A DNA stretch of 64,000 bases. Origin: Chryseobacterium aurantiacum (GTDB taxonomy: Bacteria; Bacteroidota; Bacteroidia; Flavobacteriales; Weeksellaceae). Position numbers and translations under genes: made by a program. The DNA lies in assembly GCF_003020585.1 (NCBI RefSeq), contig NZ_PXUE01000003.1, forward strand, positions 62,001 through 126,000, in the 5' to 3' direction. The notes under the pieces are model-generated. The model searched no databases. It was not told the origin of the DNA and was given only the letters and a program-made list of their open reading frames with translations. Every line of letters starts with the position of its first letter. Positions within the stretch are counted from its first letter, which is position 1. Shown piece by piece: positions 1 to 64,000 of the stretch.

Positions 1-1771
1 CAGTTCCAATTATATAGTCTCTATAAATGGCGTACTTACCCATATTCGCTGCAGTTGAATAATATAATTTTGTCTCCCGTATTTTTTGCCAGGATACTCC
101 ATAATCTGTTGTTTTAAAAATATCTCCATCATGTACTCCATAGCCCGTACCATCATCGAAGATTTCAAAATCTTTAAAAGATCCTGTCCAGTTATTATTA
201 ACAAACCATGTGTTTCCCAAATCTACAGAACAATAACTTCCTACATATATTCTTGAAGAATTTCCGAAAATAATATCTCTAACATTAGAGACTCCTCCGG
301 GAATACTAATGGTGCTCCAGGTTAGACCACCATCAATTGTCTTCATCATTTTTTCACTAGTAAGAAGAAACCCTACATTATTATCCACAAATTTCATGAC
401 TTGCACATATCGTCCCACCTCAAAAGGAGTTGACCATCCTGTCGTTTCGTTGTAAATAGTAACGTAACCTTTATATTGATCTGCATTATCTCCTCTCGTT
501 GCCATTGCAAAGTCACCATTAGGCTTCATTGCTAGTGCCCCTGTCAAACCACGGGAAATACTCTGGATAGTCCAAGTTAAACCGTTATCTTGTGTTTTCC
601 AAAATTCATAGGCATATTTACGTAGTCCGATTCCTTTACCATTAGGAAGTATACTAATAGCTCCAGTGGGTATACTAGGAGGCATATACTTCCAAGTCTT
701 TCCCTTATCTGTTGATGCGTATTCTCCCCCTGCTGTTGCAAGATTTTTACTTGCATAAGAATAATCATATTTTAAGCCTCCTCTATAAATCCAATTTATT
801 TTTTCAGGAATCCAGTTCACAAGATCTGTACTCTTAAAAATTGAATGATGTAGCTCGTTGCCTGTTTCATTATCTCCACCTACTAGAAATTTTCCTCCGC
901 TTATTGCAAGAGCAGTAAAGACATGGAATGAAGTAGGATATATAACACTTGAATTCCATAATTCCCCTGTTGCTGTTCTGTACAATTTGTTTGGAGTTCC
1001 AACGGCAATGAATTCATTATTATAAACCTTAATATCCTTTAGAAGGGGAATATTTGTGTCCAGCCAAGTATTTCCACCATCCAATGTATATTTGGTAGTT
1101 CCATTATCAAGAGATGCAATACCGTTTAGTGCATTTTTAAAAATAACTTTCCAAAACCTACCAGGGCTTTCACTTACCTTAATCCAAGTTTGACCTCCAT
1201 CCGTTGATTTTAAAATAAAGCTATTACCTGCTGCCGCCTCAGTTACACAGTATCCTGTATTTGCATCTGTAAAGAACAGACTTGTAATTTTTGCAGCATA
1301 ATCACCAGTAGGTACCATATATACATTCCATGTAACCCCACCATCAGTAGATTTCATTATCCGGCTATTTGTAGTACTTATAAATATAGTGCTATCATTC
1401 AAAACAAACAATGCCTCGGGAAAAAGCGACCCAGGTAATGGATAAGAAACACCCGGTGTTGAAAACTTAGGATCAGAGATGATCAAGTTATATCCTATTA
1501 CAGCATAACCTTTATTATTATGAATTGTAAAATCGCTTACGTTACTATAGTCATTAATTTTCCTCCAAGTATTACCTTCATTCTCAGTTATCAATAAATC
1601 ATCATCTTCATTACGTTTTTGTACCAAGTAACTTCCATCTGGTAAAATTTCCATCTTCATCACGCTCTCCCCTTTTAAAAATGGGGTAGTGAGCATCCAG
1701 TCAGTATTCAATGATTGACTGAAAAATAGAGTACAGCATAGGATTGCTGTTGCAAATATTATTTTTTTCAT
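1..1771 (-). CDS. Secreted Asp-box (BNR/YCF48-like) repeat protein, 3' end beyond window
   Basis: Reading the minus strand from ATG at 1771 gives an open frame of 590 codons with no stop before the window edge, so the C-terminus is missing. The N-terminus MKKIIFATAILCCTLFFSQS is a clear Sec signal peptide. At least seven Asp-box type motifs (S/T-x-D-x-G-x-T/S-W) are visible, for example STDGGVTW, STDGGQTW, TLDGGNTW, STDKGKTW, TQDNGLTW, TIDGGLTW and TTDYGVSW. These are turn motifs of beta-propellers such as sortilin/sialidase/YCF48-like folds. In Flavobacteriia such proteins are usually exported, often by the type IX system through a C-terminal sorting domain that would lie outside this window. 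No catalytic residues were identified, so it may be adhesive or structural rather than a glycosidase. Confidence 0.85.
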   Translation of the reverse strand, partial: MKKIIFATAILCCTLFFSQSLNTDWMLTTPFLKGESVMKMEILPDGSYLVQKRNEDDDLLITENEGNTWRKINDYSNVSDFTIHNNKGYAVIGYNLIISDPKFSTPGVSYPLPGSLFPEALFVLNDSTIFISTTNSRIMKSTDGGVTWNVYMVPTGDYAAKITSLFFTDANTGYCVTEAAAGNSFILKSTDGGQTWIKVSESPGRFWKVIFKNALNGIASLDNGTTKYTLDGGNTWLDTNIPLLKDIKVYNNEFIAVGTPNKLYRTATGELWNSSVIYPTSFHVFTALAISGGKFLVGGDNETGNELHHSIFKSTDLVNWIPEKINWIYRGGLKYDYSYASKNLATAGGEYASTDKGKTWKYMPPSIPTGAISILPNGKGIGLRKYAYEFWKTQDNGLTWTIQSISRGLTGALAMKPNGDFAMATRGDNADQYKGYVTIYNETTGWSTPFEVGRYVQVMKFVDNNVGFLLTSEKMMKTIDGGLTWSTISIPGGVSNVRDIIFGNSSRIYVGSYCSVDLGNTWFVNNNWTGSFKDFEIFDDGTGYGVHDGDIFKTTDYGVSWQKIRETKLYYSTAANMGKYAIYRDYIIGT

Positions 1772-1788
1772 GGTTTTAGTTTTAAATA

Positions 1789-1820
1789 AAAGGAGCTTAT
1801 GGTAAACCACAAGCTCCTTT
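1789..1820 (-). terminator. Terminator after rplQ
   Basis: AAAGGAGCTT (1789-1798) and AAGCTCCTTT (1811-1820) form a perfect 10-bp stem with a 12-nt loop, 24 nt past the rplQ stop. On the minus strand the hairpin is followed by a T-rich stretch. It marks the end of the ribosomal protein superoperon. Confidence 0.8.
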
Positions 1821-1844
1821 AAAATATTTTGAAGTGTAAACTAA

Positions 1845-2357
1845 TTATTCTTCAGTTTTTTCTTCAGTAGTGTCAGCTTTAGCTTCTTCTACTTTTTCTT
1901 CTACTGCTGGAGCATCAGCAACAACTGTTGCTTTAGCTGGCGTAGATCTTCTGCTTCTTCTTGTAGCTTTTTTCTCTTCAGCATTAGGGTTGTAAAGCTC
2001 GTTGAAATCTACTAATTCGATAAGAGCAGTATCAGCAGCATCACCTGGTCTGAAACCTGTCTTAATGATTCTTGTATAACCACCGTTTCTTTCAGCGATT
2101 TTTGGAGCTACAGTTCTGAATAATTCAGCAACCGCAAATTTATTTTGAAGGTAAGAGAATACTACTCTTCTGTTATGTGTAGTATCTTCTTTTGCTTTTG
2201 TTAATAGAGGCTCAACATATACTCTTAAAGCTTTAGCTTTAGCTACAGTAGTGTTGATTCTTTTATGCTCAATTAGAGAACAAGCCATATTAGAAAGTAA
2301 AGCACTTCTGTGAGAAGCTGTTCTTCCTAAGTGATTGAATTTTTTACCGTGTCTCAT
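1845..2357 (-). CDS. rplQ: 50S ribosomal protein L17
   Basis: Large-subunit protein L17 and last gene of the superoperon, 6 bp after rpoA. The N-terminal [19 protein letters not shown] is the family signature. The core ends near residue 125. The protein is 170 aa against about 120-130 aa in most bacteria, because of a roughly 45-residue C-terminal tail rich in Ala, Lys, Thr and Glu (for example [19 protein letters not shown]), probably disordered and acidic at its end. A downstream hairpin terminates the transcript. Confidence 0.98.
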
Positions 2358-2363
2358 TATTAA

Positions 2364-3359
2364 TTATTTATCAGCGTCTAACTTATATTTTGCAACGTCG
2401 AAACCGAAGTTAAGACCTTTTGAATGCACTAATTCTTCTAGTTCTGTCAAAGATTTTTTACCAAAATTTCTGAATTTCATCAAATCAGACTTACTGTAAG
2501 AAACAAGTTCTCCAAGAGTTTCTACTTCAGCAGCTTTTAGACAGTTAAGGGCTCTTACAGAAAGATCCATATCTGCTAATTTAGACTTAAGTAGTTGTCT
2601 TGTGTGAAGTGTCTCTTCATCGTATTGGATAGATGCTTTTACAGCTTCAGTTTCAAGCGTGATTCTCTCATCAGAGAATAACATGAAGTGATAAATTAAT
2701 ATCTTAGAAGCTTCTGTTAAAGCATTCTGAGGGCTAATAGACCCATCAGTTTCTATATCTAATACAAGTTTTTCGTAGTCTGTTTTTTGCTCTACACGAT
2801 AATTTTCAATGCTGTATTGTACTTTCTTGATCGGCGTAAAAATAGAGTCAATAGCAATAGTACCTACAGGTGCATTGTTTGACTTATTTTGTTCCGAAGG
2901 AACATACCCTCTACCTTTTTCAATATTGAAAGTAATTTCGAAAGTTACATCATTATTTAGGTTACAAATCACTAAATCCGGGTTTAAGACCTCAAATCCG
3001 TTGATCGATTTTCCTAAATCACCAGCAGTAATAATCGTTTGACCTGAAACTTTAGCAACAACCTGCTCGTTAGCCTGGCCTTCTGCTGAAGCTTTTAATC
3101 TAACCTGCTTAAGGTTAAGAATAATTTCGGTAACGTCTTCGATTACTCCTGGAATAGTTGAAAATTCGTGCTCTACACCTTCTATTTTGATAGATGAAAT
3201 AGCGTATCCTTCCAGAGAAGAAAGCAACACTCTTCTCAAAGCATTACCGATTGTAAGCCCGAAACCTGGTTCTAAAGGTCTGAATTCGAATTGACCTTTA
3301 AATTCATCAGAGTTAAGTAAAATTACTTTATCGGGTTTTATGAATTGTAAAATTGCCAT
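2364..3359 (-). CDS. rpoA: DNA-directed RNA polymerase subunit alpha
   Basis: Alpha subunit of RNA polymerase, 331 aa, the usual length. The N-terminal dimerisation/assembly domain carries [18 protein letters not shown] (around residues 33-50). The C-terminal helix-hairpin-helix domain, which contacts UP elements and activators, follows after about residue 255 ([19 protein letters not shown]). It sits between rpsD and rplQ as in the classical alpha operon. Confidence 0.99.
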
Positions 3360-3392
3360 ATTATTGGGTTGAGCAAAAATTTGATTAAAAAA

Positions 3393-4001
3393 TTATTTAG
3401 AGTAAAGTTCGACGATAAGGTTCTCCTTAATGTCCTCCGGAATTTGGATTCTTTCAGGAGCAGAAATGAAAGTACCTTCTTTCTTCTCATCGTTGAATTG
3501 TAACCACTCATAGTTTGACTTAGAAGCCAATGCATTGGTAACAACCTCAAGAGACTTAGACTTTTCTCTTACAGTGATAATATCACCAGCTTTTACCAAA
3601 TAAGAAGGGATGTTAAGGATTTCTCCGTTCACAGTGATGTGTCTGTGAGAAACCAATTGTCTTGCACCAGATCTAGTTTTAGCAAAACCTAATCTGTATA
3701 CAACGTTATCCAATCTTGATTCACAAAGTTGTAATAGAACTTCCCCTGTTACACCTTTACTTCTGTGTGCTTTTTCAAATAAGTTAGCAAACTGTCTTTC
3801 TAAAATACCGTAAGTATATTTAGCTTTTTGTTTTTCAGCTAACTGAACTGCATATTCTGATTTTTTAGCACCTCTTCTCTTGTTAGGACCGTGTTGTCCT
3901 GGCGGTTGGTTTTTTCTCTTTTCGAAGTTTTTATCATCTCCGTAGATTGCAGCACCAAACTTTCTAGCAATCTTAGTTTTAGGTCCAATATATCTTGCCA
4001 T
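3393..4001 (-). CDS. rpsD: 30S ribosomal protein S4
   Basis: Primary 16S rRNA-binding protein of the small subunit, 202 aa. The N-terminal part starts [16 protein letters not shown], and the S4 RNA-binding domain is visible at about residues 92-155 ([20 protein letters not shown]). N-terminal zinc cysteines are absent, as in C-minus S4 proteins. In Proteobacteria S4 is the autogenous repressor of the alpha operon; whether that holds here is not shown. It lies 19 bp after rpsK. Confidence 0.98.
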
Positions 4002-4020
4002 AATGGGTAAATTCTAAAAA

Positions 4021-4410
4021 TTAAACTCTTCTTCTTTTTGGTGGTCTACATCCATTGTGCGGCATAGGAGTCACATCAACGATTTCACTTACTTCAATAC
4101 CTGAATTGTGAATAGATCTGATAGCAGATTCTCTACCTGCACCTGGACCTTTTACAAACACCTTTACTCTTCTTAAACCAGCTTCGTGAGCTACAGCAGA
4201 GCAATTTTCAGCTGCCATTTGAGCAGCAAATGGAGTATTCTTTTTAGAACCTCTGAAACCCATTTTACCGGCAGAAGCCCAAGAGATAACCTCTCCGTTT
4301 TTATTTGTTAAAGAAATGATGATGTTATTGAAAGAAGCTTGAATATGTGCTTCACCAATAGCTTCAACTTTTACTTTTCTTTTTTTAACTACTTTAGTTT
4401 GTTTTGCCAT
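4021..4410 (-). CDS. rpsK: 30S ribosomal protein S11
   Basis: Platform protein of the small subunit, 129 aa. Conserved stretches [21 protein letters not shown] and the Arg/Lys-rich end [14 protein letters not shown] identify it. It lies 12 bp after rpsM in the usual alpha-operon order. Confidence 0.98.
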
Positions 4411-4422
4411 AATTCCTAACGA

Positions 4423-4800
4423 TTATTTACTAGCTTTTTTCTTGTTAGCAACAGTTTTTCTCTTTCCTTTTCGGGTTCTAGAGTTGTTTTTCGTTCTCTG
4501 GCCTCTTAAAGGTAATCCTAGTCTGTGACGTATTCCTCGTTGGCATCCTATGTCCATCAATCTCTTGATGTTCAATTGCACTTCAGATCTTAATTCTCCT
4601 TCTACTTTTACGTTTTCAGAGATATATGTTCTGATTGCAGCCAATTCATCGTCATTCCATTCGTTGACTTTCTTGTCTTCGCTGATACCGGCAGCTTTAA
4701 GGATTTCAGAAGAAGTATTTCTTCCTACTCCATAGATGTAAGTTAAACCGATAACACCTCTTTTGTTTTTTGGTAAATCAATACCTGCAATTCTCGCCAT
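4423..4800 (-). CDS. rpsM: 30S ribosomal protein S13
   Basis: Head protein of the small subunit that contacts P-site tRNA and 23S rRNA. 125 aa. It starts [20 protein letters not shown] and has the basic tail [18 protein letters not shown]. It follows rpmJ by 9 bp. Confidence 0.98.
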
Positions 4801-4809
4801 AATTTAATG

Positions 4810-4926
4810 TTAACCTTGTCTTTGTTTAAATTTTGGGTTCTTCTTGTTGATTACGAACAGTACACCTTTTCTGCGTACAATTTTGCAATCAGCGCTTCTT
4901 TTTTTAATTGATGCTCTTACTTTCAT
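4810..4926 (-). CDS. rpmJ: 50S ribosomal protein L36 (zinc-free form)
   Basis: A 38-residue gene. The translation begins [20 protein letters not shown] and ends NPKFKQRQG, matching L36. The canonical zinc ligands (C11, C14, C27, H33) are reduced to a single Cys at position 14, so this is a C-minus paralogue type that should not bind zinc. It lies between infA and rpsM as in many bacteria. The identification rests on length, position and the conserved ends. Confidence 0.95.
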
Positions 4927-4953
4927 TTTGATAGTATTTATTTTTTAACAAAT

Positions 4954-4981
4954 GCCAAATGGAATGCATGTTCCATTTGGC
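4954..4981 (-). other. Intergenic hairpin between infA and rpmJ
   Basis: GCCAAATGGAA (4954-4964) and TTCCATTTGGC (4971-4981) form a perfect 11-bp inverted repeat with a 6-nt loop in the 62-bp infA-rpmJ gap. No uninterrupted T-run follows on the minus strand, so a full terminator is unlikely. Attenuation, RNA processing or protein binding are possible. Confidence 0.6.
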
Positions 4982-4988
4982 TAATTGT

Positions 4989-5204
4989 TTAGTATCTAAA
5001 TGTGATTCTCCCTTTTGTTAAATCATAGGGAGACATTTCTAGTTTTACCTTATCACCAGGTAAAAGTTTAATATAATGCATTCTCATTTTACCGGAAATA
5101 TGAGCGATAAGTATATGCCCATTCTCCAGCTCTACACGGAACTGGGCGTTCGAAAGTGCTTCCGTGATAACGCCGTCTTGTTCAATATGTTTTTGTTTCG
5201 CCAT
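4989..5204 (-). CDS. infA: Translation initiation factor IF-1
   Basis: Small OB-fold factor (71 aa) that binds the ribosomal A site during initiation. The sequence starts [20 protein letters not shown] and contains the typical [20 protein letters not shown] segment. It lies 3 bp after secY. The map gene often found between secY and infA in bacteria is absent here. Confidence 0.98.
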
Positions 5205-5207
5205 AAA

Positions 5208-6587
5208 TTAATATCCAGTCGTTCTTGATAATTTAGACTGCATTAAGCCATCATAATGATGGTTCAGCAGATATGTATTAATCTGTTGAACTGTATCTAA
5301 AATTACACCCACCATGATTAATAGCGACGTTCCCCCGAAAAACAGGGCAAACGCATCTGTCTGAACAAAGCTTCCATGCACAATTGCAGGAAGGACTGCA
5401 AAGATAGATAAAAAAATTGCACCTGGCAAGGTAATTTTTGATAAAATATCATCTAAATAATCAGCGGTCTCTTTTCCGGGTCTTACTTTTGGTACTAAAC
5501 CTCCATTTCTCTTCAAGTCATCAGCCATTTGGTTTACCGGAATTGTAATTGCAGTATAGAAAAATGAGAAGATAATAATTAATAGCGCAAACAATACGTT
5601 GTATTGCCAGCTAAAAACATTTTTGAAACCTGCAAGAAAGGTATTAGATTCATCGAATTTTGTTAATAATCCTGGTACGAACATCAATGCCTGAGCAAAG
5701 ATAATCGGCATTACACCAGCAGCATTTACTTTCAAAGGAATCCATTGTCTTGCTCCCTGCATAAGATTTTTGTTTACACCTCCTCTTGCTTGAGCTCTGC
5801 TTACATACTGAATAGGAATTTTTCTAACAGCCACTGATAAAATCACGGCCAGAAGAACAACTACCATCCAGAATAATACTTCAATAAGGATCATGATAGA
5901 TCCCATTCCTCCTTTTCCGTTCTGCACGGCCATTTCCTGAACGAATGCTTCTGGTAATCTTGAAAGGATCCCCACCATAATAAGGATAGAGATACCATTT
6001 CCGATACCTTTGTCGGTGATTTTTTCACCTAACCACATTGCGAATACTGAACCACCTACCAAGATTACAATACTTGGCAACCAGAACATGATAGAATTTG
6101 GCTCTACAAAATATGCAGATTGGAATTGAGCATACGGTAAGAATAATTGAGTAATAGAAGTTAAGTAAGAAGGTGCCTGTACCAGACAAACCCCGATCGT
6201 TAACCATCTTGTAATTTGGTTCAATGTATTTCTACCTGACTCTCCATCTTTCTGAAGCTTCTGAAGATAAGGAATAGCCATTCCCATCAACTGAACAATA
6301 ATAGAAGCAGAAATATAAGGCATGATACCCAACGCCATTACGGAAGCGTGGCTGAAAGCTCCCCCCGTAAACGACGAAAGCAAGCCAAGGAGACCTGCTC
6401 CTTGCTTGTTACCGCCTTGATTTTTATAATGCTCTAAGAGATCTCCCACCTCTGCAAGGTTAATTGCAGGAAGTGAGATATAAGATGCGAATCTATACAC
6501 AAGGATAATACCTAACGTAAAGAGAATTTTATCTCTTAACTCCTTTAGGCTCCATATATTTTTAAGTGTTTGTATAAATTCTTTCAT
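5208..6587 (-). CDS. secY: Preprotein translocase subunit SecY
   Basis: Channel-forming subunit of the Sec translocon, 459 aa, with about ten hydrophobic membrane segments. Family features include the N-terminal LKELRDKILFTLGIILVYR, the plug region rich in Gly after the first membrane segment (GAGLLGLLSSFTGGAFS), the signature GIMPYISASIIVQLM, and the cytoplasmic loop near residue 365-385 (LKRNGGLVPKVRPGKETADY) that contacts SecA or the ribosome. It lies 9 bp after rplO, as in the spc operon. Confidence 0.99.
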   Translation of the reverse strand: MKEFIQTLKNIWSLKELRDKILFTLGIILVYRFASYISLPAINLAEVGDLLEHYKNQGGNKQGAGLLGLLSSFTGGAFSHASVMALGIMPYISASIIVQLMGMAIPYLQKLQKDGESGRNTLNQITRWLTIGVCLVQAPSYLTSITQLFLPYAQFQSAYFVEPNSIMFWLPSIVILVGGSVFAMWLGEKITDKGIGNGISILIMVGILSRLPEAFVQEMAVQNGKGGMGSIMILIEVLFWMVVVLLAVILSVAVRKIPIQYVSRAQARGGVNKNLMQGARQWIPLKVNAAGVMPIIFAQALMFVPGLLTKFDESNTFLAGFKNVFSWQYNVLFALLIIIFSFFYTAITIPVNQMADDLKRNGGLVPKVRPGKETADYLDDILSKITLPGAIFLSIFAVLPAIVHGSFVQTDAFALFFGGTSLLIMVGVILDTVQQINTYLLNHHYDGLMQSKLSRTTGY

Positions 6588-6596
6588 TAGTAAGTA

Positions 6597-7046
6597 TTAT
6601 AAGGTAATTGCTTTTCCACCTGCCTTAGCAATAAGCTCTTCAGCAGATTTAGTGAACTTGTCAGCAGAGATTGAAACCGCAGATTTCAATTCTCCTCTAC
6701 CCATAATTTTCACTAATTCGTTTTTAGAAACTATCCCGTTTGCTACTAAAACTTCTTTCGTGATATCTCCAGTGATGGATTTGTTCTCGATTAAAGTTTG
6801 AATAGTGTCAAGGTTAACTCCTCTAAACTCTTTTCTGTTTACGTTTTTGAATCCGAATTTAGGTAATCTTCTTTGTAAAGGCATCTGTCCACCTTCGAAA
6901 CCGATTTTCTGAGAATAACCAGCTCTAGCTTTCTGACCTTTGTGACCTTTTGTTGAAGTACCTCCTTTTCCACTACCTTGACCTCTACCAATTCTCTTTG
7001 AGTTGAAAGTAGATCCTGCAGCAGGTTGTATGTTATTTAAATTCAT
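6597..7046 (-). CDS. rplO: 50S ribosomal protein L15
   Basis: Large-subunit assembly protein, 149 aa. The Gly/Lys-rich N-terminal half (RIGRGQGSGKGGTSTKGHKG) and the C-terminal globular domain ending ELIAKAGGKAITL are typical. The gene follows rpmD and precedes secY. Confidence 0.98.
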   Translation of the reverse strand: MNLNNIQPAAGSTFNSKRIGRGQGSGKGGTSTKGHKGQKARAGYSQKIGFEGGQMPLQRRLPKFGFKNVNRKEFRGVNLDTIQTLIENKSITGDITKEVLVANGIVSKNELVKIMGRGELKSAVSISADKFTKSAEELIAKAGGKAITL

Positions 7047-7067
7047 TTTAATTTCTCTTTTATAAAA

Positions 7068-7244
7068 TTATTTTTGAACTTCAAGTAAGTGGCTTACTGC
7101 AGCGATCATTCCTAAGATAGAAGGAGTTGCTTCGTGTTCTACAACTTGGTGAAGTTTTTTTAATCCTAATGCTTCAAGCGTTCTCTTTTGGGTTTTTGTT
7201 CTACCAATAGCGCTTCTTACTTGCTTTACTTTAATTGTTGCCAT
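7068..7244 (-). CDS. rpmD: 50S ribosomal protein L30
   Basis: A 58-codon gene filling the rpsE-rplO gap, starting with ATG at 7244. It begins MATIKVKQVRSAIGRTKTQK and ends SHLLEVQK, matching the two-helix, three-strand L30 family in length and motif (VKQVRSAIGR...LEALGLKKL). Position between S5 and L15 is the conserved one. Confidence 0.96.
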   Translation of the reverse strand: MATIKVKQVRSAIGRTKTQKRTLEALGLKKLHQVVEHEATPSILGMIAAVSHLLEVQK

Positions 7245-7254
7245 TGTTTTATTA

Positions 7255-7776
7255 TTAACCGTTAAACACTTTACTTAGAGAAACTCCTCTCATTCTTGCG
7301 ATCTCTTCAGGTCTTCTGATATCCAATAACGCTTTGAAAGTAGCTTTCACCACGTTGTGAGGGTTAGAAGATCCTTTAGATTTTGAAAGGATATCGTGAA
7401 TACCAGCAGATTCCAATACCGCTCTTACCGCACCACCTGCGATAAGTCCTGTACCGTGAGAAGCAGGTCTTAAGAAGATATCTGCACCACCGTATCTAGC
7501 AGTAGTTTGGTGAGGAATAGTATGGTTCATTACAGGAACTTTCACAAGGTTTTTCTTAGCGTCTTCAACTGCTTTAGCAATTGCAGAAGCAACCTCTTTA
7601 GATTTTCCTAAACCAAAACCGATAATACCTTCTTCGTTACCTACTACAACAATAGCAGAAAATCCGAAAGCTCTACCCCCTTTAGTTACTTTTGTTACTC
7701 TGTTAACAGCTACGAGACGATCTTTTAATTCTAATCCTCCCGGTTTTACTCTTTCTATATTATCTAGTCCTAACAT
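7255..7776 (-). CDS. rpsE: 30S ribosomal protein S5
   Basis: Small-subunit fidelity protein, 173 aa. It contains the S5 double-stranded RNA-binding-like domain ([20 protein letters not shown], around residues 18-37) and the C-terminal domain with [19 protein letters not shown]. It lies 19 bp after rplR. Confidence 0.98.
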
Positions 7777-7795
7777 ATTTTCCGAAATTTAATGA

Positions 7796-8149
7796 TTAGA
7801 ATTTAAGTCCACCTTCTCTCGCACCATCAGCTAGAGCTTTTACTCTACCGTGGTAAACGAAACCGTTTCTGTCAAATACAATACTTTCGATTCCTGCAGC
7901 GATAGCTTTAGCAGCGATAGCTTTACCAACAGCAGCAGAAACTTCAGTCTTAGTACCTTTAGCGTCTACACCTTTCTCTCTAGAAGAAGCTGATGCTAAA
8001 GTTTTACCATTTTTATCATCGATTAACTGAGCGTAAATTTCCTTATTACTTTTGTATACAGATAATCTTGGCAATTCAGAAGATCCAGAGATTTTCCCTC
8101 TTACTCTTCTTTTGATTCTTATTCTTTTTTCTAATTTACTTAATGCCAT
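7796..8149 (-). CDS. rplR: 50S ribosomal protein L18
   Basis: 5S rRNA-binding protein, 117 aa. The motif [18 protein letters not shown] and the end [20 protein letters not shown] are characteristic. It follows rplF by 15 bp. Confidence 0.98.
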
Positions 8150-8164
8150 AATACTTATAATTTA

Positions 8165-8710
8165 TTAAGCAGATTTACCAGCTTTACGTCTAACAATTTC
8201 TCCTACGAATCTTACACCTTTTCCTTTGTATGGCTCAGGCTTTCTGAAAGAACGGATCTTTGCAGTAACCATTCCTAGAAGTTGCTTGTCGTGAGACGCT
8301 AAAGTAATAATTGGGTTTTTACCTTTTTCAGTCAATGTATCAATTTTCACTTCAGTTGGAAGTTCTAATACGATACCGTGAGAGAATCCTAAAGCTAACT
8401 CAAGTTTTTGACCTGTGTGAGAAGCTCTATATCCTACCCCTACTAGTTCTAGTTTCTTTTCGAAACCTTCTGATACACCTACGATCATGTTGGCGATCAA
8501 CGCTCTGTATAAACCGTGAAGCGCTTTGTGTTGTTTAGAATCAGATGGTCTGTTTACGTTAAGTTCACCATCTTTCTGTTCTAAAGTAATTCCTGCTGTA
8601 AGCTCCTGAGAAAGTTCTCCTTTAGCTCCTTTTACTGTTACTACACCGTTATTTTCAGTGACTGTAACTCCAGCTGGAATTGTTATAATTGCTTTACCAA
8701 TTCTTGACAT
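8165..8710 (-). CDS. rplF: 50S ribosomal protein L6
   Basis: Large-subunit protein near the factor-binding site, 181 aa, built from two repeated domains. The C-terminal signature PEPYKGKGVRFVGEIVRRKA is intact. It lies 17 bp after rpsH. Confidence 0.98.
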   Translation of the reverse strand: MSRIGKAIITIPAGVTVTENNGVVTVKGAKGELSQELTAGITLEQKDGELNVNRPSDSKQHKALHGLYRALIANMIVGVSEGFEKKLELVGVGYRASHTGQKLELALGFSHGIVLELPTEVKIDTLTEKGKNPIITLASHDKQLLGMVTAKIRSFRKPEPYKGKGVRFVGEIVRRKAGKSA

Positions 8711-8727
8711 TTTCCTCTGATTAAAAA

Positions 8728-9126
8728 TTAATAAACATAGCAGATTACTTCACCGCCTACTTTCTCTTCTCTAGCTTTCTTGTCAGTCATTACTCCTTTA
8801 GAAGTAGAGATGATAGAAATACCCAAACCGTTTAGTACTCTTGGAAGTTCAGTAGAACCTTTGTACTGTCTCAAACCTGGTCTAGAAGCTCTTTGAATAG
8901 ACTTGATAGCAGGTTTGTTAGTTTGCTTATCGTACTTTAAAGCGATTTTGATCACTCCTTGAACAGCGCTATCTTCAAACTTGTAGTTTAAGATATACCC
9001 TTGATCAAATAAGATCTTAGTAATCTCCTTTTTGATTTTCGATGCAGGAATTTCCACCACCTTGTGGCCTGCGCTTTGTGCGTTCCTTACTCTTGTTAGG
9101 AAATCTGAAATTGGATCTGTTACCAT
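8728..9126 (-). CDS. rpsH: 30S ribosomal protein S8
   Basis: Central-domain 16S rRNA-binding protein, 132 aa. It starts MVTDPISDFLTRVRNAQSAG, and the C-terminal motif GISIISTSKGVMTDKKARE is the S8 signature. In E. coli S8 is the spc-operon autoregulator. Here it is separated from rpsN by an unusually long 148-bp gap that holds a strong hairpin. Confidence 0.98.
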   Translation of the reverse strand: MVTDPISDFLTRVRNAQSAGHKVVEIPASKIKKEITKILFDQGYILNYKFEDSAVQGVIKIALKYDKQTNKPAIKSIQRASRPGLRQYKGSTELPRVLNGLGISIISTSKGVMTDKKAREEKVGGEVICYVY

Positions 9127-9183
9127 TTTTCTTTTATAAATTATTGGTTAAAGAACAATCAGTTTTGAAAAGACTTGAAGATT

Positions 9184-9222
9184 AAAATATCAGACTTCAG
9201 AAATTCTTAGGTCTGATATTTT
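9184..9222 (-). other. Strong hairpin between rpsN and rpsH
   Basis: AAAATATCAGAC (9184-9195) and GTCTGATATTTT (9211-9222) form a perfect 12-bp stem with a 15-nt loop inside the 148-bp rpsN-rpsH gap, the longest gap within the superoperon. The minus-strand transcript has few consecutive Ts after the stem. It could be an attenuator, a processing site or a ribosomal-protein binding site; function unknown. Confidence 0.6.
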
Positions 9223-9274
9223 TATTCTCTAGTATCTTGACAACTTAATTGTCCCGATTTTCAATTAGTAATTA

Positions 9275-9544
9275 TTACCAACTAGCTTTTCTTACACCTG
9301 GGATAAGACCGTTGTTTGCCATTTCTCTGAAAGTTACTCTGGAAATACCAAACGTTCTCATGTATCCTCTTGGTCTACCTGTTAGTTTACATCTGTTGTG
9401 TAATCTTACAGGAGAAGCATTTTTTGGTAATTTTTGAAGTCCTTCGTAATCACCTGCTTCTTTTAAAGCTTTTCTTTTGTCAGCGTATTTAGCAACAAGT
9501 GCTTCTCTTTTGCGCTCACGCGCTTTCATTGATTCTTTAGCCAT
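9275..9544 (-). CDS. rpsN: 30S ribosomal protein S14 (C-minus form)
   Basis: Head protein of the small subunit, 89 aa. The length and the absence of a CxxC...CxxC zinc ribbon mark the zinc-independent long form. The C-terminal signature [19 protein letters not shown] is intact. It lies 3 bp after rplE. Confidence 0.97.
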
Positions 9545-9547
9545 TTC

Positions 9548-10099
9548 TTAGTTCTTTTTAAATGGTAAACCGAAGTGAGTTAATAATGCTTTAGCTTCTT
9601 TATCTGTCTTCGCAGTTGTAACGAAAGTAATGTCCATCCCTTGGATTTTTTTCACTTTGTCAATTACGATTTCAGGGAAGATAATTTGCTCAGTAATACC
9701 TAAGTTGTAGTTACCTCTACCATCGAAACCATCTGCTTTGATACCAGAGAAATCTCTGATACGTGGTAAAGCAGAAGAAGTAAGTCTGTCTAAGAACTCA
9801 TACATTCTGTGAGCTCTCAATGTTACTTTTGCTCCTACAGGCATTCCTTTTCTTAGTTTGAATGCAGCTTCATCTTTCTTAGAGATTGTACCTACTGCTT
9901 TCTGACCTGTAATGTTTGTTAATTCTTCTACAGCATAATCAATAATTTTCTTATCTGCAGTAGCATCTCCTAAACCTTGCGAAATAACGATTTTCTCTAA
10001 TCTAGGTACTTGCATGATTGACTTGTACCCAAATTCTTCCATCATTGCAGGAACAATTTGCTCTTTATATATTTTTTTGGGTCTTGCTATAAATTCCAT
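9548..10099 (-). CDS. rplE: 50S ribosomal protein L5
   Basis: 5S rRNA-binding protein of the central protuberance, 183 aa. Conserved features are [14 protein letters not shown]-like [18 protein letters not shown] and [17 protein letters not shown]. It lies 13 bp after rplX. Confidence 0.98.
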
Positions 10100-10112
10100 G
10101 TGTTAATTTAAA

Positions 10113-10439
10113 TTATAAAGTTTCACCCGTTTTTTTGTTGATTCTTACTTTCGTATCTCCTTCGATTTTGTAACCGATTTTGATAGCTTTTCCGTCTTTA
10201 TCAACTAAAGCTACGTTTGAGATATGAATAGAAGCTTCCTTTTCAGTAATTCCTCCTTGAGGATTTGAAGCTGAAGGCTTAACGTGTTTTTTAACGATGT
10301 TAAGTCCTGCAACAATTACTCTAGGGTCTCTACCTTCTTTCTTGATCACTTCAATAACTTCACCAGTTTTACCTTTGATATCTTTCTTACCAGTAGTAAT
10401 GATTACGTTATCTCCTCTTTTTATTTTTAACTTTGACAT
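10113..10439 (-). CDS. rplX: 50S ribosomal protein L24
   Basis: Assembly initiator of the large subunit, 108 aa. The KOW motif is visible at residues 5-30 (KIKRGDNVIITTGKKDIKGK). It lies 21 bp after rplN. Confidence 0.97.
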   Translation of the reverse strand: MSKLKIKRGDNVIITTGKKDIKGKTGEVIEVIKKEGRDPRVIVAGLNIVKKHVKPSASNPQGGITEKEASIHISNVALVDKDGKAIKIGYKIEGDTKVRINKKTGETL

Positions 10440-10460
10440 TTCTTTAAAAAATTTTAAAAA

Positions 10461-10829
10461 TTAAAGTACTTCAGGAGCTAATGAAATGATTTTCATATAT
10501 TCTTTGTCTCTCAACTCACGAGCAACTGGTCCGAAAACACGAGTTCCTCTCATTTCTCCCGCTGCGTTTAGTAATACACAAGCATTGTCGTCGAATTTGA
10601 TGTATGAACCATCTTTTCTTCTTACTGCTTTTTTAGTTCTTACTACTACAGCTTTAGATACCTGACCTTTTTTAGCGTTTCCTGATGGTGTAGAATCCTT
10701 GATAGTAACAACGATTTTATCACCAACTGAAGCATATCTTCTTCTGGTTCCTCCCAGAACTCTGATAACTAGTACTTCTTTTGCACCTGTGTTATCAGCA
10801 ACTTTTAATCTTGATTCTGTTTGTAACAT
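10461..10829 (-). CDS. rplN: 50S ribosomal protein L14
   Basis: Interface protein of the large subunit, 122 aa. The N-terminal [20 protein letters not shown] and the end [17 protein letters not shown] are family signatures. It lies 2 bp after rpsQ. Confidence 0.98.
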
Positions 10830-10831
10830 TA

Positions 10832-11086
10832 TTACTTAGCTTTTTCAATGATTCTTACTAATCTCCATCTCTTGCTCTTGCTCATAGGTCTAGTTTCTTG
10901 GATAAGAACTGTATCACCTTCTGTGCATTCGTTGTTCTCGTCGTGTGCAGTATATTTTTTCGTTTTCAAAACGAATTTACCGTACATCGGGTGCTTCACT
11001 CTTGTAGTTTCACTAACAACAATAGTTTTTTCCATTTTATTGCTGGAAACCACTCCGATTCTTTCTTTTCTTAAATTTCTATCCAT
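10832..11086 (-). CDS. rpsQ: 30S ribosomal protein S17
   Basis: OB-fold 16S rRNA-binding protein, 84 aa. It contains [20 protein letters not shown] and the end [18 protein letters not shown]. It follows rpmC by 12 bp. Confidence 0.98.
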
Positions 11087-11098
11087 TGTAAAATGAAA

Positions 11099-11293
11099 TT
11101 ATTGTTTGTTAGTTAACTCAGTGTTTAGTCTTGCGATTGTTCTTCTCAAATCTTTGATTTGAATCGGGTTTTCAATTGGGCTGATTGCATGAGCCAATTT
11201 CAATTTAGAATATTGAGCTTTTGCTTCAGTTAATTGAGCTTGAATATCACCCGCGCTTAAATTTTTAATATCAGCATTTTTCATTGTATTCAA
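11099..11293 (-). CDS. rpmC: 50S ribosomal protein L29
   Basis: Small two-helix protein beside the peptide exit tunnel, 64 aa. The segment KLAHAISPIENPIQIKDLRR is the family signature. It follows rplP by 3 bp. Confidence 0.96.
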   Translation of the reverse strand: MNTMKNADIKNLSAGDIQAQLTEAKAQYSKLKLAHAISPIENPIQIKDLRRTIARLNTELTNKQ

Positions 11294-11296
11294 AGA

Positions 11297-11722
11297 TTAT
11301 AGAGGTTTAACAAAATCGTTAGCAACGATGAATTTAGTAACTACTGGTAATTTTTGTGCAGCAAGTCTTAAAGCTTCCTTAGCGATATCGTAAGGTACAC
11401 CTCCGATTTCGAACATAATTTTACCTGGTTTTACTACAGCTACCCAGTATTCAACAGCACCTTTACCTTTACCCATACGTACTTCCGCTGGTTTTTTAGT
11501 AATTGGCTTATCTGGGAAGATTTTGATCCATAGTTGACCTTCTCTCTTCATATATCTTGTAGCAGCAATACGAGCTGCTTCAATTTGTCTTGCAGTGATC
11601 CAAGCTCCTTCCGTAGCTTTGATCCCAAAAGTTCCGTAAGCAAGTTGACTACCTCTTTGGGCATTCCCCTTCATCTTCATCTTGTGAACTCTACGGAATT
11701 TGGTTCTTTTTGGTTGTAACAT
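11297..11722 (-). CDS. rplP: 50S ribosomal protein L16
   Basis: Large-subunit protein at the A site, 141 aa. It starts [20 protein letters not shown] and carries the signature [21 protein letters not shown] 98-bp repeat-rich gap separates it from rpsC, unlike the tight spacing elsewhere in the operon. Confidence 0.98.
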
Positions 11723-11732
11723 AATTTCTAAA

Positions 11733-11819
11733 TTTTAGATTTTAGATTTTAGATTTTAGATTTTTTTTAATTTTAAAAAAGTAACGGTAATTTAAAATTC
11801 AAAATTTCTAATCTAAAAT
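11733..11819. repeat. TTTTAGA tandem repeats and inverted partner between rpsC and rplP
   Basis: Four perfect head-to-tail copies of the 7-mer TTTTAGA occupy 11733-11760, followed by a T-run. An inverted partner with TCTAATCTAAAATTTTA lies near 11807-11823, reaching the rpsC stop. The two can pair into a long AU-rich hairpin in the superoperon mRNA. No coding potential is seen. Confidence 0.75.
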
Positions 11820-11820
11820 T

Positions 11821-12570
11821 TTAATTATTATTGTTATTGTTGTTGTTTTTTCTAGGTCTTCTGTTGTCTCTGTCTCCTCCTCTGTTTCCTCTGTCTGACT
11901 GACCTCCTTTTTTCTGTTGTCCCACTAGTGGAGAAAGTTCTCTTTTACCGTAAACTTCACCTTTCATGATCCAAACTTTTACACCTAGTCTACCGTAAGT
12001 AGTGTGAGCTTCTGCCCAGTGGTAATCGATATCTGCTCTGAAAGTAGACAATGGAATTCTTCCGTCTTTGAAAGATTCTGATCTTGCCATTTCAGCTCCG
12101 TTCAATCTACCAGAGATTTGAACTTTGATACCTTCAGCACCCATTCTCATAGTACTTGCCATTGCCATTTTAACAGCTCTTCTGTAAGAAATTCTGTTTT
12201 CAATTTGCTTAGAAATACTATCAGCAACTAGTACAGCATCTAATTCAGGTCTTTTGATTTCGAAAATATTGATTTGAATATCCTTACCTGTAAGTTTCTT
12301 CAATTCTTCTTTCAATTTATCAACTTCCTGACCTCCTTTACCGATGATAAGTCCCGGTCTAGCAGTAGTGATTGTAACTGTTACTAATTTTAATGTTCTT
12401 TCAATATAAATTTTTGAAATACCACCTTTAGATAATCTAGCCTCAAGGTATCTTCTGATTTTGTAGTCTTCAGCGATTCTGTCTCCATAATCGTTTCCAC
12501 CAAACCAGTTAGAATCCCATCCTCTGATGATACCTAATCTATTACCAATTGGATTTGTCTTCTGTCCCAT
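11821..12570 (-). CDS. rpsC: 30S ribosomal protein S3
   Basis: mRNA-entry-channel protein of the small subunit, 249 aa. The KH domain is visible with [16 protein letters not shown] (around residues 75-92), and the C-terminal domain has [12 protein letters not shown]. After residue ~215 there is an unusual low-complexity tail of Gly, Gln, Arg and Asp ending in eight consecutive Asn encoded by mixed AAC/AAT codons. It lies 7 bp after rplV. Confidence 0.98.
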
Positions 12571-12577
12571 ACCTTGA

Positions 12578-12976
12578 TTAATTTTCTTTTTTACCTAAGA
12601 TTAATGTAATGTGGTTTGATCTTTTTCTGATTCTGTACCCTCTACCTTGTGGAGCTGGTCTTAGTCTCTTCAATTGTCTTGCACTGTCTACAAAAATTTC
12701 TTTAACGATAAGATTTGCTTCTTCAATATCAGCACCTTCGTTTTTAGTTTGCCAGTTAGCCATTGCTGAAAGCAATACTTTTTCTAACTTGTTAGATGCG
12801 TCTTTTTTAGAATATTTTAGAATGTATAAAGCTTTGTCCACTTGCTCACCTCTAATGATATCAGCTACTAATCTCATTTTTCTTGGAGAAGATGGGCAAT
12901 CATTGTGAATTGCTTTTACTACATCTTGGTTTGTCAATTTACGTGCTAATGCACTTTCTCTTTTTCTTGATCCCAT
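12578..12976 (-). CDS. rplV: 50S ribosomal protein L22
   Basis: Exit-tunnel protein of the large subunit, 132 aa. The hairpin tip and C-terminal part [20 protein letters not shown] match the family. It lies 2 bp after rpsS. Confidence 0.98.
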
Positions 12977-12978
12977 GA

Positions 12979-13257
12979 TTATCTGCTTCCTTTGTTTTTG
13001 TTACCACCATGACCTCTGAAAGATCTTGTTGGAGAAAATTCGCCTAGCTTGTGACCAACCATGTTTTCTGTAACATAAACAGGGATAAAAGATTTCCCGT
13101 TGTGTACTGCAATAGTTTGTCCTACGAAGTCCGGAGAGATCATTGATGCTCTAGACCAAGTTTTGATAACTGTCTTCTTACCAGACTCTATATTTGTCTG
13201 AACCTTCTTATCTAAAGTATGATGAATGAATGGTCCTTTTTTAAGTGATCTTGCCAT
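12979..13257 (-). CDS. rpsS: 30S ribosomal protein S19
   Basis: Head protein of the small subunit, 92 aa. It starts [20 protein letters not shown] and has the signature [19 protein letters not shown]. Spacing to rplB is 2 bp. Confidence 0.98.
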
Positions 13258-13259
13258 AA

Positions 13260-14081
13260 TTATTTACGTTTAGATATGATATGACGGTTAGACGCTTTAT
13301 TTTTCTTTCTGGTTTTGTAACCTTTAGCAGGCATACCGTTTCTAGATCTTGGGTGACCTCCTGAAGAACGTCCTTCACCACCTCCCATTGGGTGATCTAC
13401 TGGGTTCATTACAACCGCTCTTGTTCTTGGTCTTCTACCTAACCATCTGCTTCTACCAGCCTTACCTGATACAGTTAATTGGTGGTCTGAGTTAGAAACT
13501 GATCCAATCATTGCATAACATTCAGTAAGGATCATTCTTGATTCTCCTGAAGGTAACTTGATGATTGCATATTTTCCATCTCTAGAAGTTAATTGAGCTG
13601 AAGAACCAGCACTTCTTGCTAAAATTGCACCTTGACCAGGCTTCATTTCAACACAAGAAATAACAGTACCTAATGGAATGTTTTTCAACTTCATTGCGTT
13701 CCCTACATTTGGTTCTACGCTTTCACCAGAAATTACTTTCTGATCAACTTTGATACCATTTGGAGCGATGATATATCTTTTCTCTCCATCTGCGTACTCT
13801 AGTAAAGCGATAAATGCAGTTCTGTTTGGATCATACTCTACAGTTTTTACAGTTGCTTCAACGTTTGCTTTGTTTCTTTTGAAGTCAATAATTCTGTATT
13901 TCTTTTTGTGTCCACCTCCGGTGTAACGCATGGTCATTTTACCAGTTTGGTTACGTCCACCTGACTTACTAATACCAACTGTTAGAGATTTCTCTGGTTT
14001 GTTGGTAGTAATTTCTTCAAAATTGTTTACAATTCTGAATCTCTGTCCCGGGGTGATAGGTTTTAATTTTCTAACAGACAT
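13260..14081 (-). CDS. rplB: 50S ribosomal protein L2
   Basis: Core large-subunit protein needed for subunit joining and peptidyl transfer, 273 aa. The conserved C-terminal segment [20 protein letters not shown] contains the His implicated in peptidyl transferase function. It lies 22 bp after rplW. Confidence 0.99.
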
Positions 14082-14103
14082 TACTATTATTTATAATTAA
14101 TAA

Positions 14104-14394
14104 TTAATTTACAGCAAAAATATCGATAACCTCACCTTCAGCAAGTTTGATTACCGCTTTTTTCAATTTGTTTGTCTTTCCTACTTGAAGACCTTTTTTA
14201 GTGTATTTTGAAGAAACCTTCGGAGCATAAATCATTGTGTTAACGTCTGCTACTTTTACACCGTAAGCTGCTTCAACAGCTTTTTTAATCTGGATTTTAT
14301 TCGCCTTAGGATTAACTAAGAAAGAATAAGAACCTCTTAAATCTGTAAGGTAATTAGCCTTTTCTGAAATAACTGGTTTAATAATAATAGACAT
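14104..14394 (-). CDS. rplW: 50S ribosomal protein L23
   Basis: Exit-tunnel-rim protein that docks SRP and trigger factor, 96 aa. It has IIKPVISEKA at the start and FLVNPKANKIQIKKAVEAAY. It lies 3 bp after rplD. Confidence 0.97.
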   Translation of the reverse strand: MSIIIKPVISEKANYLTDLRGSYSFLVNPKANKIQIKKAVEAAYGVKVADVNTMIYAPKVSSKYTKKGLQVGKTNKLKKAVIKLAEGEVIDIFAVN

Positions 14395-14397
14395 GAC

Positions 14398-15027
14398 TTA
14401 TTTCTTTAAATTTTCCTGGAATTTTTCAACTGCACCTTCGAAGAAAATAATCTCACCTGCGTTTACTAGATCGTAAGAACTGATCTCGTTGAAGTTCATT
14501 ACTTTAGTTTTAGGTAAGTTTCTTGAAGATAAATACACATTCTTGTTAGCTTCAGGAAGAACGAATAAAGATTTTTTACCGTTAAGTTCCAATGCGTTTA
14601 ATACATTGATGAAATCTTTAGTCTTAGGAGCACCAAAGCTCAAATCTTCTAAAACTTTAATGCTGTTGTCTCTCATTTTCTGAGATAAAACAGATTTTTT
14701 AGCTAATCTCTTAAGAGCTTTGTTCAATTTGAATCTGTAGTCTCTTGGTTTTGGTCCGAATACTCTACCTCCACCTCTGAAAGTTGGAGATTTGATATCA
14801 CCATATCTAGCAGATCCTGATCCTTTTTGCTTCTTAAGCTTTTTAGTAGAAGCAGTAATTTCGCTTCTTTCTTTTGCTTTATGAGTCCCTTGTCTTTGTG
14901 CAGCAAGGTACTGTTTAACTTCTAAGTAAACCGCGTGCTGATTTGGCTCAATTCCGAATACTGTTTCGTCTAGAGTTACTTTTCTTCCGGTCTCTTTTCC
15001 TGATGTATTTAATACTACTAGTTCCAT
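14398..15027 (-). CDS. rplD: 50S ribosomal protein L4
   Basis: Tunnel-constriction protein, 209 aa. The basic extended loop with [20 protein letters not shown] is characteristic. Its start overlaps the end of rplC by 10 bp, which suggests translational coupling. In E. coli L4 represses the S10 operon; no equivalent leader structure was identified here. Confidence 0.98.
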
Positions 15028-15641
15028 TTTCTGATAATTACATAAGAATTTTTAGCTCCCGGAACAGCACCTTTTACTACTAAAAGATTTTGTTCTTGAT
15101 CAACTTTTAACACTTGAAGGTTTTGAACAGTTACCTGCTCACCTCCCATTCTTCCAGCCATTCTCATCCCTTTGAATACTCTTGAAGGGTCTGAACCAGC
15201 ACCGATAGAACCTGGAGCTCTAAGTCTGTTGTGCTGACCATGAGTTGCCTGCATTACACCTCCAAATCCGTGTCTTTTAACAACACCCTGGAAGCCTTTA
15301 CCTTTTGAAGTTCCTGTTACGTCAACATATTCACCTTCGATGAATAAATCAACTTTCACTTCTTCTCCTACTTTAGCATCAGAGAATCCATCATGGAATT
15401 CTACTAATTTAGCTTTAGGAGCAGAACCAGCCTTTTTAAAATGGCCAGCTAACGCTTTACCAACGTTCTTTTCACTCTTGTCATCGAAACCTAATTGAAC
15501 AGCTGTATAACCGTCTTTTTCTAAGGTTCTGACCTGTAAAATCGAGCATGGACCAGCTTGAATAACTGTACAAGGAATGTTTTTCCCGTCTTCGTTAAAC
15601 AAAGAAGTCATACCGATTTTTTTACCAATAATACCTGACAT
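15018..15641 (-). CDS. rplC: 50S ribosomal protein L3
   Basis: Early-assembly large-subunit protein, 207 aa. It contains the L3 signature [14 protein letters not shown] and the loop [20 protein letters not shown]. It is the first gene of this superoperon because rpsJ, usually upstream, lies 16.7 kb away in the str cluster. A consensus promoter is visible about 110 bp upstream. Confidence 0.98.
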
Positions 15642-15747
15642 TGTTTATATTATAATAAAATTTATCCTTTATTTATCACCATTTTTTGGAAGTCTGAAGT
15701 AATTTCTACTTTTGATATAGGCATACTACGCTCCTAAAATGAGTGTG

Positions 15748-15778
15748 CAAATCTACGAATAATTTTATTACTGACAAA
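15748..15778 (-). promoter_or_regulatory. Promoter of the rplC-rplQ superoperon
   Basis: On the minus strand TTTG (15775-15778), a 19-bp spacer and TAGATTTG (15748-15755) match the Bacteroidota -33/-7 consensus TTTG-N19-TAnnTTTG. Transcription would begin near 15740, leaving a roughly 100-nt leader before rplC. Confidence 0.75.
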
Positions 15779-15931
15779 TATTTTGACTAAAATATTTTGA
15801 TTTTTAACCATTTACACTTTTTTAAAAAAATCACCTTTTATTTTTAAGACAAACCAAACCTATCGAGAAAGAACAGAAGTCTCAAAAAATATATTTTACA
15901 ACAGCAACATTAAACTTTACCGTCTATAATT

Positions 15932-15970
15932 AAAAAAAAGCAAAAGCCTTATGAAACCATAAAGCTTTGC
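15932..15970 (-). terminator. Terminator after the GLPGLI gene
   Basis: An imperfect hairpin GCAAAAGCCTTATG (15940-15953) / CATAAAGCTTTGC (15958-15970) is followed on the minus strand by eight Ts. It lies 19 bp past the stop of the gene ending at 15990. Confidence 0.85.
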
Positions 15971-15989
15971 ATTTTCGACATCCTATATA

Positions 15990-16817
15990 TTAAGGAATTA
16001 ATTCTATAGGATTATTTCTTTTTTTCAATTTATCTTTTACTAAACTTTCTGCACCGGCATCCAGCTTAAATCCACTTTTCGCCATTTCCTGGACCAGATT
16101 CTCCTGGCTATTTTTCAATCCTTTGTAAAAATCTGCCTTAGATATCTTTTTTCCGTTCATTCTTTTCTCTGAAATCCACAAAGACTTTTCATCGGCAAAA
16201 TTTTTATAACTTAATAATTCAAATTTATAATGCTTTTTATCATCTTCCATTTCTACAATGAGTCCCGGCAATCCATAAAACTTATACGGGCCGTCTGACA
16301 CAGGAATATCGTTTGTAAACCAAGCTTTATAATTACGCCCTCCATACTTAAGAACAGCAGCCTGGCATTTCAGATTTCCAATATTCTTTTTTTCACTGGT
16401 GATCTTCCAGTTAAATCCGGGATTTTCTTCATAGGAAAAATCCATTCTGATTATTTTATCATAATAATCAATTTTGCTTTTGGCCGGATCTTTAATAATT
16501 CTGTATGTAAAATTAGTTTTTGGAATGTTTGTTAAATCCAATGTTGACGTCCTCACACTAGTATTAACCAATCCCGCAGCAACAGAATCTCTTTTATAAG
16601 AGTTCAAACTCATGAATTGCGATTTATCCTTCCCTCTCTGTAATATAAAATATTCCTCACTTTTATTTTCAACATCCAAGGAGTCACGCTGATTAGTCAA
16701 TAAATAAATATATTGAGATTTTACTACATCTATATCCACATTCTTTTGGCCATAGAGCCCATTCCCCATCGTGCATAAAAAGAAGAACAGCATCGACGCT
16801 ATAAATTGTTTTTGCAT
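15990..16817 (-). CDS. GLPGLI family exported protein
   Basis: 275 aa when started at the ATG at 16817. That start gives a clean signal peptide (MQKQFIASMLFFFLCTMGNG), whereas the longer frame from 16868 would put 17 extra residues before it. The eponymous motif YGLPGLIVEMED is present near residue 190. The GLPGLI family is a Bacteroidota-restricted group of secreted proteins without established function; some members sit beside TonB-dependent transporters. Here it follows a small Cys-containing secreted peptide and ends in a strong terminator. Confidence 0.9.
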   Translation of the reverse strand: MQKQFIASMLFFFLCTMGNGLYGQKNVDIDVVKSQYIYLLTNQRDSLDVENKSEEYFILQRGKDKSQFMSLNSYKRDSVAAGLVNTSVRTSTLDLTNIPKTNFTYRIIKDPAKSKIDYYDKIIRMDFSYEENPGFNWKITSEKKNIGNLKCQAAVLKYGGRNYKAWFTNDIPVSDGPYKFYGLPGLIVEMEDDKKHYKFELLSYKNFADEKSLWISEKRMNGKKISKADFYKGLKNSQENLVQEMAKSGFKLDAGAESLVKDKLKKRNNPIELIP

Positions 16818-16890
16818 AAAAAAGTATCTACAGTAAACTATAAAAGAGGATATGACATCCCCTTTCATAGTTTGTATTGATTAATATTAA

Positions 16891-17130
16891 TTAATTTCCA
16901 CACAGTATATCATCCGCTATAATAGCGATGTCAATCACATCAGCAAGCGTTTCTCCACAAGCCATTCCTGTGATTCCACAAGAAAGAGTTGTAGGTACAC
17001 AGCCATACGCAGCTGCCGCTTCAACCTTAACAGTTGCATTTTCTTCTACAATTTCAGTTTCAGAGGAAATAGTATTCGCACTCATTGAACCAGCAACCAT
17101 AATTGTTGCTACTAAGAATAATTTTTTCAT
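16891..17130 (-). CDS. Small secreted Cys-containing peptide, unknown function
   Basis: 79 aa from the ATG at 17130. The upstream extension of the frame to 17211 would bury the signal peptide MKKLFLVATIMVAGSMSA behind 27 residues and is rejected. The predicted mature part is acidic, then has four Cys at 44, 51, 58 and 77; the first three are spaced exactly seven apart, around the segment YGCVPTTLSCGITGMACGE. I recognise no family. It lies 73 bp upstream of the GLPGLI gene on the same strand and could share its transcript. Secretion is inferred; disulfides are possible. Confidence 0.75.
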   Translation of the reverse strand: MKKLFLVATIMVAGSMSANTISSETEIVEENATVKVEAAAAYGCVPTTLSCGITGMACGETLADVIDIAIIADDILCGN

Positions 17131-17292
17131 GGTAATAATTTTTTGTTTTAGTTTCACTAAGTAATTAAAAAAAAGGCAAATAGCCAAATTTTCAACAAAG
17201 AAAATCACCAATTAATGAAAAATAATTAAGTATTTAACATAAAATATGAATATTTATTTTCGATAAGCATTATCCAACTTCAATATTAATGG

Positions 17293-18054
17293 TTATTTGA
17301 TAACATTAACTCCAACTTCTTCTAATCTTATATGTTCTTCAGCAGAAATCCCGTCATCTGTAATCAGATAATCTACCTGATCCAATAATGCGATTTTACC
17401 GAACCCTTTCTTATTTAATTTTGAAGAATCTGCCAGAATAATAGTCTGATCTGCACACTCCATCATCACCTGATTCAAATGAGCTTCCGCTGCATTGGAA
17501 GTACTGATCCCAAAATCTACATCAATTCCGTCTACTCCCAGAAAAAGCTTATTGCAGGAAAACTGCCTAAGGATACCTTCTGAGATAGATCCCACGATGG
17601 AAGTAGAGCTTTTTCTAACCTCTCCACCCAATTGGATGATATTAATATTAGGATTATTACAAAGTTCAATAGCCACCCTCAGCGAAGATGTTAATACCGT
17701 AAGCGGGCCAAAATTCACCAGCATCCTTGCAAGATAATGCATGGTAGTCCCGGAAGCCAGTATAATACAGTCATTCTCCTGAATCAAAGAGAGTGCAGCC
17801 TTTGCAATGGCCTGCTTTGCTTCCACATTAATACTTTCCTTTTCTACCACATTTTTTTCATAGGCATATCTTAGCTGTTTACTGGCTCCTCCATGATTTC
17901 TGAAAAGAAGCCCTATACTTTCAAGAAAATTCAGATCCTTTCGTATCGTAACCGAAGAAACATTCAGTTTTTCACATAGATCCTGAACAAGAACATGTCC
18001 TTTTTCATCAAGTTCTTTTAGTATTTCATCATGCCTGGGGATTAGCTTCTCCAT
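17293..18054 (-). CDS. glpR: DeoR/GlpR-family transcriptional regulator
   Basis: 253 aa from ATG at 18054. An upstream ATG at 18093 exists, but a TAnnTTTG box lies between the two, so the shorter form is preferred. Residues 6-60 are the DeoR winged helix (for example KLNVSSVTIRKDLNFLESIG), followed by the DeoR sugar-phosphate sensor domain with ILASGTTMHYLARML and KLFLGVDGIDVDFGISTSN. It is divergent from glpD-glpK-glpF, so it is most likely the glycerol-3-phosphate-responsive repressor of that operon and of itself. The gene symbol rests on context. Confidence 0.8.
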   Translation of the reverse strand: MEKLIPRHDEILKELDEKGHVLVQDLCEKLNVSSVTIRKDLNFLESIGLLFRNHGGASKQLRYAYEKNVVEKESINVEAKQAIAKAALSLIQENDCIILASGTTMHYLARMLVNFGPLTVLTSSLRVAIELCNNPNINIIQLGGEVRKSSTSIVGSISEGILRQFSCNKLFLGVDGIDVDFGISTSNAAEAHLNQVMMECADQTIILADSSKLNKKGFGKIALLDQVDYLITDDGISAEEHIRLEEVGVNVIK

Positions 18055-18068
18055 TTTATTCGTTTGAT

Positions 18069-18076
18069 CAAAAATA
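18069..18076 (-). promoter_or_regulatory. Putative -7 box of glpR
   Basis: TATTTTTG on the minus strand matches TAnnTTTG and would start transcription about 8 nt before the ATG at 18054. No -33 TTG is seen at the expected distance. Confidence 0.4.
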
Positions 18077-18117
18077 CCCTTTTTTTTCCACATCTTAAAA
18101 TTTCATTTATTTTCTTT

Positions 18118-18145
18118 TTGCTTTCATTTTTAATTTATATATTTG
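18118..18145 (+). promoter_or_regulatory. Promoter of the glpD operon
   Basis: TTG (18118-18120), a 17-bp spacer and TATATTTG (18138-18145) fit the flavobacterial TTG-N17-23-TAnnTTTG pattern. The inferred start site near 18152 falls in the first operator-like repeat. Confidence 0.65.
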
Positions 18146-18146
18146 A

Positions 18147-18184
18147 AAACGAAACATAAACGAAACATTTATGAAACGAAACGA
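18147..18184 (+). promoter_or_regulatory. Operator-like direct repeats at the glpD start
   Basis: AAACGAAACAT occurs twice in perfect tandem (18147-18157 and 18158-18168). A third near-copy AAACGAAACGA (18174-18184) lies inside the glpD reading frame just after its ATG. The array covers the inferred transcription start, as expected for a repressor-binding array of the neighbouring DeoR-type regulator. Binding is inference. Confidence 0.6.
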
Positions 18185-19769
18185 AGAACTCAGTAAGTTA
18201 ACCAATGTAAAGGAATGGGACTTTATTGTCATCGGAGGGGGAGCCAGTGGTTTAGGCTCAGCATTAGATGCAGTAAGCAGAGGATTCAAAACCTTATTGC
18301 TTGAATCTCATGATTTTGCGAAAGCAACTTCTAGCAGAAGCACCAAGTTAGTACACGGTGGGGTAAGATATTTGGCACAGGGAGATGTTGGATTAGTGAA
18401 AGAGGCTTTAAAAGAAAGAGGTCTATTAGCAAAAAATGCAGCGCATATTGTAAAAAACCAATCTTTTATTATCCCCAATTACACATGGTGGGGTGGAATC
18501 TATTATAAGATAGGACTCTCTGTTTATGATTTCCTTGCGGGAAAACTAAGCTTGGGTAAAACGAAATATATCGGTAAGTCTAAAACCGTTGAAAAACTTC
18601 CCACTATTGAACAAAACCATTTAGTAAGTGGTGTTGTTTACCAGGACGGACAGTTTGATGATGCAAGGCTTGCGATTAACTTAACCCAAACCATTATAGA
18701 GAAAGGCGGAAGTGCAGTTAACTATGTAAAGGTGGTTAATCTTCTGAAAGATGATGCTGATAAAATTATTGGTGTCGTAGCAGAGGATCAATTCTCGAAA
18801 CAGCAATATCAAATTCACGCAAAGGTGGTCATTAATGCTACAGGTGTCTTCACAAATGACATTCTTAACATGAATAATCCTAAGCATGGTAAGCTGGTGG
18901 TACCCAGCCAGGGAATTCATCTGGTATTGGATAAATCATTCCTGAAAAGTGATGACGCCATTATGATTCCTAAAACTTCTGATGGCAGGGTTCTATTTGT
19001 TGTGCCTTGGCATGACAGAGCTTTGGTAGGAACTACTGATACCCTTCTAAAGGATGAAAGCTTTGAACCGCGTGCCTTAGAAGAAGAGATCAACTTTGTT
19101 TTAAACACAGCAAGACAGTATCTGTCTAAAAAACCAACCCGTGAAGATGTAAAATCTGTCTTTGCCGGCCTTCGTCCTCTTGCTGCTCCTAAAGATGGAA
19201 GCAAAAGTACAAAAGAGGTTTCCCGAAGCCATAAAGTAATTGCCTCTGAAACCGGATTAATCTCCATTATTGGTGGAAAGTGGACTACTTATCGTAAGAT
19301 GGCAGAGGATACTGTTGACAAGGCAATGCAAGTACACAAACTGGGTAATACTACCTCAAAAACAGAACACATGTCCATTCATGGAAATGTAAAACCCGAA
19401 CAGGTAGACAGAACCAATCATTTATACGTATACGGATCTGATATTCCTGCTATAAAAGCTTTACAGGAAAGCAACCCACGCCTTTTACAAAAAATACATC
19501 CTGATCACCCTTTCACGGTTGCAGAAGTAGTTTGGGCTGTAAGAAATGAAATGGCTGAAACTATTGAAGACGTTTTGGCAAGAAGAGCACGTTTACTATT
19601 CCTTGATGCCAGAGCAGCTATAGACAGCGCCCACAACGTTGCAAGAATTATTGCAGAAGAGAAAGGATATTCTGAAGAATGGGCTCAGCAGCAGGAAAAC
19701 GAATTTATCGAACTAGCAAAAGGATATCTATTAACACCTTATTCACCTAAAGTCATCAACCTTAATTAA
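18171..19769 (+). CDS. glpD: FAD-dependent glycerol-3-phosphate dehydrogenase
   Basis: Oxidises sn-glycerol 3-phosphate to dihydroxyacetone phosphate and passes electrons to quinone at the inner membrane face. 532 aa. The dinucleotide-binding motif [10 protein letters not shown] lies at residues 20-29, and the DAO-type segment [20 protein letters not shown] and the substrate-region [16 protein letters not shown] are present. It heads the plus-strand glp operon, only 7 bp before glpK. The first codons after ATG also form part of the operator-like repeat array. Confidence 0.97.
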
Positions 19770-19776
19770 TCATAAT

Positions 19777-21273
19777 ATGAATGAAAAATTAATACTCGCT
19801 TTAGATCAGGGAACTACTTCCTCCAGAGCGATTCTATTCAATCACAGCGGAGAAATAAAATATGTATCTCAAAAAGATTTCAGACAAATATTTCCAACTC
19901 CGGGCTGGGTAGAGCATGACCCGAACGAGATCTGGTCTTCACAGATTTCAGTGGCCGCAGAAAGTATTGCCAAGGCTGGCATTTCCGGATTGGAAGTAGC
20001 CGCAATTGGTATCACCAACCAACGTGAGACAACTATTGTTTGGGATAAGGAAACCGGTGAACCTATTTACAATGCTATTGTCTGGCAAGACCGTAGAACT
20101 TCAAAGTACTGCGATGAACTGAAAGAACAAGGGCATGCAGAAACTATAAAAGAAAAAACAGGACTTATTCTTGATGCTTACTTCTCTGCAACGAAGCTGA
20201 AATGGATCCTTGACAATGTAGACGGGGCGAGAGAAAAAGCTGAAGCCGGAGAACTATGCTTCGGAACTGTTGATACATGGCTTGTGTGGAAATTAACCCG
20301 TGGGAAAATGTTTATCACTGATGTTTCCAATGCCAGCAGAACCATGCTTCTAAATATCCATACATTAGAATGGGATTCTGACTTATTAGAATTATTCAAC
20401 ATTCCTAAAGCCATTCTTCCTGAGGTAAAGCAAAGCAGTGAGGTATATGGAGAAACAGCCACTACTCTATTCTCTACGAAAATTCCGATTGCAGGTATTG
20501 CAGGAGACCAACAGGCAGCTTTGTTTGGACAGATGTGTACTTCTCCCGGAATGGTTAAAAACACCTACGGAACAGGATGCTTCTTACTAATGAACACAGG
20601 AAAAGAAGCTGTTGCCTCCAAGAATAATCTTCTGACTACGGTTGCATGGAAGATTAATGGAGAAGTCAACTACGCCCTGGAAGGAAGTGTATTTGTAGGA
20701 GGTGCAGCCATCCAATGGCTGAGAGATGGTCTTAAACTTATTCATTCTTCTGAGGAAGTAAATGATCTTGCAGCATCTGTTGAAGACAATGGCGGAGTTT
20801 ACTTTGTTCCTGCCCTTACCGGTCTAGGTGCCCCTCATTGGGATCAGTATGCACGTGGAACTATTGTAGGAATTACTCGTGGAACTACTGATGGACATAT
20901 TGCAAGAGCTACCCTTGAAGGAATTGCCTTTCAGGTATATGATATTGTAAAATCCATGGAGGCTGATTCCGGAAGAGCAAGTCTTGAACTAAGAGTAGAC
21001 GGTGGCGCTTCAGCAAGCAACCTATTGATGCAGATACAATCTGACCTTTTCGGATTTAAAATCACAAGACCCAAAACACTGGAAACAACAGCGTTGGGAG
21101 CGGCCTACCTTGCAGGTCTTGCAGTAGGATACTGGAAAAATATTGATGAAATACAGGAACAATGGATTGTGGACAAAGATTTCCACCCTCAATTGGATAA
21201 AGAAAAGGTAGATACCATGGTTCACTTTTGGACCAAAGCCGTATCTCGTGCTCAAAGCTGGATCGAAGATTAA
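19777..21273 (+). CDS. glpK: Glycerol kinase
   Basis: ATP-dependent phosphorylation of glycerol to glycerol 3-phosphate, which traps glycerol taken up by GlpF. 498 aa, the usual length for the FGGY kinase family. The N-terminal phosphate loop DQGTTSSRA (residues 10-18), the glycerol-binding segment [12 protein letters not shown] and the C-terminal [20 protein letters not shown] are all present. It is the second gene of the operon and ends 24 bp before glpF. Confidence 0.98.
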
Positions 21274-21297
21274 TCCCCTGACCTTAAAAATACACGT

Positions 21298-22029
21298 ATG
21301 AGTCCATTTATCGCAGAAGTAATCGGAACGATGCTTCTTATATTGTTAGGCAACGGCGTTGTAGCCAATGTTGTCTTGAAAGATACCAAAGGAAATAATT
21401 CCGGATGGATTGTTATTACCACTGCCTGGGCGTTAGCCGTTTTTGTCGGGGTAACCGTTGCAGGTCCTGTAAGTGGAGCTCATTTAAATCCGGCCGTAAC
21501 CATTGGTTTGGCTGCTGCAGGAAAGTTTTCCTGGGATTTAGTGCCTTCTTACATTGCTGCCCAAATGATTGGAGGAATGCTGGGTGCATTTCTGGTATGG
21601 CTGTTCAATAAAGATCATTTTGCCATTACAGAAGATGAAGGAGCAAAATTGGCTTGTTTCAGCACAAGTCCTGCCATCAGAAAGGTTTCATCCAACCTTA
21701 TCAGTGAGATTATCGGGACATTTGTACTGGTATTTGTTATTCTCCATTTTTCGAATCCTAGCATCACATTACAGGCAGATCCTAACGCACAAGTTGGACT
21801 TGGCACTGTAGGAGCCATTCCCGTTACATTTCTTGTTTGGGTAATAGGTCTTTCTTTAGGAGGAACTACAGGATACGCCATCAACCCTGCCAGAGATCTC
21901 GCCCCAAGAATTATGCATTCTATTCTTCCCGTAAAAGGAAGCAGTGATTGGAGCTACTCATGGATTCCTGTAATAGGCCCTGTTACAGGTGCTATAATTG
22001 CCGCTTTATTATTCCTGATTTTAAAATAA
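21298..22029 (+). CDS. glpF: Glycerol facilitator (aquaglyceroporin)
   Basis: MIP-family channel for glycerol in the cytoplasmic membrane, 243 aa with six membrane segments. Both NPA half-helix motifs are intact: AHLNPAVT (Asn64) and INPARD (Asn196). The Asp after the second NPAR is typical of glycerol facilitators rather than water-only aquaporins. It follows glpK in the operon. Confidence 0.95.
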   Translation: MSPFIAEVIGTMLLILLGNGVVANVVLKDTKGNNSGWIVITTAWALAVFVGVTVAGPVSGAHLNPAVTIGLAAAGKFSWDLVPSYIAAQMIGGMLGAFLVWLFNKDHFAITEDEGAKLACFSTSPAIRKVSSNLISEIIGTFVLVFVILHFSNPSITLQADPNAQVGLGTVGAIPVTFLVWVIGLSLGGTTGYAINPARDLAPRIMHSILPVKGSSDWSYSWIPVIGPVTGAIIAALLFLILK

Positions 22030-22038
22030 AAAATACAC

Positions 22039-22848
22039 ATGATGAGAATACTAAAAGGGATCTTCCTGCTACTTCTGGGTACAGGGAAGTTATTTTCACA
22101 AGAGAGCAGTGATACGAAAGAGACAAAAGAAGGCAGACTTGATTTCACGGCCAATATTCAAAACAACCATTTATGGAGAGGCTTGATTATTACTGACAAA
22201 CCGGTTGTGATGGGTAATCTTTCATATGCTTTGGATGCAGAAAAGAAATGGAAAGTAGGTATTTGGGGAGCTTCTGCACTGGCAGATGACAAAGACAATA
22301 CCCATTACAAAGAGATCAATTACTATGTTCAGTATTCTAACGGACGTTTTTATATTGGATTATGGGATCTTTACAACTCGAGAAACATCAACACAGCCAT
22401 TGCTGCCGATGATATCTTTAGTTACTCCCAAAGGAGAACAGCTCATATTATTGATTTAAGAACCAATTACACATTCGGGCCTTCTTTCCCTATTAATATT
22501 GAGGCAGACATTATGCTTTATGGTGGTGCTAATGCAGGAGAAGTTATTCTGGAAGCCGATGGAAGCTATAAAAAGAACAGATATTCCACTTATATTCAGG
22601 CAAGTTATCCTGTAATAAGCGGGCAGAAAGTGAATCTGGATGCGTTTGTAGGAGCAGGATTTTCACTCAACGACAAATCCTTTTTGTATGGAAATGGAAA
22701 AAACAATTTTGATATTGTTAATGTAGGAGTAAAAGCAGGAAAGATTATCAAGATCACAGATCATTACAATCTTCCGGTCTCTATGATGGCGATGTGGAAC
22801 CCGTCTAATAAATATGCAAGAATTCAACTTGCAGCAACAGTTTTTTAA
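22039..22848 (+). CDS. Putative outer-membrane protein of the glycerol operon
   Basis: 269 aa with signal peptide (MMRILKGIFLLLLGTGKLFS, with ATG codons at 22039 and 22042). The mature part alternates aromatic and polar residues, as in a beta-barrel (for example NYYVQYSNGRFYIGLWDLYN), and ends LAATVF with a C-terminal Phe. I cannot assign a named family. It begins 9 bp after glpF and precedes a terminator, so it belongs to the operon. A role in glycerol or glycerol-phosphodiester passage across the outer membrane is an inference from position. Confidence 0.75.
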   Translation: MMRILKGIFLLLLGTGKLFSQESSDTKETKEGRLDFTANIQNNHLWRGLIITDKPVVMGNLSYALDAEKKWKVGIWGASALADDKDNTHYKEINYYVQYSNGRFYIGLWDLYNSRNINTAIAADDIFSYSQRRTAHIIDLRTNYTFGPSFPINIEADIMLYGGANAGEVILEADGSYKKNRYSTYIQASYPVISGQKVNLDAFVGAGFSLNDKSFLYGNGKNNFDIVNVGVKAGKIIKITDHYNLPVSMMAMWNPSNKYARIQLAATVF

Positions 22849-22872
22849 TCTAGCTTTAACTAAATTATAGAC

Positions 22873-22898
22873 AAGCCGCTCCTTTTGGGGCGGTTTTT
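22873..22898 (+). terminator. Terminator of the glp operon
   Basis: CCGCTCC (22876-22882) pairs with GGGGCGG (22887-22893) with one G-U pair and a TTTT loop, followed by a T-run. It lies 25 bp past the last glp-operon gene. Confidence 0.85.
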
Positions 22899-22956
22899 GT
22901 TATTACTAAAAGTCAATATCAGGGTTTTTACGGCTTACTGACTGGGTAAATATTCC

Positions 22957-22964
22957 TAATTTTG
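22957..22964 (+). promoter_or_regulatory. Putative -7 box before the 139-residue exported protein
   Basis: TAATTTTG matches TAnnTTTG and lies 10 bp before the ATG at 22975, just after the glp terminator. No convincing -33 element was seen. Confidence 0.45.
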
Positions 22965-22974
22965 AAAAAAAACT

Positions 22975-23394
22975 ATGAAAAAAATTTTCAGCTTAGTAAT
23001 TCTGTGCATCAGTATGTTTGCTTTAGCACAGATAAAAACTCCTTTTAACGGACACAGAAGCTTTGATATTCTTAAAGGATATAGCGGTACCGGTACTCCT
23101 CATTATTATTTGGATTTGAAAAAAAATGGCGATGTACACTTTGGATATGTTCAGGTGAATCAGGCCAACGGAAAGGAAACCAAAGAAGAAATAAATGCAG
23201 GCAAATATGCTCCCAACAAGGTAATGAAAGTTGTATTTAAAAAATTCAACGAGACCTTTTTTGTTAAACTTAACAACAATAAAATCTACCTGACGGATGA
23301 AAAAGGAAACATCCAAAATCTTGAGGGTTGCTGCTCTTCCAGCGAAAGCATAGACAAAGAGACCTGCCCCTGTGAAAGTGAGCTGTACCAATAA
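22975..23394 (+). CDS. Small exported protein, unknown function
   Basis: 139 aa. The signal peptide MKKIFSLVILCISMFALAQ is clear. The body is lysine-rich with alternating hydrophobic residues and ends in a Cys-rich segment (EGCCSSSESIDKETCPCESE) with four cysteines in two pairs. I recognise no family. It starts a run of three plus-strand exported-protein genes and is separated from the next by 69 bp. Confidence 0.8.
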   Translation: MKKIFSLVILCISMFALAQIKTPFNGHRSFDILKGYSGTGTPHYYLDLKKNGDVHFGYVQVNQANGKETKEEINAGKYAPNKVMKVVFKKFNETFFVKLNNNKIYLTDEKGNIQNLEGCCSSSESIDKETCPCESELYQ

Positions 23395-23463
23395 AATATA
23401 GCTACTGCTTTCTGTGCCCGAAATGACTAAACCAAATTGCAACTGCAAGAGTATTTTACATCA

Positions 23464-24435
23464 ATGAAAATTTTAAGAATTTTACTGCTATTCTTTCTAA
23501 TGGCTTCATGCAGTAAGAAAGAAAATCATCCTTACACGTTCTATTACTGGAAAACCAACTTGAAATTGGATCGTGAAGAAAAGAAAGTATTGGATCAGGC
23601 TTCTGTTCCTTATTTATATACCCGGTTTTTTGATGTTGATAAAATGGGAGGAAAGTTTCAGCCTGTTGCTGTCATCACCAAGGACAAGAGCTTTGAAACT
23701 CAAAAACAGATTGTACCTACTGTTTTTATAACCAATCGGACTTTATTGGGTATTTCTTCAGAAGAGATTAAGTTTCTTGCAGAAAGCATTCATCAGCTGG
23801 TTCAAAAGAAAGCCCAGGAATATCATTTGAAGACCAATAATGAAATTCAAATTGATTGTGACTGGACCGCCGGAACGCGGGATGATTATTTTAAATTTTT
23901 AAAAGAACTTAAAAGGGTTTCCGGAAAAGAAATTACCTGTACATTACGTCTTCATCAGGTTAAGGATAAAAAGAAAACAGGAATTCCACCGGTAGGAAAA
24001 GTGTATCTGATGTGCTACTCTACTTCTTCGCCATTGGAAAAGTCAGACAAAAATTCTATTCTGGATGTTCCTACTCTTAAAAGTTATCTTTCAAAAATGG
24101 AAGATTATCCCATCAAAGAAATTGAAGTGGCTCTCCCTATTTATTCATGGGGCATTATTACCAATCATCTGGACAAGCACAGACTGATCAATGCCTTATC
24201 TAAAAGTGACCTTGAAAACCCCAATTTTAAGAAAATCTCTGATCATGAAGTTGAAATAATGAAAGACGGTTTTTATTTTGGAAACTATCTTAATAAAGGT
24301 TTTAAAATAAAGGTAGAAGAAATTTCCAAAGAACAACTGGAAGATGTCACAGCTTTCCTTGATAAAAAAATCCCGCATTTTAATATTATTTATTATCAAT
24401 TAGATAGTAAATTTGTGTTAGATCGAAACTTTTAA
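23464..24435 (+). CDS. Lipoprotein, possibly TIM-barrel (DUF3142-like), unknown function
   Basis: 323 aa from ATG at 23464. This start gives the lipoprotein signal MKILRILLLFFLMASCSKKE with the lipobox Cys at residue 16, so the longer frame from 23437 is rejected. Segments such as EIQIDCDWTAGTRDDYFKFL and EVALPIYSWG look like strands of a (beta/alpha)8 barrel of the DUF3142/glycosidase-like type. This resemblance is from memory and moderate at best. It lies between two other exported proteins on the same strand. Confidence 0.75.
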   Translation: MKILRILLLFFLMASCSKKENHPYTFYYWKTNLKLDREEKKVLDQASVPYLYTRFFDVDKMGGKFQPVAVITKDKSFETQKQIVPTVFITNRTLLGISSEEIKFLAESIHQLVQKKAQEYHLKTNNEIQIDCDWTAGTRDDYFKFLKELKRVSGKEITCTLRLHQVKDKKKTGIPPVGKVYLMCYSTSSPLEKSDKNSILDVPTLKSYLSKMEDYPIKEIEVALPIYSWGIITNHLDKHRLINALSKSDLENPNFKKISDHEVEIMKDGFYFGNYLNKGFKIKVEEISKEQLEDVTAFLDKKIPHFNIIYYQLDSKFVLDRNF

Positions 24436-24545
24436 ATCTTTTACAGATTACGGCAGATTATAAAAACATCATTAAGCTGAATTATTTTCTGCCAGCACCA
24501 TTATTACAAACAACTATATAAAATTATAAAAACACTACACACCCT

Positions 24546-27281
24546 ATGAAAAAATACATTCTTTCACTTGCGGTTGTATCTCTTTTCTACACGAATTCTG
24601 ATGCCTGTGCATGGTCGGATCCTGATTATGAATACTTCAATCTTTTTACACAAAGTATTATCAAGGATAAATCTTACCTTCCTTTTCTGCATACCTACTC
24701 CAGCAGATTCTTTGGCGGATACAACCCGTCTCTGATTCCTGATGACAATGTTGAAGCATGGAAAAAATTCTTCAACAATCAGCTTAATTATGCCGAGACC
24801 CAGAATCTTGTGTATAAACTAAGCATGAATGATCTGAATGCTTTAAAGAATGGCAACCCCACCCAGCCCCTTTTACAAAAACTGGGAACCGGATTTTATC
24901 AGAAATATAAGGAAGGAATTGATTATTTAATTGAAGCCAAGTATCTGGAACCTTACATGAGCATCAATTATGTTGAAACTGAAAATTCATTCTATTCTTA
25001 TAGCAGAAATGAGAGCAAGAAAGATGCAACTTCTCTTGATTACAATAAAACAATTGCCGCCCTTACATCTTTGTACAATGCTGCAAAAAATCCTGAGATC
25101 AAGCAACGTTACGGATACCAGCTTGTACGTTTCAATCATTACACCAGAAACTACGATGATGCATTACAGGCATTCAAAACCTATATAGAACCTATCAAAC
25201 TAAAAGGTACCGTTTACTTTATGGCACTGGACCAGTTAGCGGGAGCCCAAAGAGGACTCGAAATGAATGGTGATGCCAATTGGAACTTCTTCCAGGTATT
25301 CATGAACAGCAAGGATCGCAAGGAATCTGCGTTTGTTTCCATGAAGCTTTCGGATACAGCTTCTTTCAGTAATATCATGAAAAGAGCAAATACGAATGAG
25401 GAAAAGAACATGGCTTATTTCCTTTTAGGTTATGAAGACTTCAATAATCCCATTCCTATTATGGAAAAGATGTTCGACATCAATCCTGATTCTGAGATTT
25501 TGAAAGTAATGGCCGTAAGAAGCATTAATGAACTGGAGAGAAGTTATCTTCCTACTTATTACTACACGTCATCCTCTTTGGGAAAGGTATCTGTACACAC
25601 AGGAAATACTGAAACCAAAACCTCAAAAGATACTCCTGCCGATAATAAAGCTACAGCAGAAGTAAAAGAGGAAAAAGTTTCTTTCTGGCAGAAGATTGTC
25701 CGATTCTTTAAAAATCTTTTTGGAGGTTCATCTTCTGATAAAACGGGTGACGGAAATAAAGCCGACCAAAGTGATGATGAATTATTAAATAATCCGAATA
25801 GAATCCCTTTCTATACCACCGGCTATGAAGGCTATGATCAGACAACCAAGGATTATCTGGATGATCTTGAAAAGTTCACCGCAAAAACCAAGGAAAAATC
25901 TAAGGATGAATATTGGCAGATTGCAGATGCATACCTGAAGTTTTTAAAGAAAGATTATAAAGAAAGTACTGAAATTCTTAACGACATCAAGACTACCAAT
26001 CCTGAATATCTGGAGGAAATTAAAAGAATGAAGGTCCTTAATGATATTGTTTCCCAGCCTAAAGTAGATGCAGCCTACGAAGATCATTTAATGAAAGACT
26101 ATGCTGAATATTTTGTGGAAAAAGAAGTGAAAAAGGATACCGCCAACGTTAATGATTATGACTATTACGGAGATGTTCCTTCTACTGCAGATTTCCTTAA
26201 GGATGTAATGGCAAACCGTTATTTTCTTCAGGGGGAAGATGGAAAATCATTCCTGATGAATAATAAGCTTTCTGATCTTCAGTATAATCCGAACTCTAGT
26301 TTGGTAAAGAGCGTTGAGGAGTTCTACAAAAAACCAAATAAGTCACAGTTTGAACAGCAGATCATTGCCAAAAATATGGACAGTGTAGGAAATATTGATG
26401 CTTTCTTCAATTCAATCTATGGTGACAGAGCTATGAGGCTTGCCGACTTCGAAAAGGCTAAATCATATTATGAAAAGGCTCAAAAGTTTGCCGGAATTCC
26501 AAGAGTAAATTATGACTGGACTGAAAACAACGGTCAGACGATTACCCAAAAACAATATACATCTTCCGAGTATAACGGATTCAACAATATTTCGAGTTTG
26601 GTCTTCGGACATAATGTATGGGAAAGCTTCCAAAGTCCGGATACTGAAAGCATGAAAGCCGAAAGCTATACTGACTTCCCTTTCATTAAGGATAATATGA
26701 ATAAGCTTGAACTTGCTGATATCCTTATCCAGCTTAAGAAGATAGGAACCGGAAATAATGAAAAGGCTGCGAAAGCAAATCAACTTATCGGAAACCTATT
26801 GTATAACACCTCTATTTTGGGGTATTACCGACAGCTTTTTGTAATGGATATTGATAACAGCAATGGTGGAAAATACAACTTCTGGAACACGAATACCAGT
26901 AACCCCTACAAGTATTATTACAAGAACTTTCTTGACACTTCATATATTGAACCTGATAACTTTGATTTAGCGATTAATTATTATCAGAAAGCACTTAAAC
27001 TTTCAAATAATAAGGAAGAAAAAGCAAGAATCCTGTTCCAGATGGCAAGTGCTGAGCAAGGGAAATACTACCAGTACGAAGCAAAATCACAGAAAGACTT
27101 CGATTACTCTGATCCAAAGTGGTCTGAAAAAGAAGAGGCACGCCAGAAAGAAATGGACAACCTTAAAAACCAAAAGTACAGAACCTATTTTGCACAGTTA
27201 AAAACTCAGTATTCCGATACCGAGGCTGCTCAAAGCCTGATGGGAAGCTGTAGTTACTTTAGCTATTTTATGAAAAGATAA
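24546..27281 (+). CDS. Large exported helical-repeat (TPR-like) protein, unknown function
   Basis: 911 aa with signal peptide (MKKYILSLAVVSLFYTNSDA). The N-terminal third is helical and begins with a CAWSDPDYEYFNLFTQSI segment. A low-complexity, charged linker lies at about residues 355-420 and contains a short amphipathic stretch (FWQKIVRFFKNLFGGSS). The C-terminal half has TPR-like pairs such as RLADFEKAKSYYEKAQKFAG and DLAINYYQKALKLSNNKEEK. No enzyme motif was seen; a periplasmic scaffold role is only a guess. A convergent terminator follows. Confidence 0.8.
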   Translation: MKKYILSLAVVSLFYTNSDACAWSDPDYEYFNLFTQSIIKDKSYLPFLHTYSSRFFGGYNPSLIPDDNVEAWKKFFNNQLNYAETQNLVYKLSMNDLNALKNGNPTQPLLQKLGTGFYQKYKEGIDYLIEAKYLEPYMSINYVETENSFYSYSRNESKKDATSLDYNKTIAALTSLYNAAKNPEIKQRYGYQLVRFNHYTRNYDDALQAFKTYIEPIKLKGTVYFMALDQLAGAQRGLEMNGDANWNFFQVFMNSKDRKESAFVSMKLSDTASFSNIMKRANTNEEKNMAYFLLGYEDFNNPIPIMEKMFDINPDSEILKVMAVRSINELERSYLPTYYYTSSSLGKVSVHTGNTETKTSKDTPADNKATAEVKEEKVSFWQKIVRFFKNLFGGSSSDKTGDGNKADQSDDELLNNPNRIPFYTTGYEGYDQTTKDYLDDLEKFTAKTKEKSKDEYWQIADAYLKFLKKDYKESTEILNDIKTTNPEYLEEIKRMKVLNDIVSQPKVDAAYEDHLMKDYAEYFVEKEVKKDTANVNDYDYYGDVPSTADFLKDVMANRYFLQGEDGKSFLMNNKLSDLQYNPNSSLVKSVEEFYKKPNKSQFEQQIIAKNMDSVGNIDAFFNSIYGDRAMRLADFEKAKSYYEKAQKFAGIPRVNYDWTENNGQTITQKQYTSSEYNGFNNISSLVFGHNVWESFQSPDTESMKAESYTDFPFIKDNMNKLELADILIQLKKIGTGNNEKAAKANQLIGNLLYNTSILGYYRQLFVMDIDNSNGGKYNFWNTNTSNPYKYYYKNFLDTSYIEPDNFDLAINYYQKALKLSNNKEEKARILFQMASAEQGKYYQYEAKSQKDFDYSDPKWSEKEEARQKEMDNLKNQKYRTYFAQLKTQYSDTEAAQSLMGSCSYFSYFMKR

Positions 27282-27354
27282 TGTATGGAATTATATCTGA
27301 AATGATGTATAAATATTCAGGTAAAATTCAAGACAAGCTTAGCATTTATCAAAT

Positions 27355-27384
27355 AAAAAAGGAATCATTGCGATTCCTTTTTTT
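27355..27384. terminator. Bidirectional terminator overlapping the end of the iron-permease-family gene
   Basis: AAAGGAATC and GATTCCTTT form a stem flanked by A-runs on the left and T-runs on the right, so it can act on both strands. Its right arm encodes the last codons (KKESQ) of the minus-strand gene ending at 27365. Confidence 0.8.
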
Positions 27385-27865
27385 GTTCTTGTTTCTGTAA
27401 CCATTCTTCATGTTTTTTTCTGAAGAATTCATGCTTATAGTCTTGGTTTCTTTGCGCGGCATCAATGGAATGAGAGGTATGAATATCGGCATCTTTCTTC
27501 GCAAAGCGTGCCAAGTTTTCATAATAGTGGTGAAGCTGATCCAATTCTTTCTCTGTAAGATCTTCAATATCTACAATTCTGTTACTTGCTTTTTCGTGAG
27601 CAGCAATAAGTTCATTCAGTTTAATCTGTGTGGCTTTTGAATCTTTATTCTGGGCTTTCTGAATAAGAAAAACCATTAGAAATGTAATGATTGTGGTTCC
27701 TGTATTGATAACCAGCTGCCATGTTTCTGAATAATCAAAAAAAGGTCCGGATACAGCCCAAGCTATTACGATAGCCATCGCTCCTAAAAAAGCATTGGGG
27801 CTTCCGGTAAATCCGACAGCCCAGTTTGAAAATTTTTCAAAAAGATTTTTATTTTGATGGTCCAT
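27365..27865 (-). CDS. Low-affinity iron permease family membrane protein
   Basis: 166 aa. Two membrane segments are visible (AFLGAMAIVIAWAVSGPFF, about residues 24-42, and LVINTGTTIITFLMVFLIQK, about 51-70), followed by the family motif KAQNKDSKATQIKLNELIAA and a long charged helical tail. This matches the low-affinity iron permease family. Iron transport itself has been shown for fungal Fet4-type proteins and is not established for the short bacterial members. It is convergent with the large helical protein and shares a terminator with it. Confidence 0.8.
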   Translation of the reverse strand: MDHQNKNLFEKFSNWAVGFTGSPNAFLGAMAIVIAWAVSGPFFDYSETWQLVINTGTTIITFLMVFLIQKAQNKDSKATQIKLNELIAAHEKASNRIVDIEDLTEKELDQLHHYYENLARFAKKDADIHTSHSIDAAQRNQDYKHEFFRKKHEEWLQKQEQKKESQ

Positions 27866-27960
27866 AATAGAGGTTGTTTTATATAATAAATGTATAAAAT
27901 TAACCTGAACGAACGAAATATTAAAAATCAGAATACAAAATCAGATAATAAAGACTTTTT

Positions 27961-29157
27961 TTATTTCATTTTTCTGAATCTGTGCCACCAGATTAGAAAT
28001 CCTGTAACGGGCAAAGAACAACCGATAAGGGAGATGATGAAATACAGAATAATACTTGGCAAACCCACAATTTCTCCTGTATGAAGTGGTTTAGCCAATG
28101 CTGTAAATTGTTTATTTAATGGTTTATCAGAGAACAATTCTTTTGTTTTAAACACTCCGGTTTTGTCAAAGGTCACTTCATCCGGAAGCATCATTCCCAA
28201 AAAGTTTTGCGTGTTCGTTTTTATCACTACATATCGTGGGTTTTCCTTGTTGGGAAGCTCAATACTGGTGGTAGCGGTATAAGGCAACTGCTGGTCTGCT
28301 AATTTTAAAATTTTATCAATGGACGCCGATTCGGAATTTTTAAGATTTTTCTTTTCATCCTGTTTTTGAAGCATATCTTCTAAAAGGCCCCCAAAAGCAT
28401 AATCCTCACTATCTTTATCTTTGGAAATATTATCGATGGATGATCCGCCCAGGCTTACAATAAGACCATTCTTCACCCAAGGATAGGTGACATACAAACC
28501 GGTAATGGCAATGAAGAACAGTATCAGAAAAGTGTAGAAACCAAGAGTGTTGTGCAGGTCATAATTCAATCGTTGGAACTTCGCCTTGAACATAACGGTT
28601 AATCCCTGCTTCAGGAACTTCAACTTTTTGGGTAACCAAAGTATAAAACCTGAAACCAGCAGTACACAAAACATCAATACTCCGGCACCCAATATCTGAC
28701 GTCCTGCATTTCCCATCATTAGATTTCTGTGGATATCAAGAACAATCTCAAAAAAACGGCTCGATCCTACATCAGGCTGTCCAAGAATTTTGCCTGTATA
28801 TTGATTATAATAGGTGGCTTTGTCCAGTTGCTTTTCACGATAACCAACCACATAACTTCTCCCCAAGTCATCAGGCATCAGCAAGGATGTTAATTCCTTA
28901 CCATCTTTCAACAGTTCGGACTGAATCTGATCAGGACTTTTAATCTGTTTAGAGGATGAACTGATGTACACCTTATCTCTATTACTAAAGTCGGTGATCT
29001 GGTTTTTAAAGGCATAAAGGCAACCTGTAAGACACACCACGAAAACAATGATACTTGATAAAAGTCCCAGCCAAAGATGAGTAATCCACATTACATATTT
29101 AATGATAGATTCGTTCTTCCGTCTTTTCCTGTAAAGGCTTTTAAACAATGTTTTCAT
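27961..29157 (-). CDS. PepSY-associated membrane protein (PiuB-like)
   Basis: 398 aa with four membrane segments. The first spans roughly residues 24-48 (WITHLWLGLLSSIIVFVVCL), the later ones lie near 150-175, 205-230 and 365-390. The family motif with His near the first segment (MWITHLWLG) and the periplasmic PepSY-type loops are typical of proteins encoded next to siderophore receptors, thought to be inner-membrane reductases or accessory components in iron uptake. It lies downstream of a TonB-dependent receptor and a small lipoprotein but is separated from them by a terminator-like hairpin. Confidence 0.85.
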   Translation of the reverse strand: MKTLFKSLYRKRRKNESIIKYVMWITHLWLGLLSSIIVFVVCLTGCLYAFKNQITDFSNRDKVYISSSSKQIKSPDQIQSELLKDGKELTSLLMPDDLGRSYVVGYREKQLDKATYYNQYTGKILGQPDVGSSRFFEIVLDIHRNLMMGNAGRQILGAGVLMFCVLLVSGFILWLPKKLKFLKQGLTVMFKAKFQRLNYDLHNTLGFYTFLILFFIAITGLYVTYPWVKNGLIVSLGGSSIDNISKDKDSEDYAFGGLLEDMLQKQDEKKNLKNSESASIDKILKLADQQLPYTATTSIELPNKENPRYVVIKTNTQNFLGMMLPDEVTFDKTGVFKTKELFSDKPLNKQFTALAKPLHTGEIVGLPSIILYFIISLIGCSLPVTGFLIWWHRFRKMK

Positions 29158-29172
29158 TTTTGTTATAATAGC

Positions 29173-29209
29173 AAAAACATTAAGACAGTTTTGCCGTCTT
29201 AATGTTTTT
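29173..29209. terminator. Bidirectional terminator-like hairpin
   Basis: AAAAACATTAAGAC (29173-29186) and GTCTTAATGTTTTT (29196-29209) form a perfect 14-bp stem with a 9-nt loop, with T/A tracts inside the stem ends. It lies 16 bp upstream of the PepSY gene and would end the receptor-lipoprotein transcript. Confidence 0.75.
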
Positions 29210-29244
29210 AAATTGATATGAATAAATTAAAAAGTTAATACGAA

Positions 29245-29330
29245 TTAAGGAAAGAATCCGGCACCGATGATGAAATTATTGATCTCCAAAACATTCCATC
29301 TTCTTTCTCCTTACTTCTCACCTAAACCGG
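29245..29330 (-). pseudogene. Possible coding remnant with an in-frame stop
   Basis: One minus-strand frame reads NIDTGLGEK, a stop codon, then GERRWNVLEINNFIIGAGF ending FP and a stop. The hydrophobic/aromatic pattern resembles the last strands of an exported protein, but no start or homologue is known to me. It may be a chance match in the 185-bp gap. Confidence 0.2.
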
Positions 29331-29342
29331 TATCAATGTTGG

Positions 29343-29963
29343 TTATTTTCTTCCTTTAAACTGAACTTCCTTTACAATCTCCTCGAATTTTGTAAAGTGT
29401 TCCGGAGTCAATGCTTTTTGAATGGCAGCTTTTCTTTGGGCATCAAATTTTTCCCAGTATTCTTTAGCTAAGTCATTATTCCCATGATATACATCGTGAG
29501 CATCATTGAATGCTTTTTCAAAGGCATCATTAGCAGCGTTCACCATTTTGAATTCATCTTCAGAAAGCTGAGCTTCTGCTTTTATTTTTTCTAATAAAGC
29601 ATTGTCATATCTTGGTCTTTTTCTAGAATTTTCATCAACAAATTTGTTGAATTTCTCCATTTGTGGAGCATCCAGGACTTTAGCCATTTCGATCGCCTGT
29701 TGTGCTCTCAGTTCTTCCCCTTTAATTCCCAGTGCAACACGGTCCATGTTTCCTCCCTGAGCTTTTGCAGCCTGGAAGTTCTGTTCCTGTAATTGCTGGT
29801 ATTTTGTTGTAATCTCATCAAAGCTTTTTTCCTGCTCAGGAGTAAGCTTTACTTCTGTTTTGAATTGATTATAATCTACTCCTTTCTTCTTGTCTCCTGA
29901 ACATGAAACAACCAAGAAAGTGGCGAATGCTACTGCTACAGTTTTGATATAAGTGCTTTTCAT
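29343..29963 (-). CDS. Lipoprotein with LTPEQ-type helical repeats, unknown function
   Basis: 206 aa. The lipoprotein signal ends VVSCSGDKKK with Cys at residue 21. The body is helical and charged, with repeated motifs LTPEQEKSFDEITTKYQQL, LSEDEFKMVNAANDAFEKAF and LTPEHFTKFEEIVKEV. These resemble LTxxQ/Spy-type sensor or chaperone repeats, but the match is loose. It lies 30 bp after the TonB-dependent receptor and is probably co-transcribed with it. Confidence 0.8.
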   Translation of the reverse strand: MKSTYIKTVAVAFATFLVVSCSGDKKKGVDYNQFKTEVKLTPEQEKSFDEITTKYQQLQEQNFQAAKAQGGNMDRVALGIKGEELRAQQAIEMAKVLDAPQMEKFNKFVDENSRKRPRYDNALLEKIKAEAQLSEDEFKMVNAANDAFEKAFNDAHDVYHGNNDLAKEYWEKFDAQRKAAIQKALTPEHFTKFEEIVKEVQFKGRK

Positions 29964-29993
29964 TGATATTTTATTTTAAGGTTTTAAATATTG

Positions 29994-32003
29994 TTAGAAA
30001 AAGTAATTTGCTCCGAACTGATATCTGATACCATCTATTCTGAAACCAAAGTTATTTGCCGGATCAGATGCGTCGTTACGTATATTTTTATCTAATAAAT
30101 TGTATACTCCAAACGTGAAACGAACATGCTTGTTTAGTTTGTACATTGTTCCTAAATCCCAAAGGAAGTATGATGGTATTGGATACTCTTGAGCCTTACC
30201 TCTGTTTACACCAGGTTGGCTTTCACTTCTATAATTTCCTCTTGACCAGAATTCAAAGCTATCCGTTGCTTTCCATGAAAGGTTCACATTGGCCATATGC
30301 TTCGGTATTCTTGCATAAGGTTTATTGTAAAGGGCAGGGATTTCATCAGATTTGATTTTAGTATCTGTATAGGTATAATTTGCTTTTAGAGCAATATCCT
30401 TTGTTACATTTACTCCAAGGTTAGCTTCTAGGCCCATGCTGTTTGCTTTACCAAGGTTTTCTCTTGTGGAGATAAAGTCATAAAGATGATTGTACAGACT
30501 TTCAAATTGTTTACATTCTTCTGTATTATTACATTTTCTTACTTCTACCAATTTGTTTCTAAAGTCTGTATTAAATCCTGTAACGCTTAGGTTAATAACT
30601 TTTTTGTTATCCTCAAACATTACAGTAACTTCCTGGTTGAAGCTTTTTTCCGGCTTTAGATCTTTGTTCCCGATGATCACTCCATCCTGAGTTCCTCCTC
30701 CGGTAACTTGTCCCCAGAAAGGATTAACGGCTCTTAATCCAGGTGCTTTATATCCCCATGAAGTTCCTCCTTTTACGGTAAAGTTATTGTTAATGCTCCA
30801 CACCAAATATCCTCTTGGTGTAAAATTGGAACCATAGTTTTCATCATTATCCAAACGGGCACCCGTAACCAAGTGAAGTTTGTCAACTAATTTCCAGTTT
30901 GCTTCGGCAAATGCAGACCAGTTCCAACGGGTCAATCTGCTTACAATGTCACCGTTTTCAGATTTCATTTTATTTCCCAGGTCATTCAGTCTTTCATATC
31001 TGTATTCTGCACCAAAGCTGATTACATGATCTTTCAGATTGAAATTATTAAGACTGTAAGCCAAGAAAGTTTCATACCTCATATCCCTGTTTGGGTTATT
31101 GGTATTATCATATTGAATGTAAGAATTCGTATGGAAGTTGGAGTAATCTCCTTTGTGACTTAAAGCCAATACATTTCTCTCGTAGTTATTACTTGAGCTT
31201 TTTGCATTTGGAGCCAAGGAGTATCCAGGGTTCTGGTTTCTCTCCTGACGGTTATAGTCATAGTTTAATTTAAATGTATTTTTTGCATTTGGAGTAAGGC
31301 TAAATTCTGTACCAAAAGCTTTAATAACTCTTTCTGTAAATCCCCCTACAAACTTGTCTTCGTTTCTGTTTGAGTAACTTCCTGTCACTTTCATTTGAAG
31401 CAGGTTCTTCACTAAAGATCCGGCAGTATATCCATCAATCTGGTAGGTATTCCCGGATTCTTTATGTACTTGCTGTATTAAGCTTGTTCCCACAGATCCT
31501 CTCCATCCGTCTGTAAGTTTTTTAGTGATGATGTTAATTACCCCTCCCATTGCATCGGATCCATATAAGGAAGACATGGGTCCTTTTACTACTTCAATTC
31601 TTTCAATGGTTTCCAATGGTGGCATCCATCCCTGTTCAATTCCGGGACCATCAGAGTTGGGTCTTGTTTCTCTTGTATTAATTCTTTTACCATCAATTAG
31701 AACCAATGTTTGCCCAGACTCGGCACCTCTTATTGAGAAATCACTTGTACTTCCTCCTCCTGTAATGAAAACTCCGGGTACATCCTGCAATGCATCTGTA
31801 ATATCTCTATAGGCTCTTTTTTTAAGGTCTGCCTGTGTAATTACAGAAATTGTTGCCGGAGTATCCTTAATCTTCTGAGCATATCCAGAACCAGTTATTA
31901 CTACTTCATTAATACTATGGCTTTTCAAAGTGTCCTTAGTTTTCTGTGCATTTGCTAAAGCTGTTCCTAAAACAAGTAAAGAAAAAGATACTGTTCTTAT
32001 CAT
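29994..32003 (-). CDS. TonB-dependent outer-membrane receptor (FepA/CirA type)
   Basis: 669 aa from ATG at 32003; the frame extends six codons further only to a TTG. The signal peptide is MIRTVSFSLLVLGTALANAQ. The plug domain (about residues 35-160) contains INEVVITGSGY, DITDALQDVPGVFI, DFSIRGAESGQTLVLIDGKR and the end GVINIITKK. The rest is a beta-barrel with DNDENYGSNFTPRGYLVWSI and a C-terminal Phe (YQFGANYFF). The ligand is probably a ferric siderophore or similar, inferred from the barrel type and the iron-related neighbours. Confidence 0.93.
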   Translation of the reverse strand: MIRTVSFSLLVLGTALANAQKTKDTLKSHSINEVVITGSGYAQKIKDTPATISVITQADLKKRAYRDITDALQDVPGVFITGGGSTSDFSIRGAESGQTLVLIDGKRINTRETRPNSDGPGIEQGWMPPLETIERIEVVKGPMSSLYGSDAMGGVINIITKKLTDGWRGSVGTSLIQQVHKESGNTYQIDGYTAGSLVKNLLQMKVTGSYSNRNEDKFVGGFTERVIKAFGTEFSLTPNAKNTFKLNYDYNRQERNQNPGYSLAPNAKSSSNNYERNVLALSHKGDYSNFHTNSYIQYDNTNNPNRDMRYETFLAYSLNNFNLKDHVISFGAEYRYERLNDLGNKMKSENGDIVSRLTRWNWSAFAEANWKLVDKLHLVTGARLDNDENYGSNFTPRGYLVWSINNNFTVKGGTSWGYKAPGLRAVNPFWGQVTGGGTQDGVIIGNKDLKPEKSFNQEVTVMFEDNKKVINLSVTGFNTDFRNKLVEVRKCNNTEECKQFESLYNHLYDFISTRENLGKANSMGLEANLGVNVTKDIALKANYTYTDTKIKSDEIPALYNKPYARIPKHMANVNLSWKATDSFEFWSRGNYRSESQPGVNRGKAQEYPIPSYFLWDLGTMYKLNKHVRFTFGVYNLLDKNIRNDASDPANNFGFRIDGIRYQFGANYFF

Positions 32004-32018
32004 CAATAAAATTTTTTG

Positions 32019-32026
32019 CAAAATTA
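32019..32026 (-). promoter_or_regulatory. Putative -7 box of the TonB-dependent receptor
   Basis: TAATTTTG on the minus strand matches TAnnTTTG and lies 15 bp upstream of the ATG. The nearest TTTG (32051-32054) is 24 bp away, slightly beyond the usual spacing. Confidence 0.4.
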
Positions 32027-32060
32027 TTATTTTTAATGATTCTAAATAAACAAATTAAAC

Positions 32061-32072
32061 TGACATATGTCA
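32061..32072. promoter_or_regulatory. TGACATATGTCA palindrome upstream of the TonB-dependent receptor
   Basis: A perfect 12-bp palindrome sits about 60 bp upstream of the receptor start, next to the inferred -33 region. The size and symmetry suit a dimeric regulator, but no regulator can be named. Confidence 0.4.
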
Positions 32073-32277
32073 CATGAAAAAGAATAATCATTACCAGATT
32101 ATCAACCATTGCATATTCATTGTAAAAATATACTATCAGGATCTACAGATCATTAGGTTATATATTCACAAGAGACTATATGAATGTAAAAAATTAAATT
32201 AAAAAAAGTTACCATTTTGATTAAAAAAAATAGGCCATTACAACTCTATTGGAAATCATTAGAGATAAATTATGGGC

Positions 32278-32310
32278 ATAAAAAAATCCGTTCCTTTTCA
32301 GGAACGGATT
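32278..32310 (-). terminator. Terminator of the str operon after rpsJ
   Basis: AATCCGTTCCT (32285-32295) and AGGAACGGATT (32300-32310) form a perfect 11-bp stem with a 4-nt loop, followed on the minus strand by a T-run. It cleanly separates rpsJ from all downstream genes. Confidence 0.9.
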
Positions 32311-32337
32311 CTATAATGATTGCAAATTATGCAATTA

Positions 32338-32643
32338 TCACACTTTAATTTCAACGTCAACACCGCTTGGTAACTCTAACTTCATTAGAGCATCAACAGT
32401 TTTAGAAGAAGAAGAGTAGATATCCATTAGTCTCTTGTGAGCTGATAATTGGAACTGCTCTCTTGCTTTCTTGTTTACGTGCGGAGATCTCAACACTGTG
32501 AAGATTCTCTTATTCGTTGGCAATGGAATTGGACCGTTTACAACAGCACCAGTAGCCTTTACCGTTTTTACGATTTTCTCAGCAGACTTGTCTACCAAGT
32601 TGTAATCGTAAGATTTTAGTTTTATTCTGATTCTTTGTGACAT
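32338..32643 (-). CDS. rpsJ: 30S ribosomal protein S10
   Basis: Small-subunit head protein (NusE in antitermination), 101 aa. It contains [20 protein letters not shown] and the loop signature [19 protein letters not shown]. Its place directly after fusA rather than before rplC in an unbroken cluster, and its own strong terminator, are discussed in the findings. Confidence 0.98.
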
Positions 32644-32659
32644 TTCTTTAATTTAAAAA

Positions 32660-34777
32660 TTAACCTTTTGCTTTAGCTATGATATCTTCAGCAACGTTTT
32701 GTGGAGTAGCTTGATACTTCTCTAATTCCATAGAAGAAGTAGCTCTTCCTGATGAAAGTGTTCTTAGAGTAGTTACATATCCAAACATTTCAGAAAGTGG
32801 AACAGAACCTTTGATTACAACAGCTCCATTTTTCTCTTCCTGACCACTGATTGTACCTCTTCTCTTGTTAAGGTCACCAATGATGTTACCCATGTATTCT
32901 TCTGGAGTTACAACTTCCAGTTTCATAATAGGCTCCATAATTACTGGCTTAGCAGCACGTCCCGCTTCTTTAAATCCTAATTTAGCAGCCATTTCAAAGG
33001 AAAGAGCATCAGAATCCACCGCGTGGAAAGATCCGTCTTTAAGAATAACTTTAATACCTTCAACTTCGAAACCAGCCAAAGGACCGTTCTTCATTGCAGC
33101 TTTAAAGCCTTTTTCAATTGCAGGAACAAATTCTCTAGGAACGTTACCACCTTTGATCTCATTGATGAATTCTAAACCAATTTTACCTTCGTCAGCAGGT
33201 CCTAGTTCAAATACAATGTCAGCAAATTTACCTTTACCACCAGATTGTTTTTTGTAAACTTCTCTGTGTTGAGCAACTTTTGTTAAGTTTTCTTTGTACT
33301 CTACCTGAGGTTGTCCTTGGTTTACTTCAACTTTGAATTCTCTCTTCATACGGTCAACAATGATATCCAAGTGAAGCTCACCCATACCAGAGATAATCGT
33401 TTGTCCAGAAGCTTCGTCAGTTCTAACAGTAAACGTTGGATCTTCTTCAGCCAATTTAGCTAAAGCGTTACCCATTTTATCCTGGTCAGCTTTAGTTTTA
33501 GGCTCAACAGCGATACCAATTACCGGATCAGGGAAAACCATCGATTCAAGAACGATTGGGTTTTTCTCGTCACACATAGTATCACCAGTTTTGATAGATT
33601 TGAAACCTACCGCTGCACCAATATCACCAGCTTCAATATATTCTACTGGGTTTTGCTTGTTAGCGTGCATCTGATAGATTCTTGAGATTCTTTCTTTATC
33701 TCCTGAACGAGTGTTCAAGATATAAGAACCTGCATCTAGTCTTCCAGAGTATGCTCTGAAGAATGCCAATCTTCCCACGAATGGGTCAGTAGCAATCTTA
33801 AATGCTAGAGCTGCGAACGGCTCGTTTACGTCTGGTTTTCTTGTGATTTCAGCGTCAGTTCTAGGGTCAGTACCTTTGATATCATCTTTATCCAATGGAG
33901 AAGGCAAGTATTTACATACTGCATCCAACATAAACTGTACTCCTTTATTTTTGAATGAAGAACCACAAGTCATTGGGATAATAGATAAATCGATAGTAGC
34001 TTTTCTTAGAGCTTCGTTGATTTCTTCTTCAGAGATAGAATCTGGATCTTCGAAGAATTTCTCCATCAAAGTATCATCGTAGTCAGCAACAGCTTCTACT
34101 AGTTTCTCTCTATATTCAAGAACTTCAGCTTTCATGTCTTCAGGAATTGGCACTACTTCGAAAGTAGCTCCTTGTCCTGCTTCATCCCAGATGATAGCTC
34201 TGTTTTTAATTAAGTCAACAACTCCTTTGAAATCTTCTTCAGCACCGATTGGTAAAACGATTGGAACTGCGTTAGATCCTAACATATCTTTAACCTGGTT
34301 TACCACGTTAAGGAAGTCAGCACCTTGTCTGTCCATTTTGTTTACGAATCCCATTCTAGCAACTTTGTAGTTGTCAGCAAGTCTCCAGTTTGTTTCAGAC
34401 TGAGGCTCTACTCCATCTACTGCTGAGAATAAGAATACCAATCCATCCAATACTCTTAAAGATCTGTTTACTTCTACAGTGAAGTCAACGTGTCCCGGTG
34501 TATCGATGATGTTGAAGTGGTAAGGTTTAGTATCTGCAACAGGTTTTCCTTGATCAGTTGGAAAGTTCCAAGAACAAGTAGTTGCAGCTGAAGTAATAGT
34601 AATACCTCTTTCTGCTTCCTGCTCCATCCAGTCCATTGTAGAAGCACCATCGTGAACTTCACCAATCTTGTGGTTAACACCTGTATAGAATAAAATTCTT
34701 TCTGTAGTGGTAGTTTTACCTGCATCAATGTGAGCAGCAATACCAATATTTCTTGTGAATTTAAGATCTCTTCCCAT
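32660..34777 (-). CDS. fusA: Translation elongation factor G
   Basis: GTPase that drives ribosomal translocation, 705 aa. G-domain motifs are intact: G1 [12 protein letters not shown] (residues 15-26), G3 DTPGHVDF and G4 NKMD. Domains II-V follow, with domain IV containing the typical [18 protein letters not shown]. It lies 6 bp after rpsG and 16 bp before rpsJ. No tuf gene follows, in contrast to the proteobacterial str operon. Confidence 0.99.
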
Positions 34778-34783
34778 TTCAGA

Positions 34784-35260
34784 TTAGAATTTGAAGTGTG
34801 AGAAAGCTTTGTTAGCTTCCGCCATTTTGTGAGTGTCAGATTTCTTTTTGAAAGCAGCACCTTCTTCTCTTGAAGCAGCTACAACTTCATTAGCTAATTT
34901 CAAAGCCATAGACTTATCATTTCTCTTTTTAGAGTAGCTAATTAACCATTTCATTGCCATAGAAATTTTTCTATCAGCTCTGATTGGCATAGGAATCTGG
35001 AAGTTAGCTCCACCTACTCTTCTAGAACGTACTTCTACGTGAGGCATTACATTTGTAAGTGCATCTTTCCAGATTTCTAGTGCAGTTTTCTCAGTTTCTC
35101 CTTTTTTAGTTTCTACGATTTCTAATGCATCATAGAAAATTTTGAATGCGATTGACTTCTTACCGTCAAGCATTAAGTTGTTTACGAATCTCGTTACCAA
35201 TTGATCATTAAATTTCGGATCTGGTAACAACGGTCTTTTTTTCGCTTTTGTCTTTCTCAT
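34784..35260 (-). CDS. rpsG: 30S ribosomal protein S7
   Basis: Head assembly protein of the small subunit, 158 aa. It contains the signature [20 protein letters not shown] and [20 protein letters not shown]. It lies 23 bp after rpsL and 6 bp before fusA. Confidence 0.98.
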
Positions 35261-35283
35261 TGCTTTTGTACCTTATTTAATGA

Positions 35284-35697
35284 TTATTTTTTCTTTCCTT
35301 TTGCAGGAGCAGCAGCTGCTTGTCCTGGTTTAGGTCTCTTAGCTCCGTACTTAGATCTTCTCTGAGTTCTTCCATTTACACCAGCTGTGTCTAAAGCACC
35401 TCTTACGATGTGGTAACGTACTCCCGGTAGGTCTTTCACCCTTCCGCCTCTAACCAATACTATCGAGTGCTCTTGAAGATTATGTCCTTCGCCCGGGATA
35501 TAGGCGTTAACTTCTTTACCGTTAGAAAGTCTTACCCTTGCAACTTTTCTAAGTGCAGAGTTAGGTTTCTTAGGTGTAGTAGTATATACTCTCGTACATA
35601 CACCACGTCTTTGTGGACAAGAATCAAGGGCAGCCGATTTGCTCTTCTTGGCAAGCGTGGCTCTTCCTTTTCTTACTAATTGTTGAATAGTAGGCAT
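35284..35697 (-). CDS. rpsL: 30S ribosomal protein S12
   Basis: Decoding-centre protein, 137 aa. The streptomycin-target loop [11 protein letters not shown] (Lys43/Lys44) and [13 protein letters not shown] are the wild-type sequences, so there is no sign of an rpsL resistance allele. A short Ala/Lys-rich extension ([11 protein letters not shown]) follows the usual end. It is the first gene of the str operon and has a consensus promoter. Confidence 0.98.
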
Positions 35698-35721
35698 TTA
35701 ATTGCTTTTTATTTTAGGGTG

Positions 35722-35751
35722 CAAAAATAATAATATTTTTTTAATTGACAA
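35722..35751 (-). promoter_or_regulatory. Promoter of the rpsL-rpsG-fusA-rpsJ operon
   Basis: On the minus strand TTG (35749-35751), a 19-bp spacer and TATTTTTG (35722-35729) match the Bacteroidota consensus. The start site would be about 20 bp upstream of rpsL. Confidence 0.75.
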
Positions 35752-35877
35752 GCAGTTATGGAATTTTATTTCTTCTCTTTTTTTCTTAATTGATTTCCAT
35801 AACAAGCTGAAACCTCGATGAATTTTATATTATTCCATCATTTTGGGGTGATGAAACTGATCTCAAAAAATTAAAAT

Positions 35878-36825
35878 TTATTTAAAGGCATCCTTTATTA
35901 CTTTTCCTTTCATGTATTGTTTAGGCATTCCTAAAAGTTCAGCCATTGTACTGGCAATATCAATCTGTTCATAATTTCCGGTGCTTATGGTTGTATTCTT
36001 TTTGAAATCCGGTCCCATTGCAAAAAACTCGATATGTCTGCAACCAGCACAGTCATCCCCATGTTCTGCAAAACCTCCATTGGCATCCAGATGTCTTCCG
36101 TGGTCGTTGGAAACAATCAGCGTTGTTTTATCTTTATAGGCAGGAAGTAACTGAATATAATCCCAGATCTCCTTAATGGAAGCATCTGTAGTTTTAATGG
36201 CCTTAATATATTCGTTCCAGTTATTGGCATGTCCATAGGAGTCTACATCCTTAAGATTAATAACCATTACATTTGGACTATACTTCTTCATCACTTCTTT
36301 TGTATTTGCCATTGTCACCGCATCTGCGCGGTATCCTGAGCCATTTCCGCTTACTCCACAGTCAACACTTGGCTGAAACTTGCCATTCCATTCTTCCAGT
36401 TTGCAGTTATTCAATACTTCTAATTTATCCTTGGAAGCAATAACCCAAGCCTTAGTTTTATCTGCCCCGGTATATTTTAACCATTGTTGCATTACAGAAG
36501 GAAACCCGGGGAGCTCAGTACCGTTATTTTTAATGTTTTCGTATACCCCAGAACACATGGCACTATGACCGGGATTGGTATTGGTAGTCCCGTTATTTTT
36601 GAAATTACTGATAAAAACACCCTGGCTCAGCAAGCTTACCCTATTAGGTATATTCTCTTTATTGGCAGCTTCCCATGTTTCAGAAATACGAGGTCCGTCC
36701 ACCACCAGCAGAACTACATTTTTAGTTTGATATTTTTCCTCGGTTTTTGTTTGGGCTTCCGTATCATTACTACTGCATGAAAGTATTGAAAACAACAAAC
36801 TGAAATACAAGAAGATCTTCTTCAT
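35878..36825 (-). CDS. Alkaline phosphatase superfamily lipoprotein (phosphodiesterase/phosphatase-like)
   Basis: 315 aa. The lipoprotein signal ends FSILSCSSN with Cys at residue 17. Metal-site motifs of the superfamily are visible: LLVVDGPRISETW, TNTNPGHSAMCSG (which should hold the nucleophile Thr or Ser), DVDSYGHANNW, VSNDHGRH and EHGDDCAG. It would hydrolyse phosphate or related esters in the periplasm; the substrate is not predictable. The -7 box TAGCTTTG (minus strand, 36857-36864) lies about 32 bp upstream. Confidence 0.85.
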   Translation of the reverse strand: MKKIFLYFSLLFSILSCSSNDTEAQTKTEEKYQTKNVVLLVVDGPRISETWEAANKENIPNRVSLLSQGVFISNFKNNGTTNTNPGHSAMCSGVYENIKNNGTELPGFPSVMQQWLKYTGADKTKAWVIASKDKLEVLNNCKLEEWNGKFQPSVDCGVSGNGSGYRADAVTMANTKEVMKKYSPNVMVINLKDVDSYGHANNWNEYIKAIKTTDASIKEIWDYIQLLPAYKDKTTLIVSNDHGRHLDANGGFAEHGDDCAGCRHIEFFAMGPDFKKNTTISTGNYEQIDIASTMAELLGMPKQYMKGKVIKDAFK

Positions 36826-36974
36826 AGCTTTTTTACTTTTTTATAGATTTAAAGTGCAAAGCTAGAAAACGGACATTCAGGATTTATTAATAAATTGTTA
36901 TCTATTCCTTAAGAATTTAAGCTCGGTTCTTAAATTAGATGGATATTTTTTAACCGAAAATATTTCACAAGATA

Positions 36975-38561
36975 TTATTCCAAGATGGTAACAGTAACTT
37001 TTTTGTTCCATTTAAAGTTTCTCACCTGTTCTTTTAAGATATTATGAATTTCGGGATTGATGGAGTAAATATACAAGTGATCTTCCCCTAGCACGGCACT
37101 GCTTCCATTGATCTTTAAAGCAGCAATCTTTTTCCAGTTTCTAGGAGTGTGTCCATCAAGCCATTCCTCATAAGCTATGGCGAGCTGATAGTTATTATCA
37201 CGGGTATAGTTGGTAAGAAAGTCTTCGACCTCATCATCAAAAAACTTCTTCTTAATTTTAAATTCAACCATTTCCATGGATCCCAACCCCATAAAATCAA
37301 GCAAATGAATATCTGTGAAGTAAGTGATTGCTCCAATATCATTGGCCACCACTTTAGAATCATTGTAATAGGTATTTAAGAATCTGGCAGATTCTACCTG
37401 TTGCTCATAAATATTTGCACTTCCATTGGTAATTAAAGTATGACCATACCCAAATTTATAAATAAGCAAGGCCATATTTGCCAATACAAAGATTCCTATT
37501 ATTTTCTCTGTTTTAAAGGTTAACCATGGCTTTGTAATAAAAGAAACTAACCTCGGGATTAGGATCATAGCAAAAGCAACTAATAAATAAGCCTCATATC
37601 TGAAAATACTTTTAATCTCCCCAAACAGGCAATGCAAAACTAGAGTGAGACCCCAAGCCAAGAATAGGAAATTCTTCAATACAATATTTTTAAAACTCAA
37701 CTTGCACTTATAATCCCGGTACATCAAAATTACCCCGATCAATAATGGGAATATTCCTATCTTATAAAAGGTAATATTTAAAATCAACTTTTTTAAGATA
37801 ATTTCCAGTGCCTGAGTAAAAACATTGCCTGAAAGATCCAGCAAGGTCCCCTTTACTACTACTGAATTGGGGAAGAAATATCCACTTCTGGGATAATTGA
37901 AATACCCAAAAATAAGAATCGGAAGAAAACCAATAATAAGTACAAGTCCTGCATTCTTAAATTTCCTGATCAAAAAGAAAACAAAAGCAAGGGAGGCAAA
38001 GTAAAACATGCTTTCAAATCTTATTAATCCCAATAAAAGAATGGTAAAATAAAACCAATATGCATAGACTCCTGCCTTAAAGTTCTCTTTGATCCATTTT
38101 TGAAAACAATAAATATTCACAGCTATTACAAGCACTTGCAGGACATGTTCCATTCCTGATACAATCTGCACATGGAGTACTGCAAAGAAAAGAGTAAACA
38201 AACAGGCAATAACAATATGTCTGGATTGGTTAAAATAATATGAATAGTATTTATTCAGGATCACAATAAGCAAACAGGCTGCGGCTATATTAAAAATCAA
38301 AGGGATAAGTGCATGATTTCCAAAAACAGAAATCAAAATACTTAAAATAAATGTAAAAACGGGAGATGATGAAGAGGATGAAAAGGCATATTTTGTTACT
38401 CCCCAAACTCCGTGTAATGCAAAATTTTTAGCCACCGCCAAATGAATATAAGCATCATCCAATATATAAGTAAAGTAGTTCTCAGTAGTAGACAGCATGA
38501 TCAGAATATACATCAAACATACTCCGAAAAATAAAGTTACTGTTGTTAAAAAGCTTTTCAT
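36975..38561 (-). CDS. Polytopic membrane protein, glycosyltransferase-like (copy 2 of a tandem pair)
   Basis: 528 aa from ATG at 38561, chosen because the sister gene starts at the equivalent MKS and both share the preceding leader. About ten hydrophobic segments follow. The conserved N-terminal loop YILDDAYIHLAVAKNFALHG, with an acidic pair after the first membrane helix, resembles GT-C lipid-sugar-dependent glycosyltransferases of the ArnT/PMT type. The C-terminal part is soluble-looking (EQQVESARFLNTYYNDSKVV). Substrate and function are unknown. It is a close paralogue of the gene at 38660-40246. Confidence 0.8.
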   Translation of the reverse strand: MKSFLTTVTLFFGVCLMYILIMLSTTENYFTYILDDAYIHLAVAKNFALHGVWGVTKYAFSSSSSSPVFTFILSILISVFGNHALIPLIFNIAAACLLIVILNKYYSYYFNQSRHIVIACLFTLFFAVLHVQIVSGMEHVLQVLVIAVNIYCFQKWIKENFKAGVYAYWFYFTILLLGLIRFESMFYFASLAFVFFLIRKFKNAGLVLIIGFLPILIFGYFNYPRSGYFFPNSVVVKGTLLDLSGNVFTQALEIILKKLILNITFYKIGIFPLLIGVILMYRDYKCKLSFKNIVLKNFLFLAWGLTLVLHCLFGEIKSIFRYEAYLLVAFAMILIPRLVSFITKPWLTFKTEKIIGIFVLANMALLIYKFGYGHTLITNGSANIYEQQVESARFLNTYYNDSKVVANDIGAITYFTDIHLLDFMGLGSMEMVEFKIKKKFFDDEVEDFLTNYTRDNNYQLAIAYEEWLDGHTPRNWKKIAALKINGSSAVLGEDHLYIYSINPEIHNILKEQVRNFKWNKKVTVTILE

Positions 38562-38659
38562 TATTTGCAATATTACCACTTCCAAACTATTAAAAAAAAT
38601 GCAATAACACCTGTTCATTTAAAAGGAAACAATCCGAACATGATATAGCTATCAAGAAT

Positions 38660-40246
38660 TTAGTTGATTAGCTTAACTGATACATTTTTGTTCCATTTAA
38701 AGTTTCTCACCTGTTCTTTTAAAGCTCCGTGAATTTTGGGATTAATGGAGTAAATATATAAGTGATCTCTCCCCAGCACAGCATTGCTTCCACTGATTGT
38801 TAAAACAGCAACCTTTTTCCAGTTTTTTGGAGTATGCCCTTCTAACCATTCTTCATAGGCTATTGCAAGCTGGTAGTTATTTTTGATTGTATACTCTGTT
38901 AAGAATTTTTCAAATTGATCATCTATTCCTATTAACCTTTTTCTAAAGGGCATCACTTCCTTTGATCCCAGTCCCTCAAAGTCTAGCAGACGAATATCAG
39001 TAAAATAACAGATTGCCCCAATATCATTAGCGACCACTTTAGAATCGTTATAATATTTTTTCAGAAATCTGGCAGACTGTATCTGCTGTTCATAGATATT
39101 TCTACTTCCAACCACAATAAGATCGCTGACAATCCCAATCTTCAAGAGTAAAGTAAGACATGACAGCAAGAGCAATGAAGAAACAAGTCTATTTTCTTTC
39201 AATAAAAAATTACGTTGTTCAAAAACAGACCTGAGCCTTGGAAGAATAGCCATAGCAAAGCCTATTAATATATACACTTCATATCGATACAATCTGGTCA
39301 ACTGACTGAAAGTACCATGCAGAAACAATGTAATACACCAAACAATAAGAAGAAAATGATTTACTACAATTTTTTGAAAACTCAAACCCTTTTTAACATC
39401 TTTGGCAATTAGAATTGCAGAAAGCAGTAGTGGTAGTAAACCAGCAAAATAAAAATAACGGTTATATAAGATTTTATTAAACAATATACTGGCTATCTGC
39501 CTAAAGAAAGCATCAGAAAAATCAAACTTGGCCCCCTTTACAACAACTGAATTGGGAAAAAAATATCCTGTTTCCTGATAAGTAAAATATCCGAAAATTA
39601 AAACGGGAATAAAACCAAATACCAGTACCCAGGCAACCTGCTTCCATCTTCTCAGCAACAGAAAAACTAAGGCAAGCGATAAGAAATAGAACATAAAATC
39701 AAACCTGATCAGCCCAAGCAAAGCAAGGGTACAATAAAACCAACCTGAATAATAGCGATCTCTATACTCAGACCTCAACCATCTTTCAAGGCAGAGAACA
39801 TTCACAACCATTACCAATGCCTGCATCACATGCTCCATTCCAGAAAAAACAAGAAGCGAAACAGAAGCAAAAAACAATGTAAAAAGATTACTCAATATAA
39901 TGGACTTGGTTTTACTAAAATAATCTGCATAGTATTTATTCAGAAAATATATTGCAAAAAAGGCACATAGTAAATTAAAAATCAAAGGAATAAGTTCATG
40001 ATCTCCAAATAGATAAATAAGACCACTTAAAATTACAGTAAAAACCGGTGAAGAAGAGGTAGAAGAAAAAGTATACTTTGTGACACCCCACACTCCATGA
40101 AAAGCAAAATTCTTAGCTATTGCAAGATGGATATAGGCATCATCCAGAATATAGGTAAAATAACCCTCGGTTTCCGAAAGCATTAGGAGCATGTAAACCA
40201 TACACATTCCAAAAAATAATGCCGCAGTTGTTAGTAAACTTTTCAT
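38660..40246 (-). CDS. Polytopic membrane protein, glycosyltransferase-like (copy 1 of a tandem pair)
   Basis: 528 aa from ATG at 40246; an extension to a TTG at 40270 is less likely. It has the same length and architecture as its downstream neighbour, with near-identical N-terminal (YILDDAYIHLAIAKNFAFHG) and C-terminal (LKEQVRNFKWNKNVSVKLIN) ends and more divergent membrane helices between. It is probably a GT-C-like enzyme acting at the periplasmic face. The two genes are 98 bp apart. Confidence 0.8.
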   Translation of the reverse strand: MKSLLTTAALFFGMCMVYMLLMLSETEGYFTYILDDAYIHLAIAKNFAFHGVWGVTKYTFSSTSSSPVFTVILSGLIYLFGDHELIPLIFNLLCAFFAIYFLNKYYADYFSKTKSIILSNLFTLFFASVSLLVFSGMEHVMQALVMVVNVLCLERWLRSEYRDRYYSGWFYCTLALLGLIRFDFMFYFLSLALVFLLLRRWKQVAWVLVFGFIPVLIFGYFTYQETGYFFPNSVVVKGAKFDFSDAFFRQIASILFNKILYNRYFYFAGLLPLLLSAILIAKDVKKGLSFQKIVVNHFLLIVWCITLFLHGTFSQLTRLYRYEVYILIGFAMAILPRLRSVFEQRNFLLKENRLVSSLLLLSCLTLLLKIGIVSDLIVVGSRNIYEQQIQSARFLKKYYNDSKVVANDIGAICYFTDIRLLDFEGLGSKEVMPFRKRLIGIDDQFEKFLTEYTIKNNYQLAIAYEEWLEGHTPKNWKKVAVLTISGSNAVLGRDHLYIYSINPKIHGALKEQVRNFKWNKNVSVKLIN

Positions 40247-40338
40247 TATTTGCAATATTAATACTTCCAAACTATTTTAAAAAATTTTCTTATAGTTATC
40301 ATCTATCAATAAGCAAGGGAGTTCGGCACGATATTTCG

Positions 40339-40346
40339 TAAATTTG
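40339..40346 (+). promoter_or_regulatory. Putative -7 box of dps
   Basis: TAAATTTG matches TAnnTTTG and would give a leader of about 100 nt before dps. No -33 TTG was seen at the usual distance. Confidence 0.4.
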
Positions 40347-40387
40347 TGATACATAAATGATAAACTTACAAAATTGCTATTATCATA

Positions 40388-40415
40388 ACTTCATTTCCAG
40401 TCATATGAATGAAGT
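40388..40415 (+). other. Hairpin in the dps leader
   Basis: ACTTCATT (40388-40395) and AATGAAGT (40408-40415) are perfect inverted repeats with a 12-nt loop, 41 bp upstream of the ATG. It could be an operator or an mRNA structure. Confidence 0.4.
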
Positions 40416-40456
40416 CTGCAATTGAGATATAACCTTAAAAAAATAAATATATACAT

Positions 40457-40933
40457 ATGAAAAACGCTAGTATTATTGGCCTTAAAGAGGCCGACTGCAA
40501 GAAAATAGCAGAAAAGTTAAATGTACTGTTAGCTAACTACTCTGTATTTTATCAGAATACAAGAGGTTCTCACTGGAACATCAAAGGAGAACAGTTTTTT
40601 ACACTTCATCCAAAGTTTGAGGAATTGTATAATAGTCTTGTTTTAAAGATTGATGAAATTGCTGAAAGAATCCTTACTTTAGGCGCTACTCCGGCACACA
40701 ACTACTCTGATTATTTAAAAGTAGCCACCATTCAGGAGAGCAAAGAAGTAAGTGATGGAAACAAAAGTGTTGAGCAAATCTTAAACTCATTCAAGGTTGT
40801 ACTTGATCTTCAAAGAGAGCTTTTAGATATTACAGATAAAGCAGGTGACGAGGGTACAAACTCTCAGATGAGCGACTATATCACTGAGCAGGAGAAAGAA
40901 GTTTGGATGTACAATTCCTATTTAGGAAAATAA
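40457..40933 (+). CDS. dps: Dps-family DNA-binding/ferritin-like protein
   Basis: 158 aa. Dps dodecamers oxidise and store iron with peroxide and protect DNA. The ferroxidase signature is intact: GSHWNIKG (His39), LHPKFEELY (His51) and KIDEIAERI (Asp66, Glu70). The N-terminus is short and carries only a few Lys residues, so DNA binding is uncertain. It stands alone between a putative promoter and a terminator. Confidence 0.93.
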   Translation: MKNASIIGLKEADCKKIAEKLNVLLANYSVFYQNTRGSHWNIKGEQFFTLHPKFEELYNSLVLKIDEIAERILTLGATPAHNYSDYLKVATIQESKEVSDGNKSVEQILNSFKVVLDLQRELLDITDKAGDEGTNSQMSDYITEQEKEVWMYNSYLGK

Positions 40934-40960
40934 CCGATAAAGATCATCGAAATATTTCAA

Positions 40961-40990
40961 AAAAATCGCCTTACATTTAGGCGATTTTAT
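40961..40990 (+). terminator. Terminator after dps
   Basis: AAAATCGCC (40962-40970) and GGCGATTTT (40980-40988) form a 9-bp stem with a 9-nt loop followed by T-rich sequence. Confidence 0.85.
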
Positions 40991-41000
40991 TTTTTATTTT

Positions 41001-41008
41001 TATATTTG
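41001..41008 (+). promoter_or_regulatory. Putative -7 box of pncB
   Basis: TATATTTG matches TAnnTTTG, lies just downstream of the dps terminator and 19 bp before the pncB ATG. Confidence 0.5.
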
Positions 41009-41027
41009 CGTTAAAATTACACATATT

Positions 41028-42206
41028 ATGAACGACGTAAGACTCAACTCTATTCTAGATAACGATTTCTATAAAATAACCATGCAAAATGCAGTGGTAA
41101 AATTATTTCCTGGCTCTATTGTAAAATATGAATTCATCAACAGAGGTAAGCATCACTTCCCTGATGGGTTTGATGCTGCCCTAAAAGAAGCAGTCAACAA
41201 AATGGCTGAACTGAAACTTACCAAGGAAGAGAAGAAATTCATGGCAAGAACCTGCCCTTATATTGATCTTCCTTATCTGGATTTTCTGGAGGGTTATCAT
41301 TATGACCCGTCAGAGGTAAAGATTCATCAGGAAGGAGGTGACCTGTCTGTAACCGTTGAAGGACTTTGGTACAGAACCATCCTTTGGGAAGTTCCTTTAT
41401 TGGCGCTTATCAGTGAGCTTCATTATGAAATGAATCATATGGAAAGGGATTCTAATGAAGTGGTTATGAGCAAAACCATTGAAAAAGCAGAATCACTTGC
41501 CAGACTTGGAGTTACATTTGCAGAATTCGGCACAAGAAGAAGACATTCCTATAAAGTACAAAATCTGGTAATGGAGGCTTTGACACAGAAAAAAGAATCC
41601 ACATTTATCGGAAGTTCAAACGTGCACTTTGCCATGAAATATGGAGTAAAGCCTATTGGAACCCATGCTCATGAATGGTTTATGTTTCATGCTGCAGAAT
41701 ATGGTTTCAAAATGGCCAATGAAATGGCACTGGAGCACTGGGTGGATGTTTACAGAGGAGATCTGGGAGTAGCACTTTCAGACACCTACACTACTGATGT
41801 TTTCTTCCAGCAGTTTGACAAGAAATTCGCCAAGCTTTTTGACGGGGTACGACATGACAGTGGTGATGCTTTGGAGTTTGCAGATAAGACCATCGCTCAT
41901 TATCAAAGAAACGGCATCAATCCGATGTTTAAATATATCATTTTCTCCGATGCTTTGAATCTAGAAAAGGTGGAAGAAATCACCAATTACTGCAGGGGAA
42001 AAATCGGAATTTCTTTTGGAATAGGAACCAACCTTACGAATGATGTAGGATTAAAGCCAATGAACATTGTGATGAAGCTTATTGGAGTTCAGGCACCCAA
42101 TAAAGAATGGATTCCTACGGTAAAACTTTCTGATGAACATGGAAAATATACCGGAGACCCAAAGATGATTGAGCTTGCTAAAGAATTTTTAAGAATAAAA
42201 GATTAG
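41028..42206 (+). CDS. pncB: Nicotinate phosphoribosyltransferase
   Basis: Salvages nicotinate to nicotinate mononucleotide using PRPP and ATP, feeding NAD synthesis. 392 aa. Conserved elements are DFYKITMQNAV near the N-terminus, FGTRRRHSYKVQN, GSSNVHFAMKYGVKPIGTHA with the active-site His that is phosphorylated in the family, and VRHDSGDALEFADK. It is monocistronic, with a terminator 27 bp after the stop. Confidence 0.97.
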   Translation: MNDVRLNSILDNDFYKITMQNAVVKLFPGSIVKYEFINRGKHHFPDGFDAALKEAVNKMAELKLTKEEKKFMARTCPYIDLPYLDFLEGYHYDPSEVKIHQEGGDLSVTVEGLWYRTILWEVPLLALISELHYEMNHMERDSNEVVMSKTIEKAESLARLGVTFAEFGTRRRHSYKVQNLVMEALTQKKESTFIGSSNVHFAMKYGVKPIGTHAHEWFMFHAAEYGFKMANEMALEHWVDVYRGDLGVALSDTYTTDVFFQQFDKKFAKLFDGVRHDSGDALEFADKTIAHYQRNGINPMFKYIIFSDALNLEKVEEITNYCRGKIGISFGIGTNLTNDVGLKPMNIVMKLIGVQAPNKEWIPTVKLSDEHGKYTGDPKMIELAKEFLRIKD

Positions 42207-42232
42207 CATCATCTTATTAAGATATTAAATAC

Positions 42233-42258
42233 AACCTCGTAACCATCGAGGTTTTTTT
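42233..42258 (+). terminator. Terminator after pncB
   Basis: AACCTCG (42233-42239) and CGAGGTT (42247-42253) form a stem with a 7-nt loop followed by a T-run. Confidence 0.85.
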
Positions 42259-42332
42259 GTTTTACATCATCATTTGAAATTTCGGCTTCAAAAATTTATA
42301 AGGTTTTATTATATTTATCAAAACAAAACAAT

Positions 42333-42803
42333 ATGATATCAAGAACATTATTTATCACTTCCCTCTTCATCTCAACATTATCCTTTGCACAGGAAAAAAA
42401 GATCGGTAAACCCCAATTTAACCAAGAACTAGCCACTTCTCTCGGTGCAGACCAGTATGGCATGAAAGCTTACACCATTGTAATGCTTACAACCGGTTCT
42501 GCAAAGATTGAAGATAAAACCAAAATGGGTTCTTTAATGAAGGGACATATGGCCAACATTGGCAAGCTGGCAGATGAGGGTAAAATTGTTGTAGCCGGAC
42601 CTTTTCTGGAAAAGAATAAGGAAAACTATCGTGGAATGTTTATTTTCAACACTAAATCTAAAGAAGAAGCCGAACAATGGGTAAAAACAGATCCTGCAGT
42701 TCAAGCCGGAGTTTTCAGCTATGAAATCTTCCCTTGGTATGGATCGGCTGCATTACCTTTATACCTTAAGCACCATGAAGAAATCTCAAAGGAAAATCCT
42801 TAA
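42333..42803 (+). CDS. Exported YCII-like protein
   Basis: 156 aa with signal peptide MISRTLFITSLFISTLSFAQ. The body carries a YCII-type fold with GHMANIGKLADEGKIVVAGP, GMFIFNTKSKEEAEQWVKTD and the end of the barrel (EIFPWYGSA). YCII domains are dimeric ferredoxin-like folds of mostly unknown function; an exported version suggests a periplasmic role. The gene is followed at once by a terminator shared with a convergent small peptide gene. Confidence 0.85.
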   Translation: MISRTLFITSLFISTLSFAQEKKIGKPQFNQELATSLGADQYGMKAYTIVMLTTGSAKIEDKTKMGSLMKGHMANIGKLADEGKIVVAGPFLEKNKENYRGMFIFNTKSKEEAEQWVKTDPAVQAGVFSYEIFPWYGSAALPLYLKHHEEISKENP

Positions 42804-42811
42804 GAAATAAC

Positions 42812-42837
42812 AAATCCCTCACTTGAGGGATTTTTTT
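42812..42837. terminator. Terminator between the YCII-like gene and the minus-strand GG peptide
   Basis: AAATCCCTC (42812-42820) and GAGGGATTT (42825-42833) form a 9-bp stem with a 4-nt loop and a T-run on the plus strand. The convergent GG peptide gene stops at 42839, right beside it. Confidence 0.85.
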
Positions 42838-42838
42838 A

Positions 42839-43006
42839 TTAATCAAAACAGATATACGGTTTTCTTGGTGGGTAACAGCAATAAGGATTACTACAAAACG
42901 TGTATCCTGCCGGACATCCTCCGTCTACAGGAGTTTCACAAGCCAATGCTGCACCTCCCAAGACAGTTTTCAACTCTTTCCTGTTTAAGTTTTTTAAATT
43001 TTTCAT
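42839..43006 (-). CDS. GG-leader, six-Cys bacteriocin-like peptide
   Basis: A 55-codon gene from ATG at 43006. The N-terminus MKNLKNLNRKELKTVLGG is a double-glycine leader (Gly17-Gly18) of the kind that is cleaved during export of bacteriocin-like peptides in Flavobacteriia. The mature part of about 37 residues has six Cys (23, 31, 38, 43, 44, 53) in a Gly/Pro/Tyr-rich context, for example CSNPYCCYPP. Such peptides are common in Chryseobacterium and are often annotated as bacteriocin-like, without proven activity. No export peptidase or immunity gene is seen nearby. Confidence 0.8.
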   Translation of the reverse strand: MKNLKNLNRKELKTVLGGAALACETPVDGGCPAGYTFCSNPYCCYPPRKPYICFD

Positions 43007-43271
43007 GATTAATTTTGTTTAGTTTAATTTCCTACTCTTAAAGATTTTCGGATTCCTCTTTTTTATTTCTCTTTATGTAGAAATAAATATACAATTTCTT
43101 TTTTAATCTATTACATTTCAAATAATTATATATAAATAATGCGAAAAATATAAAACATATCTCTTGTTTTAATGAATTAATTTAATTATTTTAGCTTATT
43201 AGCAATTCCACTTATCAATCTAATTGTGAGTAGTTTGCAAACAAACAATACCATAATTAAAAATTAATTCC

Positions 43272-43508
43272 ATGAAAAAAATTAATGTATCAAAACTTTC
43301 AAGAGCAAAACTGAAAGATGTATTCGGCGGGTATTTATATCTGCCAGAATGTCCCGGAGGATGTCATGGTGAGGGCATGATCAGATGTCCTGACGGCACT
43401 ACCACAATGACTAATTTTATATGTATGGGGGGAACCTGCCAACCGGCCGCCATGTGCAAACCATTGGTTCTTGAACCTTTTCCTGGTCCCATTGAAATCA
43501 CTCCATAA
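43272..43508 (+). CDS. GG-leader, six-Cys peptide divergent from its neighbour
   Basis: 78 aa. The leader MKKINVSKLSRAKLKDVFGG ends in Gly19-Gly20, followed by a mature part of 58 residues with six Cys (27, 31, 39, 51, 56, 62), for example LPECPGGCHGEG and FICMGGTCQPAAMC, and a Pro-rich end. The leader resembles that of the minus-strand peptide at 42839-43006, but the mature sequences differ. Export and processing by a C39-type peptidase encoded elsewhere are inferred. A terminator lies 17 bp downstream. Confidence 0.8.
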   Translation: MKKINVSKLSRAKLKDVFGGYLYLPECPGGCHGEGMIRCPDGTTTMTNFICMGGTCQPAAMCKPLVLEPFPGPIEITP

Positions 43509-43525
43509 CCTAATGAACAATACAT

Positions 43526-43554
43526 AAAGTGGGCTTCCTAGCTCACTTTTTCAT
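43526..43554 (+). terminator. Terminator after the plus-strand GG peptide
   Basis: AAAGTGGGCT (43526-43535) and AGCTCACTTT (43540-43549) form a 10-bp stem with one G-U pair and a 4-nt loop, followed by Ts. Confidence 0.75.
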
Positions 43555-43639
43555 TATTAAAAAGATCACTACACTCGTTTTCAAAGCAATACATCACTGA
43601 TCCTTGGTTTTTATTATCTTTAAGTAAACAAAAACCACC

Positions 43640-44395
43640 ATGAAAACCATTGAAGAAGTTTTACAAAAACTGGATGCCATTATTATCTGGTGCAAGGAAA
43701 ACAAAAGTCCGGCAGGATATTTTGCCTGTACTTACCGCATTATGACGGCACAGGTTTTAAAAGGAATCCAGCAGAAGAAATTTGATGACAATCCAAGGAT
43801 GACAATGCTTGATATTGCTTTTGCACAAAGGTATCTTGAAGCATGGGAAAACTACAGCAAAGGCAAGAAATGTACAAACTCATGGTATCTGGCCTTTGAA
43901 GCAACCAAAAACAAGGACCTATTGATTCTACAGCATATCTTCCTTGGCATGAATGCCCATATCAATCTTGATTTGGGGGTTTCGGCAGCCTCCATTATGC
44001 CTTACCGAAAAATAAATCCTTTAAAAAGGGACTTTGAAAATATTAATAATGTCATTGCATTCATCAACCAAAAAGTTCAGGATTCTTTGAGTAAAATATG
44101 TTACCCTGTAGATCTTATTGATCAGCTTTCTAATGGAAAAGATAATGCCATACTCGATTTTGCAATCTCCAAAGCGAGAGAAACCTCTTGGGCAACGGCT
44201 GTAATAGCATCAAGCACTCCAAATTTCCTCAGGGAATCAGTCATTAGTATTGTTGATTATGCAGCAGCAAAGATTGCTACCCAAATTGTAAGCCCGAGAC
44301 TCCTCACTCCTACCCTTATCAGGGAACTTAAAAAATGTGAAAGTGGTGATGTGATAAAAAATATCGAAATATTGGAATCAACAAAAACGGTTTAA
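43640..44395 (+). CDS. DUF5995-like protein, unknown function
   Basis: 251 aa, no signal peptide. Conserved-looking features are YFACTYRIMTAQVLKGIQ, DIAFAQRYLEAWENY, LILQHIFLGMNAHINLDLGV and RKINPLKRDFENIN, which match my recollection of the DUF5995 family found in Actinobacteria and Bacteroidota. The HxxxGMNAHINLD segment could bind metal, but this is not known. It is convergent with the RND efflux operon. Confidence 0.7.
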   Translation: MKTIEEVLQKLDAIIIWCKENKSPAGYFACTYRIMTAQVLKGIQQKKFDDNPRMTMLDIAFAQRYLEAWENYSKGKKCTNSWYLAFEATKNKDLLILQHIFLGMNAHINLDLGVSAASIMPYRKINPLKRDFENINNVIAFINQKVQDSLSKICYPVDLIDQLSNGKDNAILDFAISKARETSWATAVIASSTPNFLRESVISIVDYAAAKIATQIVSPRLLTPTLIRELKKCESGDVIKNIEILESTKTV

Positions 44396-44403
44396 CAGAA
44401 AAT

Positions 44404-44438
44404 AAAAAAGGCCGGGATCTTCCTCACGGATCCCGACC
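44404..44438 (-). terminator. Terminator of the RND efflux operon
   Basis: GGCCGGGATC (44410-44419) and GATCCCGACC (44429-44438) pair with one mismatch around a 9-nt loop. On the minus strand the stem is followed by six Ts. Confidence 0.8.
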
Positions 44439-44462
44439 TCATAATGAACAAAATAAAAGAAA

Positions 44463-47400
44463 CTATATTGTTTCCTTATGCTTTTTACGATAGGCATAAT
44501 GAAATACAATTGGCAATACTGTAAATGATAGCAGCATACAGATGATAAGTCCTCCAACAATCATAATGGCTAAAGGTTTTTGAATTTCTGACCCCATTCC
44601 GTTGGACATTGCCGCAGGAAGAAGTCCCATAGACCCCATTAATGCAATCATTACTACCGGCCGAATTCTGCTTTTAACTCCTTCTGAAATAGACTCTTTT
44701 AGGGACATTCTATTTTGAAGATTCTCTTTCATTACCCCAATCAGGACAATCCCGTCAATGGTAGCTACTCCGAAAAGGATAATGAAACCAATTCCTGCCG
44801 AAATTCCAAAGATGGTTCCTGTAAACCATAGGGATAAAAACCCTCCAATAAATGCAAAGGCCAGTGTGATGGATGAGATCAGTGTATCTTTTACATTTCC
44901 AAAGTTGAAATACAGGAGCATAAGAATAAGAACTAAGGAAATTGGAACCACCATTGCCAACTGCTTTGCTGCTCTTTCTTTGCTTTCAAACTCACCGGCC
45001 CAGGTCATTTTATGATTTTTGGGAAGCTTTACATCTTTATCCACTTTAATCTTGGCTTCTTCAATGGTACTTCCCAGATCACGTCCCTCGATATTGAATC
45101 CTACTCCAATGTATCTGCTGTTTCCTTCACGGTAAATAAAGGATGGCCCCGTATGATAGTCGATGGTTGCAATTTCCTTCAATGGTACTTTTTTATTATC
45201 CTGAGTAGGAATCAAAATATTTCCCATTTTTTCCGGAGTATCACGGTATTCTTTTTCAAACCTCAGCATCACGTCAAACATTCTTTCTTCTTCATAGAAC
45301 TTGGTTGCAGCCTGTCCTCCAATCGTCATTTCAATTACGGCCTGCGCATCTGCTGTAGAAACACCATACTTAGCCATTTTAGAATCGTGAAGCTGTATTC
45401 TCAGTTCCGGAAGCCCAATATTTTTGAAAACATTTACATCTGAAATTCCCGGAACGGTTCTGATGGAATTAGCGACCTGATTGGCATAATTTTCAAGTTC
45501 AAATAAATCATTCCCAAATATTTTAATAACCAACGGAGCTTTTACCCCGGCAACATATTCTTCTACGTTATCCTGAATTGGCTGGCTGAAACCGAAATTG
45601 ATACCAGGATATTTTTCAAGAGAAACCCTCATTTCCTCAAGAAGTTCTTCTTTGGATATTTTTTTCTTCCACTCCTTTTCAGGTTTCAGCTGGATATTAA
45701 ATTCAATATTAAAAAATCCTGTGGGATCTGTTCCATCATTGGGACGGCCGGTTTGGGTCATTACAAATTTCACTTCATCATACTTCATCAAAATCTCTTT
45801 CATCTCCTTGGTCAACCGCACAGATTCATCAAGATTTACACTGTTGGGAAGTGTTGCCCGTACATAGATAGCTCCCTCATTCAGTTTGGGTAGAAATTCT
45901 GAACCGTAATTTGAGAACTTCCATCCACAAATTGCAATTAACCCTACAAAACCAATGATAAATCCTTTTTTATGATGAATACTGAACTCGTAGATTCTGT
46001 AAATATTTACCCTGAAGAATCTGGAAATAAAGTTCTCTTTTTCTTCAATATTTTTAGTTAATAAAAGCTTACACATCGCCGGAACATACGTTAAGCTTAG
46101 AATTAATGATCCTAACAAAGCATAGCCTAATGTAAACGCCAGAGGTGAGAACATTTTGCCCTCCACTTTCTGGAATGAGAAGATCGGCATCAGGGCTACA
46201 ATCAGGATCAATAGGGCAAAGAAAATATAACTTGCTACACTTCCTGCACTCTTCTTGATGATTCCTAGTTTAGAAATTTTATTAAATCTCTTTAATCCAA
46301 TTTTTTTAGCTTTCAATTCGAGGGCAACAAATACATGTTCTACGATGACCAGGGTTCCCTCCAGCAGCAACCCAAAATCAAGCGCTCCCATGGAAATCAA
46401 GTTAGCCGGCAATCCCTGAATTTTCAGCATAATGATTGCAAAAAGGAATGCCAATGGAATCACAGAGGCAACAATAAATGTAGTTCTCCAGTTATACAGA
46501 AATATGAATACAATAATGGAAACCAGAATTACCCCTTCAATCAAATTTTTGGAAACGGTATGAACGGTTGTATTTACCAGTTCTGTACGGTCAATAATAG
46601 GAACAATCTGAACATCTCCTGGTAATTCTCCGCCATTCAGCTGTTCTATTCTGTCTTTAAGTCTTGCAATCACTTCACTTGGATTTTCACCACGAAGCAT
46701 GATTACAATGCCTTCTACAACATCATTTTCTTTGTTGTACCCTACCTGACCCAATCTTGGCTTTGCAGAAACCTTTACTTCAGCAACGTGCTTTACCAAA
46801 ATAGGAGTAGAACCTTTTACCTCAATCTGAATATTTTCAATATCCTCTTTTTTCTCTAAAAGACCAATCCCCCTCACTACATAAGCCTGATCTCCTTTTG
46901 CTACTACATCTCCGCCTACATTAATATTACTCTTCGAAACTGCTTCATACACATCCAGGGGGGAAAGGTCATAATTGTGTAGCTCCGTAGGATTAATTTT
47001 TATTTCATATGTTTTTTCCTCTCCACCAAAGCTTACCACATCAGCAACTCCCGGAACGGCCAACAATTCTCTTTCTACCACCCAATCCTGAATGGCGGTA
47101 ACTTCTTTAATGGGTAATTTACTTTTAATAATATACCTGTAAATTTCACCGGTGGCTCCTGATGGAGGCTCAATACTATATTCTGCTCCACCCGGAAGAT
47201 TTACATTTCCTAATTTATTGGAAGCATATTGCTGGGCATAAAAATCATTGACATGGTCATCAAAAATGACCGTAACCACAGATAATCCGAATAAAGAAAT
47301 GGAGCGCACCGAAGTTTTATTCGGGATCGCATTCATCTCCTTGGAAATTGGGAGCGTGACAAATTTCTCTATTTCTTCAGCACTTCTTCCCGGCCATTGG

Positions 47401-47561
47401 GTAATGACTCTTACCCTTGTATTGGTAACATCCGGAAATGCCTCAATAGGAGTATGTATATAGGAATAAATACCTCCAGCCAACAAAAGAAAAGTTCCTA
47501 AAAGAACAATCAGTGAGTTTTTTAACGAAAAGGAAACTATATTCTGTACAAATTTTCGCAT
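44463..47561 (-). CDS. RND efflux pump, heavy-metal (CusA/CzcA) type
   Basis: Proton-driven inner-membrane pump of a tripartite efflux system, 1032 aa. It has the RND architecture: one N-terminal membrane helix, a large periplasmic domain (about 35-335), five helices, a second periplasmic domain (about 560-860) and a final helix bundle. The central segment TGRPNDGTDPTGFF and GALDFGLLLEGTLVIVEH in TM4 place it with heavy-metal efflux members. In that TM4 motif the second acidic residue is Glu where CzcA/CusA usually have Asp. The ATG overlaps the adaptor stop codon by 1 bp. The metal or other substrate is not determined. Confidence 0.93.
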   Translation of the reverse strand: MRKFVQNIVSFSLKNSLIVLLGTFLLLAGGIYSYIHTPIEAFPDVTNTRVRVITQWPGRSAEEIEKFVTLPISKEMNAIPNKTSVRSISLFGLSVVTVIFDDHVNDFYAQQYASNKLGNVNLPGGAEYSIEPPSGATGEIYRYIIKSKLPIKEVTAIQDWVVERELLAVPGVADVVSFGGEEKTYEIKINPTELHNYDLSPLDVYEAVSKSNINVGGDVVAKGDQAYVVRGIGLLEKKEDIENIQIEVKGSTPILVKHVAEVKVSAKPRLGQVGYNKENDVVEGIVIMLRGENPSEVIARLKDRIEQLNGGELPGDVQIVPIIDRTELVNTTVHTVSKNLIEGVILVSIIVFIFLYNWRTTFIVASVIPLAFLFAIIMLKIQGLPANLISMGALDFGLLLEGTLVIVEHVFVALELKAKKIGLKRFNKISKLGIIKKSAGSVASYIFFALLILIVALMPIFSFQKVEGKMFSPLAFTLGYALLGSLILSLTYVPAMCKLLLTKNIEEKENFISRFFRVNIYRIYEFSIHHKKGFIIGFVGLIAICGWKFSNYGSEFLPKLNEGAIYVRATLPNSVNLDESVRLTKEMKEILMKYDEVKFVMTQTGRPNDGTDPTGFFNIEFNIQLKPEKEWKKKISKEELLEEMRVSLEKYPGINFGFSQPIQDNVEEYVAGVKAPLVIKIFGNDLFELENYANQVANSIRTVPGISDVNVFKNIGLPELRIQLHDSKMAKYGVSTADAQAVIEMTIGGQAATKFYEEERMFDVMLRFEKEYRDTPEKMGNILIPTQDNKKVPLKEIATIDYHTGPSFIYREGNSRYIGVGFNIEGRDLGSTIEEAKIKVDKDVKLPKNHKMTWAGEFESKERAAKQLAMVVPISLVLILMLLYFNFGNVKDTLISSITLAFAFIGGFLSLWFTGTIFGISAGIGFIILFGVATIDGIVLIGVMKENLQNRMSLKESISEGVKSRIRPVVMIALMGSMGLLPAAMSNGMGSEIQKPLAIMIVGGLIICMLLSFTVLPIVFHYAYRKKHKETI

Positions 47562-48676
47562 TACTTGGTCGACTTATTTAATTGATTTTTCAGGTTTTCA
47601 TAGATCAGTAACCCATTAGAGGCAATTACATTTTCTCCCTGCTTTAAGTTTCCTTCTACATAAATATACTGGCTGTTGGAAGCCACTTCTGTTACAGGCC
47701 TTATCTCCAGTTCACAGTCTTTTTTATACACTACCACATAACTTTGATTGTTGTCAAAGATCAATGCCTTTGCAGGTATAGCCAATGCGCTTTTATTTTG
47801 AGAATTAACAGGCAAAACAACATCTGCTGACATTCCTGGCCTTAGCTTCATCCCGTTATTATCCATAATAATCTTGGCCTTTAATACTCTTTCATTTTCA
47901 TTAAACACCTGTGATATATTGTTGATTTTACCTGAGAAATTATCATCAGGATAAGCCAAAGTCTTTACCACAACAGGTTGGTCTACGTACACGTGCCTCA
48001 TATTGGTTGCATATACATTCGCCATTACCCAAACCTTATCCAGATTAGAAATAGTGAAAAGCTGATCTCCACCAGCGGTAACCGGCATTCCCTTGGAAAT
48101 ATTCTTGGCAATAACATATCCGTCTGCAGGGGCCTTTATCTGAATGGTACTTCCCCCCGCAGAATACAGCTGCATATTTTTTTGAGTCTTTGAAATATTG
48201 GACTGTAATATGGTTACTTCCGATCTGGCTTCCTGAAGGTCTTTTTGAGAAGCGATATCGTCTTTATACATGGCTTCTACAGAAGCCAGTTTTCTTTTGG
48301 CCACAGCCAATTGCGCTTGTAAGGTTTGAGTATCATCCTGCATTTCGTTAACCGCTGTACTTTTTACACTGGCTAGAATCTGTCCTTTTTTTACATAATC
48401 TCCCAAAGAAAAATAGGTATCTGTAACCACTCCATCTACAAGGCTTACAAAGGGAACTGTTTTATCAGAATTACTCTCCACTTCTCCGGTAAGAGTGATG
48501 CTTTCTTCTATGGGAAGCATTTCTGCTTTAGCAAGTTTAATATCCTTTTTTAGCTCCTTGCTGATGCAGTATGTTTTTTCTGCTTCATTATCCTGTTTTT
48601 GATCTTTACAGCCTGTAAGCGTAACCAGGGCAGACAGATATATTACTGCAATGTATTGGGTAGTATTTATTTTCAT
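47561..48676 (-). CDS. Periplasmic adaptor (membrane fusion) lipoprotein of the efflux pump
   Basis: 371 aa. The lipoprotein signal ends ALVTLTGCKDQ with Cys at residue 23. Features of CusB/CzcB-type adaptors are the barrel-sandwich half motif TDTYFSLGDYVKKGQILASV, a short helical hairpin (about residues 115-175) and the second half IQIKAPADGYVIAKNISKGM. It links the RND pump to the outer-membrane factor encoded just upstream and is translationally coupled to the pump gene. Confidence 0.92.
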   Translation of the reverse strand: MKINTTQYIAVIYLSALVTLTGCKDQKQDNEAEKTYCISKELKKDIKLAKAEMLPIEESITLTGEVESNSDKTVPFVSLVDGVVTDTYFSLGDYVKKGQILASVKSTAVNEMQDDTQTLQAQLAVAKRKLASVEAMYKDDIASQKDLQEARSEVTILQSNISKTQKNMQLYSAGGSTIQIKAPADGYVIAKNISKGMPVTAGGDQLFTISNLDKVWVMANVYATNMRHVYVDQPVVVKTLAYPDDNFSGKINNISQVFNENERVLKAKIIMDNNGMKLRPGMSADVVLPVNSQNKSALAIPAKALIFDNNQSYVVVYKKDCELEIRPVTEVASNSQYIYVEGNLKQGENVIASNGLLIYENLKNQLNKSTK

Positions 48677-48764
48677 AAGTAGATGTTTGTATTTTTATAA
48701 GGTAATGGATAGTTGTCTGCGGTATCCCTATTCACTGGGATTCTTTCAATGACAGCTTTACATC

Positions 48765-50039
48765 TTATAAATCTTGTCCTACAACATATTGCAGGTTTTC
48801 GTAGTATTGATTAAGTTCCTTTTTAGTATCCAGTATGATCATTTTATTGCCAATGTAGGTATCCAGAAAATCCATGTATTCCAGCATACTGATATTTCTT
48901 AGTCTAAAGTTTTTCTCATGACTCACCAACAAACCGTCTAATGTAGCTTCGTAAGCATCATCAATTTCTTCGGAAACTTCCTGGGTACGGATATAATTTC
49001 TGAAAACGGAGACTATTTCATTCTCAGACTTCAACCTATTTTTTCGGGTTTCATTCTTGCTTTTCTCTATTTCAAGCTTAGCTTCCTGAATATTTCCTTT
49101 ATTTCTGTCGAAAATCGGAAGATCAACCGAAACCCCTAATCCAATAAAGTCTTTCATAATATTTCCCCCTCGGTCATACCCTATGGAAACTGCTACATCA
49201 GGAGTCTTCATTGCATTTTGAATTTCAAGATTCTTAAAAGCATGCTTTTCTTTGTTTTTTGAAATCAAGATATCCGGACGATTTTCCTTTGCCTTTTCCA
49301 GCCACTGTGTCAATTCTATTTCCGAAAGTTGTTTTTCCGGCATTGTAAATACATCTGAAATCACAAGGTAAGAATGGGACGGAATCATAAGTAAAGATTT
49401 CAGCTCCACTTGTTGATCTTCAATTTCCTGCTTCAATGAAACAAGCTTTTTCTTGAATTCAATTTCCTGAGCCTTTAAACGAACATACTCTGCCTTACTA
49501 ATATTCCCCAGATTCAATTGGTTATGATAGGATTTCGTTAATTTTTCAATGGATGCAATCTGCCCCTGATAGATCTTTTGCTGTTCCTGATTGAACAAAA
49601 TTTCAGTAATTGTATTCCTCAACGTTTTTTTGAGCTCACGTAATACTTCCTGTAGTTCATACTTTTCTCCCTCAACTTCAATTTTCTGCAATTCAATATT
49701 TTTTCTTCTCTTTCCTGCTGTCTGAATTACCTGTTCTATTTCTGCAGAGATCTGTGTGTTTTTTCCCCAGTTTCCAATCAGTGCAGGCTGCTCTTCAATA
49801 TCATAAGTTCTCCACAGATTAACTTCACTGATGCTTAATTTAGGATTGGGCCAGTATTTAGCCTGAACTGCCCTTGCCTCTGCCTGAGAAATTTCAAGTT
49901 TTTGGGCAATAAGATCAAGGTTATTGGCAAGAAAAATCGTTTCAGCTTCCTTTCTGTCAATTCTCAGAGTATCTGAAATCTGTGCTGAAAAGAAACTGAA
50001 ACAATGAATATAAAATAGTGTAAAAAAAATTTTCTTCAA
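48765..50039 (-). CDS. TolC-family outer-membrane factor
   Basis: 424 aa from a TTG start at 50039; no ATG precedes it in frame after a stop, and the signal peptide (KKIFFTLFYIHCFSFFSAQ) begins directly after the TTG. Two OEP-type helical repeats are visible, the second around VSIGYDRGGNIMKDFIGLGV. It forms the outer-membrane exit duct of the pump. It is the first gene of the three-gene efflux operon, with a consensus promoter upstream. Confidence 0.88.
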   Translation of the reverse strand: MKKIFFTLFYIHCFSFFSAQISDTLRIDRKEAETIFLANNLDLIAQKLEISQAEARAVQAKYWPNPKLSISEVNLWRTYDIEEQPALIGNWGKNTQISAEIEQVIQTAGKRRKNIELQKIEVEGEKYELQEVLRELKKTLRNTITEILFNQEQQKIYQGQIASIEKLTKSYHNQLNLGNISKAEYVRLKAQEIEFKKKLVSLKQEIEDQQVELKSLLMIPSHSYLVISDVFTMPEKQLSEIELTQWLEKAKENRPDILISKNKEKHAFKNLEIQNAMKTPDVAVSIGYDRGGNIMKDFIGLGVSVDLPIFDRNKGNIQEAKLEIEKSKNETRKNRLKSENEIVSVFRNYIRTQEVSEEIDDAYEATLDGLLVSHEKNFRLRNISMLEYMDFLDTYIGNKMIILDTKKELNQYYENLQYVVGQDL

Positions 50040-50058
50040 GGTCTCTTATTTAAAACCA

Positions 50059-50087
50059 CAAAATTATTTTTCTAACATTAGAGGCAA
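50059..50087 (-). promoter_or_regulatory. Promoter of the efflux operon
   Basis: On the minus strand TTG (50085-50087), an 18-bp spacer and TAATTTTG (50059-50066) match the flavobacterial consensus, about 20 bp upstream of the TTG start codon. Confidence 0.65.
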
Positions 50088-50275
50088 TTTCGAGTGAAAT
50101 TAAAATTCAATTAGTTCAACATTAGAGTTTGATTAGAATGATTTTTATTCCGGTAAATTATATTTGATTAATTATATTTTGGCTAAAGAATTATGAGCCT
50201 ATTATGTAAGTGGGTTAAAACCTGCTTCCATTGAATATTGAATTTACCCAATCAGCAAAATATGAGAGAGAAACA

Positions 50276-51637
50276 TCAGGAATGAACCGGAAATTCAAGA
50301 AGAACACTTGTACCAACATTTACAACAGAATCAATTTTCATTAGGATATTATGATGATCAAAAATGCTTTTGGATAATGACAATCCAATTCCGCTTCCTT
50401 TCACATTTTCTACATTTTGTCCCCTGTAAAAAGTTTCTGTAATCTTCAAAAGGTCATCAGAGAGAATGCCCTTACCCTGGTCTTTAACCTCTATATTCAA
50501 CTGATTATTTTTTTCTGACAAATTGATAATCACAGGATGGTCCTGAGAATACTTAATGGCGTTTTCTACAATATTATATAACGCTAAATATAAAAGAGTC
50601 TCATTCCCAGGAAACTCAAGCAGGGTTGGTTTTGTAACCTGAAGCTCTATTTTAAGCTTAGATTGTTTTTCCTTCGCCTTAGGTTCCAGTTTTTCATAGA
50701 TTTTCCAGATAAGTTCGTCTATCCTCACCTGCTTATGGGAGGCCTCAAGCTTTGTCATTCCCGACATCAGAAGAAGATTATTGAGAATATTTTCAATTTC
50801 ATAAACATTCTCCAATGATTCCTTGGCCACCTTTTTATATTCTTCCGGAGTTCGGTCCCTTTGGGCAAATACTTCCAGGTTTCCGGAAATTGCGGCTAAA
50901 GGAGTTTTAAATTCATGGGAAACATAGTTGATAAAGTTCTGTTGCAGCAGGACATTTTCAGAAATACGGCCTAATAATTTATTGTAAGATTTAATCAGAT
51001 CTTCAATCTCATCATTGGTATTGGTAGATGTAATGGCTGTAGAAATATTATTATATTCCACTTTGTTGATCCGCTCTACCACATTGGAAATCGGTTTATA
51101 TACAACCTTTGAAAGGTATCTGCTTAAAAAATAAATGGCCAGCAACCCGATAATAAGCACAGAAATCATAATAATGGCAAGTCGCCAAATCTGCGATTGA
51201 AATGAATCATTAGGCGATTTTACAAATACAACAAAGTCACCCTGATTATCCGGATAAAAAATACCGTAGTAGAAATCATTACCAGCCATGAATTGTGTTC
51301 CCTTATTATTTCTGGCAGCTTGTAAATGAATAGGTTTAATATTTTTGTCATTCAGATTGTGACCAAAAGTAACCTGATTATTCTGGTTATAAACCGCTAC
51401 CCTGTTATTCTGGATAAGATGATTATATTCTTGTTTAATCTGGGCATGCCTGTTCTTGGGTAGTTCATCTTTTTCAAGATAATAGATAGCTGAAATAAGT
51501 GCTGTATTCCTAAGCTTTTCAAAATAAAAGATCTTTGTACTGTCATAATAGGCAAAAAATATCACCGCAGATGTGATGATAGAAACAATGCCAAACGAAA
51601 GGCTTGAAATAAGGGTAAACCTGTTCCTAAGAGTCAT
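50276..51637 (-). CDS. Sensor histidine kinase
   Basis: 453 aa. Two membrane helices (about residues 8-30 and 150-172) bracket a periplasmic sensor region, followed by HAMP, HisKA (NYVSHEFKTPLAAISGNLE, phospho-acceptor His near residue 240) and HATPase with N, G1 and G2 boxes (IVENAIKYS, VKDQGKGI, GSGIGLSLSKSI). It starts 1 nt after the stop of the response regulator gene. Its place upstream of the efflux operon suggests it senses the pump's substrate. Confidence 0.93.
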   Translation of the reverse strand: MTLRNRFTLISSLSFGIVSIITSAVIFFAYYDSTKIFYFEKLRNTALISAIYYLEKDELPKNRHAQIKQEYNHLIQNNRVAVYNQNNQVTFGHNLNDKNIKPIHLQAARNNKGTQFMAGNDFYYGIFYPDNQGDFVVFVKSPNDSFQSQIWRLAIIMISVLIIGLLAIYFLSRYLSKVVYKPISNVVERINKVEYNNISTAITSTNTNDEIEDLIKSYNKLLGRISENVLLQQNFINYVSHEFKTPLAAISGNLEVFAQRDRTPEEYKKVAKESLENVYEIENILNNLLLMSGMTKLEASHKQVRIDELIWKIYEKLEPKAKEKQSKLKIELQVTKPTLLEFPGNETLLYLALYNIVENAIKYSQDHPVIINLSEKNNQLNIEVKDQGKGILSDDLLKITETFYRGQNVENVKGSGIGLSLSKSIFDHHNILMKIDSVVNVGTSVLLEFPVHS

Positions 51638-51638
51638 T

Positions 51639-52313
51639 TCAATCTTTAATTAAATATCCTGTTCCCTTTACAGTATGGATAATTTTCTGTTGCGTTTCAT
51701 CAATTTTATTACGAACATAGGAAATATACACATCCACCACATTCGTAGTACTGTCAAAATCTATTCCCCAAACATTGTGCAAAATCTGTGTTCTGCTCAA
51801 TACCTTATTTTTATTTTCCATCAAAAAAGTAAAAAGCTTATATTCTGTAGGAGAAAACTCAATCTCTTTTTCATTTTGAGTCACCTTATGAAGGTCCGTA
51901 TCAATCACAATAGTCCCACAAGTTAGATAGTGATCTTCTTTTTGATAGCTCAGTTTATTACGCCTTGTTAAAGCCTTAATCCTAGAGATCAGCTCTTCAA
52001 AATGGAAAGGCTTGGATAAGTAGTCATCCGCCCCCAAATCCAGCATTTTAATTTTATCATCCGGACTGTTCAGGGCACTCAGCACCAAAATCGGAGTGTA
52101 ATTTCCCTTAAACCTTATGATTTGGGTAAGCTGCATTCCATCCAATCCCGGAAGCATAATATCCATCAGTATAATATCAAAATCATAGGTATGAAGAATT
52201 TCTCTGGCCTTTTCCCCCGAATCAGCAAGTGTCATATTATGGCCGGCTTCAGAAAGTCCTTTCAACAGGAAACTGCTAATTCTTTGATCGTCCTCTACCA
52301 ATAAGATATTCAT
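51639..52313 (-). CDS. OmpR-family response regulator
   Basis: 224 aa from ATG at 52313 (MNILLVEDDQR). The frame continues 58 codons upstream, but that extension is not receiver-like and would overlap the divergent rmuC start, so it is rejected. The receiver has Asp8/Asp9, phospho-acceptor Asp51 (ILMDIMLPGLDG) and Lys100. The C-terminal winged helix ends KIIHTVKGTGYLIKD. It forms a pair with the downstream kinase and probably controls the efflux genes. It and the kinase are probably transcribed together. Confidence 0.93.
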   Translation of the reverse strand: MNILLVEDDQRISSFLLKGLSEAGHNMTLADSGEKAREILHTYDFDIILMDIMLPGLDGMQLTQIIRFKGNYTPILVLSALNSPDDKIKMLDLGADDYLSKPFHFEELISRIKALTRRNKLSYQKEDHYLTCGTIVIDTDLHKVTQNEKEIEFSPTEYKLFTFLMENKNKVLSRTQILHNVWGIDFDSTTNVVDVYISYVRNKIDETQQKIIHTVKGTGYLIKD

Positions 52314-52474
52314 AATGTTTCTGAAATTTCCCATAAATATAGGGATTCTGGTTGAAGAAAGGAAGCCAGAAACAAGAAGCGAAAATTTTTCAAGCTTTAA
52401 AATAATAACAACAATACCATTTCGAAATGAATCATTCAATAACAACTTCCAGCCTTTTTTCATAATTTTGAGAA

Positions 52475-53968
52475 ATGGAGATGACATATTTAATTATTGG
52501 ATGTATTGCCGGCGGATTATTGGGAGCCATTATTTTATATTTTGCGTTGAAATCGTCTACGGTTTCAAGAAGTTCTTATGATGAACTCAATACTCTCCAC
52601 ATTAAAAACAAATCAGATCTTGAAAACTCAGCCTTGAAAGTTCAGGAGCTGAATCAAAATCTTACCAAAGAAAAAGAATTAAATATACAACAGCAGGATC
52701 TTTTGAATGACCTGAAAAATGAATTTGCCAAGATCTCTGCCCAGCACTCTTCTTTGAATAATCAGTTTCAGGAGCAGAAACAAGCGAATTTAAAACAGGG
52801 CTTTCAAATAGAAACACTTATTGCCGAGAAGCAGGAATTTTTCGCTAAAAATGCTGAACTTTCTGCCCAAAATGAAAGCCTACAAAAATCTCTTTCTACT
52901 CAAAAGGAAGAAATTACAAAAATACAAGAAGAGTCTAAATTGCAGTTTGAAAATCTAGCGAATAAAATCCTGGAAGAAAAAACTGAAAAGTTCACCACTT
53001 TAAATCAAAATAACTTAAAAAATATTCTTGATCCGTTTCAGGAAAAAATTGCTGACTTAAAAAACAGAGTGAATGAAGCCTATGAAAAGGAGAACAAGGA
53101 ACGTTTCTCCCTTGCTGAAAAAGTAAAGGAACTTGCAGAACTGAACCAACAAATTTCTGAAGATGCAAAAAAATTAACCCGAGCCCTCAAAGGTGAAAGC
53201 AAAACCCAAGGAAACTGGGGTGAAATGATTTTGGAAAGTATCCTTGAAAAATCAGGATTGGTAAAGGGCAGAGAATATTTTCTGGAACACGAACTTCGTG
53301 ATGAAGACAACAAAGCTTTGTTTTCTGAATTCTCAGGAAAAAAAATGCGTCCCGATGCCGTTGTAAAATATCCCGATGAAAGAAATGTCATTATTGATTC
53401 TAAGGTTTCCCTTACGGCTTTCACAGAATTGGTGGATGAAACAGATCAGGATGTTTACATGATGAAGCTTAATCAACATCTAGGTTCTATCAAAAACCAT
53501 ATCATGCAGCTTAGCCAAAAAGCTTATGACGATTATGGAAAATCTCTGGACTTTGTCATGATGTTTATCCCAAGTGAGCCCGCTTATATTGCAGCTATGC
53601 AGGCAGACCAAAACCTTTGGAACTATGCCTACGACAGGAGAATTCTTCTCTTGAACCCAAGTAACCTAATCACTTCCCTAAAGCTGATCGCAGATCTTTG
53701 GAAACGCGAGTATCAAAATAAAAATGCATTGGAAATTGCAGATCGTGGAGCAAGACTTTATGATAAATTTGTAGGATTTGTGGATAACCTCGAAAAAGTA
53801 GGAAGAAATCTTGATCTTGCTAAAAATGTTTATAATGATGCCTACAAACAGCTTTATACCGGAAATGACAACCTTGTCATTCAGACTCAAAAATTAAAAT
53901 CATTGGGAATTAAAAATAAAAAAGAACTCCCCAAAAGTCTTATCGACAACACTAATTTAATTGAATAA
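52475..53968 (+). CDS. rmuC: DNA recombination protein RmuC
   Basis: 497 aa. An N-terminal membrane anchor (YLIIGCIAGGLLGAIILYFA, residues 5-24) is followed by a long coiled coil (about 40-190) and the RmuC nuclease-like domain with GNWGEMILESILEKSGLVKG and RPDAVVKYPDERNVIIDSKV. RmuC limits inversion between short inverted repeats. ATG codons at 52475 and 52481 are both possible; a TAATTTTG box at 52463-52470 lies so close that the second may be used. Confidence 0.93.
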   Translation: MEMTYLIIGCIAGGLLGAIILYFALKSSTVSRSSYDELNTLHIKNKSDLENSALKVQELNQNLTKEKELNIQQQDLLNDLKNEFAKISAQHSSLNNQFQEQKQANLKQGFQIETLIAEKQEFFAKNAELSAQNESLQKSLSTQKEEITKIQEESKLQFENLANKILEEKTEKFTTLNQNNLKNILDPFQEKIADLKNRVNEAYEKENKERFSLAEKVKELAELNQQISEDAKKLTRALKGESKTQGNWGEMILESILEKSGLVKGREYFLEHELRDEDNKALFSEFSGKKMRPDAVVKYPDERNVIIDSKVSLTAFTELVDETDQDVYMMKLNQHLGSIKNHIMQLSQKAYDDYGKSLDFVMMFIPSEPAYIAAMQADQNLWNYAYDRRILLLNPSNLITSLKLIADLWKREYQNKNALEIADRGARLYDKFVGFVDNLEKVGRNLDLAKNVYNDAYKQLYTGNDNLVIQTQKLKSLGIKNKKELPKSLIDNTNLIE

Positions 53969-54030
53969 AAGACAAAATATTATTCTGTTGAAATCCAGTA
54001 AAGAAAATTAAAATTTAAAAAGTAGCTGAT

Positions 54031-54870
54031 ATGTTTTCCCTTGTACCCTATTCATATCCAAAATCAAAATCGGTAAAAGAAATATTGATTTCCTCTGTGG
54101 CAGCAGGAATTCTTGTTTATCTTTTCCTGATTATTTTTCAGCCATTTGGTACAGAAAACTATCACCATCCATACAAATACCTTATTCTTTTTCCATACAC
54201 TCTTATTTTTGGGGCAGCCTTTTTTGTTTCAAGCCTCTTTGTTTTCAAATTCAAAGATTGGAATATCGGCTCTGAGCTCTTGAAAATCTTCGTCATCTTA
54301 TTGCTTGGTTCCATCTTGTCCTACCTTTACAATACATTATTTATAAGTCATGTAAAACTTAGTCTTGAAAATTATGGTTATATGCTTCTCTACTCACTCG
54401 CAGTAGGCATTCCTATTTCTACTATCTATATTCTGTCAAGATATATTTATTTAAAAAACATCCATGAAAATATTGCACAGGAAATCGCACCTCGACTAAT
54501 GGATAGCCATGAAAACACCAAAGAAAAAATCCTGAAAATTTCCGGTAACAATATTGACCTGGCCATTGCAGAAGAAGATTTTTTGTGTGCCCAATCTATG
54601 GAGAACTACTGCAATCTATACATTGTAGAAAATAATGCAATAAAAAAACTTTTGCTCAGAATAAGTTTATCCAATGTTTTATCACAAGTGGAAACAGACT
54701 CCATCAAAAAATGCCATCGCTCTTACATTGTTAATCTGGAAAAAGTAAAAAACCTTAAAGGAAATGCTCAAGGATATAAATTAATTCTTCCTGAAATCGA
54801 ATTTGAAATTCCGGTTTCCAGAAGCTTTATCTCAAATATTATTCCCGGGTTACAAGAATACAGAAAGTAA
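54031..54870 (+). CDS. Membrane-anchored LytTR-domain regulator
   Basis: 279 aa. Four membrane helices occupy about residues 15-150, and the C-terminal LytTR DNA-binding domain lies at about 175-275 (LCAQSMENYCNLYIVENN, KKCHRSYIVNLEKVKNLKGN). There is no receiver domain and no LytS-type kinase beside it, so signalling may come through the membrane part. It sits between rmuC and a CPBP protease. Targets are unknown. Confidence 0.88.
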   Translation: MFSLVPYSYPKSKSVKEILISSVAAGILVYLFLIIFQPFGTENYHHPYKYLILFPYTLIFGAAFFVSSLFVFKFKDWNIGSELLKIFVILLLGSILSYLYNTLFISHVKLSLENYGYMLLYSLAVGIPISTIYILSRYIYLKNIHENIAQEIAPRLMDSHENTKEKILKISGNNIDLAIAEEDFLCAQSMENYCNLYIVENNAIKKLLLRISLSNVLSQVETDSIKKCHRSYIVNLEKVKNLKGNAQGYKLILPEIEFEIPVSRSFISNIIPGLQEYRK

Positions 54871-54961
54871 AAACTTGTCGCTGGTCACTATTCCTTGACA
54901 CTCATCACATTCATTTGATTCTCTTTATCAAAAGCTACATTTTTGCTCAAAAATAACTGAC

Positions 54962-55753
54962 ATGAGTAAAAATATTCGCTTTTTTTCCATCTTTATTCTC
55001 GGTTTTACTACCTACTATTTCTTTGATTTATATTGTTTTAAAAGCATACAGCAATTCTCAAAACACCTTTTTCACAGTAAAGCTGTTGCCCATATTATTG
55101 CTTACGCGGTGAGCTTAATTCCATTGGGAATAACATTAAAGATTTTATTTTATAAAAAGAATATTCTTAATCTATTCTCATTAGATAAATCTGTTATTAA
55201 AGGATTTACCTTAGCTTTTTTAGGAACATTACCCATGCTCATTGGGAATTGGGTACATTTTAAAATAACCCGTTCAATAAATATTGAATCCTTATTCATC
55301 AATACTATTTCCTCTGCTTTTTTTGAAGAAATAATCTTCAGAGCATTTCTCATTGGAACATTATTCCGATTCACAAAACTCGGATTTCTGTCATCTGTAT
55401 TACTGGGATCATTATTATTTGCACAGGTACACTTATATCAAAGTCAAAAAACCATAGAGCTTATTGAAATATTTCTCATTACATTTCTGGGCTCTGTATT
55501 TTTTGCGTGGGTATATTTTGAACACAATTTTAACCTCTGGTGTGCCATATCTCTCCATTTTTTCATGAACTTGTATTGGGAAATCTTCAATGTCTCGGAA
55601 AATGTTTCCGGAAACCTTTATGGAAATCTTTATAAAATTCTATCTATCTTTCTAATTATAGGCATCACTATATATCATAAAAGGAAAGATAAAATACCTT
55701 TTCAAATCTCATGGAAAAGTCTTTTTATAAAAAGCACAGAAGTTCAATCATAA
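54962..55753 (+). CDS. CPBP-family intramembrane metalloprotease
   Basis: 263 aa with about eight membrane helices. The three catalytic motifs of the CPBP (CAAX-protease/bacteriocin-processing) family are present: FEEIIFR (Glu122, Glu123, Arg127), FAQVH (His157) and SLHFFMN (His199, Asn203). Family members process membrane substrates or confer bacteriocin self-immunity; the role here is unknown. It lies between a LytTR regulator and a tRNA/rRNA methyltransferase on the same strand. Confidence 0.88.
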   Translation: MSKNIRFFSIFILGFTTYYFFDLYCFKSIQQFSKHLFHSKAVAHIIAYAVSLIPLGITLKILFYKKNILNLFSLDKSVIKGFTLAFLGTLPMLIGNWVHFKITRSINIESLFINTISSAFFEEIIFRAFLIGTLFRFTKLGFLSSVLLGSLLFAQVHLYQSQKTIELIEIFLITFLGSVFFAWVYFEHNFNLWCAISLHFFMNLYWEIFNVSENVSGNLYGNLYKILSIFLIIGITIYHKRKDKIPFQISWKSLFIKSTEVQS

Positions 55754-55773
55754 ATTTTGCATAATTTTGCGAA

Positions 55774-56541
55774 ATGTTGATAGAAAGTTTTCAAAACGAA
55801 AAAATAAAAAATGTCACTAAGCTACTTACTGACAACAGATTCCGTAAAAAATCGAAGGTTTTTGTCGTAGAAGGACAGCAAGAGAACGAAAGGGCTGTAC
55901 AATATAACTTCGAACCATTGGAGTTCTTTATCTGTGAAAATATCTTCAAAGGAGCCATTCCTGATGGAAAAATCCATTATGTAAGTGATAAGGTTTACGA
56001 AAAAATAGCTTACAGAGGAAGTTCTGAGGGAATTATTGGAATATACCAAGCTAAAGAAACGCCACTTTCATCATATATTCCCAAGGAAAATTCTACGGTT
56101 ATTATTGTGGAAGGAGTTGAAAAACCAGGCAATCTTGGAGCTATTCTAAGAAGTTGTGAAGCTTTTGGCATTGATGCCCTGATTGTTGCAGACGGTAAAA
56201 CCGATTTCTACAACCCTAATGTGATCAGATCCAGTGTAGGCTGCCTTTTTGGAATGGAAGTTTATCAGGCTGAAAATAATGAAACATTAGAATTCCTGCA
56301 AAAAAACAACTTCAGTATTTATACAACATTGATGGACGAAAGTGCGGAAGATCTTTATAAAAGAGATTTCACTCAGCGTTCTGCCGTATTATTTGGGACT
56401 GAACATTCCGGGTTAAGTGATTTCTGGATTGGAAAAGGGAAAAATACACTTATTCCTATGGCAGGAAGTATTGATTCTCTGAATCTGAGTAATGCTGTGG
56501 CTATTACTTGTTATGAATCCTTAAGACAGAAGAAAGGATAA
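55774..56541 (+). CDS. TrmH-family RNA methyltransferase
   Basis: 255 aa SPOUT (SpoU) 2'-O-ribose methyltransferase acting on tRNA or rRNA. The N-terminal substrate-binding domain begins RFRKKSKVFVVEGQQENERA. The three SPOUT motifs are present: EGVEKPGNLGAILRSCEAF, GTEHSGLSDFW and IPMAGSIDSLNLSNAVAITC. The modified position is not predictable from the sequence alone. A TAATTTTG box (55762-55769) lies 4 bp before the ATG. Confidence 0.9.
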   Translation: MLIESFQNEKIKNVTKLLTDNRFRKKSKVFVVEGQQENERAVQYNFEPLEFFICENIFKGAIPDGKIHYVSDKVYEKIAYRGSSEGIIGIYQAKETPLSSYIPKENSTVIIVEGVEKPGNLGAILRSCEAFGIDALIVADGKTDFYNPNVIRSSVGCLFGMEVYQAENNETLEFLQKNNFSIYTTLMDESAEDLYKRDFTQRSAVLFGTEHSGLSDFWIGKGKNTLIPMAGSIDSLNLSNAVAITCYESLRQKKG

Positions 56542-56620
56542 AGAGAATATAGACTCCTTAAGATGATATCATCTTTTAGATATTTAGGATTCATCTTTTT
56601 GTTTATGATATTAAAGCATA

Positions 56621-56657
56621 AAAAAACCGTCTCACTGAGTGAAACGGTTCTTTTATT
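56621..56657. terminator. Terminator between trmH-family gene and the Ala-rich lipoprotein
   Basis: ACCGT (56626-56630) pairs with ACGGT (56644-56648), with further pairing inside, flanked by an A-run on the left and T-run on the right. It can serve both convergent genes. Confidence 0.75.
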
Positions 56658-56674
56658 TTTAAGCTAGGCTAAAA

Positions 56675-57016
56675 TTATTTCTTAGCAGCGTCTTTTGCAG
56701 CATCTTTAGCAGCGTCAGCAGCTCCTTTAGCAGCATCAGCAGCTCCTTTAGCAGCGTCAGCAGCTCCTTTAGCAGCATCTTTAGCAACTTCAGTTCCAGC
56801 AGCAGTAGTAGCAGCAGCAGCATCTTTAGTAGCTTCTACAGCAGTAGTTGCAGCAGAATCAACAACTTTAGCAGCAGAATCAGAAACTACAGCAGCAGAA
56901 TCAGCTACGTTAGCAGCAGCAGAATCAGTTGTACCTTCAGTAGCAGTAGCGTCAGTTTTTTTACAAGCAACTAGAGAGATTGCAGCGATAGCAGCTACGA
57001 ATAATGACTTTTTCAT
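56675..57016 (-). CDS. Ala-rich repeat lipoprotein
   Basis: 113 aa. The lipoprotein signal ends ISLVACKKTD with Cys at residue 18. The mature part is almost entirely Ala, Asp, Lys, Ser, Thr and Val. A C-terminal run of seven-residue repeats AAKGADA-type (KGAADAA repeated) is predicted to form a long amphipathic helix. It recalls short Ala/Asp/Lys-rich stress or LEA-like proteins but matches no family I can name. Repeats at the DNA level are described separately. Confidence 0.85.
   Translation of the reverse strand: MKKSLFVAAIAAISLVACKKTDATATEGTTDSAAANVADSAAVVSDSAAKVVDSAATTAVEATKDAAAATTAAGTEVAKDAAKGAADAAKGAADAAKGAADAAKDAAKDAAKK
56692..56783. repeat. 21-bp tandem repeats in the Ala-rich lipoprotein gene
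   Basis: Units of about 21 bp around GCAGCTCCTTTAGCAGCATC recur three to four times head to tail, differing mainly by a third-position A/G change. They encode the KGAADAA repeats and could change copy number by slippage. Confidence 0.75.
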
Positions 57017-57085
57017 AATAAATTAAATTTAATTTTGTTAATATTGTTTTATAAAATTTTCTTCTGTTCTGTTATTTGAACAAGA

Positions 57086-57093
57086 CAAAGGTA
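57086..57093 (-). promoter_or_regulatory. Putative -7 box of the Ala-rich lipoprotein gene
   Basis: TACCTTTG on the minus strand matches TAnnTTTG, about 70 bp upstream of the ATG. No -33 element was found. Confidence 0.4.
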
Positions 57094-57107
57094 GAGCAGT
57101 TAGAAAA

Positions 57108-57139
57108 TTTGTTTATGAAAAATAATTGTAATACCTTTG
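57108..57139 (+). promoter_or_regulatory. Promoter of the 393-residue membrane protein gene
   Basis: TTTG (57108-57111), a 20-bp spacer and TACCTTTG (57132-57139) match the Bacteroidota consensus on the plus strand, about 60 bp upstream of the TTG start codon at 57200. Confidence 0.65.
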
Positions 57140-57199
57140 TAAAATAGTTTTACAAAAAAACATAACTGATAATCAACAATTTAATTATTTAAAAAAAAA

Positions 57200-58381
57200 T
57201 TGACAGATTTAGATCTATTACACTTTGAACAACTAAAAAAGGACGTTCAGGGTCAATATTTAAAAGAATATACCCCTTCGCAGGATGACATATCCAAGTG
57301 GAAGGGTATAGATATCATATATTTTCAGGAAGACCTGCGCAAAAAAGCAAAAGGTAACATCAGTGAAAAGTCATTTTACACCTATTTCAAAAATTCACCA
57401 GTCACAAAATTACCGAGGATAGATATGCTTAATTTATTGAGTATTTATGCGGGTTATGACTCATGGTATGAATTTAAGAAACAGCATCTTTTTGCTGGGG
57501 AATTATTACTCGAAAATGAAAATCTGGATGAAGAAGAAATTGATGAATTGGAAAAAACAGTGACATCAGCTCCTGAACTTCAAAAAAATGAGTTTCAGCC
57601 TAAAAAAACAGAACTTAACACCCCTGAAAACACTGATTTACAAAAATCAATTACTGAAAATCAACAAGTTAATACTTCCGTTACAAAAAATAACGAAACT
57701 GAATTTTCACCTATCCCTCCTAAGAAAAATTTCTTCAAAAAGAATGCTTGGGCACTTATTACTTCCGTTTTAATTACCATAACCGGTCTGTTAGGATTTA
57801 AAGATGTAATTTTTTCAAAAAGTTATACGTATTGTTTTATTGATAAGGACAGGGGAGTTTCCGTAATCAACACATTAGAGATAATGGTAGTTAAGGAAAA
57901 TGAATCTCCTTTGATGTATAAAATAAAGCCAGGTGATTGTTTTTCTTATTCCACTAAGGATAAGATTCTAAAAATGCGCATTAGTGCTCCATTTTATGAA
58001 CCTTTGGAGGTTAACAGAAATCTGGAAAATGCTCCTGAAGAGGAAAAAATAGAACTGAAGCCGGATGATTATAAAATGGCAGTCTATTATTTCTCTATAA
58101 AGGATATTAAAGGTGGAAACCCTGAAGAACAGGTAGCCCTTATTAAGCAGAAAAGAAATCAGCTGGAAAACCTGATTAGCAACAATGCTATTATATATCA
58201 GGTATACGACAATAACACTTATGGAATTGAAAGACTTGACAAACAAAAGTACATCACCCTTGTAACCACTCCTACTACTTCACTGAAAAACCTGAATGTA
58301 ATAGAAATGAAAAAGGATAACAACGGTAAGATTGTATCCATTAAATTTAAAATTACCTCCACAGATGAAAAGAATAAATAA
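57200..58381 (+). CDS. Single-pass membrane protein, unknown function
   Basis: 393 aa from a TTG start at 57200. An in-frame stop lies six codons upstream, and no ATG precedes the conserved-looking N-terminal region, so TTG is the best start. A soluble N-terminal domain of about 110 residues (DISKWKGIDIIYFQEDLRKK, NLLSIYAGYDSWYEFKKQH) is followed by an acidic/Asn-rich linker, one membrane helix (WALITSVLITITGLLGF, near 185-200) and a beta-rich C-terminal domain. The layout, cytoplasmic domain plus periplasmic domain, suggests signalling, but I recognise no family. It overlaps the next gene by 17 bp. Confidence 0.75.
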   Translation: MTDLDLLHFEQLKKDVQGQYLKEYTPSQDDISKWKGIDIIYFQEDLRKKAKGNISEKSFYTYFKNSPVTKLPRIDMLNLLSIYAGYDSWYEFKKQHLFAGELLLENENLDEEEIDELEKTVTSAPELQKNEFQPKKTELNTPENTDLQKSITENQQVNTSVTKNNETEFSPIPPKKNFFKKNAWALITSVLITITGLLGFKDVIFSKSYTYCFIDKDRGVSVINTLEIMVVKENESPLMYKIKPGDCFSYSTKDKILKMRISAPFYEPLEVNRNLENAPEEEKIELKPDDYKMAVYYFSIKDIKGGNPEEQVALIKQKRNQLENLISNNAIIYQVYDNNTYGIERLDKQKYITLVTTPTTSLKNLNVIEMKKDNNGKIVSIKFKITSTDEKNK

Positions 58382-58946
58382 CTTTTTAATTTTCTCGGTA
58401 CTTCTGACTTTATTTGTTGCCTGTAATAATAAAAAAACAGAGGTAAGCGATCTGGACAAACTAAGAAACAGCAATAATGCAAAAAGCTATCCTGCTGTAC
58501 AAATGGATAGTATGCAGGCCATCAACTCCATAACCAAACAAAAGGTTCAGGAACTTCTTGACCTTTCCACCCTATATTTATCCGGAAACAGAAATACGGA
58601 GATAGATACTGTTATTTATTCCCAGATGGAAAGCTACTTCCATAAACCTGACTCTTTAACTTTTAAAAGGTTATTTTCAGAACTGGACAGTATGAAGGTA
58701 AAATCTGTGAAAGTGAACAATTTAAACGTCTACAAGGAATTCTATAAGAAAGATACGCTTGATTATGCAAGATTCAATGTAGAATATTTTGACGGCAAAA
58801 ATAAGTCATTAGGAAATTTTGAGAAGAATGCACAGTACATATTACTGTCCACCTCCAAGCTAAAAAAAGAATTTAAGTTCTACTTTTTAGATTTTTATTC
58901 CAAACCAATCAAGAAAGACAGTACTTCTGTAGGAGTAACCAAATAG
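58365..58946 (+). CDS. Lipoprotein coupled to the upstream membrane protein, unknown function
   Basis: 193 aa from ATG at 58365. The lipoprotein signal MKRINNFLIFSVLLTLFVAC places Cys at residue 20. The gene overlaps the end of the upstream membrane-protein gene by 17 bp, which suggests translational coupling and a shared function. Its 3' end overlaps the convergent cyclo-ligase gene by 52 bp. No family recognised. Confidence 0.8.
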   Translation: MKRINNFLIFSVLLTLFVACNNKKTEVSDLDKLRNSNNAKSYPAVQMDSMQAINSITKQKVQELLDLSTLYLSGNRNTEIDTVIYSQMESYFHKPDSLTFKRLFSELDSMKVKSVKVNNLNVYKEFYKKDTLDYARFNVEYFDGKNKSLGNFEKNAQYILLSTSKLKKEFKFYFLDFYSKPIKKDSTSVGVTK

Positions 58947-59470
58947 TCCAGCGGAATATCATATTCCCAGACGTCATCGATATATTCATCGGGGTCAAAG
59001 TAATTGACTCCGATTTTTTTTGTCTCGGATGACATCCCTTGAAAAAGGCCATCGTAGAAACCTTTTCCATAGCCTATCCTATTTCCTTTTTTGTCACAAT
59101 ATAAAAGAGGTGTAATTACATAATGGTAATCATTTTCATCAGCATCCTCATTGGAGACAGGCTCTGAAATTCCCCAACTGTTGGTTTCAAATAATGTATC
59201 TTCAAAAATTTCTATATTGATGAGCTCATCCCCTACTATTTTAGGCACAAACACACGGATATTATGTGATAAAAAATACTGGATGAAGATTTGGGTATCA
59301 ATTTCTTTTCTGGCCACAATCGGGATAAAAACATGTACTTTCTCCGACTCTTTTGGCTGGAAATGATGAATGAAATTTTCAAAAATCTTTTCAGATAACA
59401 AGAAAGCCTCATCAGGAGACAAGGCTTTTCTTTTTTGTATATATTTTTTTCTAAGTTCTGCTTTTAGCAT
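58895..59470 (-). CDS. 5-formyltetrahydrofolate cyclo-ligase
   Basis: ATP-dependent conversion of 5-formyl-THF to 5,10-methenyl-THF. 191 aa from ATG at 59470 (MLKAELRKKYIQKRKALSP), 4 nt past the trhO stop; an alternative ATG at 59482 overlaps trhO. The family motifs are KVHVFIPIVARKEIDTQIF and the signature RIGYGKGFYDGLFQ. The last 17 codons lie antisense to the end of the convergent lipoprotein gene. Confidence 0.93.
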   Translation of the reverse strand: MLKAELRKKYIQKRKALSPDEAFLLSEKIFENFIHHFQPKESEKVHVFIPIVARKEIDTQIFIQYFLSHNIRVFVPKIVGDELINIEIFEDTLFETNSWGISEPVSNEDADENDYHYVITPLLYCDKKGNRIGYGKGFYDGLFQGMSSETKKIGVNYFDPDEYIDDVWEYDIPLDYLVTPTEVLSFLIGLE

Positions 59471-59474
59471 AGTC

Positions 59475-60851
59475 TTATGCATTTTCAGTTTGCGCAATTT
59501 TATATAATTTGTCAGACAAACGAACTCTAAATGGTAATTCAAAAGTAATCTGATCTCCTACATTTGCTATTTCACAAGGACCTCCGTTTGCATAAATCTG
59601 AGTAATTGTAACTTCCTGCTCTCCTGTAGTAGGTCCTGAAATCAAAACTTTATCTCCTATAGAAAGCTCTTTGTTTTCAATTAGGAACTGTGCAATTTTT
59701 GATTTTGAATAATAATGTTCTGCCTTTCCAATTAATGTTTTTTTAACTTTTATTTTCTGGCGAATATCTTTCGTTTCAGCTTTTGTAGCCTTTCCTAAAG
59801 TTTGAGTTGATAAATCTCCTGAATTTTTAAATTTCAGTGCGTCAGATTTTCCTTTTCTGAATACTTTATTTCCAACCTGCAATCCTTTTCTTAGCTTAAC
59901 CTGCTCTTCTACTGGTAAATGTATTGTTTCTAAACATTCAGTAGAACAAGTGTTTTCCATGGCTGCTTTACATTCATCACATTGAATAAACAATAAATGA
60001 CAGGCATCATTGGCACAATTGGTATGGTTATCACAAGGCTTTCCACATTGATGGCACTGAGAAATAATATCGTCTGTAATTCTTTCCCCTAAGCGGTGGT
60101 CAAACACGAAATTTTTACCTATAAATTTACTCTCTATTCCTTCTTCTTTAATCTGGCGGGTATATTCAATGATTCCCCCTTCTAATTGGAAAACATTTTT
60201 AAAACCCTGATGTTTGAAGTAAGCACTGGCCTTTTCACAACGAATTCCACCGGTACAATACATTAGAAGGTTTTTATCTTCTTTAAAATCCTGTAGCTGA
60301 TCATTAATGATGGGTAAACTTTCTCTGAAGTTTTCCACATCAGGAGTAATAGCTCCCTCAAAGTGCCCTACCTCACTCTCGTAGTGATTTCTAAAATCAA
60401 CTACAATGGTGTTAGGATCATCAAGCATATTATTAAATTCCTGTGCTTTTAAATGGATTCCTTTATTCGTAACATCAAAAGATTCGTCATTCAAACCATC
60501 AGCAACAATTTTATTTCTAACCTTTATAGTTAGCTTTAAAAAAGAATGGTTATCCTGATCTACTGCTACATTTAAACGAATTCCTTTCATGAAGTCATAA
60601 ACTTCCAGCGTATCCCGAAAAGCCTCAAATTGGTCAGCAGGAACACTCATTTGAGCATTTATTCCTTCATGCGCTACATAAATACGGCCTAGGGCATCAA
60701 GGGCGTTCCAGGCTATAAATAATTCGTCGCGAAATTTTTTGGGATCTTCAATTTTGGCATACGCATAGAAAGACAATGTAAGGCGGTCCTTACCAGCTTC
60801 ATCAATAAGTTGAGCTCTTTCTTCTGCGCTTAAGGTGTTATACAGTTGCAT
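59475..60851 (-). CDS. trhO: tRNA uridine 34 hydroxylase with extra C-terminal domain
   Basis: O2-dependent 5-hydroxylation of U34 in tRNA, of the YceA/TrhO rhodanese-related family. 458 aa against about 330-350 for the E. coli protein. Residues 1-110 are the N-terminal acylphosphatase-like domain, and 125-235 the rhodanese domain with the active Cys199 (LLMYCTGGIRCEK). A Cys-rich zinc-like segment follows (266-306). After about residue 370 comes an extra domain (GKAEHYYSKSKIAQFLIENK, SIGDKVLISGPTTGEQEV) that resembles the C-terminal beta-barrel of U32-peptidase-type TrhP proteins. The resemblance is by eye. Confidence 0.9.
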   Translation of the reverse strand: MQLYNTLSAEERAQLIDEAGKDRLTLSFYAYAKIEDPKKFRDELFIAWNALDALGRIYVAHEGINAQMSVPADQFEAFRDTLEVYDFMKGIRLNVAVDQDNHSFLKLTIKVRNKIVADGLNDESFDVTNKGIHLKAQEFNNMLDDPNTIVVDFRNHYESEVGHFEGAITPDVENFRESLPIINDQLQDFKEDKNLLMYCTGGIRCEKASAYFKHQGFKNVFQLEGGIIEYTRQIKEEGIESKFIGKNFVFDHRLGERITDDIISQCHQCGKPCDNHTNCANDACHLLFIQCDECKAAMENTCSTECLETIHLPVEEQVKLRKGLQVGNKVFRKGKSDALKFKNSGDLSTQTLGKATKAETKDIRQKIKVKKTLIGKAEHYYSKSKIAQFLIENKELSIGDKVLISGPTTGEQEVTITQIYANGGPCEIANVGDQITFELPFRVRLSDKLYKIAQTENA

Positions 60852-60885
60852 GCTATAAACGTTTTAAGTGAGAAAAATATTTTTG

Positions 60886-60893
60886 CAAAGATA
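60886..60893 (-). promoter_or_regulatory. Putative -7 box of trhO
   Basis: TATCTTTG on the minus strand matches TAnnTTTG, 34 bp upstream of the trhO ATG. The -33 element is unclear. Confidence 0.45.
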
Positions 60894-61085
60894 GTAATTT
60901 TTCAATTAAATGGATTTCTCTTTCATCATTGCATCCTATAGAATATAAATAACAAAGCCTTTAATAAGGGCTGATAATTTATTACAGAGACATAAGATTG
61001 GCATCGATTTTTCTATATTTTAATTTTTTCGTGTCCCATTTTATCATAAGACATCGTATTATTTTCTTTAATATTTTTTTAATTT

Positions 61086-61107
61086 TTGTTAACTATCACG
61101 TTAACAA
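61086..61107. promoter_or_regulatory. TTGTTAAC inverted repeat upstream of htrA
   Basis: TTGTTAAC (61086-61093) and GTTAACAA (61100-61107) are perfect 8-bp inverted arms with a 6-bp spacer, about 90 bp upstream of the htrA -7 box. The arrangement suits a dimeric regulator. Confidence 0.45.
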
Positions 61108-61177
61108 TTATGACATAATGCACAAAATGACACAATAGCCGTTAAATTTTAGTTAAAATTGAAACATAGCATACTAA

Positions 61178-61204
61178 TTGCTTACTTATTTAACATTAAA
61201 TTTG
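61178..61204 (+). promoter_or_regulatory. Putative promoter of htrA
   Basis: TTG (61178-61180), a 16-bp spacer and TAAATTTG (61197-61204) approximate the flavobacterial consensus, with the spacer a little short. The ATG lies about 54 bp downstream. Confidence 0.45.
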
Positions 61205-61257
61205 TTTACTCAAAAACATAATTAGAAATTATAATTAATAAACAAGAAAGATATACA

Positions 61258-62787
61258 ATGAAGAGTACTTTAAAAAAACTATTACCATTTGCAGTAGTCG
61301 GGGTAATTTCCGGAGCTACTACCGTTGGAGCTATACAATATTTTGGACATACCTCCAACAACGGAGATCAATCATTTTTCACAACATCAGCCCCTACAGC
61401 TACATTCGCGGGAATGAATACCGGAGCGGTAGGTGATGACTTTGTAAAGGCAGCAAAGACAACCGTTCCTGCTGTAGTTACCATTAAAAATTACCAAAAC
61501 AGAACAGCAAACAGAGCATCTGAACAGGACTTGTTTGACTATTTCTTCGGAGATCCTTTTGGAGGAAGAGGCCAGCAAAGACAAAAGCAGCAGCAGGCTC
61601 CAGACAACATGCCTTCCGGAATGGGTTCTGGTGTCATTATCTCTCCTGACGGTTATATCATTTCGAATAACCACGTTGTAGCAGGTGCCAATAAATTGGA
61701 AGTTGTACTAAGCAACAAGAAATCATATATAGCAACATTGGTTGGTACAGACCCTAATACAGATATCTCTTTATTAAAGATTGAGGAAAAGGGACTTCCT
61801 TACTTAAATTTTGCCAACTCAGACAATATTGATGTAGGACAATGGGTGCTTGCAGTAGGAAACCCACTGGGATTAAATTCTACAGTAACGGCAGGGATTG
61901 TTTCTGCTAAAGGAAGAGGTATTGGGATTTTAGGAAGCCAGGGAAAGGCTGCCAATCCTATTGAAAGCTTTATCCAAACGGATGCTGCAATTAACCCGGG
62001 TAACTCTGGTGGAGCATTGGTAAATACTAATGGTGAATTAATCGGGATCAACTCGGCGATTCAGTCTACGACAGGATATTATCAAGGATACGGATTTGCT
62101 GTTCCTGCTAACCTGGCAAGAAAAATTGTGGAGGATATTAAGAAATTTGGTATTGTACAAAGAGGATTCCTTGGAGTTCAGTCATTAGATCTTTCCAATG
62201 ATCAGTTAGTAGCAGCATACAACAAACAGTATAAGACCAACCTTAAGTCTGGTTCGGGAGTATATGTTACAGGATTTGGGGATAATAGTGGTGCAGAAGA
62301 TGCAGGTCTTAAAAAGGGTGATATCATTACTAAAATAGACAGCTATGACATTACGGATTTTGCAGACTTATCCATGTCTATCGGAAGCAAACGTCCTGGT
62401 GATAAGGTTCAGGTAACTTATTCAAGAAACGGTAAAGAATCTACTACAAGTGTAACACTTAGAGACCAAAAAGGAGGAACGTCTACCAGAACAAAGGCAG
62501 ACCTTAGCATTACGGAAAAAATTGGAGCAGAGTTTGACCCACTTACCGAAAGATTCAAAACAGAATACGGACTGAACAGCGGTGTAGTTGCCAAGAATGT
62601 ATCTGAAGGCAGTGAAATGGCGAAAATCGGAATTGTAGACAACTATATCATCATTGAGGTGAATGGCAAGCCGGTGAATTCACAGAAAGATGTAGAAAAG
62701 ATCCTGGATAAATACCAAGGAAATGTACAAGTAAAATTTGTAGATGACTACGGAAGAATCTATACTAAAGGATTTAAAATGCCTTAA
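61258..62787 (+). CDS. Periplasmic serine protease/chaperone, HtrA (DegP/DegQ) family
   Basis: 509 aa. An N-terminal membrane-targeting segment (about residues 8-28) is followed by the trypsin-like domain with catalytic His139 (ISNNHVVAG), Asp169 (PNTDISLLKI) and Ser250 (NPGNSGGAL). A Gln-rich stretch (RGQQRQKQQQAP) lies before the protease core. Two PDZ domains occupy about residues 295-400 and 415-509. It degrades or refolds envelope proteins under stress. It is monocistronic, with a perfect palindromic terminator. Confidence 0.96.
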   Translation: MKSTLKKLLPFAVVGVISGATTVGAIQYFGHTSNNGDQSFFTTSAPTATFAGMNTGAVGDDFVKAAKTTVPAVVTIKNYQNRTANRASEQDLFDYFFGDPFGGRGQQRQKQQQAPDNMPSGMGSGVIISPDGYIISNNHVVAGANKLEVVLSNKKSYIATLVGTDPNTDISLLKIEEKGLPYLNFANSDNIDVGQWVLAVGNPLGLNSTVTAGIVSAKGRGIGILGSQGKAANPIESFIQTDAAINPGNSGGALVNTNGELIGINSAIQSTTGYYQGYGFAVPANLARKIVEDIKKFGIVQRGFLGVQSLDLSNDQLVAAYNKQYKTNLKSGSGVYVTGFGDNSGAEDAGLKKGDIITKIDSYDITDFADLSMSIGSKRPGDKVQVTYSRNGKESTTSVTLRDQKGGTSTRTKADLSITEKIGAEFDPLTERFKTEYGLNSGVVAKNVSEGSEMAKIGIVDNYIIIEVNGKPVNSQKDVEKILDKYQGNVQVKFVDDYGRIYTKGFKMP

Positions 62788-62820
62788 TCTAAACTAAACA
62801 ATAGTTATTTTCATATCAAC

Positions 62821-62852
62821 AAAAAACGCTGCAAATATTTGCAGCGTTTTTT
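62821..62852. terminator. Bidirectional terminator after htrA
   Basis: A perfect palindrome: ACGCTGCAAAT and ATTTGCAGCGT flanked by six As and six Ts. It serves htrA and the convergent gene ending at 62860. Confidence 0.9.
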
Positions 62853-62859
62853 ATATTAT

Positions 62860-63315
62860 TTATTTAGGTTTATTCATTTTTTCAGCGATCCTTTTCTTCT
62901 TATTTCGCTCATAAATAACTTCTACAATCTTACCCCCAATCCATGAAAAAGGGAAAAAGGTAAGGAAGATAGAAATCTTATAGAATGTAGGGTGATAAGG
63001 AAATATAATCACATCCAACATTGCAATAAAAAGCATAATAAAACCGATCAGAATAGCATAGGCTACCTTGGCATATTTAACGATGATTGCCGTTGCTACC
63101 CCTCCAATTGTGGTTCCCAATCCGGAAATAAACAACAGGAAGCCAAAAAAGGCTTTATCATCTTTCATACTGAAAAGAAACCTCTGCCAGTGTTCAAATG
63201 GAGCAAAGGCCTCGAAGGTAACCCATTGCGGAAAAACCCTTATACCAAGAGTAATAATAAGCCCAGCAATACCAAGGCCTACCAACACCGCAATTGTATT
63301 TCTTATAAAATTCAT
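62860..63315 (-). CDS. Four-helix membrane protein, unknown function
   Basis: 151 aa with four predicted membrane helices (about residues 6-26, 57-80, 85-105 and 112-132) and a basic tail (YERNKKKRIAEKMNKPK). No family recognised. Its ATG overlaps the ridA stop codon by 1 bp, so the two are probably translationally coupled. Confidence 0.8.
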   Translation of the reverse strand: MNFIRNTIAVLVGLGIAGLIITLGIRVFPQWVTFEAFAPFEHWQRFLFSMKDDKAFFGFLLFISGLGTTIGGVATAIIVKYAKVAYAILIGFIMLFIAMLDVIIFPYHPTFYKISIFLTFFPFSWIGGKIVEVIYERNKKKRIAEKMNKPK

Positions 63316-63695
63316 TAATCCTGATGTGCAATCATAGAAATTTCGATATCCACATTTTTAGGCAGACAAGAAACCTGTACAGTTTCGCGAGCAGGATAGC
63401 TCTCTGCATCTAAATAAGAAGCATAAATATCATTCATTACCGCAAAATCATCCATACTTTTCAGGAAGATTGTAGCTTTTACAACATTTTTGAAAGTCAT
63501 CCCAGCCTCAGTAAGAATCGCCTCAAGGTTCTTCATTACCTGATGTGTTTCTTTTTCAATTCCCTCTACCAGTTTACCAGTTGCAGGATCTACAGGAATC
63601 TGCCCGGAGATGTATAACACTCCGTTTGCCATATTAGCTTGAGAATAAGGCCCGATTGCTGCAGGTGCATTAACTGTATTGATTATTTGTTTCAT
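63315..63695 (-). CDS. ridA: RidA-family enamine/imine deaminase
   Basis: 126 aa trimeric enzyme that hydrolyses reactive 2-aminoacrylate-type enamines from PLP enzymes. Features are IGPYSQANMANGVLYISGQI, the conserved Arg region YPARETVQVSCLP and the end VDIEISMIAHQD. It is preceded by a consensus promoter and forms an operon with the following membrane protein. Confidence 0.95.
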   Translation of the reverse strand: MKQIINTVNAPAAIGPYSQANMANGVLYISGQIPVDPATGKLVEGIEKETHQVMKNLEAILTEAGMTFKNVVKATIFLKSMDDFAVMNDIYASYLDAESYPARETVQVSCLPKNVDIEISMIAHQD

Positions 63696-63788
63696 ATGCG
63701 GATATTTATTTTTTTAATGGTCAAATGAAATCGTCTTCTTCATTTATATTTCTTTTCTAACCGATTTCCTTAGCTTTTATTTTGGTTG

Positions 63789-63819
63789 CAAATATAAAAT
63801 TTATATTCACAAATGCCAA
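63789..63819 (-). promoter_or_regulatory. Promoter of ridA
   Basis: On the minus strand TTG (63817-63819), a 20-bp spacer and TATATTTG (63789-63796) match the flavobacterial consensus, about 94 bp upstream of the ridA ATG. Confidence 0.65.
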
Positions 63820-63826
63820 TCTGATA

Positions 63827-64000
63827 TTAGAAAGGTGAATTTGGCTGCGTAAAGCTTCGGTCTTTATACTTCAGTGCATCGCTTAAGATATTGGCTTTGA
63901 TCCCAATAAAGAAGTCATACACTTTATATTGTCCGAACGGCACCCAGTTAAAATTAATGGTAAAACTTCGTTGATCTCTTGAAAAACCAATTCTTGTATA
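63827..64000 (-). CDS. C-terminus of an LptD-like outer-membrane LPS-assembly protein (partial)
   Basis: 57 codons and a stop, open to the window edge, so the 5' end is missing. The encoded end (RIGFSRDQRSFTINFNWVPF, QYKVYDFFIGIKANILSDAL) looks like the last barrel strands of the Bacteroidota LptD-like family. The short match makes this tentative. It lies upstream of ridA on the same strand. Confidence 0.6.
   Translation of the reverse strand, partial: YTRIGFSRDQRSFTINFNWVPFGQYKVYDFFIGIKANILSDALKYKDRSFTQPNSPF

What the first reader, a model, noticed from the sequence alone, without database searches (positions are those of the whole stretch)
42839..43508. Two divergent GG-leader peptides, each with six cysteines
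A 55-residue minus-strand peptide and a 78-residue plus-strand peptide both begin with a basic leader ending in Gly-Gly and both carry exactly six Cys in the mature part, but with different spacing. They face away from each other across a 265-bp gap. The pairing suggests a two-peptide toxin, or a toxin with a decoy or signal peptide. No C39 peptidase/ABC exporter or obvious immunity gene is in the window, so maturation must use a remote transporter. What the peptides do is unknown.
Basis: partly seen in the sequence, partly recalled or inferred. Interest (0 to 1): 0.75.

Follow-up and report, generated by a model that had tools for sequence, protein, structure and literature searches.

The report
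Two exported disulfide peptides, shared exporter
Two small genes sitting back to back encode secreted-type cysteine-rich peptides that belong to a set of some 47 such peptides scattered through one Chryseobacterium genome, apparently cut, exported and disulfide-bonded by one machine encoded far away, and one of the two carries a small structured RNA element that also precedes several other peptides of the set.

Summary
In detail: a 55-aa minus-strand and a 78-aa plus-strand precursor, each with a GG leader and six Cys, diverge across 265 bp. Both are conserved genes under purifying selection.

They are not an obligate two-peptide toxin. They are two of 47 GG-leader, Cys-rich peptides read in this genome (27 over the family cut-off); 46 of 47 have an even Cys number. 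The genome has one C39 match over cut-off, on another contig, in a cluster with HlyD, a VKOR-thioredoxin protein and a further member peptide. Across 246 family genomes leader and VKOR go together (both 102, one only 10, neither 134).

Where both peptides have strong matches they are divergent neighbours (30 of 30 genomes), but 54 of 87 genomes with the plus peptide lack the minus one. Only the minus peptide has a DUF805b RNA; 53 of 88 such sites read in the genus precede GG peptides, and covariation supports a pseudoknot.

Most likely: bacteriocin-like peptides matured in trans by one oxidative export machine. Activity is untested.

The parts
42839..43006 (-). GG-leader Cys-rich precursor, 55 aa ('P-minus'); leader residues 1-18, mature part 19-55 with six Cys
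   Evidence: ORF; NCBIfam NF047798 leader_Chryseo 30.4 bits, cut-off 23.5; matches in 42 of 148 genus genomes at E<=1e-5; six Cys invariant in 23 of 23 rows aligned
43029..43061 (-). DUF805b RNA element (RF02914) in the 5' leader of P-minus; its 3' end lies 23 nt upstream of the A of the ATG; H-type pseudoknot fold proposed
   Evidence: 44.5 bits vs gathering 35.6; core pattern found upstream of P-minus in 29 of 30 loci read; covariation over 86 elements
43272..43508 (+). GG-leader Cys-rich precursor, 78 aa ('P-plus'); leader residues 1-20, mature part 21-78 with six Cys
   Evidence: ORF; below cut-offs of NF047798 (15.0 of 23.5) and TIGR04149 (19.1 of 25); matches in 87 of 148 genus genomes at E<=1e-5; GG and six Cys invariant in 21 of 21 rows aligned
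43007..43271 (.). 265-bp divergent intergenic region, presumably holding both promoters (not tested)
   Evidence: sequence; gap under 400 bp in 28 of 31 neighbouring pairs

Best explanation
The two genes are two separable members of a genome-wide set of some 47 disulfide-rich, double-glycine-leader peptides. The precursors are made in the cytoplasm, recognised through the shared type of leader, cut after GG and exported in trans by the single C39 peptidase ABC exporter (with HlyD) encoded on another contig. A VKOR-thioredoxin protein encoded in the same cluster oxidises the cysteines, giving three disulfides in each of these two peptides. P-minus is in addition controlled through a DUF805b RNA pseudoknot about 20 nt before its start codon, which it shares with a subset of the set; P-plus is not. 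The mature peptides most likely act outside the cell as bacteriocin-like antagonistic peptides. Shown: genes, conservation, leaders, Cys pattern, RNA element, exporter/VKOR cluster and co-occurrence. Inferred: cleavage, export, disulfides, RNA function and biological activity (antibacterial action itself about 0.45).
For: Set: 51 leader matches in the genome at E<=10, 27 over cut-off (none of 14 control genomes over cut-off); 47 of the 50 places given were read as ORFs of 44-94 aa; 46 of 47 with an even Cys number; over 45 that could be split, leaders 53% identical pairwise, mature parts 27% against 25% after shuffling. Machine: one C39 match over cut-off; the contig C14 cluster holds a VKOR + Thioredoxin_4 protein, a DUF805b RNA with a 54-aa member peptide, the C39-ABC exporter and HlyD. 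Coupling: leader and VKOR both in 102, leader only 4, VKOR only 6, neither 134 of 246 family genomes; within the genus 90/1/1/7 of 99. A VKOR match lies within 3 kb of a C39 match in 33 of 36 VKOR genomes. Selection. [quoted passage not shown]
Against: No expression, cleavage or export data. 20 of the 47 peptides score below the leader cut-off, P-plus among them (15.1), and at E<=10 the leader model also rings in 8 of 14 control genomes; so the size of the set is approximate and P-plus's use of the same exporter is less sure. Conservation of P-plus at one locus in 87 of 148 genomes is unlike a fast-diversifying bacteriocin. Co-occurrence counts are not corrected for relatedness; 10 of 246 genomes carry only one of leader and VKOR. 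Several relatives hold more than one C39 match.
Confidence: 0.75

Rival explanations
1. A dedicated two-peptide bacteriocin (or toxin plus decoy) whose two halves act together.
For: Conserved divergent adjacency in 30 of 30 genomes with a strong P-minus match and a P-plus match (31 matches); six Cys each.
Against: 54 of 87 P-plus genomes lack P-minus and 8 of 38 strong P-minus genomes lack P-plus; separate transcription; DUF805b RNA on one only; flanking genes recur (YCII-like in 48 of 59, DUF5995 in 47 of 59 loci, which overlap in part), so shared position can explain adjacency; other members cluster too. In one genome (G020) the nearest P-plus copy has two in-frame stops.
Confidence: 0.1
2. 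The peptides are extracellular signals (pheromone-like) rather than weapons; each conserved paralogue reports to its own receptor.
For: P-plus is constrained (mature dN/dS 0.11) and found in 87 of 148 genomes, one copy in most; no immunity-like gene was recognised at the locus; GG peptides serve cell-to-cell communication in other bacteria (opening lines of the abstracts of PMC7595303 and PMC7018657).
Against: The immediate neighbours are a YCII-related and a DUF5995 protein, not a recognisable sensor; disulfide-rich, mutually unrelated mature parts; the closest tested peptides of the phylum kill (PMC6671954).
Confidence: 0.3
3. The precursors are further modified (rSAM or graspetide type) before export; the grasp-with-spasm enzymes beside the exporter act on them.
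For: TIGR04192 and TIGR04193 enzymes lie beside VKOR in the C14 cluster; P-plus shows a sub-threshold TIGR04149 match.
Against: A separate 53-aa GG peptide with two Cys lies in that cluster and is the likelier graspetide precursor (C14:94011; judged by eye); no such enzyme was recognised near 42.8-43.5 kb; family scores below cut-off.
Confidence: 0.08

Closest known systems
Bacteroidetocins (class IIa-related peptide toxins of Bacteroidetes; PMC6671954, passages read)
   Same: Similar-type leader, at least two Cys, exporter with double-glycine peptidase domain and, in most regions, a thiol oxidoreductase; no obvious immunity gene
   Different: There peptide, oxidoreductase and exporter form one four-gene region; here one cluster appears to serve some 47 dispersed genes, most with four to eight Cys, and the two window peptides lie on another contig
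NCBIfam NF047798 leader_Chryseo 'bacteriocin-like protein'
   Same: P-minus is a member by score
   Different: An 18-position leader model; P-plus falls below its cut-off; exporter, VKOR and RNA element are not part of it
Rfam RF02914 DUF805b RNA
   Same: The element before P-minus matches over the full model
   Different: The covariance model as printed draws one hairpin only; here a second, covarying helix and a link to GG-peptide genes are seen. Whether the original description drew a pseudoknot could not be read
Prochlorosins (opening lines of the abstract of PMC10783134)
   Same: Many precursors served by one promiscuous machine; function unknown
   Different: Modified by a ProcM enzyme; here disulfides are inferred and the shared machine is an exporter plus oxidase

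Membership tests
NF047798 leader_Chryseo | score over curated cut-off 23.5 bits (P-minus) | tested here: met
   30.4 bits
NF047798 leader_Chryseo | same, for P-plus | tested here: not met
   15.0 bits
TIGR04149 rSAM-modified RiPP | score over cut-off 25 bits | tested here: not met
   P-plus 19.1, P-minus 13.6
Pfam Bacteriocin_IIc | gathering score 27.1 | tested here: not met
   P-minus 16.7; P-plus no match at E<=1
Bacteroidetocin | peptide gene in one region with exporter and TM/oxidoreductase genes | tested here: not met
   C39 and VKOR matches on contig C14, window on C9
Bacteroidetocin | kills Bacteroidales | not testable with these tools
   needs an assay
Two-peptide bacteriocin | both peptides always together | tested here: not met
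   54 of 87 P-plus genomes without P-minus at E<=1e-5
Two-peptide bacteriocin | both needed for activity | not testable with these tools
   needs an assay
GG peptide exported by a C39 ABC transporter | conserved GG at the leader end in orthologues | tested here: met
   P-plus GG in 21 of 21 rows; P-minus first G in 23 of 23, second G in 21 of 23 (GA in L157, GS in L164)
GG peptide exported by a C39 ABC transporter | C39 exporter encoded in the genome | tested here: met
   one match over cut-off, 126.8 bits
GG peptide exported by a C39 ABC transporter | cleavage after GG and export | not testable with these tools
   needs mass spectrometry
DUF805b RNA (RF02914) | gathering score 35.6 | tested here: met
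   44.5 bits

The most novel reading that the evidence does not exclude
DUF805b is a compact regulatory pseudoknot (of about preQ1-riboswitch size, recalled) that marks a regulon of exported peptides and other competition-type genes in Flavobacteriales; it switches a subset of a conotoxin-like repertoire of some 47 disulfide peptides (conserved leader, unrelated mature parts) matured in trans by one VKOR-coupled C39 exporter. The window pair is one member under the switch beside one member outside it.
Probability: 0.4. Interest if true: 0.75.

Novelty: new variant of a known kind. Interest (0 to 1): 0.55.

Why it matters
If right, a bacterial genus carries tens of dispersed, mutually unrelated disulfide peptides that one exporter and one oxidase mature. 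Deleting two genes would then reveal the whole secreted set at once, and the DUF805b RNA, for which no function turned up in the searches made here, would have a concrete set of target genes in which to look for its ligand or binding protein.

Tried and rejected
Structure prediction: P-plus model pLDDT 43.9, unusable; P-minus 68.9 with a short beta hairpin, PDB search without a significant match (best E 0.75). A fixed promoter position upstream of DUF805b: scattered TAnnTTTG-like boxes, with up to one mismatch peaks of 9, 8 and 12 of 96 near -41, -30 and -16; not conclusive. Immunity gene: the neighbours are a YCII-related protein and a DUF5995 protein, which recur as flanks; no reason to call either immunity. 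Literature: no paper in the held library for 'DUF805b' or 'DUF805' with 'RNA motif'; for Chryseobacterium, GG-leader, bacteriocin, C39 and VKOR terms I saw only listings with opening lines of abstracts (2 of 2 papers, 18 of 18, 20 of 126, 20 of 57, 12 of 794), and none of those shown describes this repertoire. The original DUF805b description (recalled as Weinberg 2017) is not held, so a pseudoknot drawn there cannot be excluded.

Controls and rows dropped. At E<=10 the leader model rings in 8 and DUF805b in 14 of 14 control genomes, neither over its cut-off in any; at the stricter limits they ring in none. VKOR rings in 3 and C39 in 8 of the 14 controls. Of 51 leader places I gave 50 to (the weakest was left out); 3 could not be read from the fetched DNA, 47 were. 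Of these 47, 45 could be split at the leader end, a few perhaps at the wrong residue. Of 96 DUF805b elements 88 are distinct; 2 with a one-base deletion were left out. The fifth possible pair of the first helix is not supported (22 of 86, below its shuffle mean of 30.5), and pairs that hardly vary (second pair of helix 1, first two of helix 2) say little. Alignments A1 and A2 and the dN/dS sets are chosen rows (23, 21, 15 and 16 sequences; the last two of equal length only). The 96 DUF805b sites read are the 11 of the own genome at E<=1e-4 (10 over the gathering score) plus high-scoring rows printed, not a random sample; classes were set by an HMM built from this genome's leaders plus hand rules, and one member of each of several classes was checked against Pfam; the lanthipeptide type was named by eye. 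One of 39 strong P-minus matches and three of the listed P-plus matches hold in-frame stops. L300 and L301 were fetched and not analysed.

Full report
Observation. By NCBIfam the minus peptide is a 'leader_Chryseo, bacteriocin-like protein' (30.4 bits, cut-off 23.5); the plus peptide is below the cut-off of each family it touches. The 38 named relatives of the plus peptide all come from records titled Chryseobacterium, so the window is taken to be from that genus.

They are real genes. The minus peptide has matches in 42 and the plus peptide in 87 of 148 genus genomes at E<=1e-5. All six Cys are invariant in the 23 minus-peptide and 21 plus-peptide rows that I aligned; the GG is invariant in the latter and has two exceptions at its second G in the former. 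Pooled Nei-Gojobori dN/dS is 0.06 (leader) and 0.08 (mature) for 15 minus-peptide sequences, 0.27 and 0.11 for 16 plus-peptide sequences.

The pair. Of 39 strong minus-peptide matches (over 50 bits, 38 genomes) 31, in 30 genomes, have a plus-peptide match within 3 kb; all 31 are divergent and 28 have a gap below 400 bp. The other 8 genomes have no plus-peptide match. Of 87 genomes with the plus peptide 33 have a minus-peptide match at E<=1e-5 and 54 have none. In one of the 28 close pairs (G020) the near plus-peptide copy has two in-frame stops. Neighbours recur: the YCII-like gene in 48 of 59 and the DUF5995 gene in 47 of 59 loci, which overlap in part and reach only 1.5 kb from the match. 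The pair is a stable piece of synteny of two separable genes.

A repertoire. The leader model finds 51 places in this 4.6-Mb genome at E<=10, 27 over cut-off; at E<=10 it also rings in 8 of 14 control genomes, but over cut-off in none. Of 50 places taken on, 47 read as ORFs of 44-94 aa, 20 of them below the cut-off. 46 of 47 have an even Cys number (18 with four, 25 with six, two with eight, one with two); one has five. Over 45 that could be split, leaders are on average 53% identical, mature parts 27%, against 25% for shuffled mature parts. 22 of 47 lie within 1 kb of another member. The architecture is a common type of leader on unrelated Cys-rich mature peptides. In 36 genus genomes the number of matches at E<=0.02 runs from 0 (G011) and 1 (G029) to 58; in 23 genomes of other families of the order there was none.

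The machine. The genome has one C39 peptidase match over cut-off, on contig C14, while the window is on C9. On the minus strand there (L072), in order of transcription, lie an ATP-grasp and a SPASM maturase of the grasp-with-spasm type (TIGR04192, 360.7 bits; TIGR04193, 414 bits), a 502-aa protein with VKOR and Thioredoxin_4 domains, a DUF805b RNA with a 54-aa member peptide, the C39-ABC exporter (730 aa) and a HlyD protein. Over 59 relatives VKOR is found in 36, and within 3 kb of a C39 match in 33 of these. Over 246 family genomes, leader (E<=5e-4) and VKOR (E<=1e-4) occur both in 102, leader alone in 4, VKOR alone in 6, neither in 134; within the genus 90, 1, 1 and 7 of 99; outside it 12, 3, 5 and 127 of 147. 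The counts are not corrected for descent. That VKOR-type proteins make disulfides is recalled knowledge; that this one does so on these peptides is an inference.

The RNA. An RF02914 (DUF805b) element ends 23 nt upstream of the A of the minus peptide's ATG. Its core pattern is kept before the minus peptide in 29 of 30 loci read (the gene of L171 was not read by the script); the pattern was not seen before any plus-peptide ORF printed. In this genome 11 elements were taken (10 over the gathering score); 7 precede leader-type peptides, an overlap with a chance of about 1e-11 if 3,500-4,200 genes are assumed. I read 96 sites. Of 88 in the genus, 47 precede leader_Chryseo-type peptides, 4 lanthipeptide-type GG precursors (by eye), 2 other GG peptides, 7 small signal-peptide Cys proteins (DUF6520-like), 7 tail-collar proteins, 6 trypsin-like proteins, 6 of an unnamed family of about 197 aa, 2 caspases and 7 others; of 8 in other families 3 precede GG-like peptides (Pfam checks of single members), and those three lie some 2-5 kb from a C39 match. 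The Rfam model as printed draws one hairpin. In 86 distinct elements the three letters before the invariant GAAAA can pair with three near the element's 3' end: the first two pairs in 86 of 86 each but with little variation, the third in 82 of 86, with T-A 56, G-C 16, C-G 6 and 4 others, against a shuffle mean of 50.7 that none of 10,000 shuffles reached; the hairpin pairs hold in 85, 86, 85 and 56 of 86, a fifth possible one only in 22. This is the pattern of an H-type pseudoknot. The shuffles do not remove relatedness, but the alternative pairs occur before unrelated genes.

What it works like. [quoted passage not shown] The window peptides work, I think, in the same way but in trans, from dispersed genes through one export and oxidation cluster. 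Prochlorosins (opening lines of the abstract of PMC10783134) share the many-substrates-one-machine logic. Whether the peptides kill, signal or do something else is open; I put antibacterial action at about 0.45 and signalling at about 0.3, the conservation of the plus peptide being the main point for the latter.

Noticed in passing
window 43029-43061 (-) and 85 further distinct elements: DUF805b RNA shows covariation for a second helix, making an H-type pseudoknot of about 35 nt; the Rfam covariance model as printed shows one hairpin.
   Followed up: partly
G000:C14:80000-96000 (L072): Grasp-with-spasm enzymes with a 53-aa GG peptide lie beside the VKOR/C39/HlyD cluster; graspetide (chryseoviridin) loci are known in the genus (passages of PMC8939145).
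   Followed up: partly
L135, L120, L247, L283, L145: DUF805b also precedes genes of trypsin-like, caspase, phage tail-collar, LodA-type and PixA families, hinting at a wider regulon.
   Followed up: partly
G000:C8:16431-16481 (-): One leader peptide (94 aa) has a long GGVVGGV-type repeat before four Cys.
   Followed up: no
window 36975-40270 (-): Tandem pair of similar large membrane proteins (547 and 536 aa), judged by eye.
   Followed up: no
window 44463-50039 (-): Looks like an RND efflux operon (1032-aa pump, 371-aa adaptor, 424-aa outer-membrane factor), judged by eye only.
   Followed up: no
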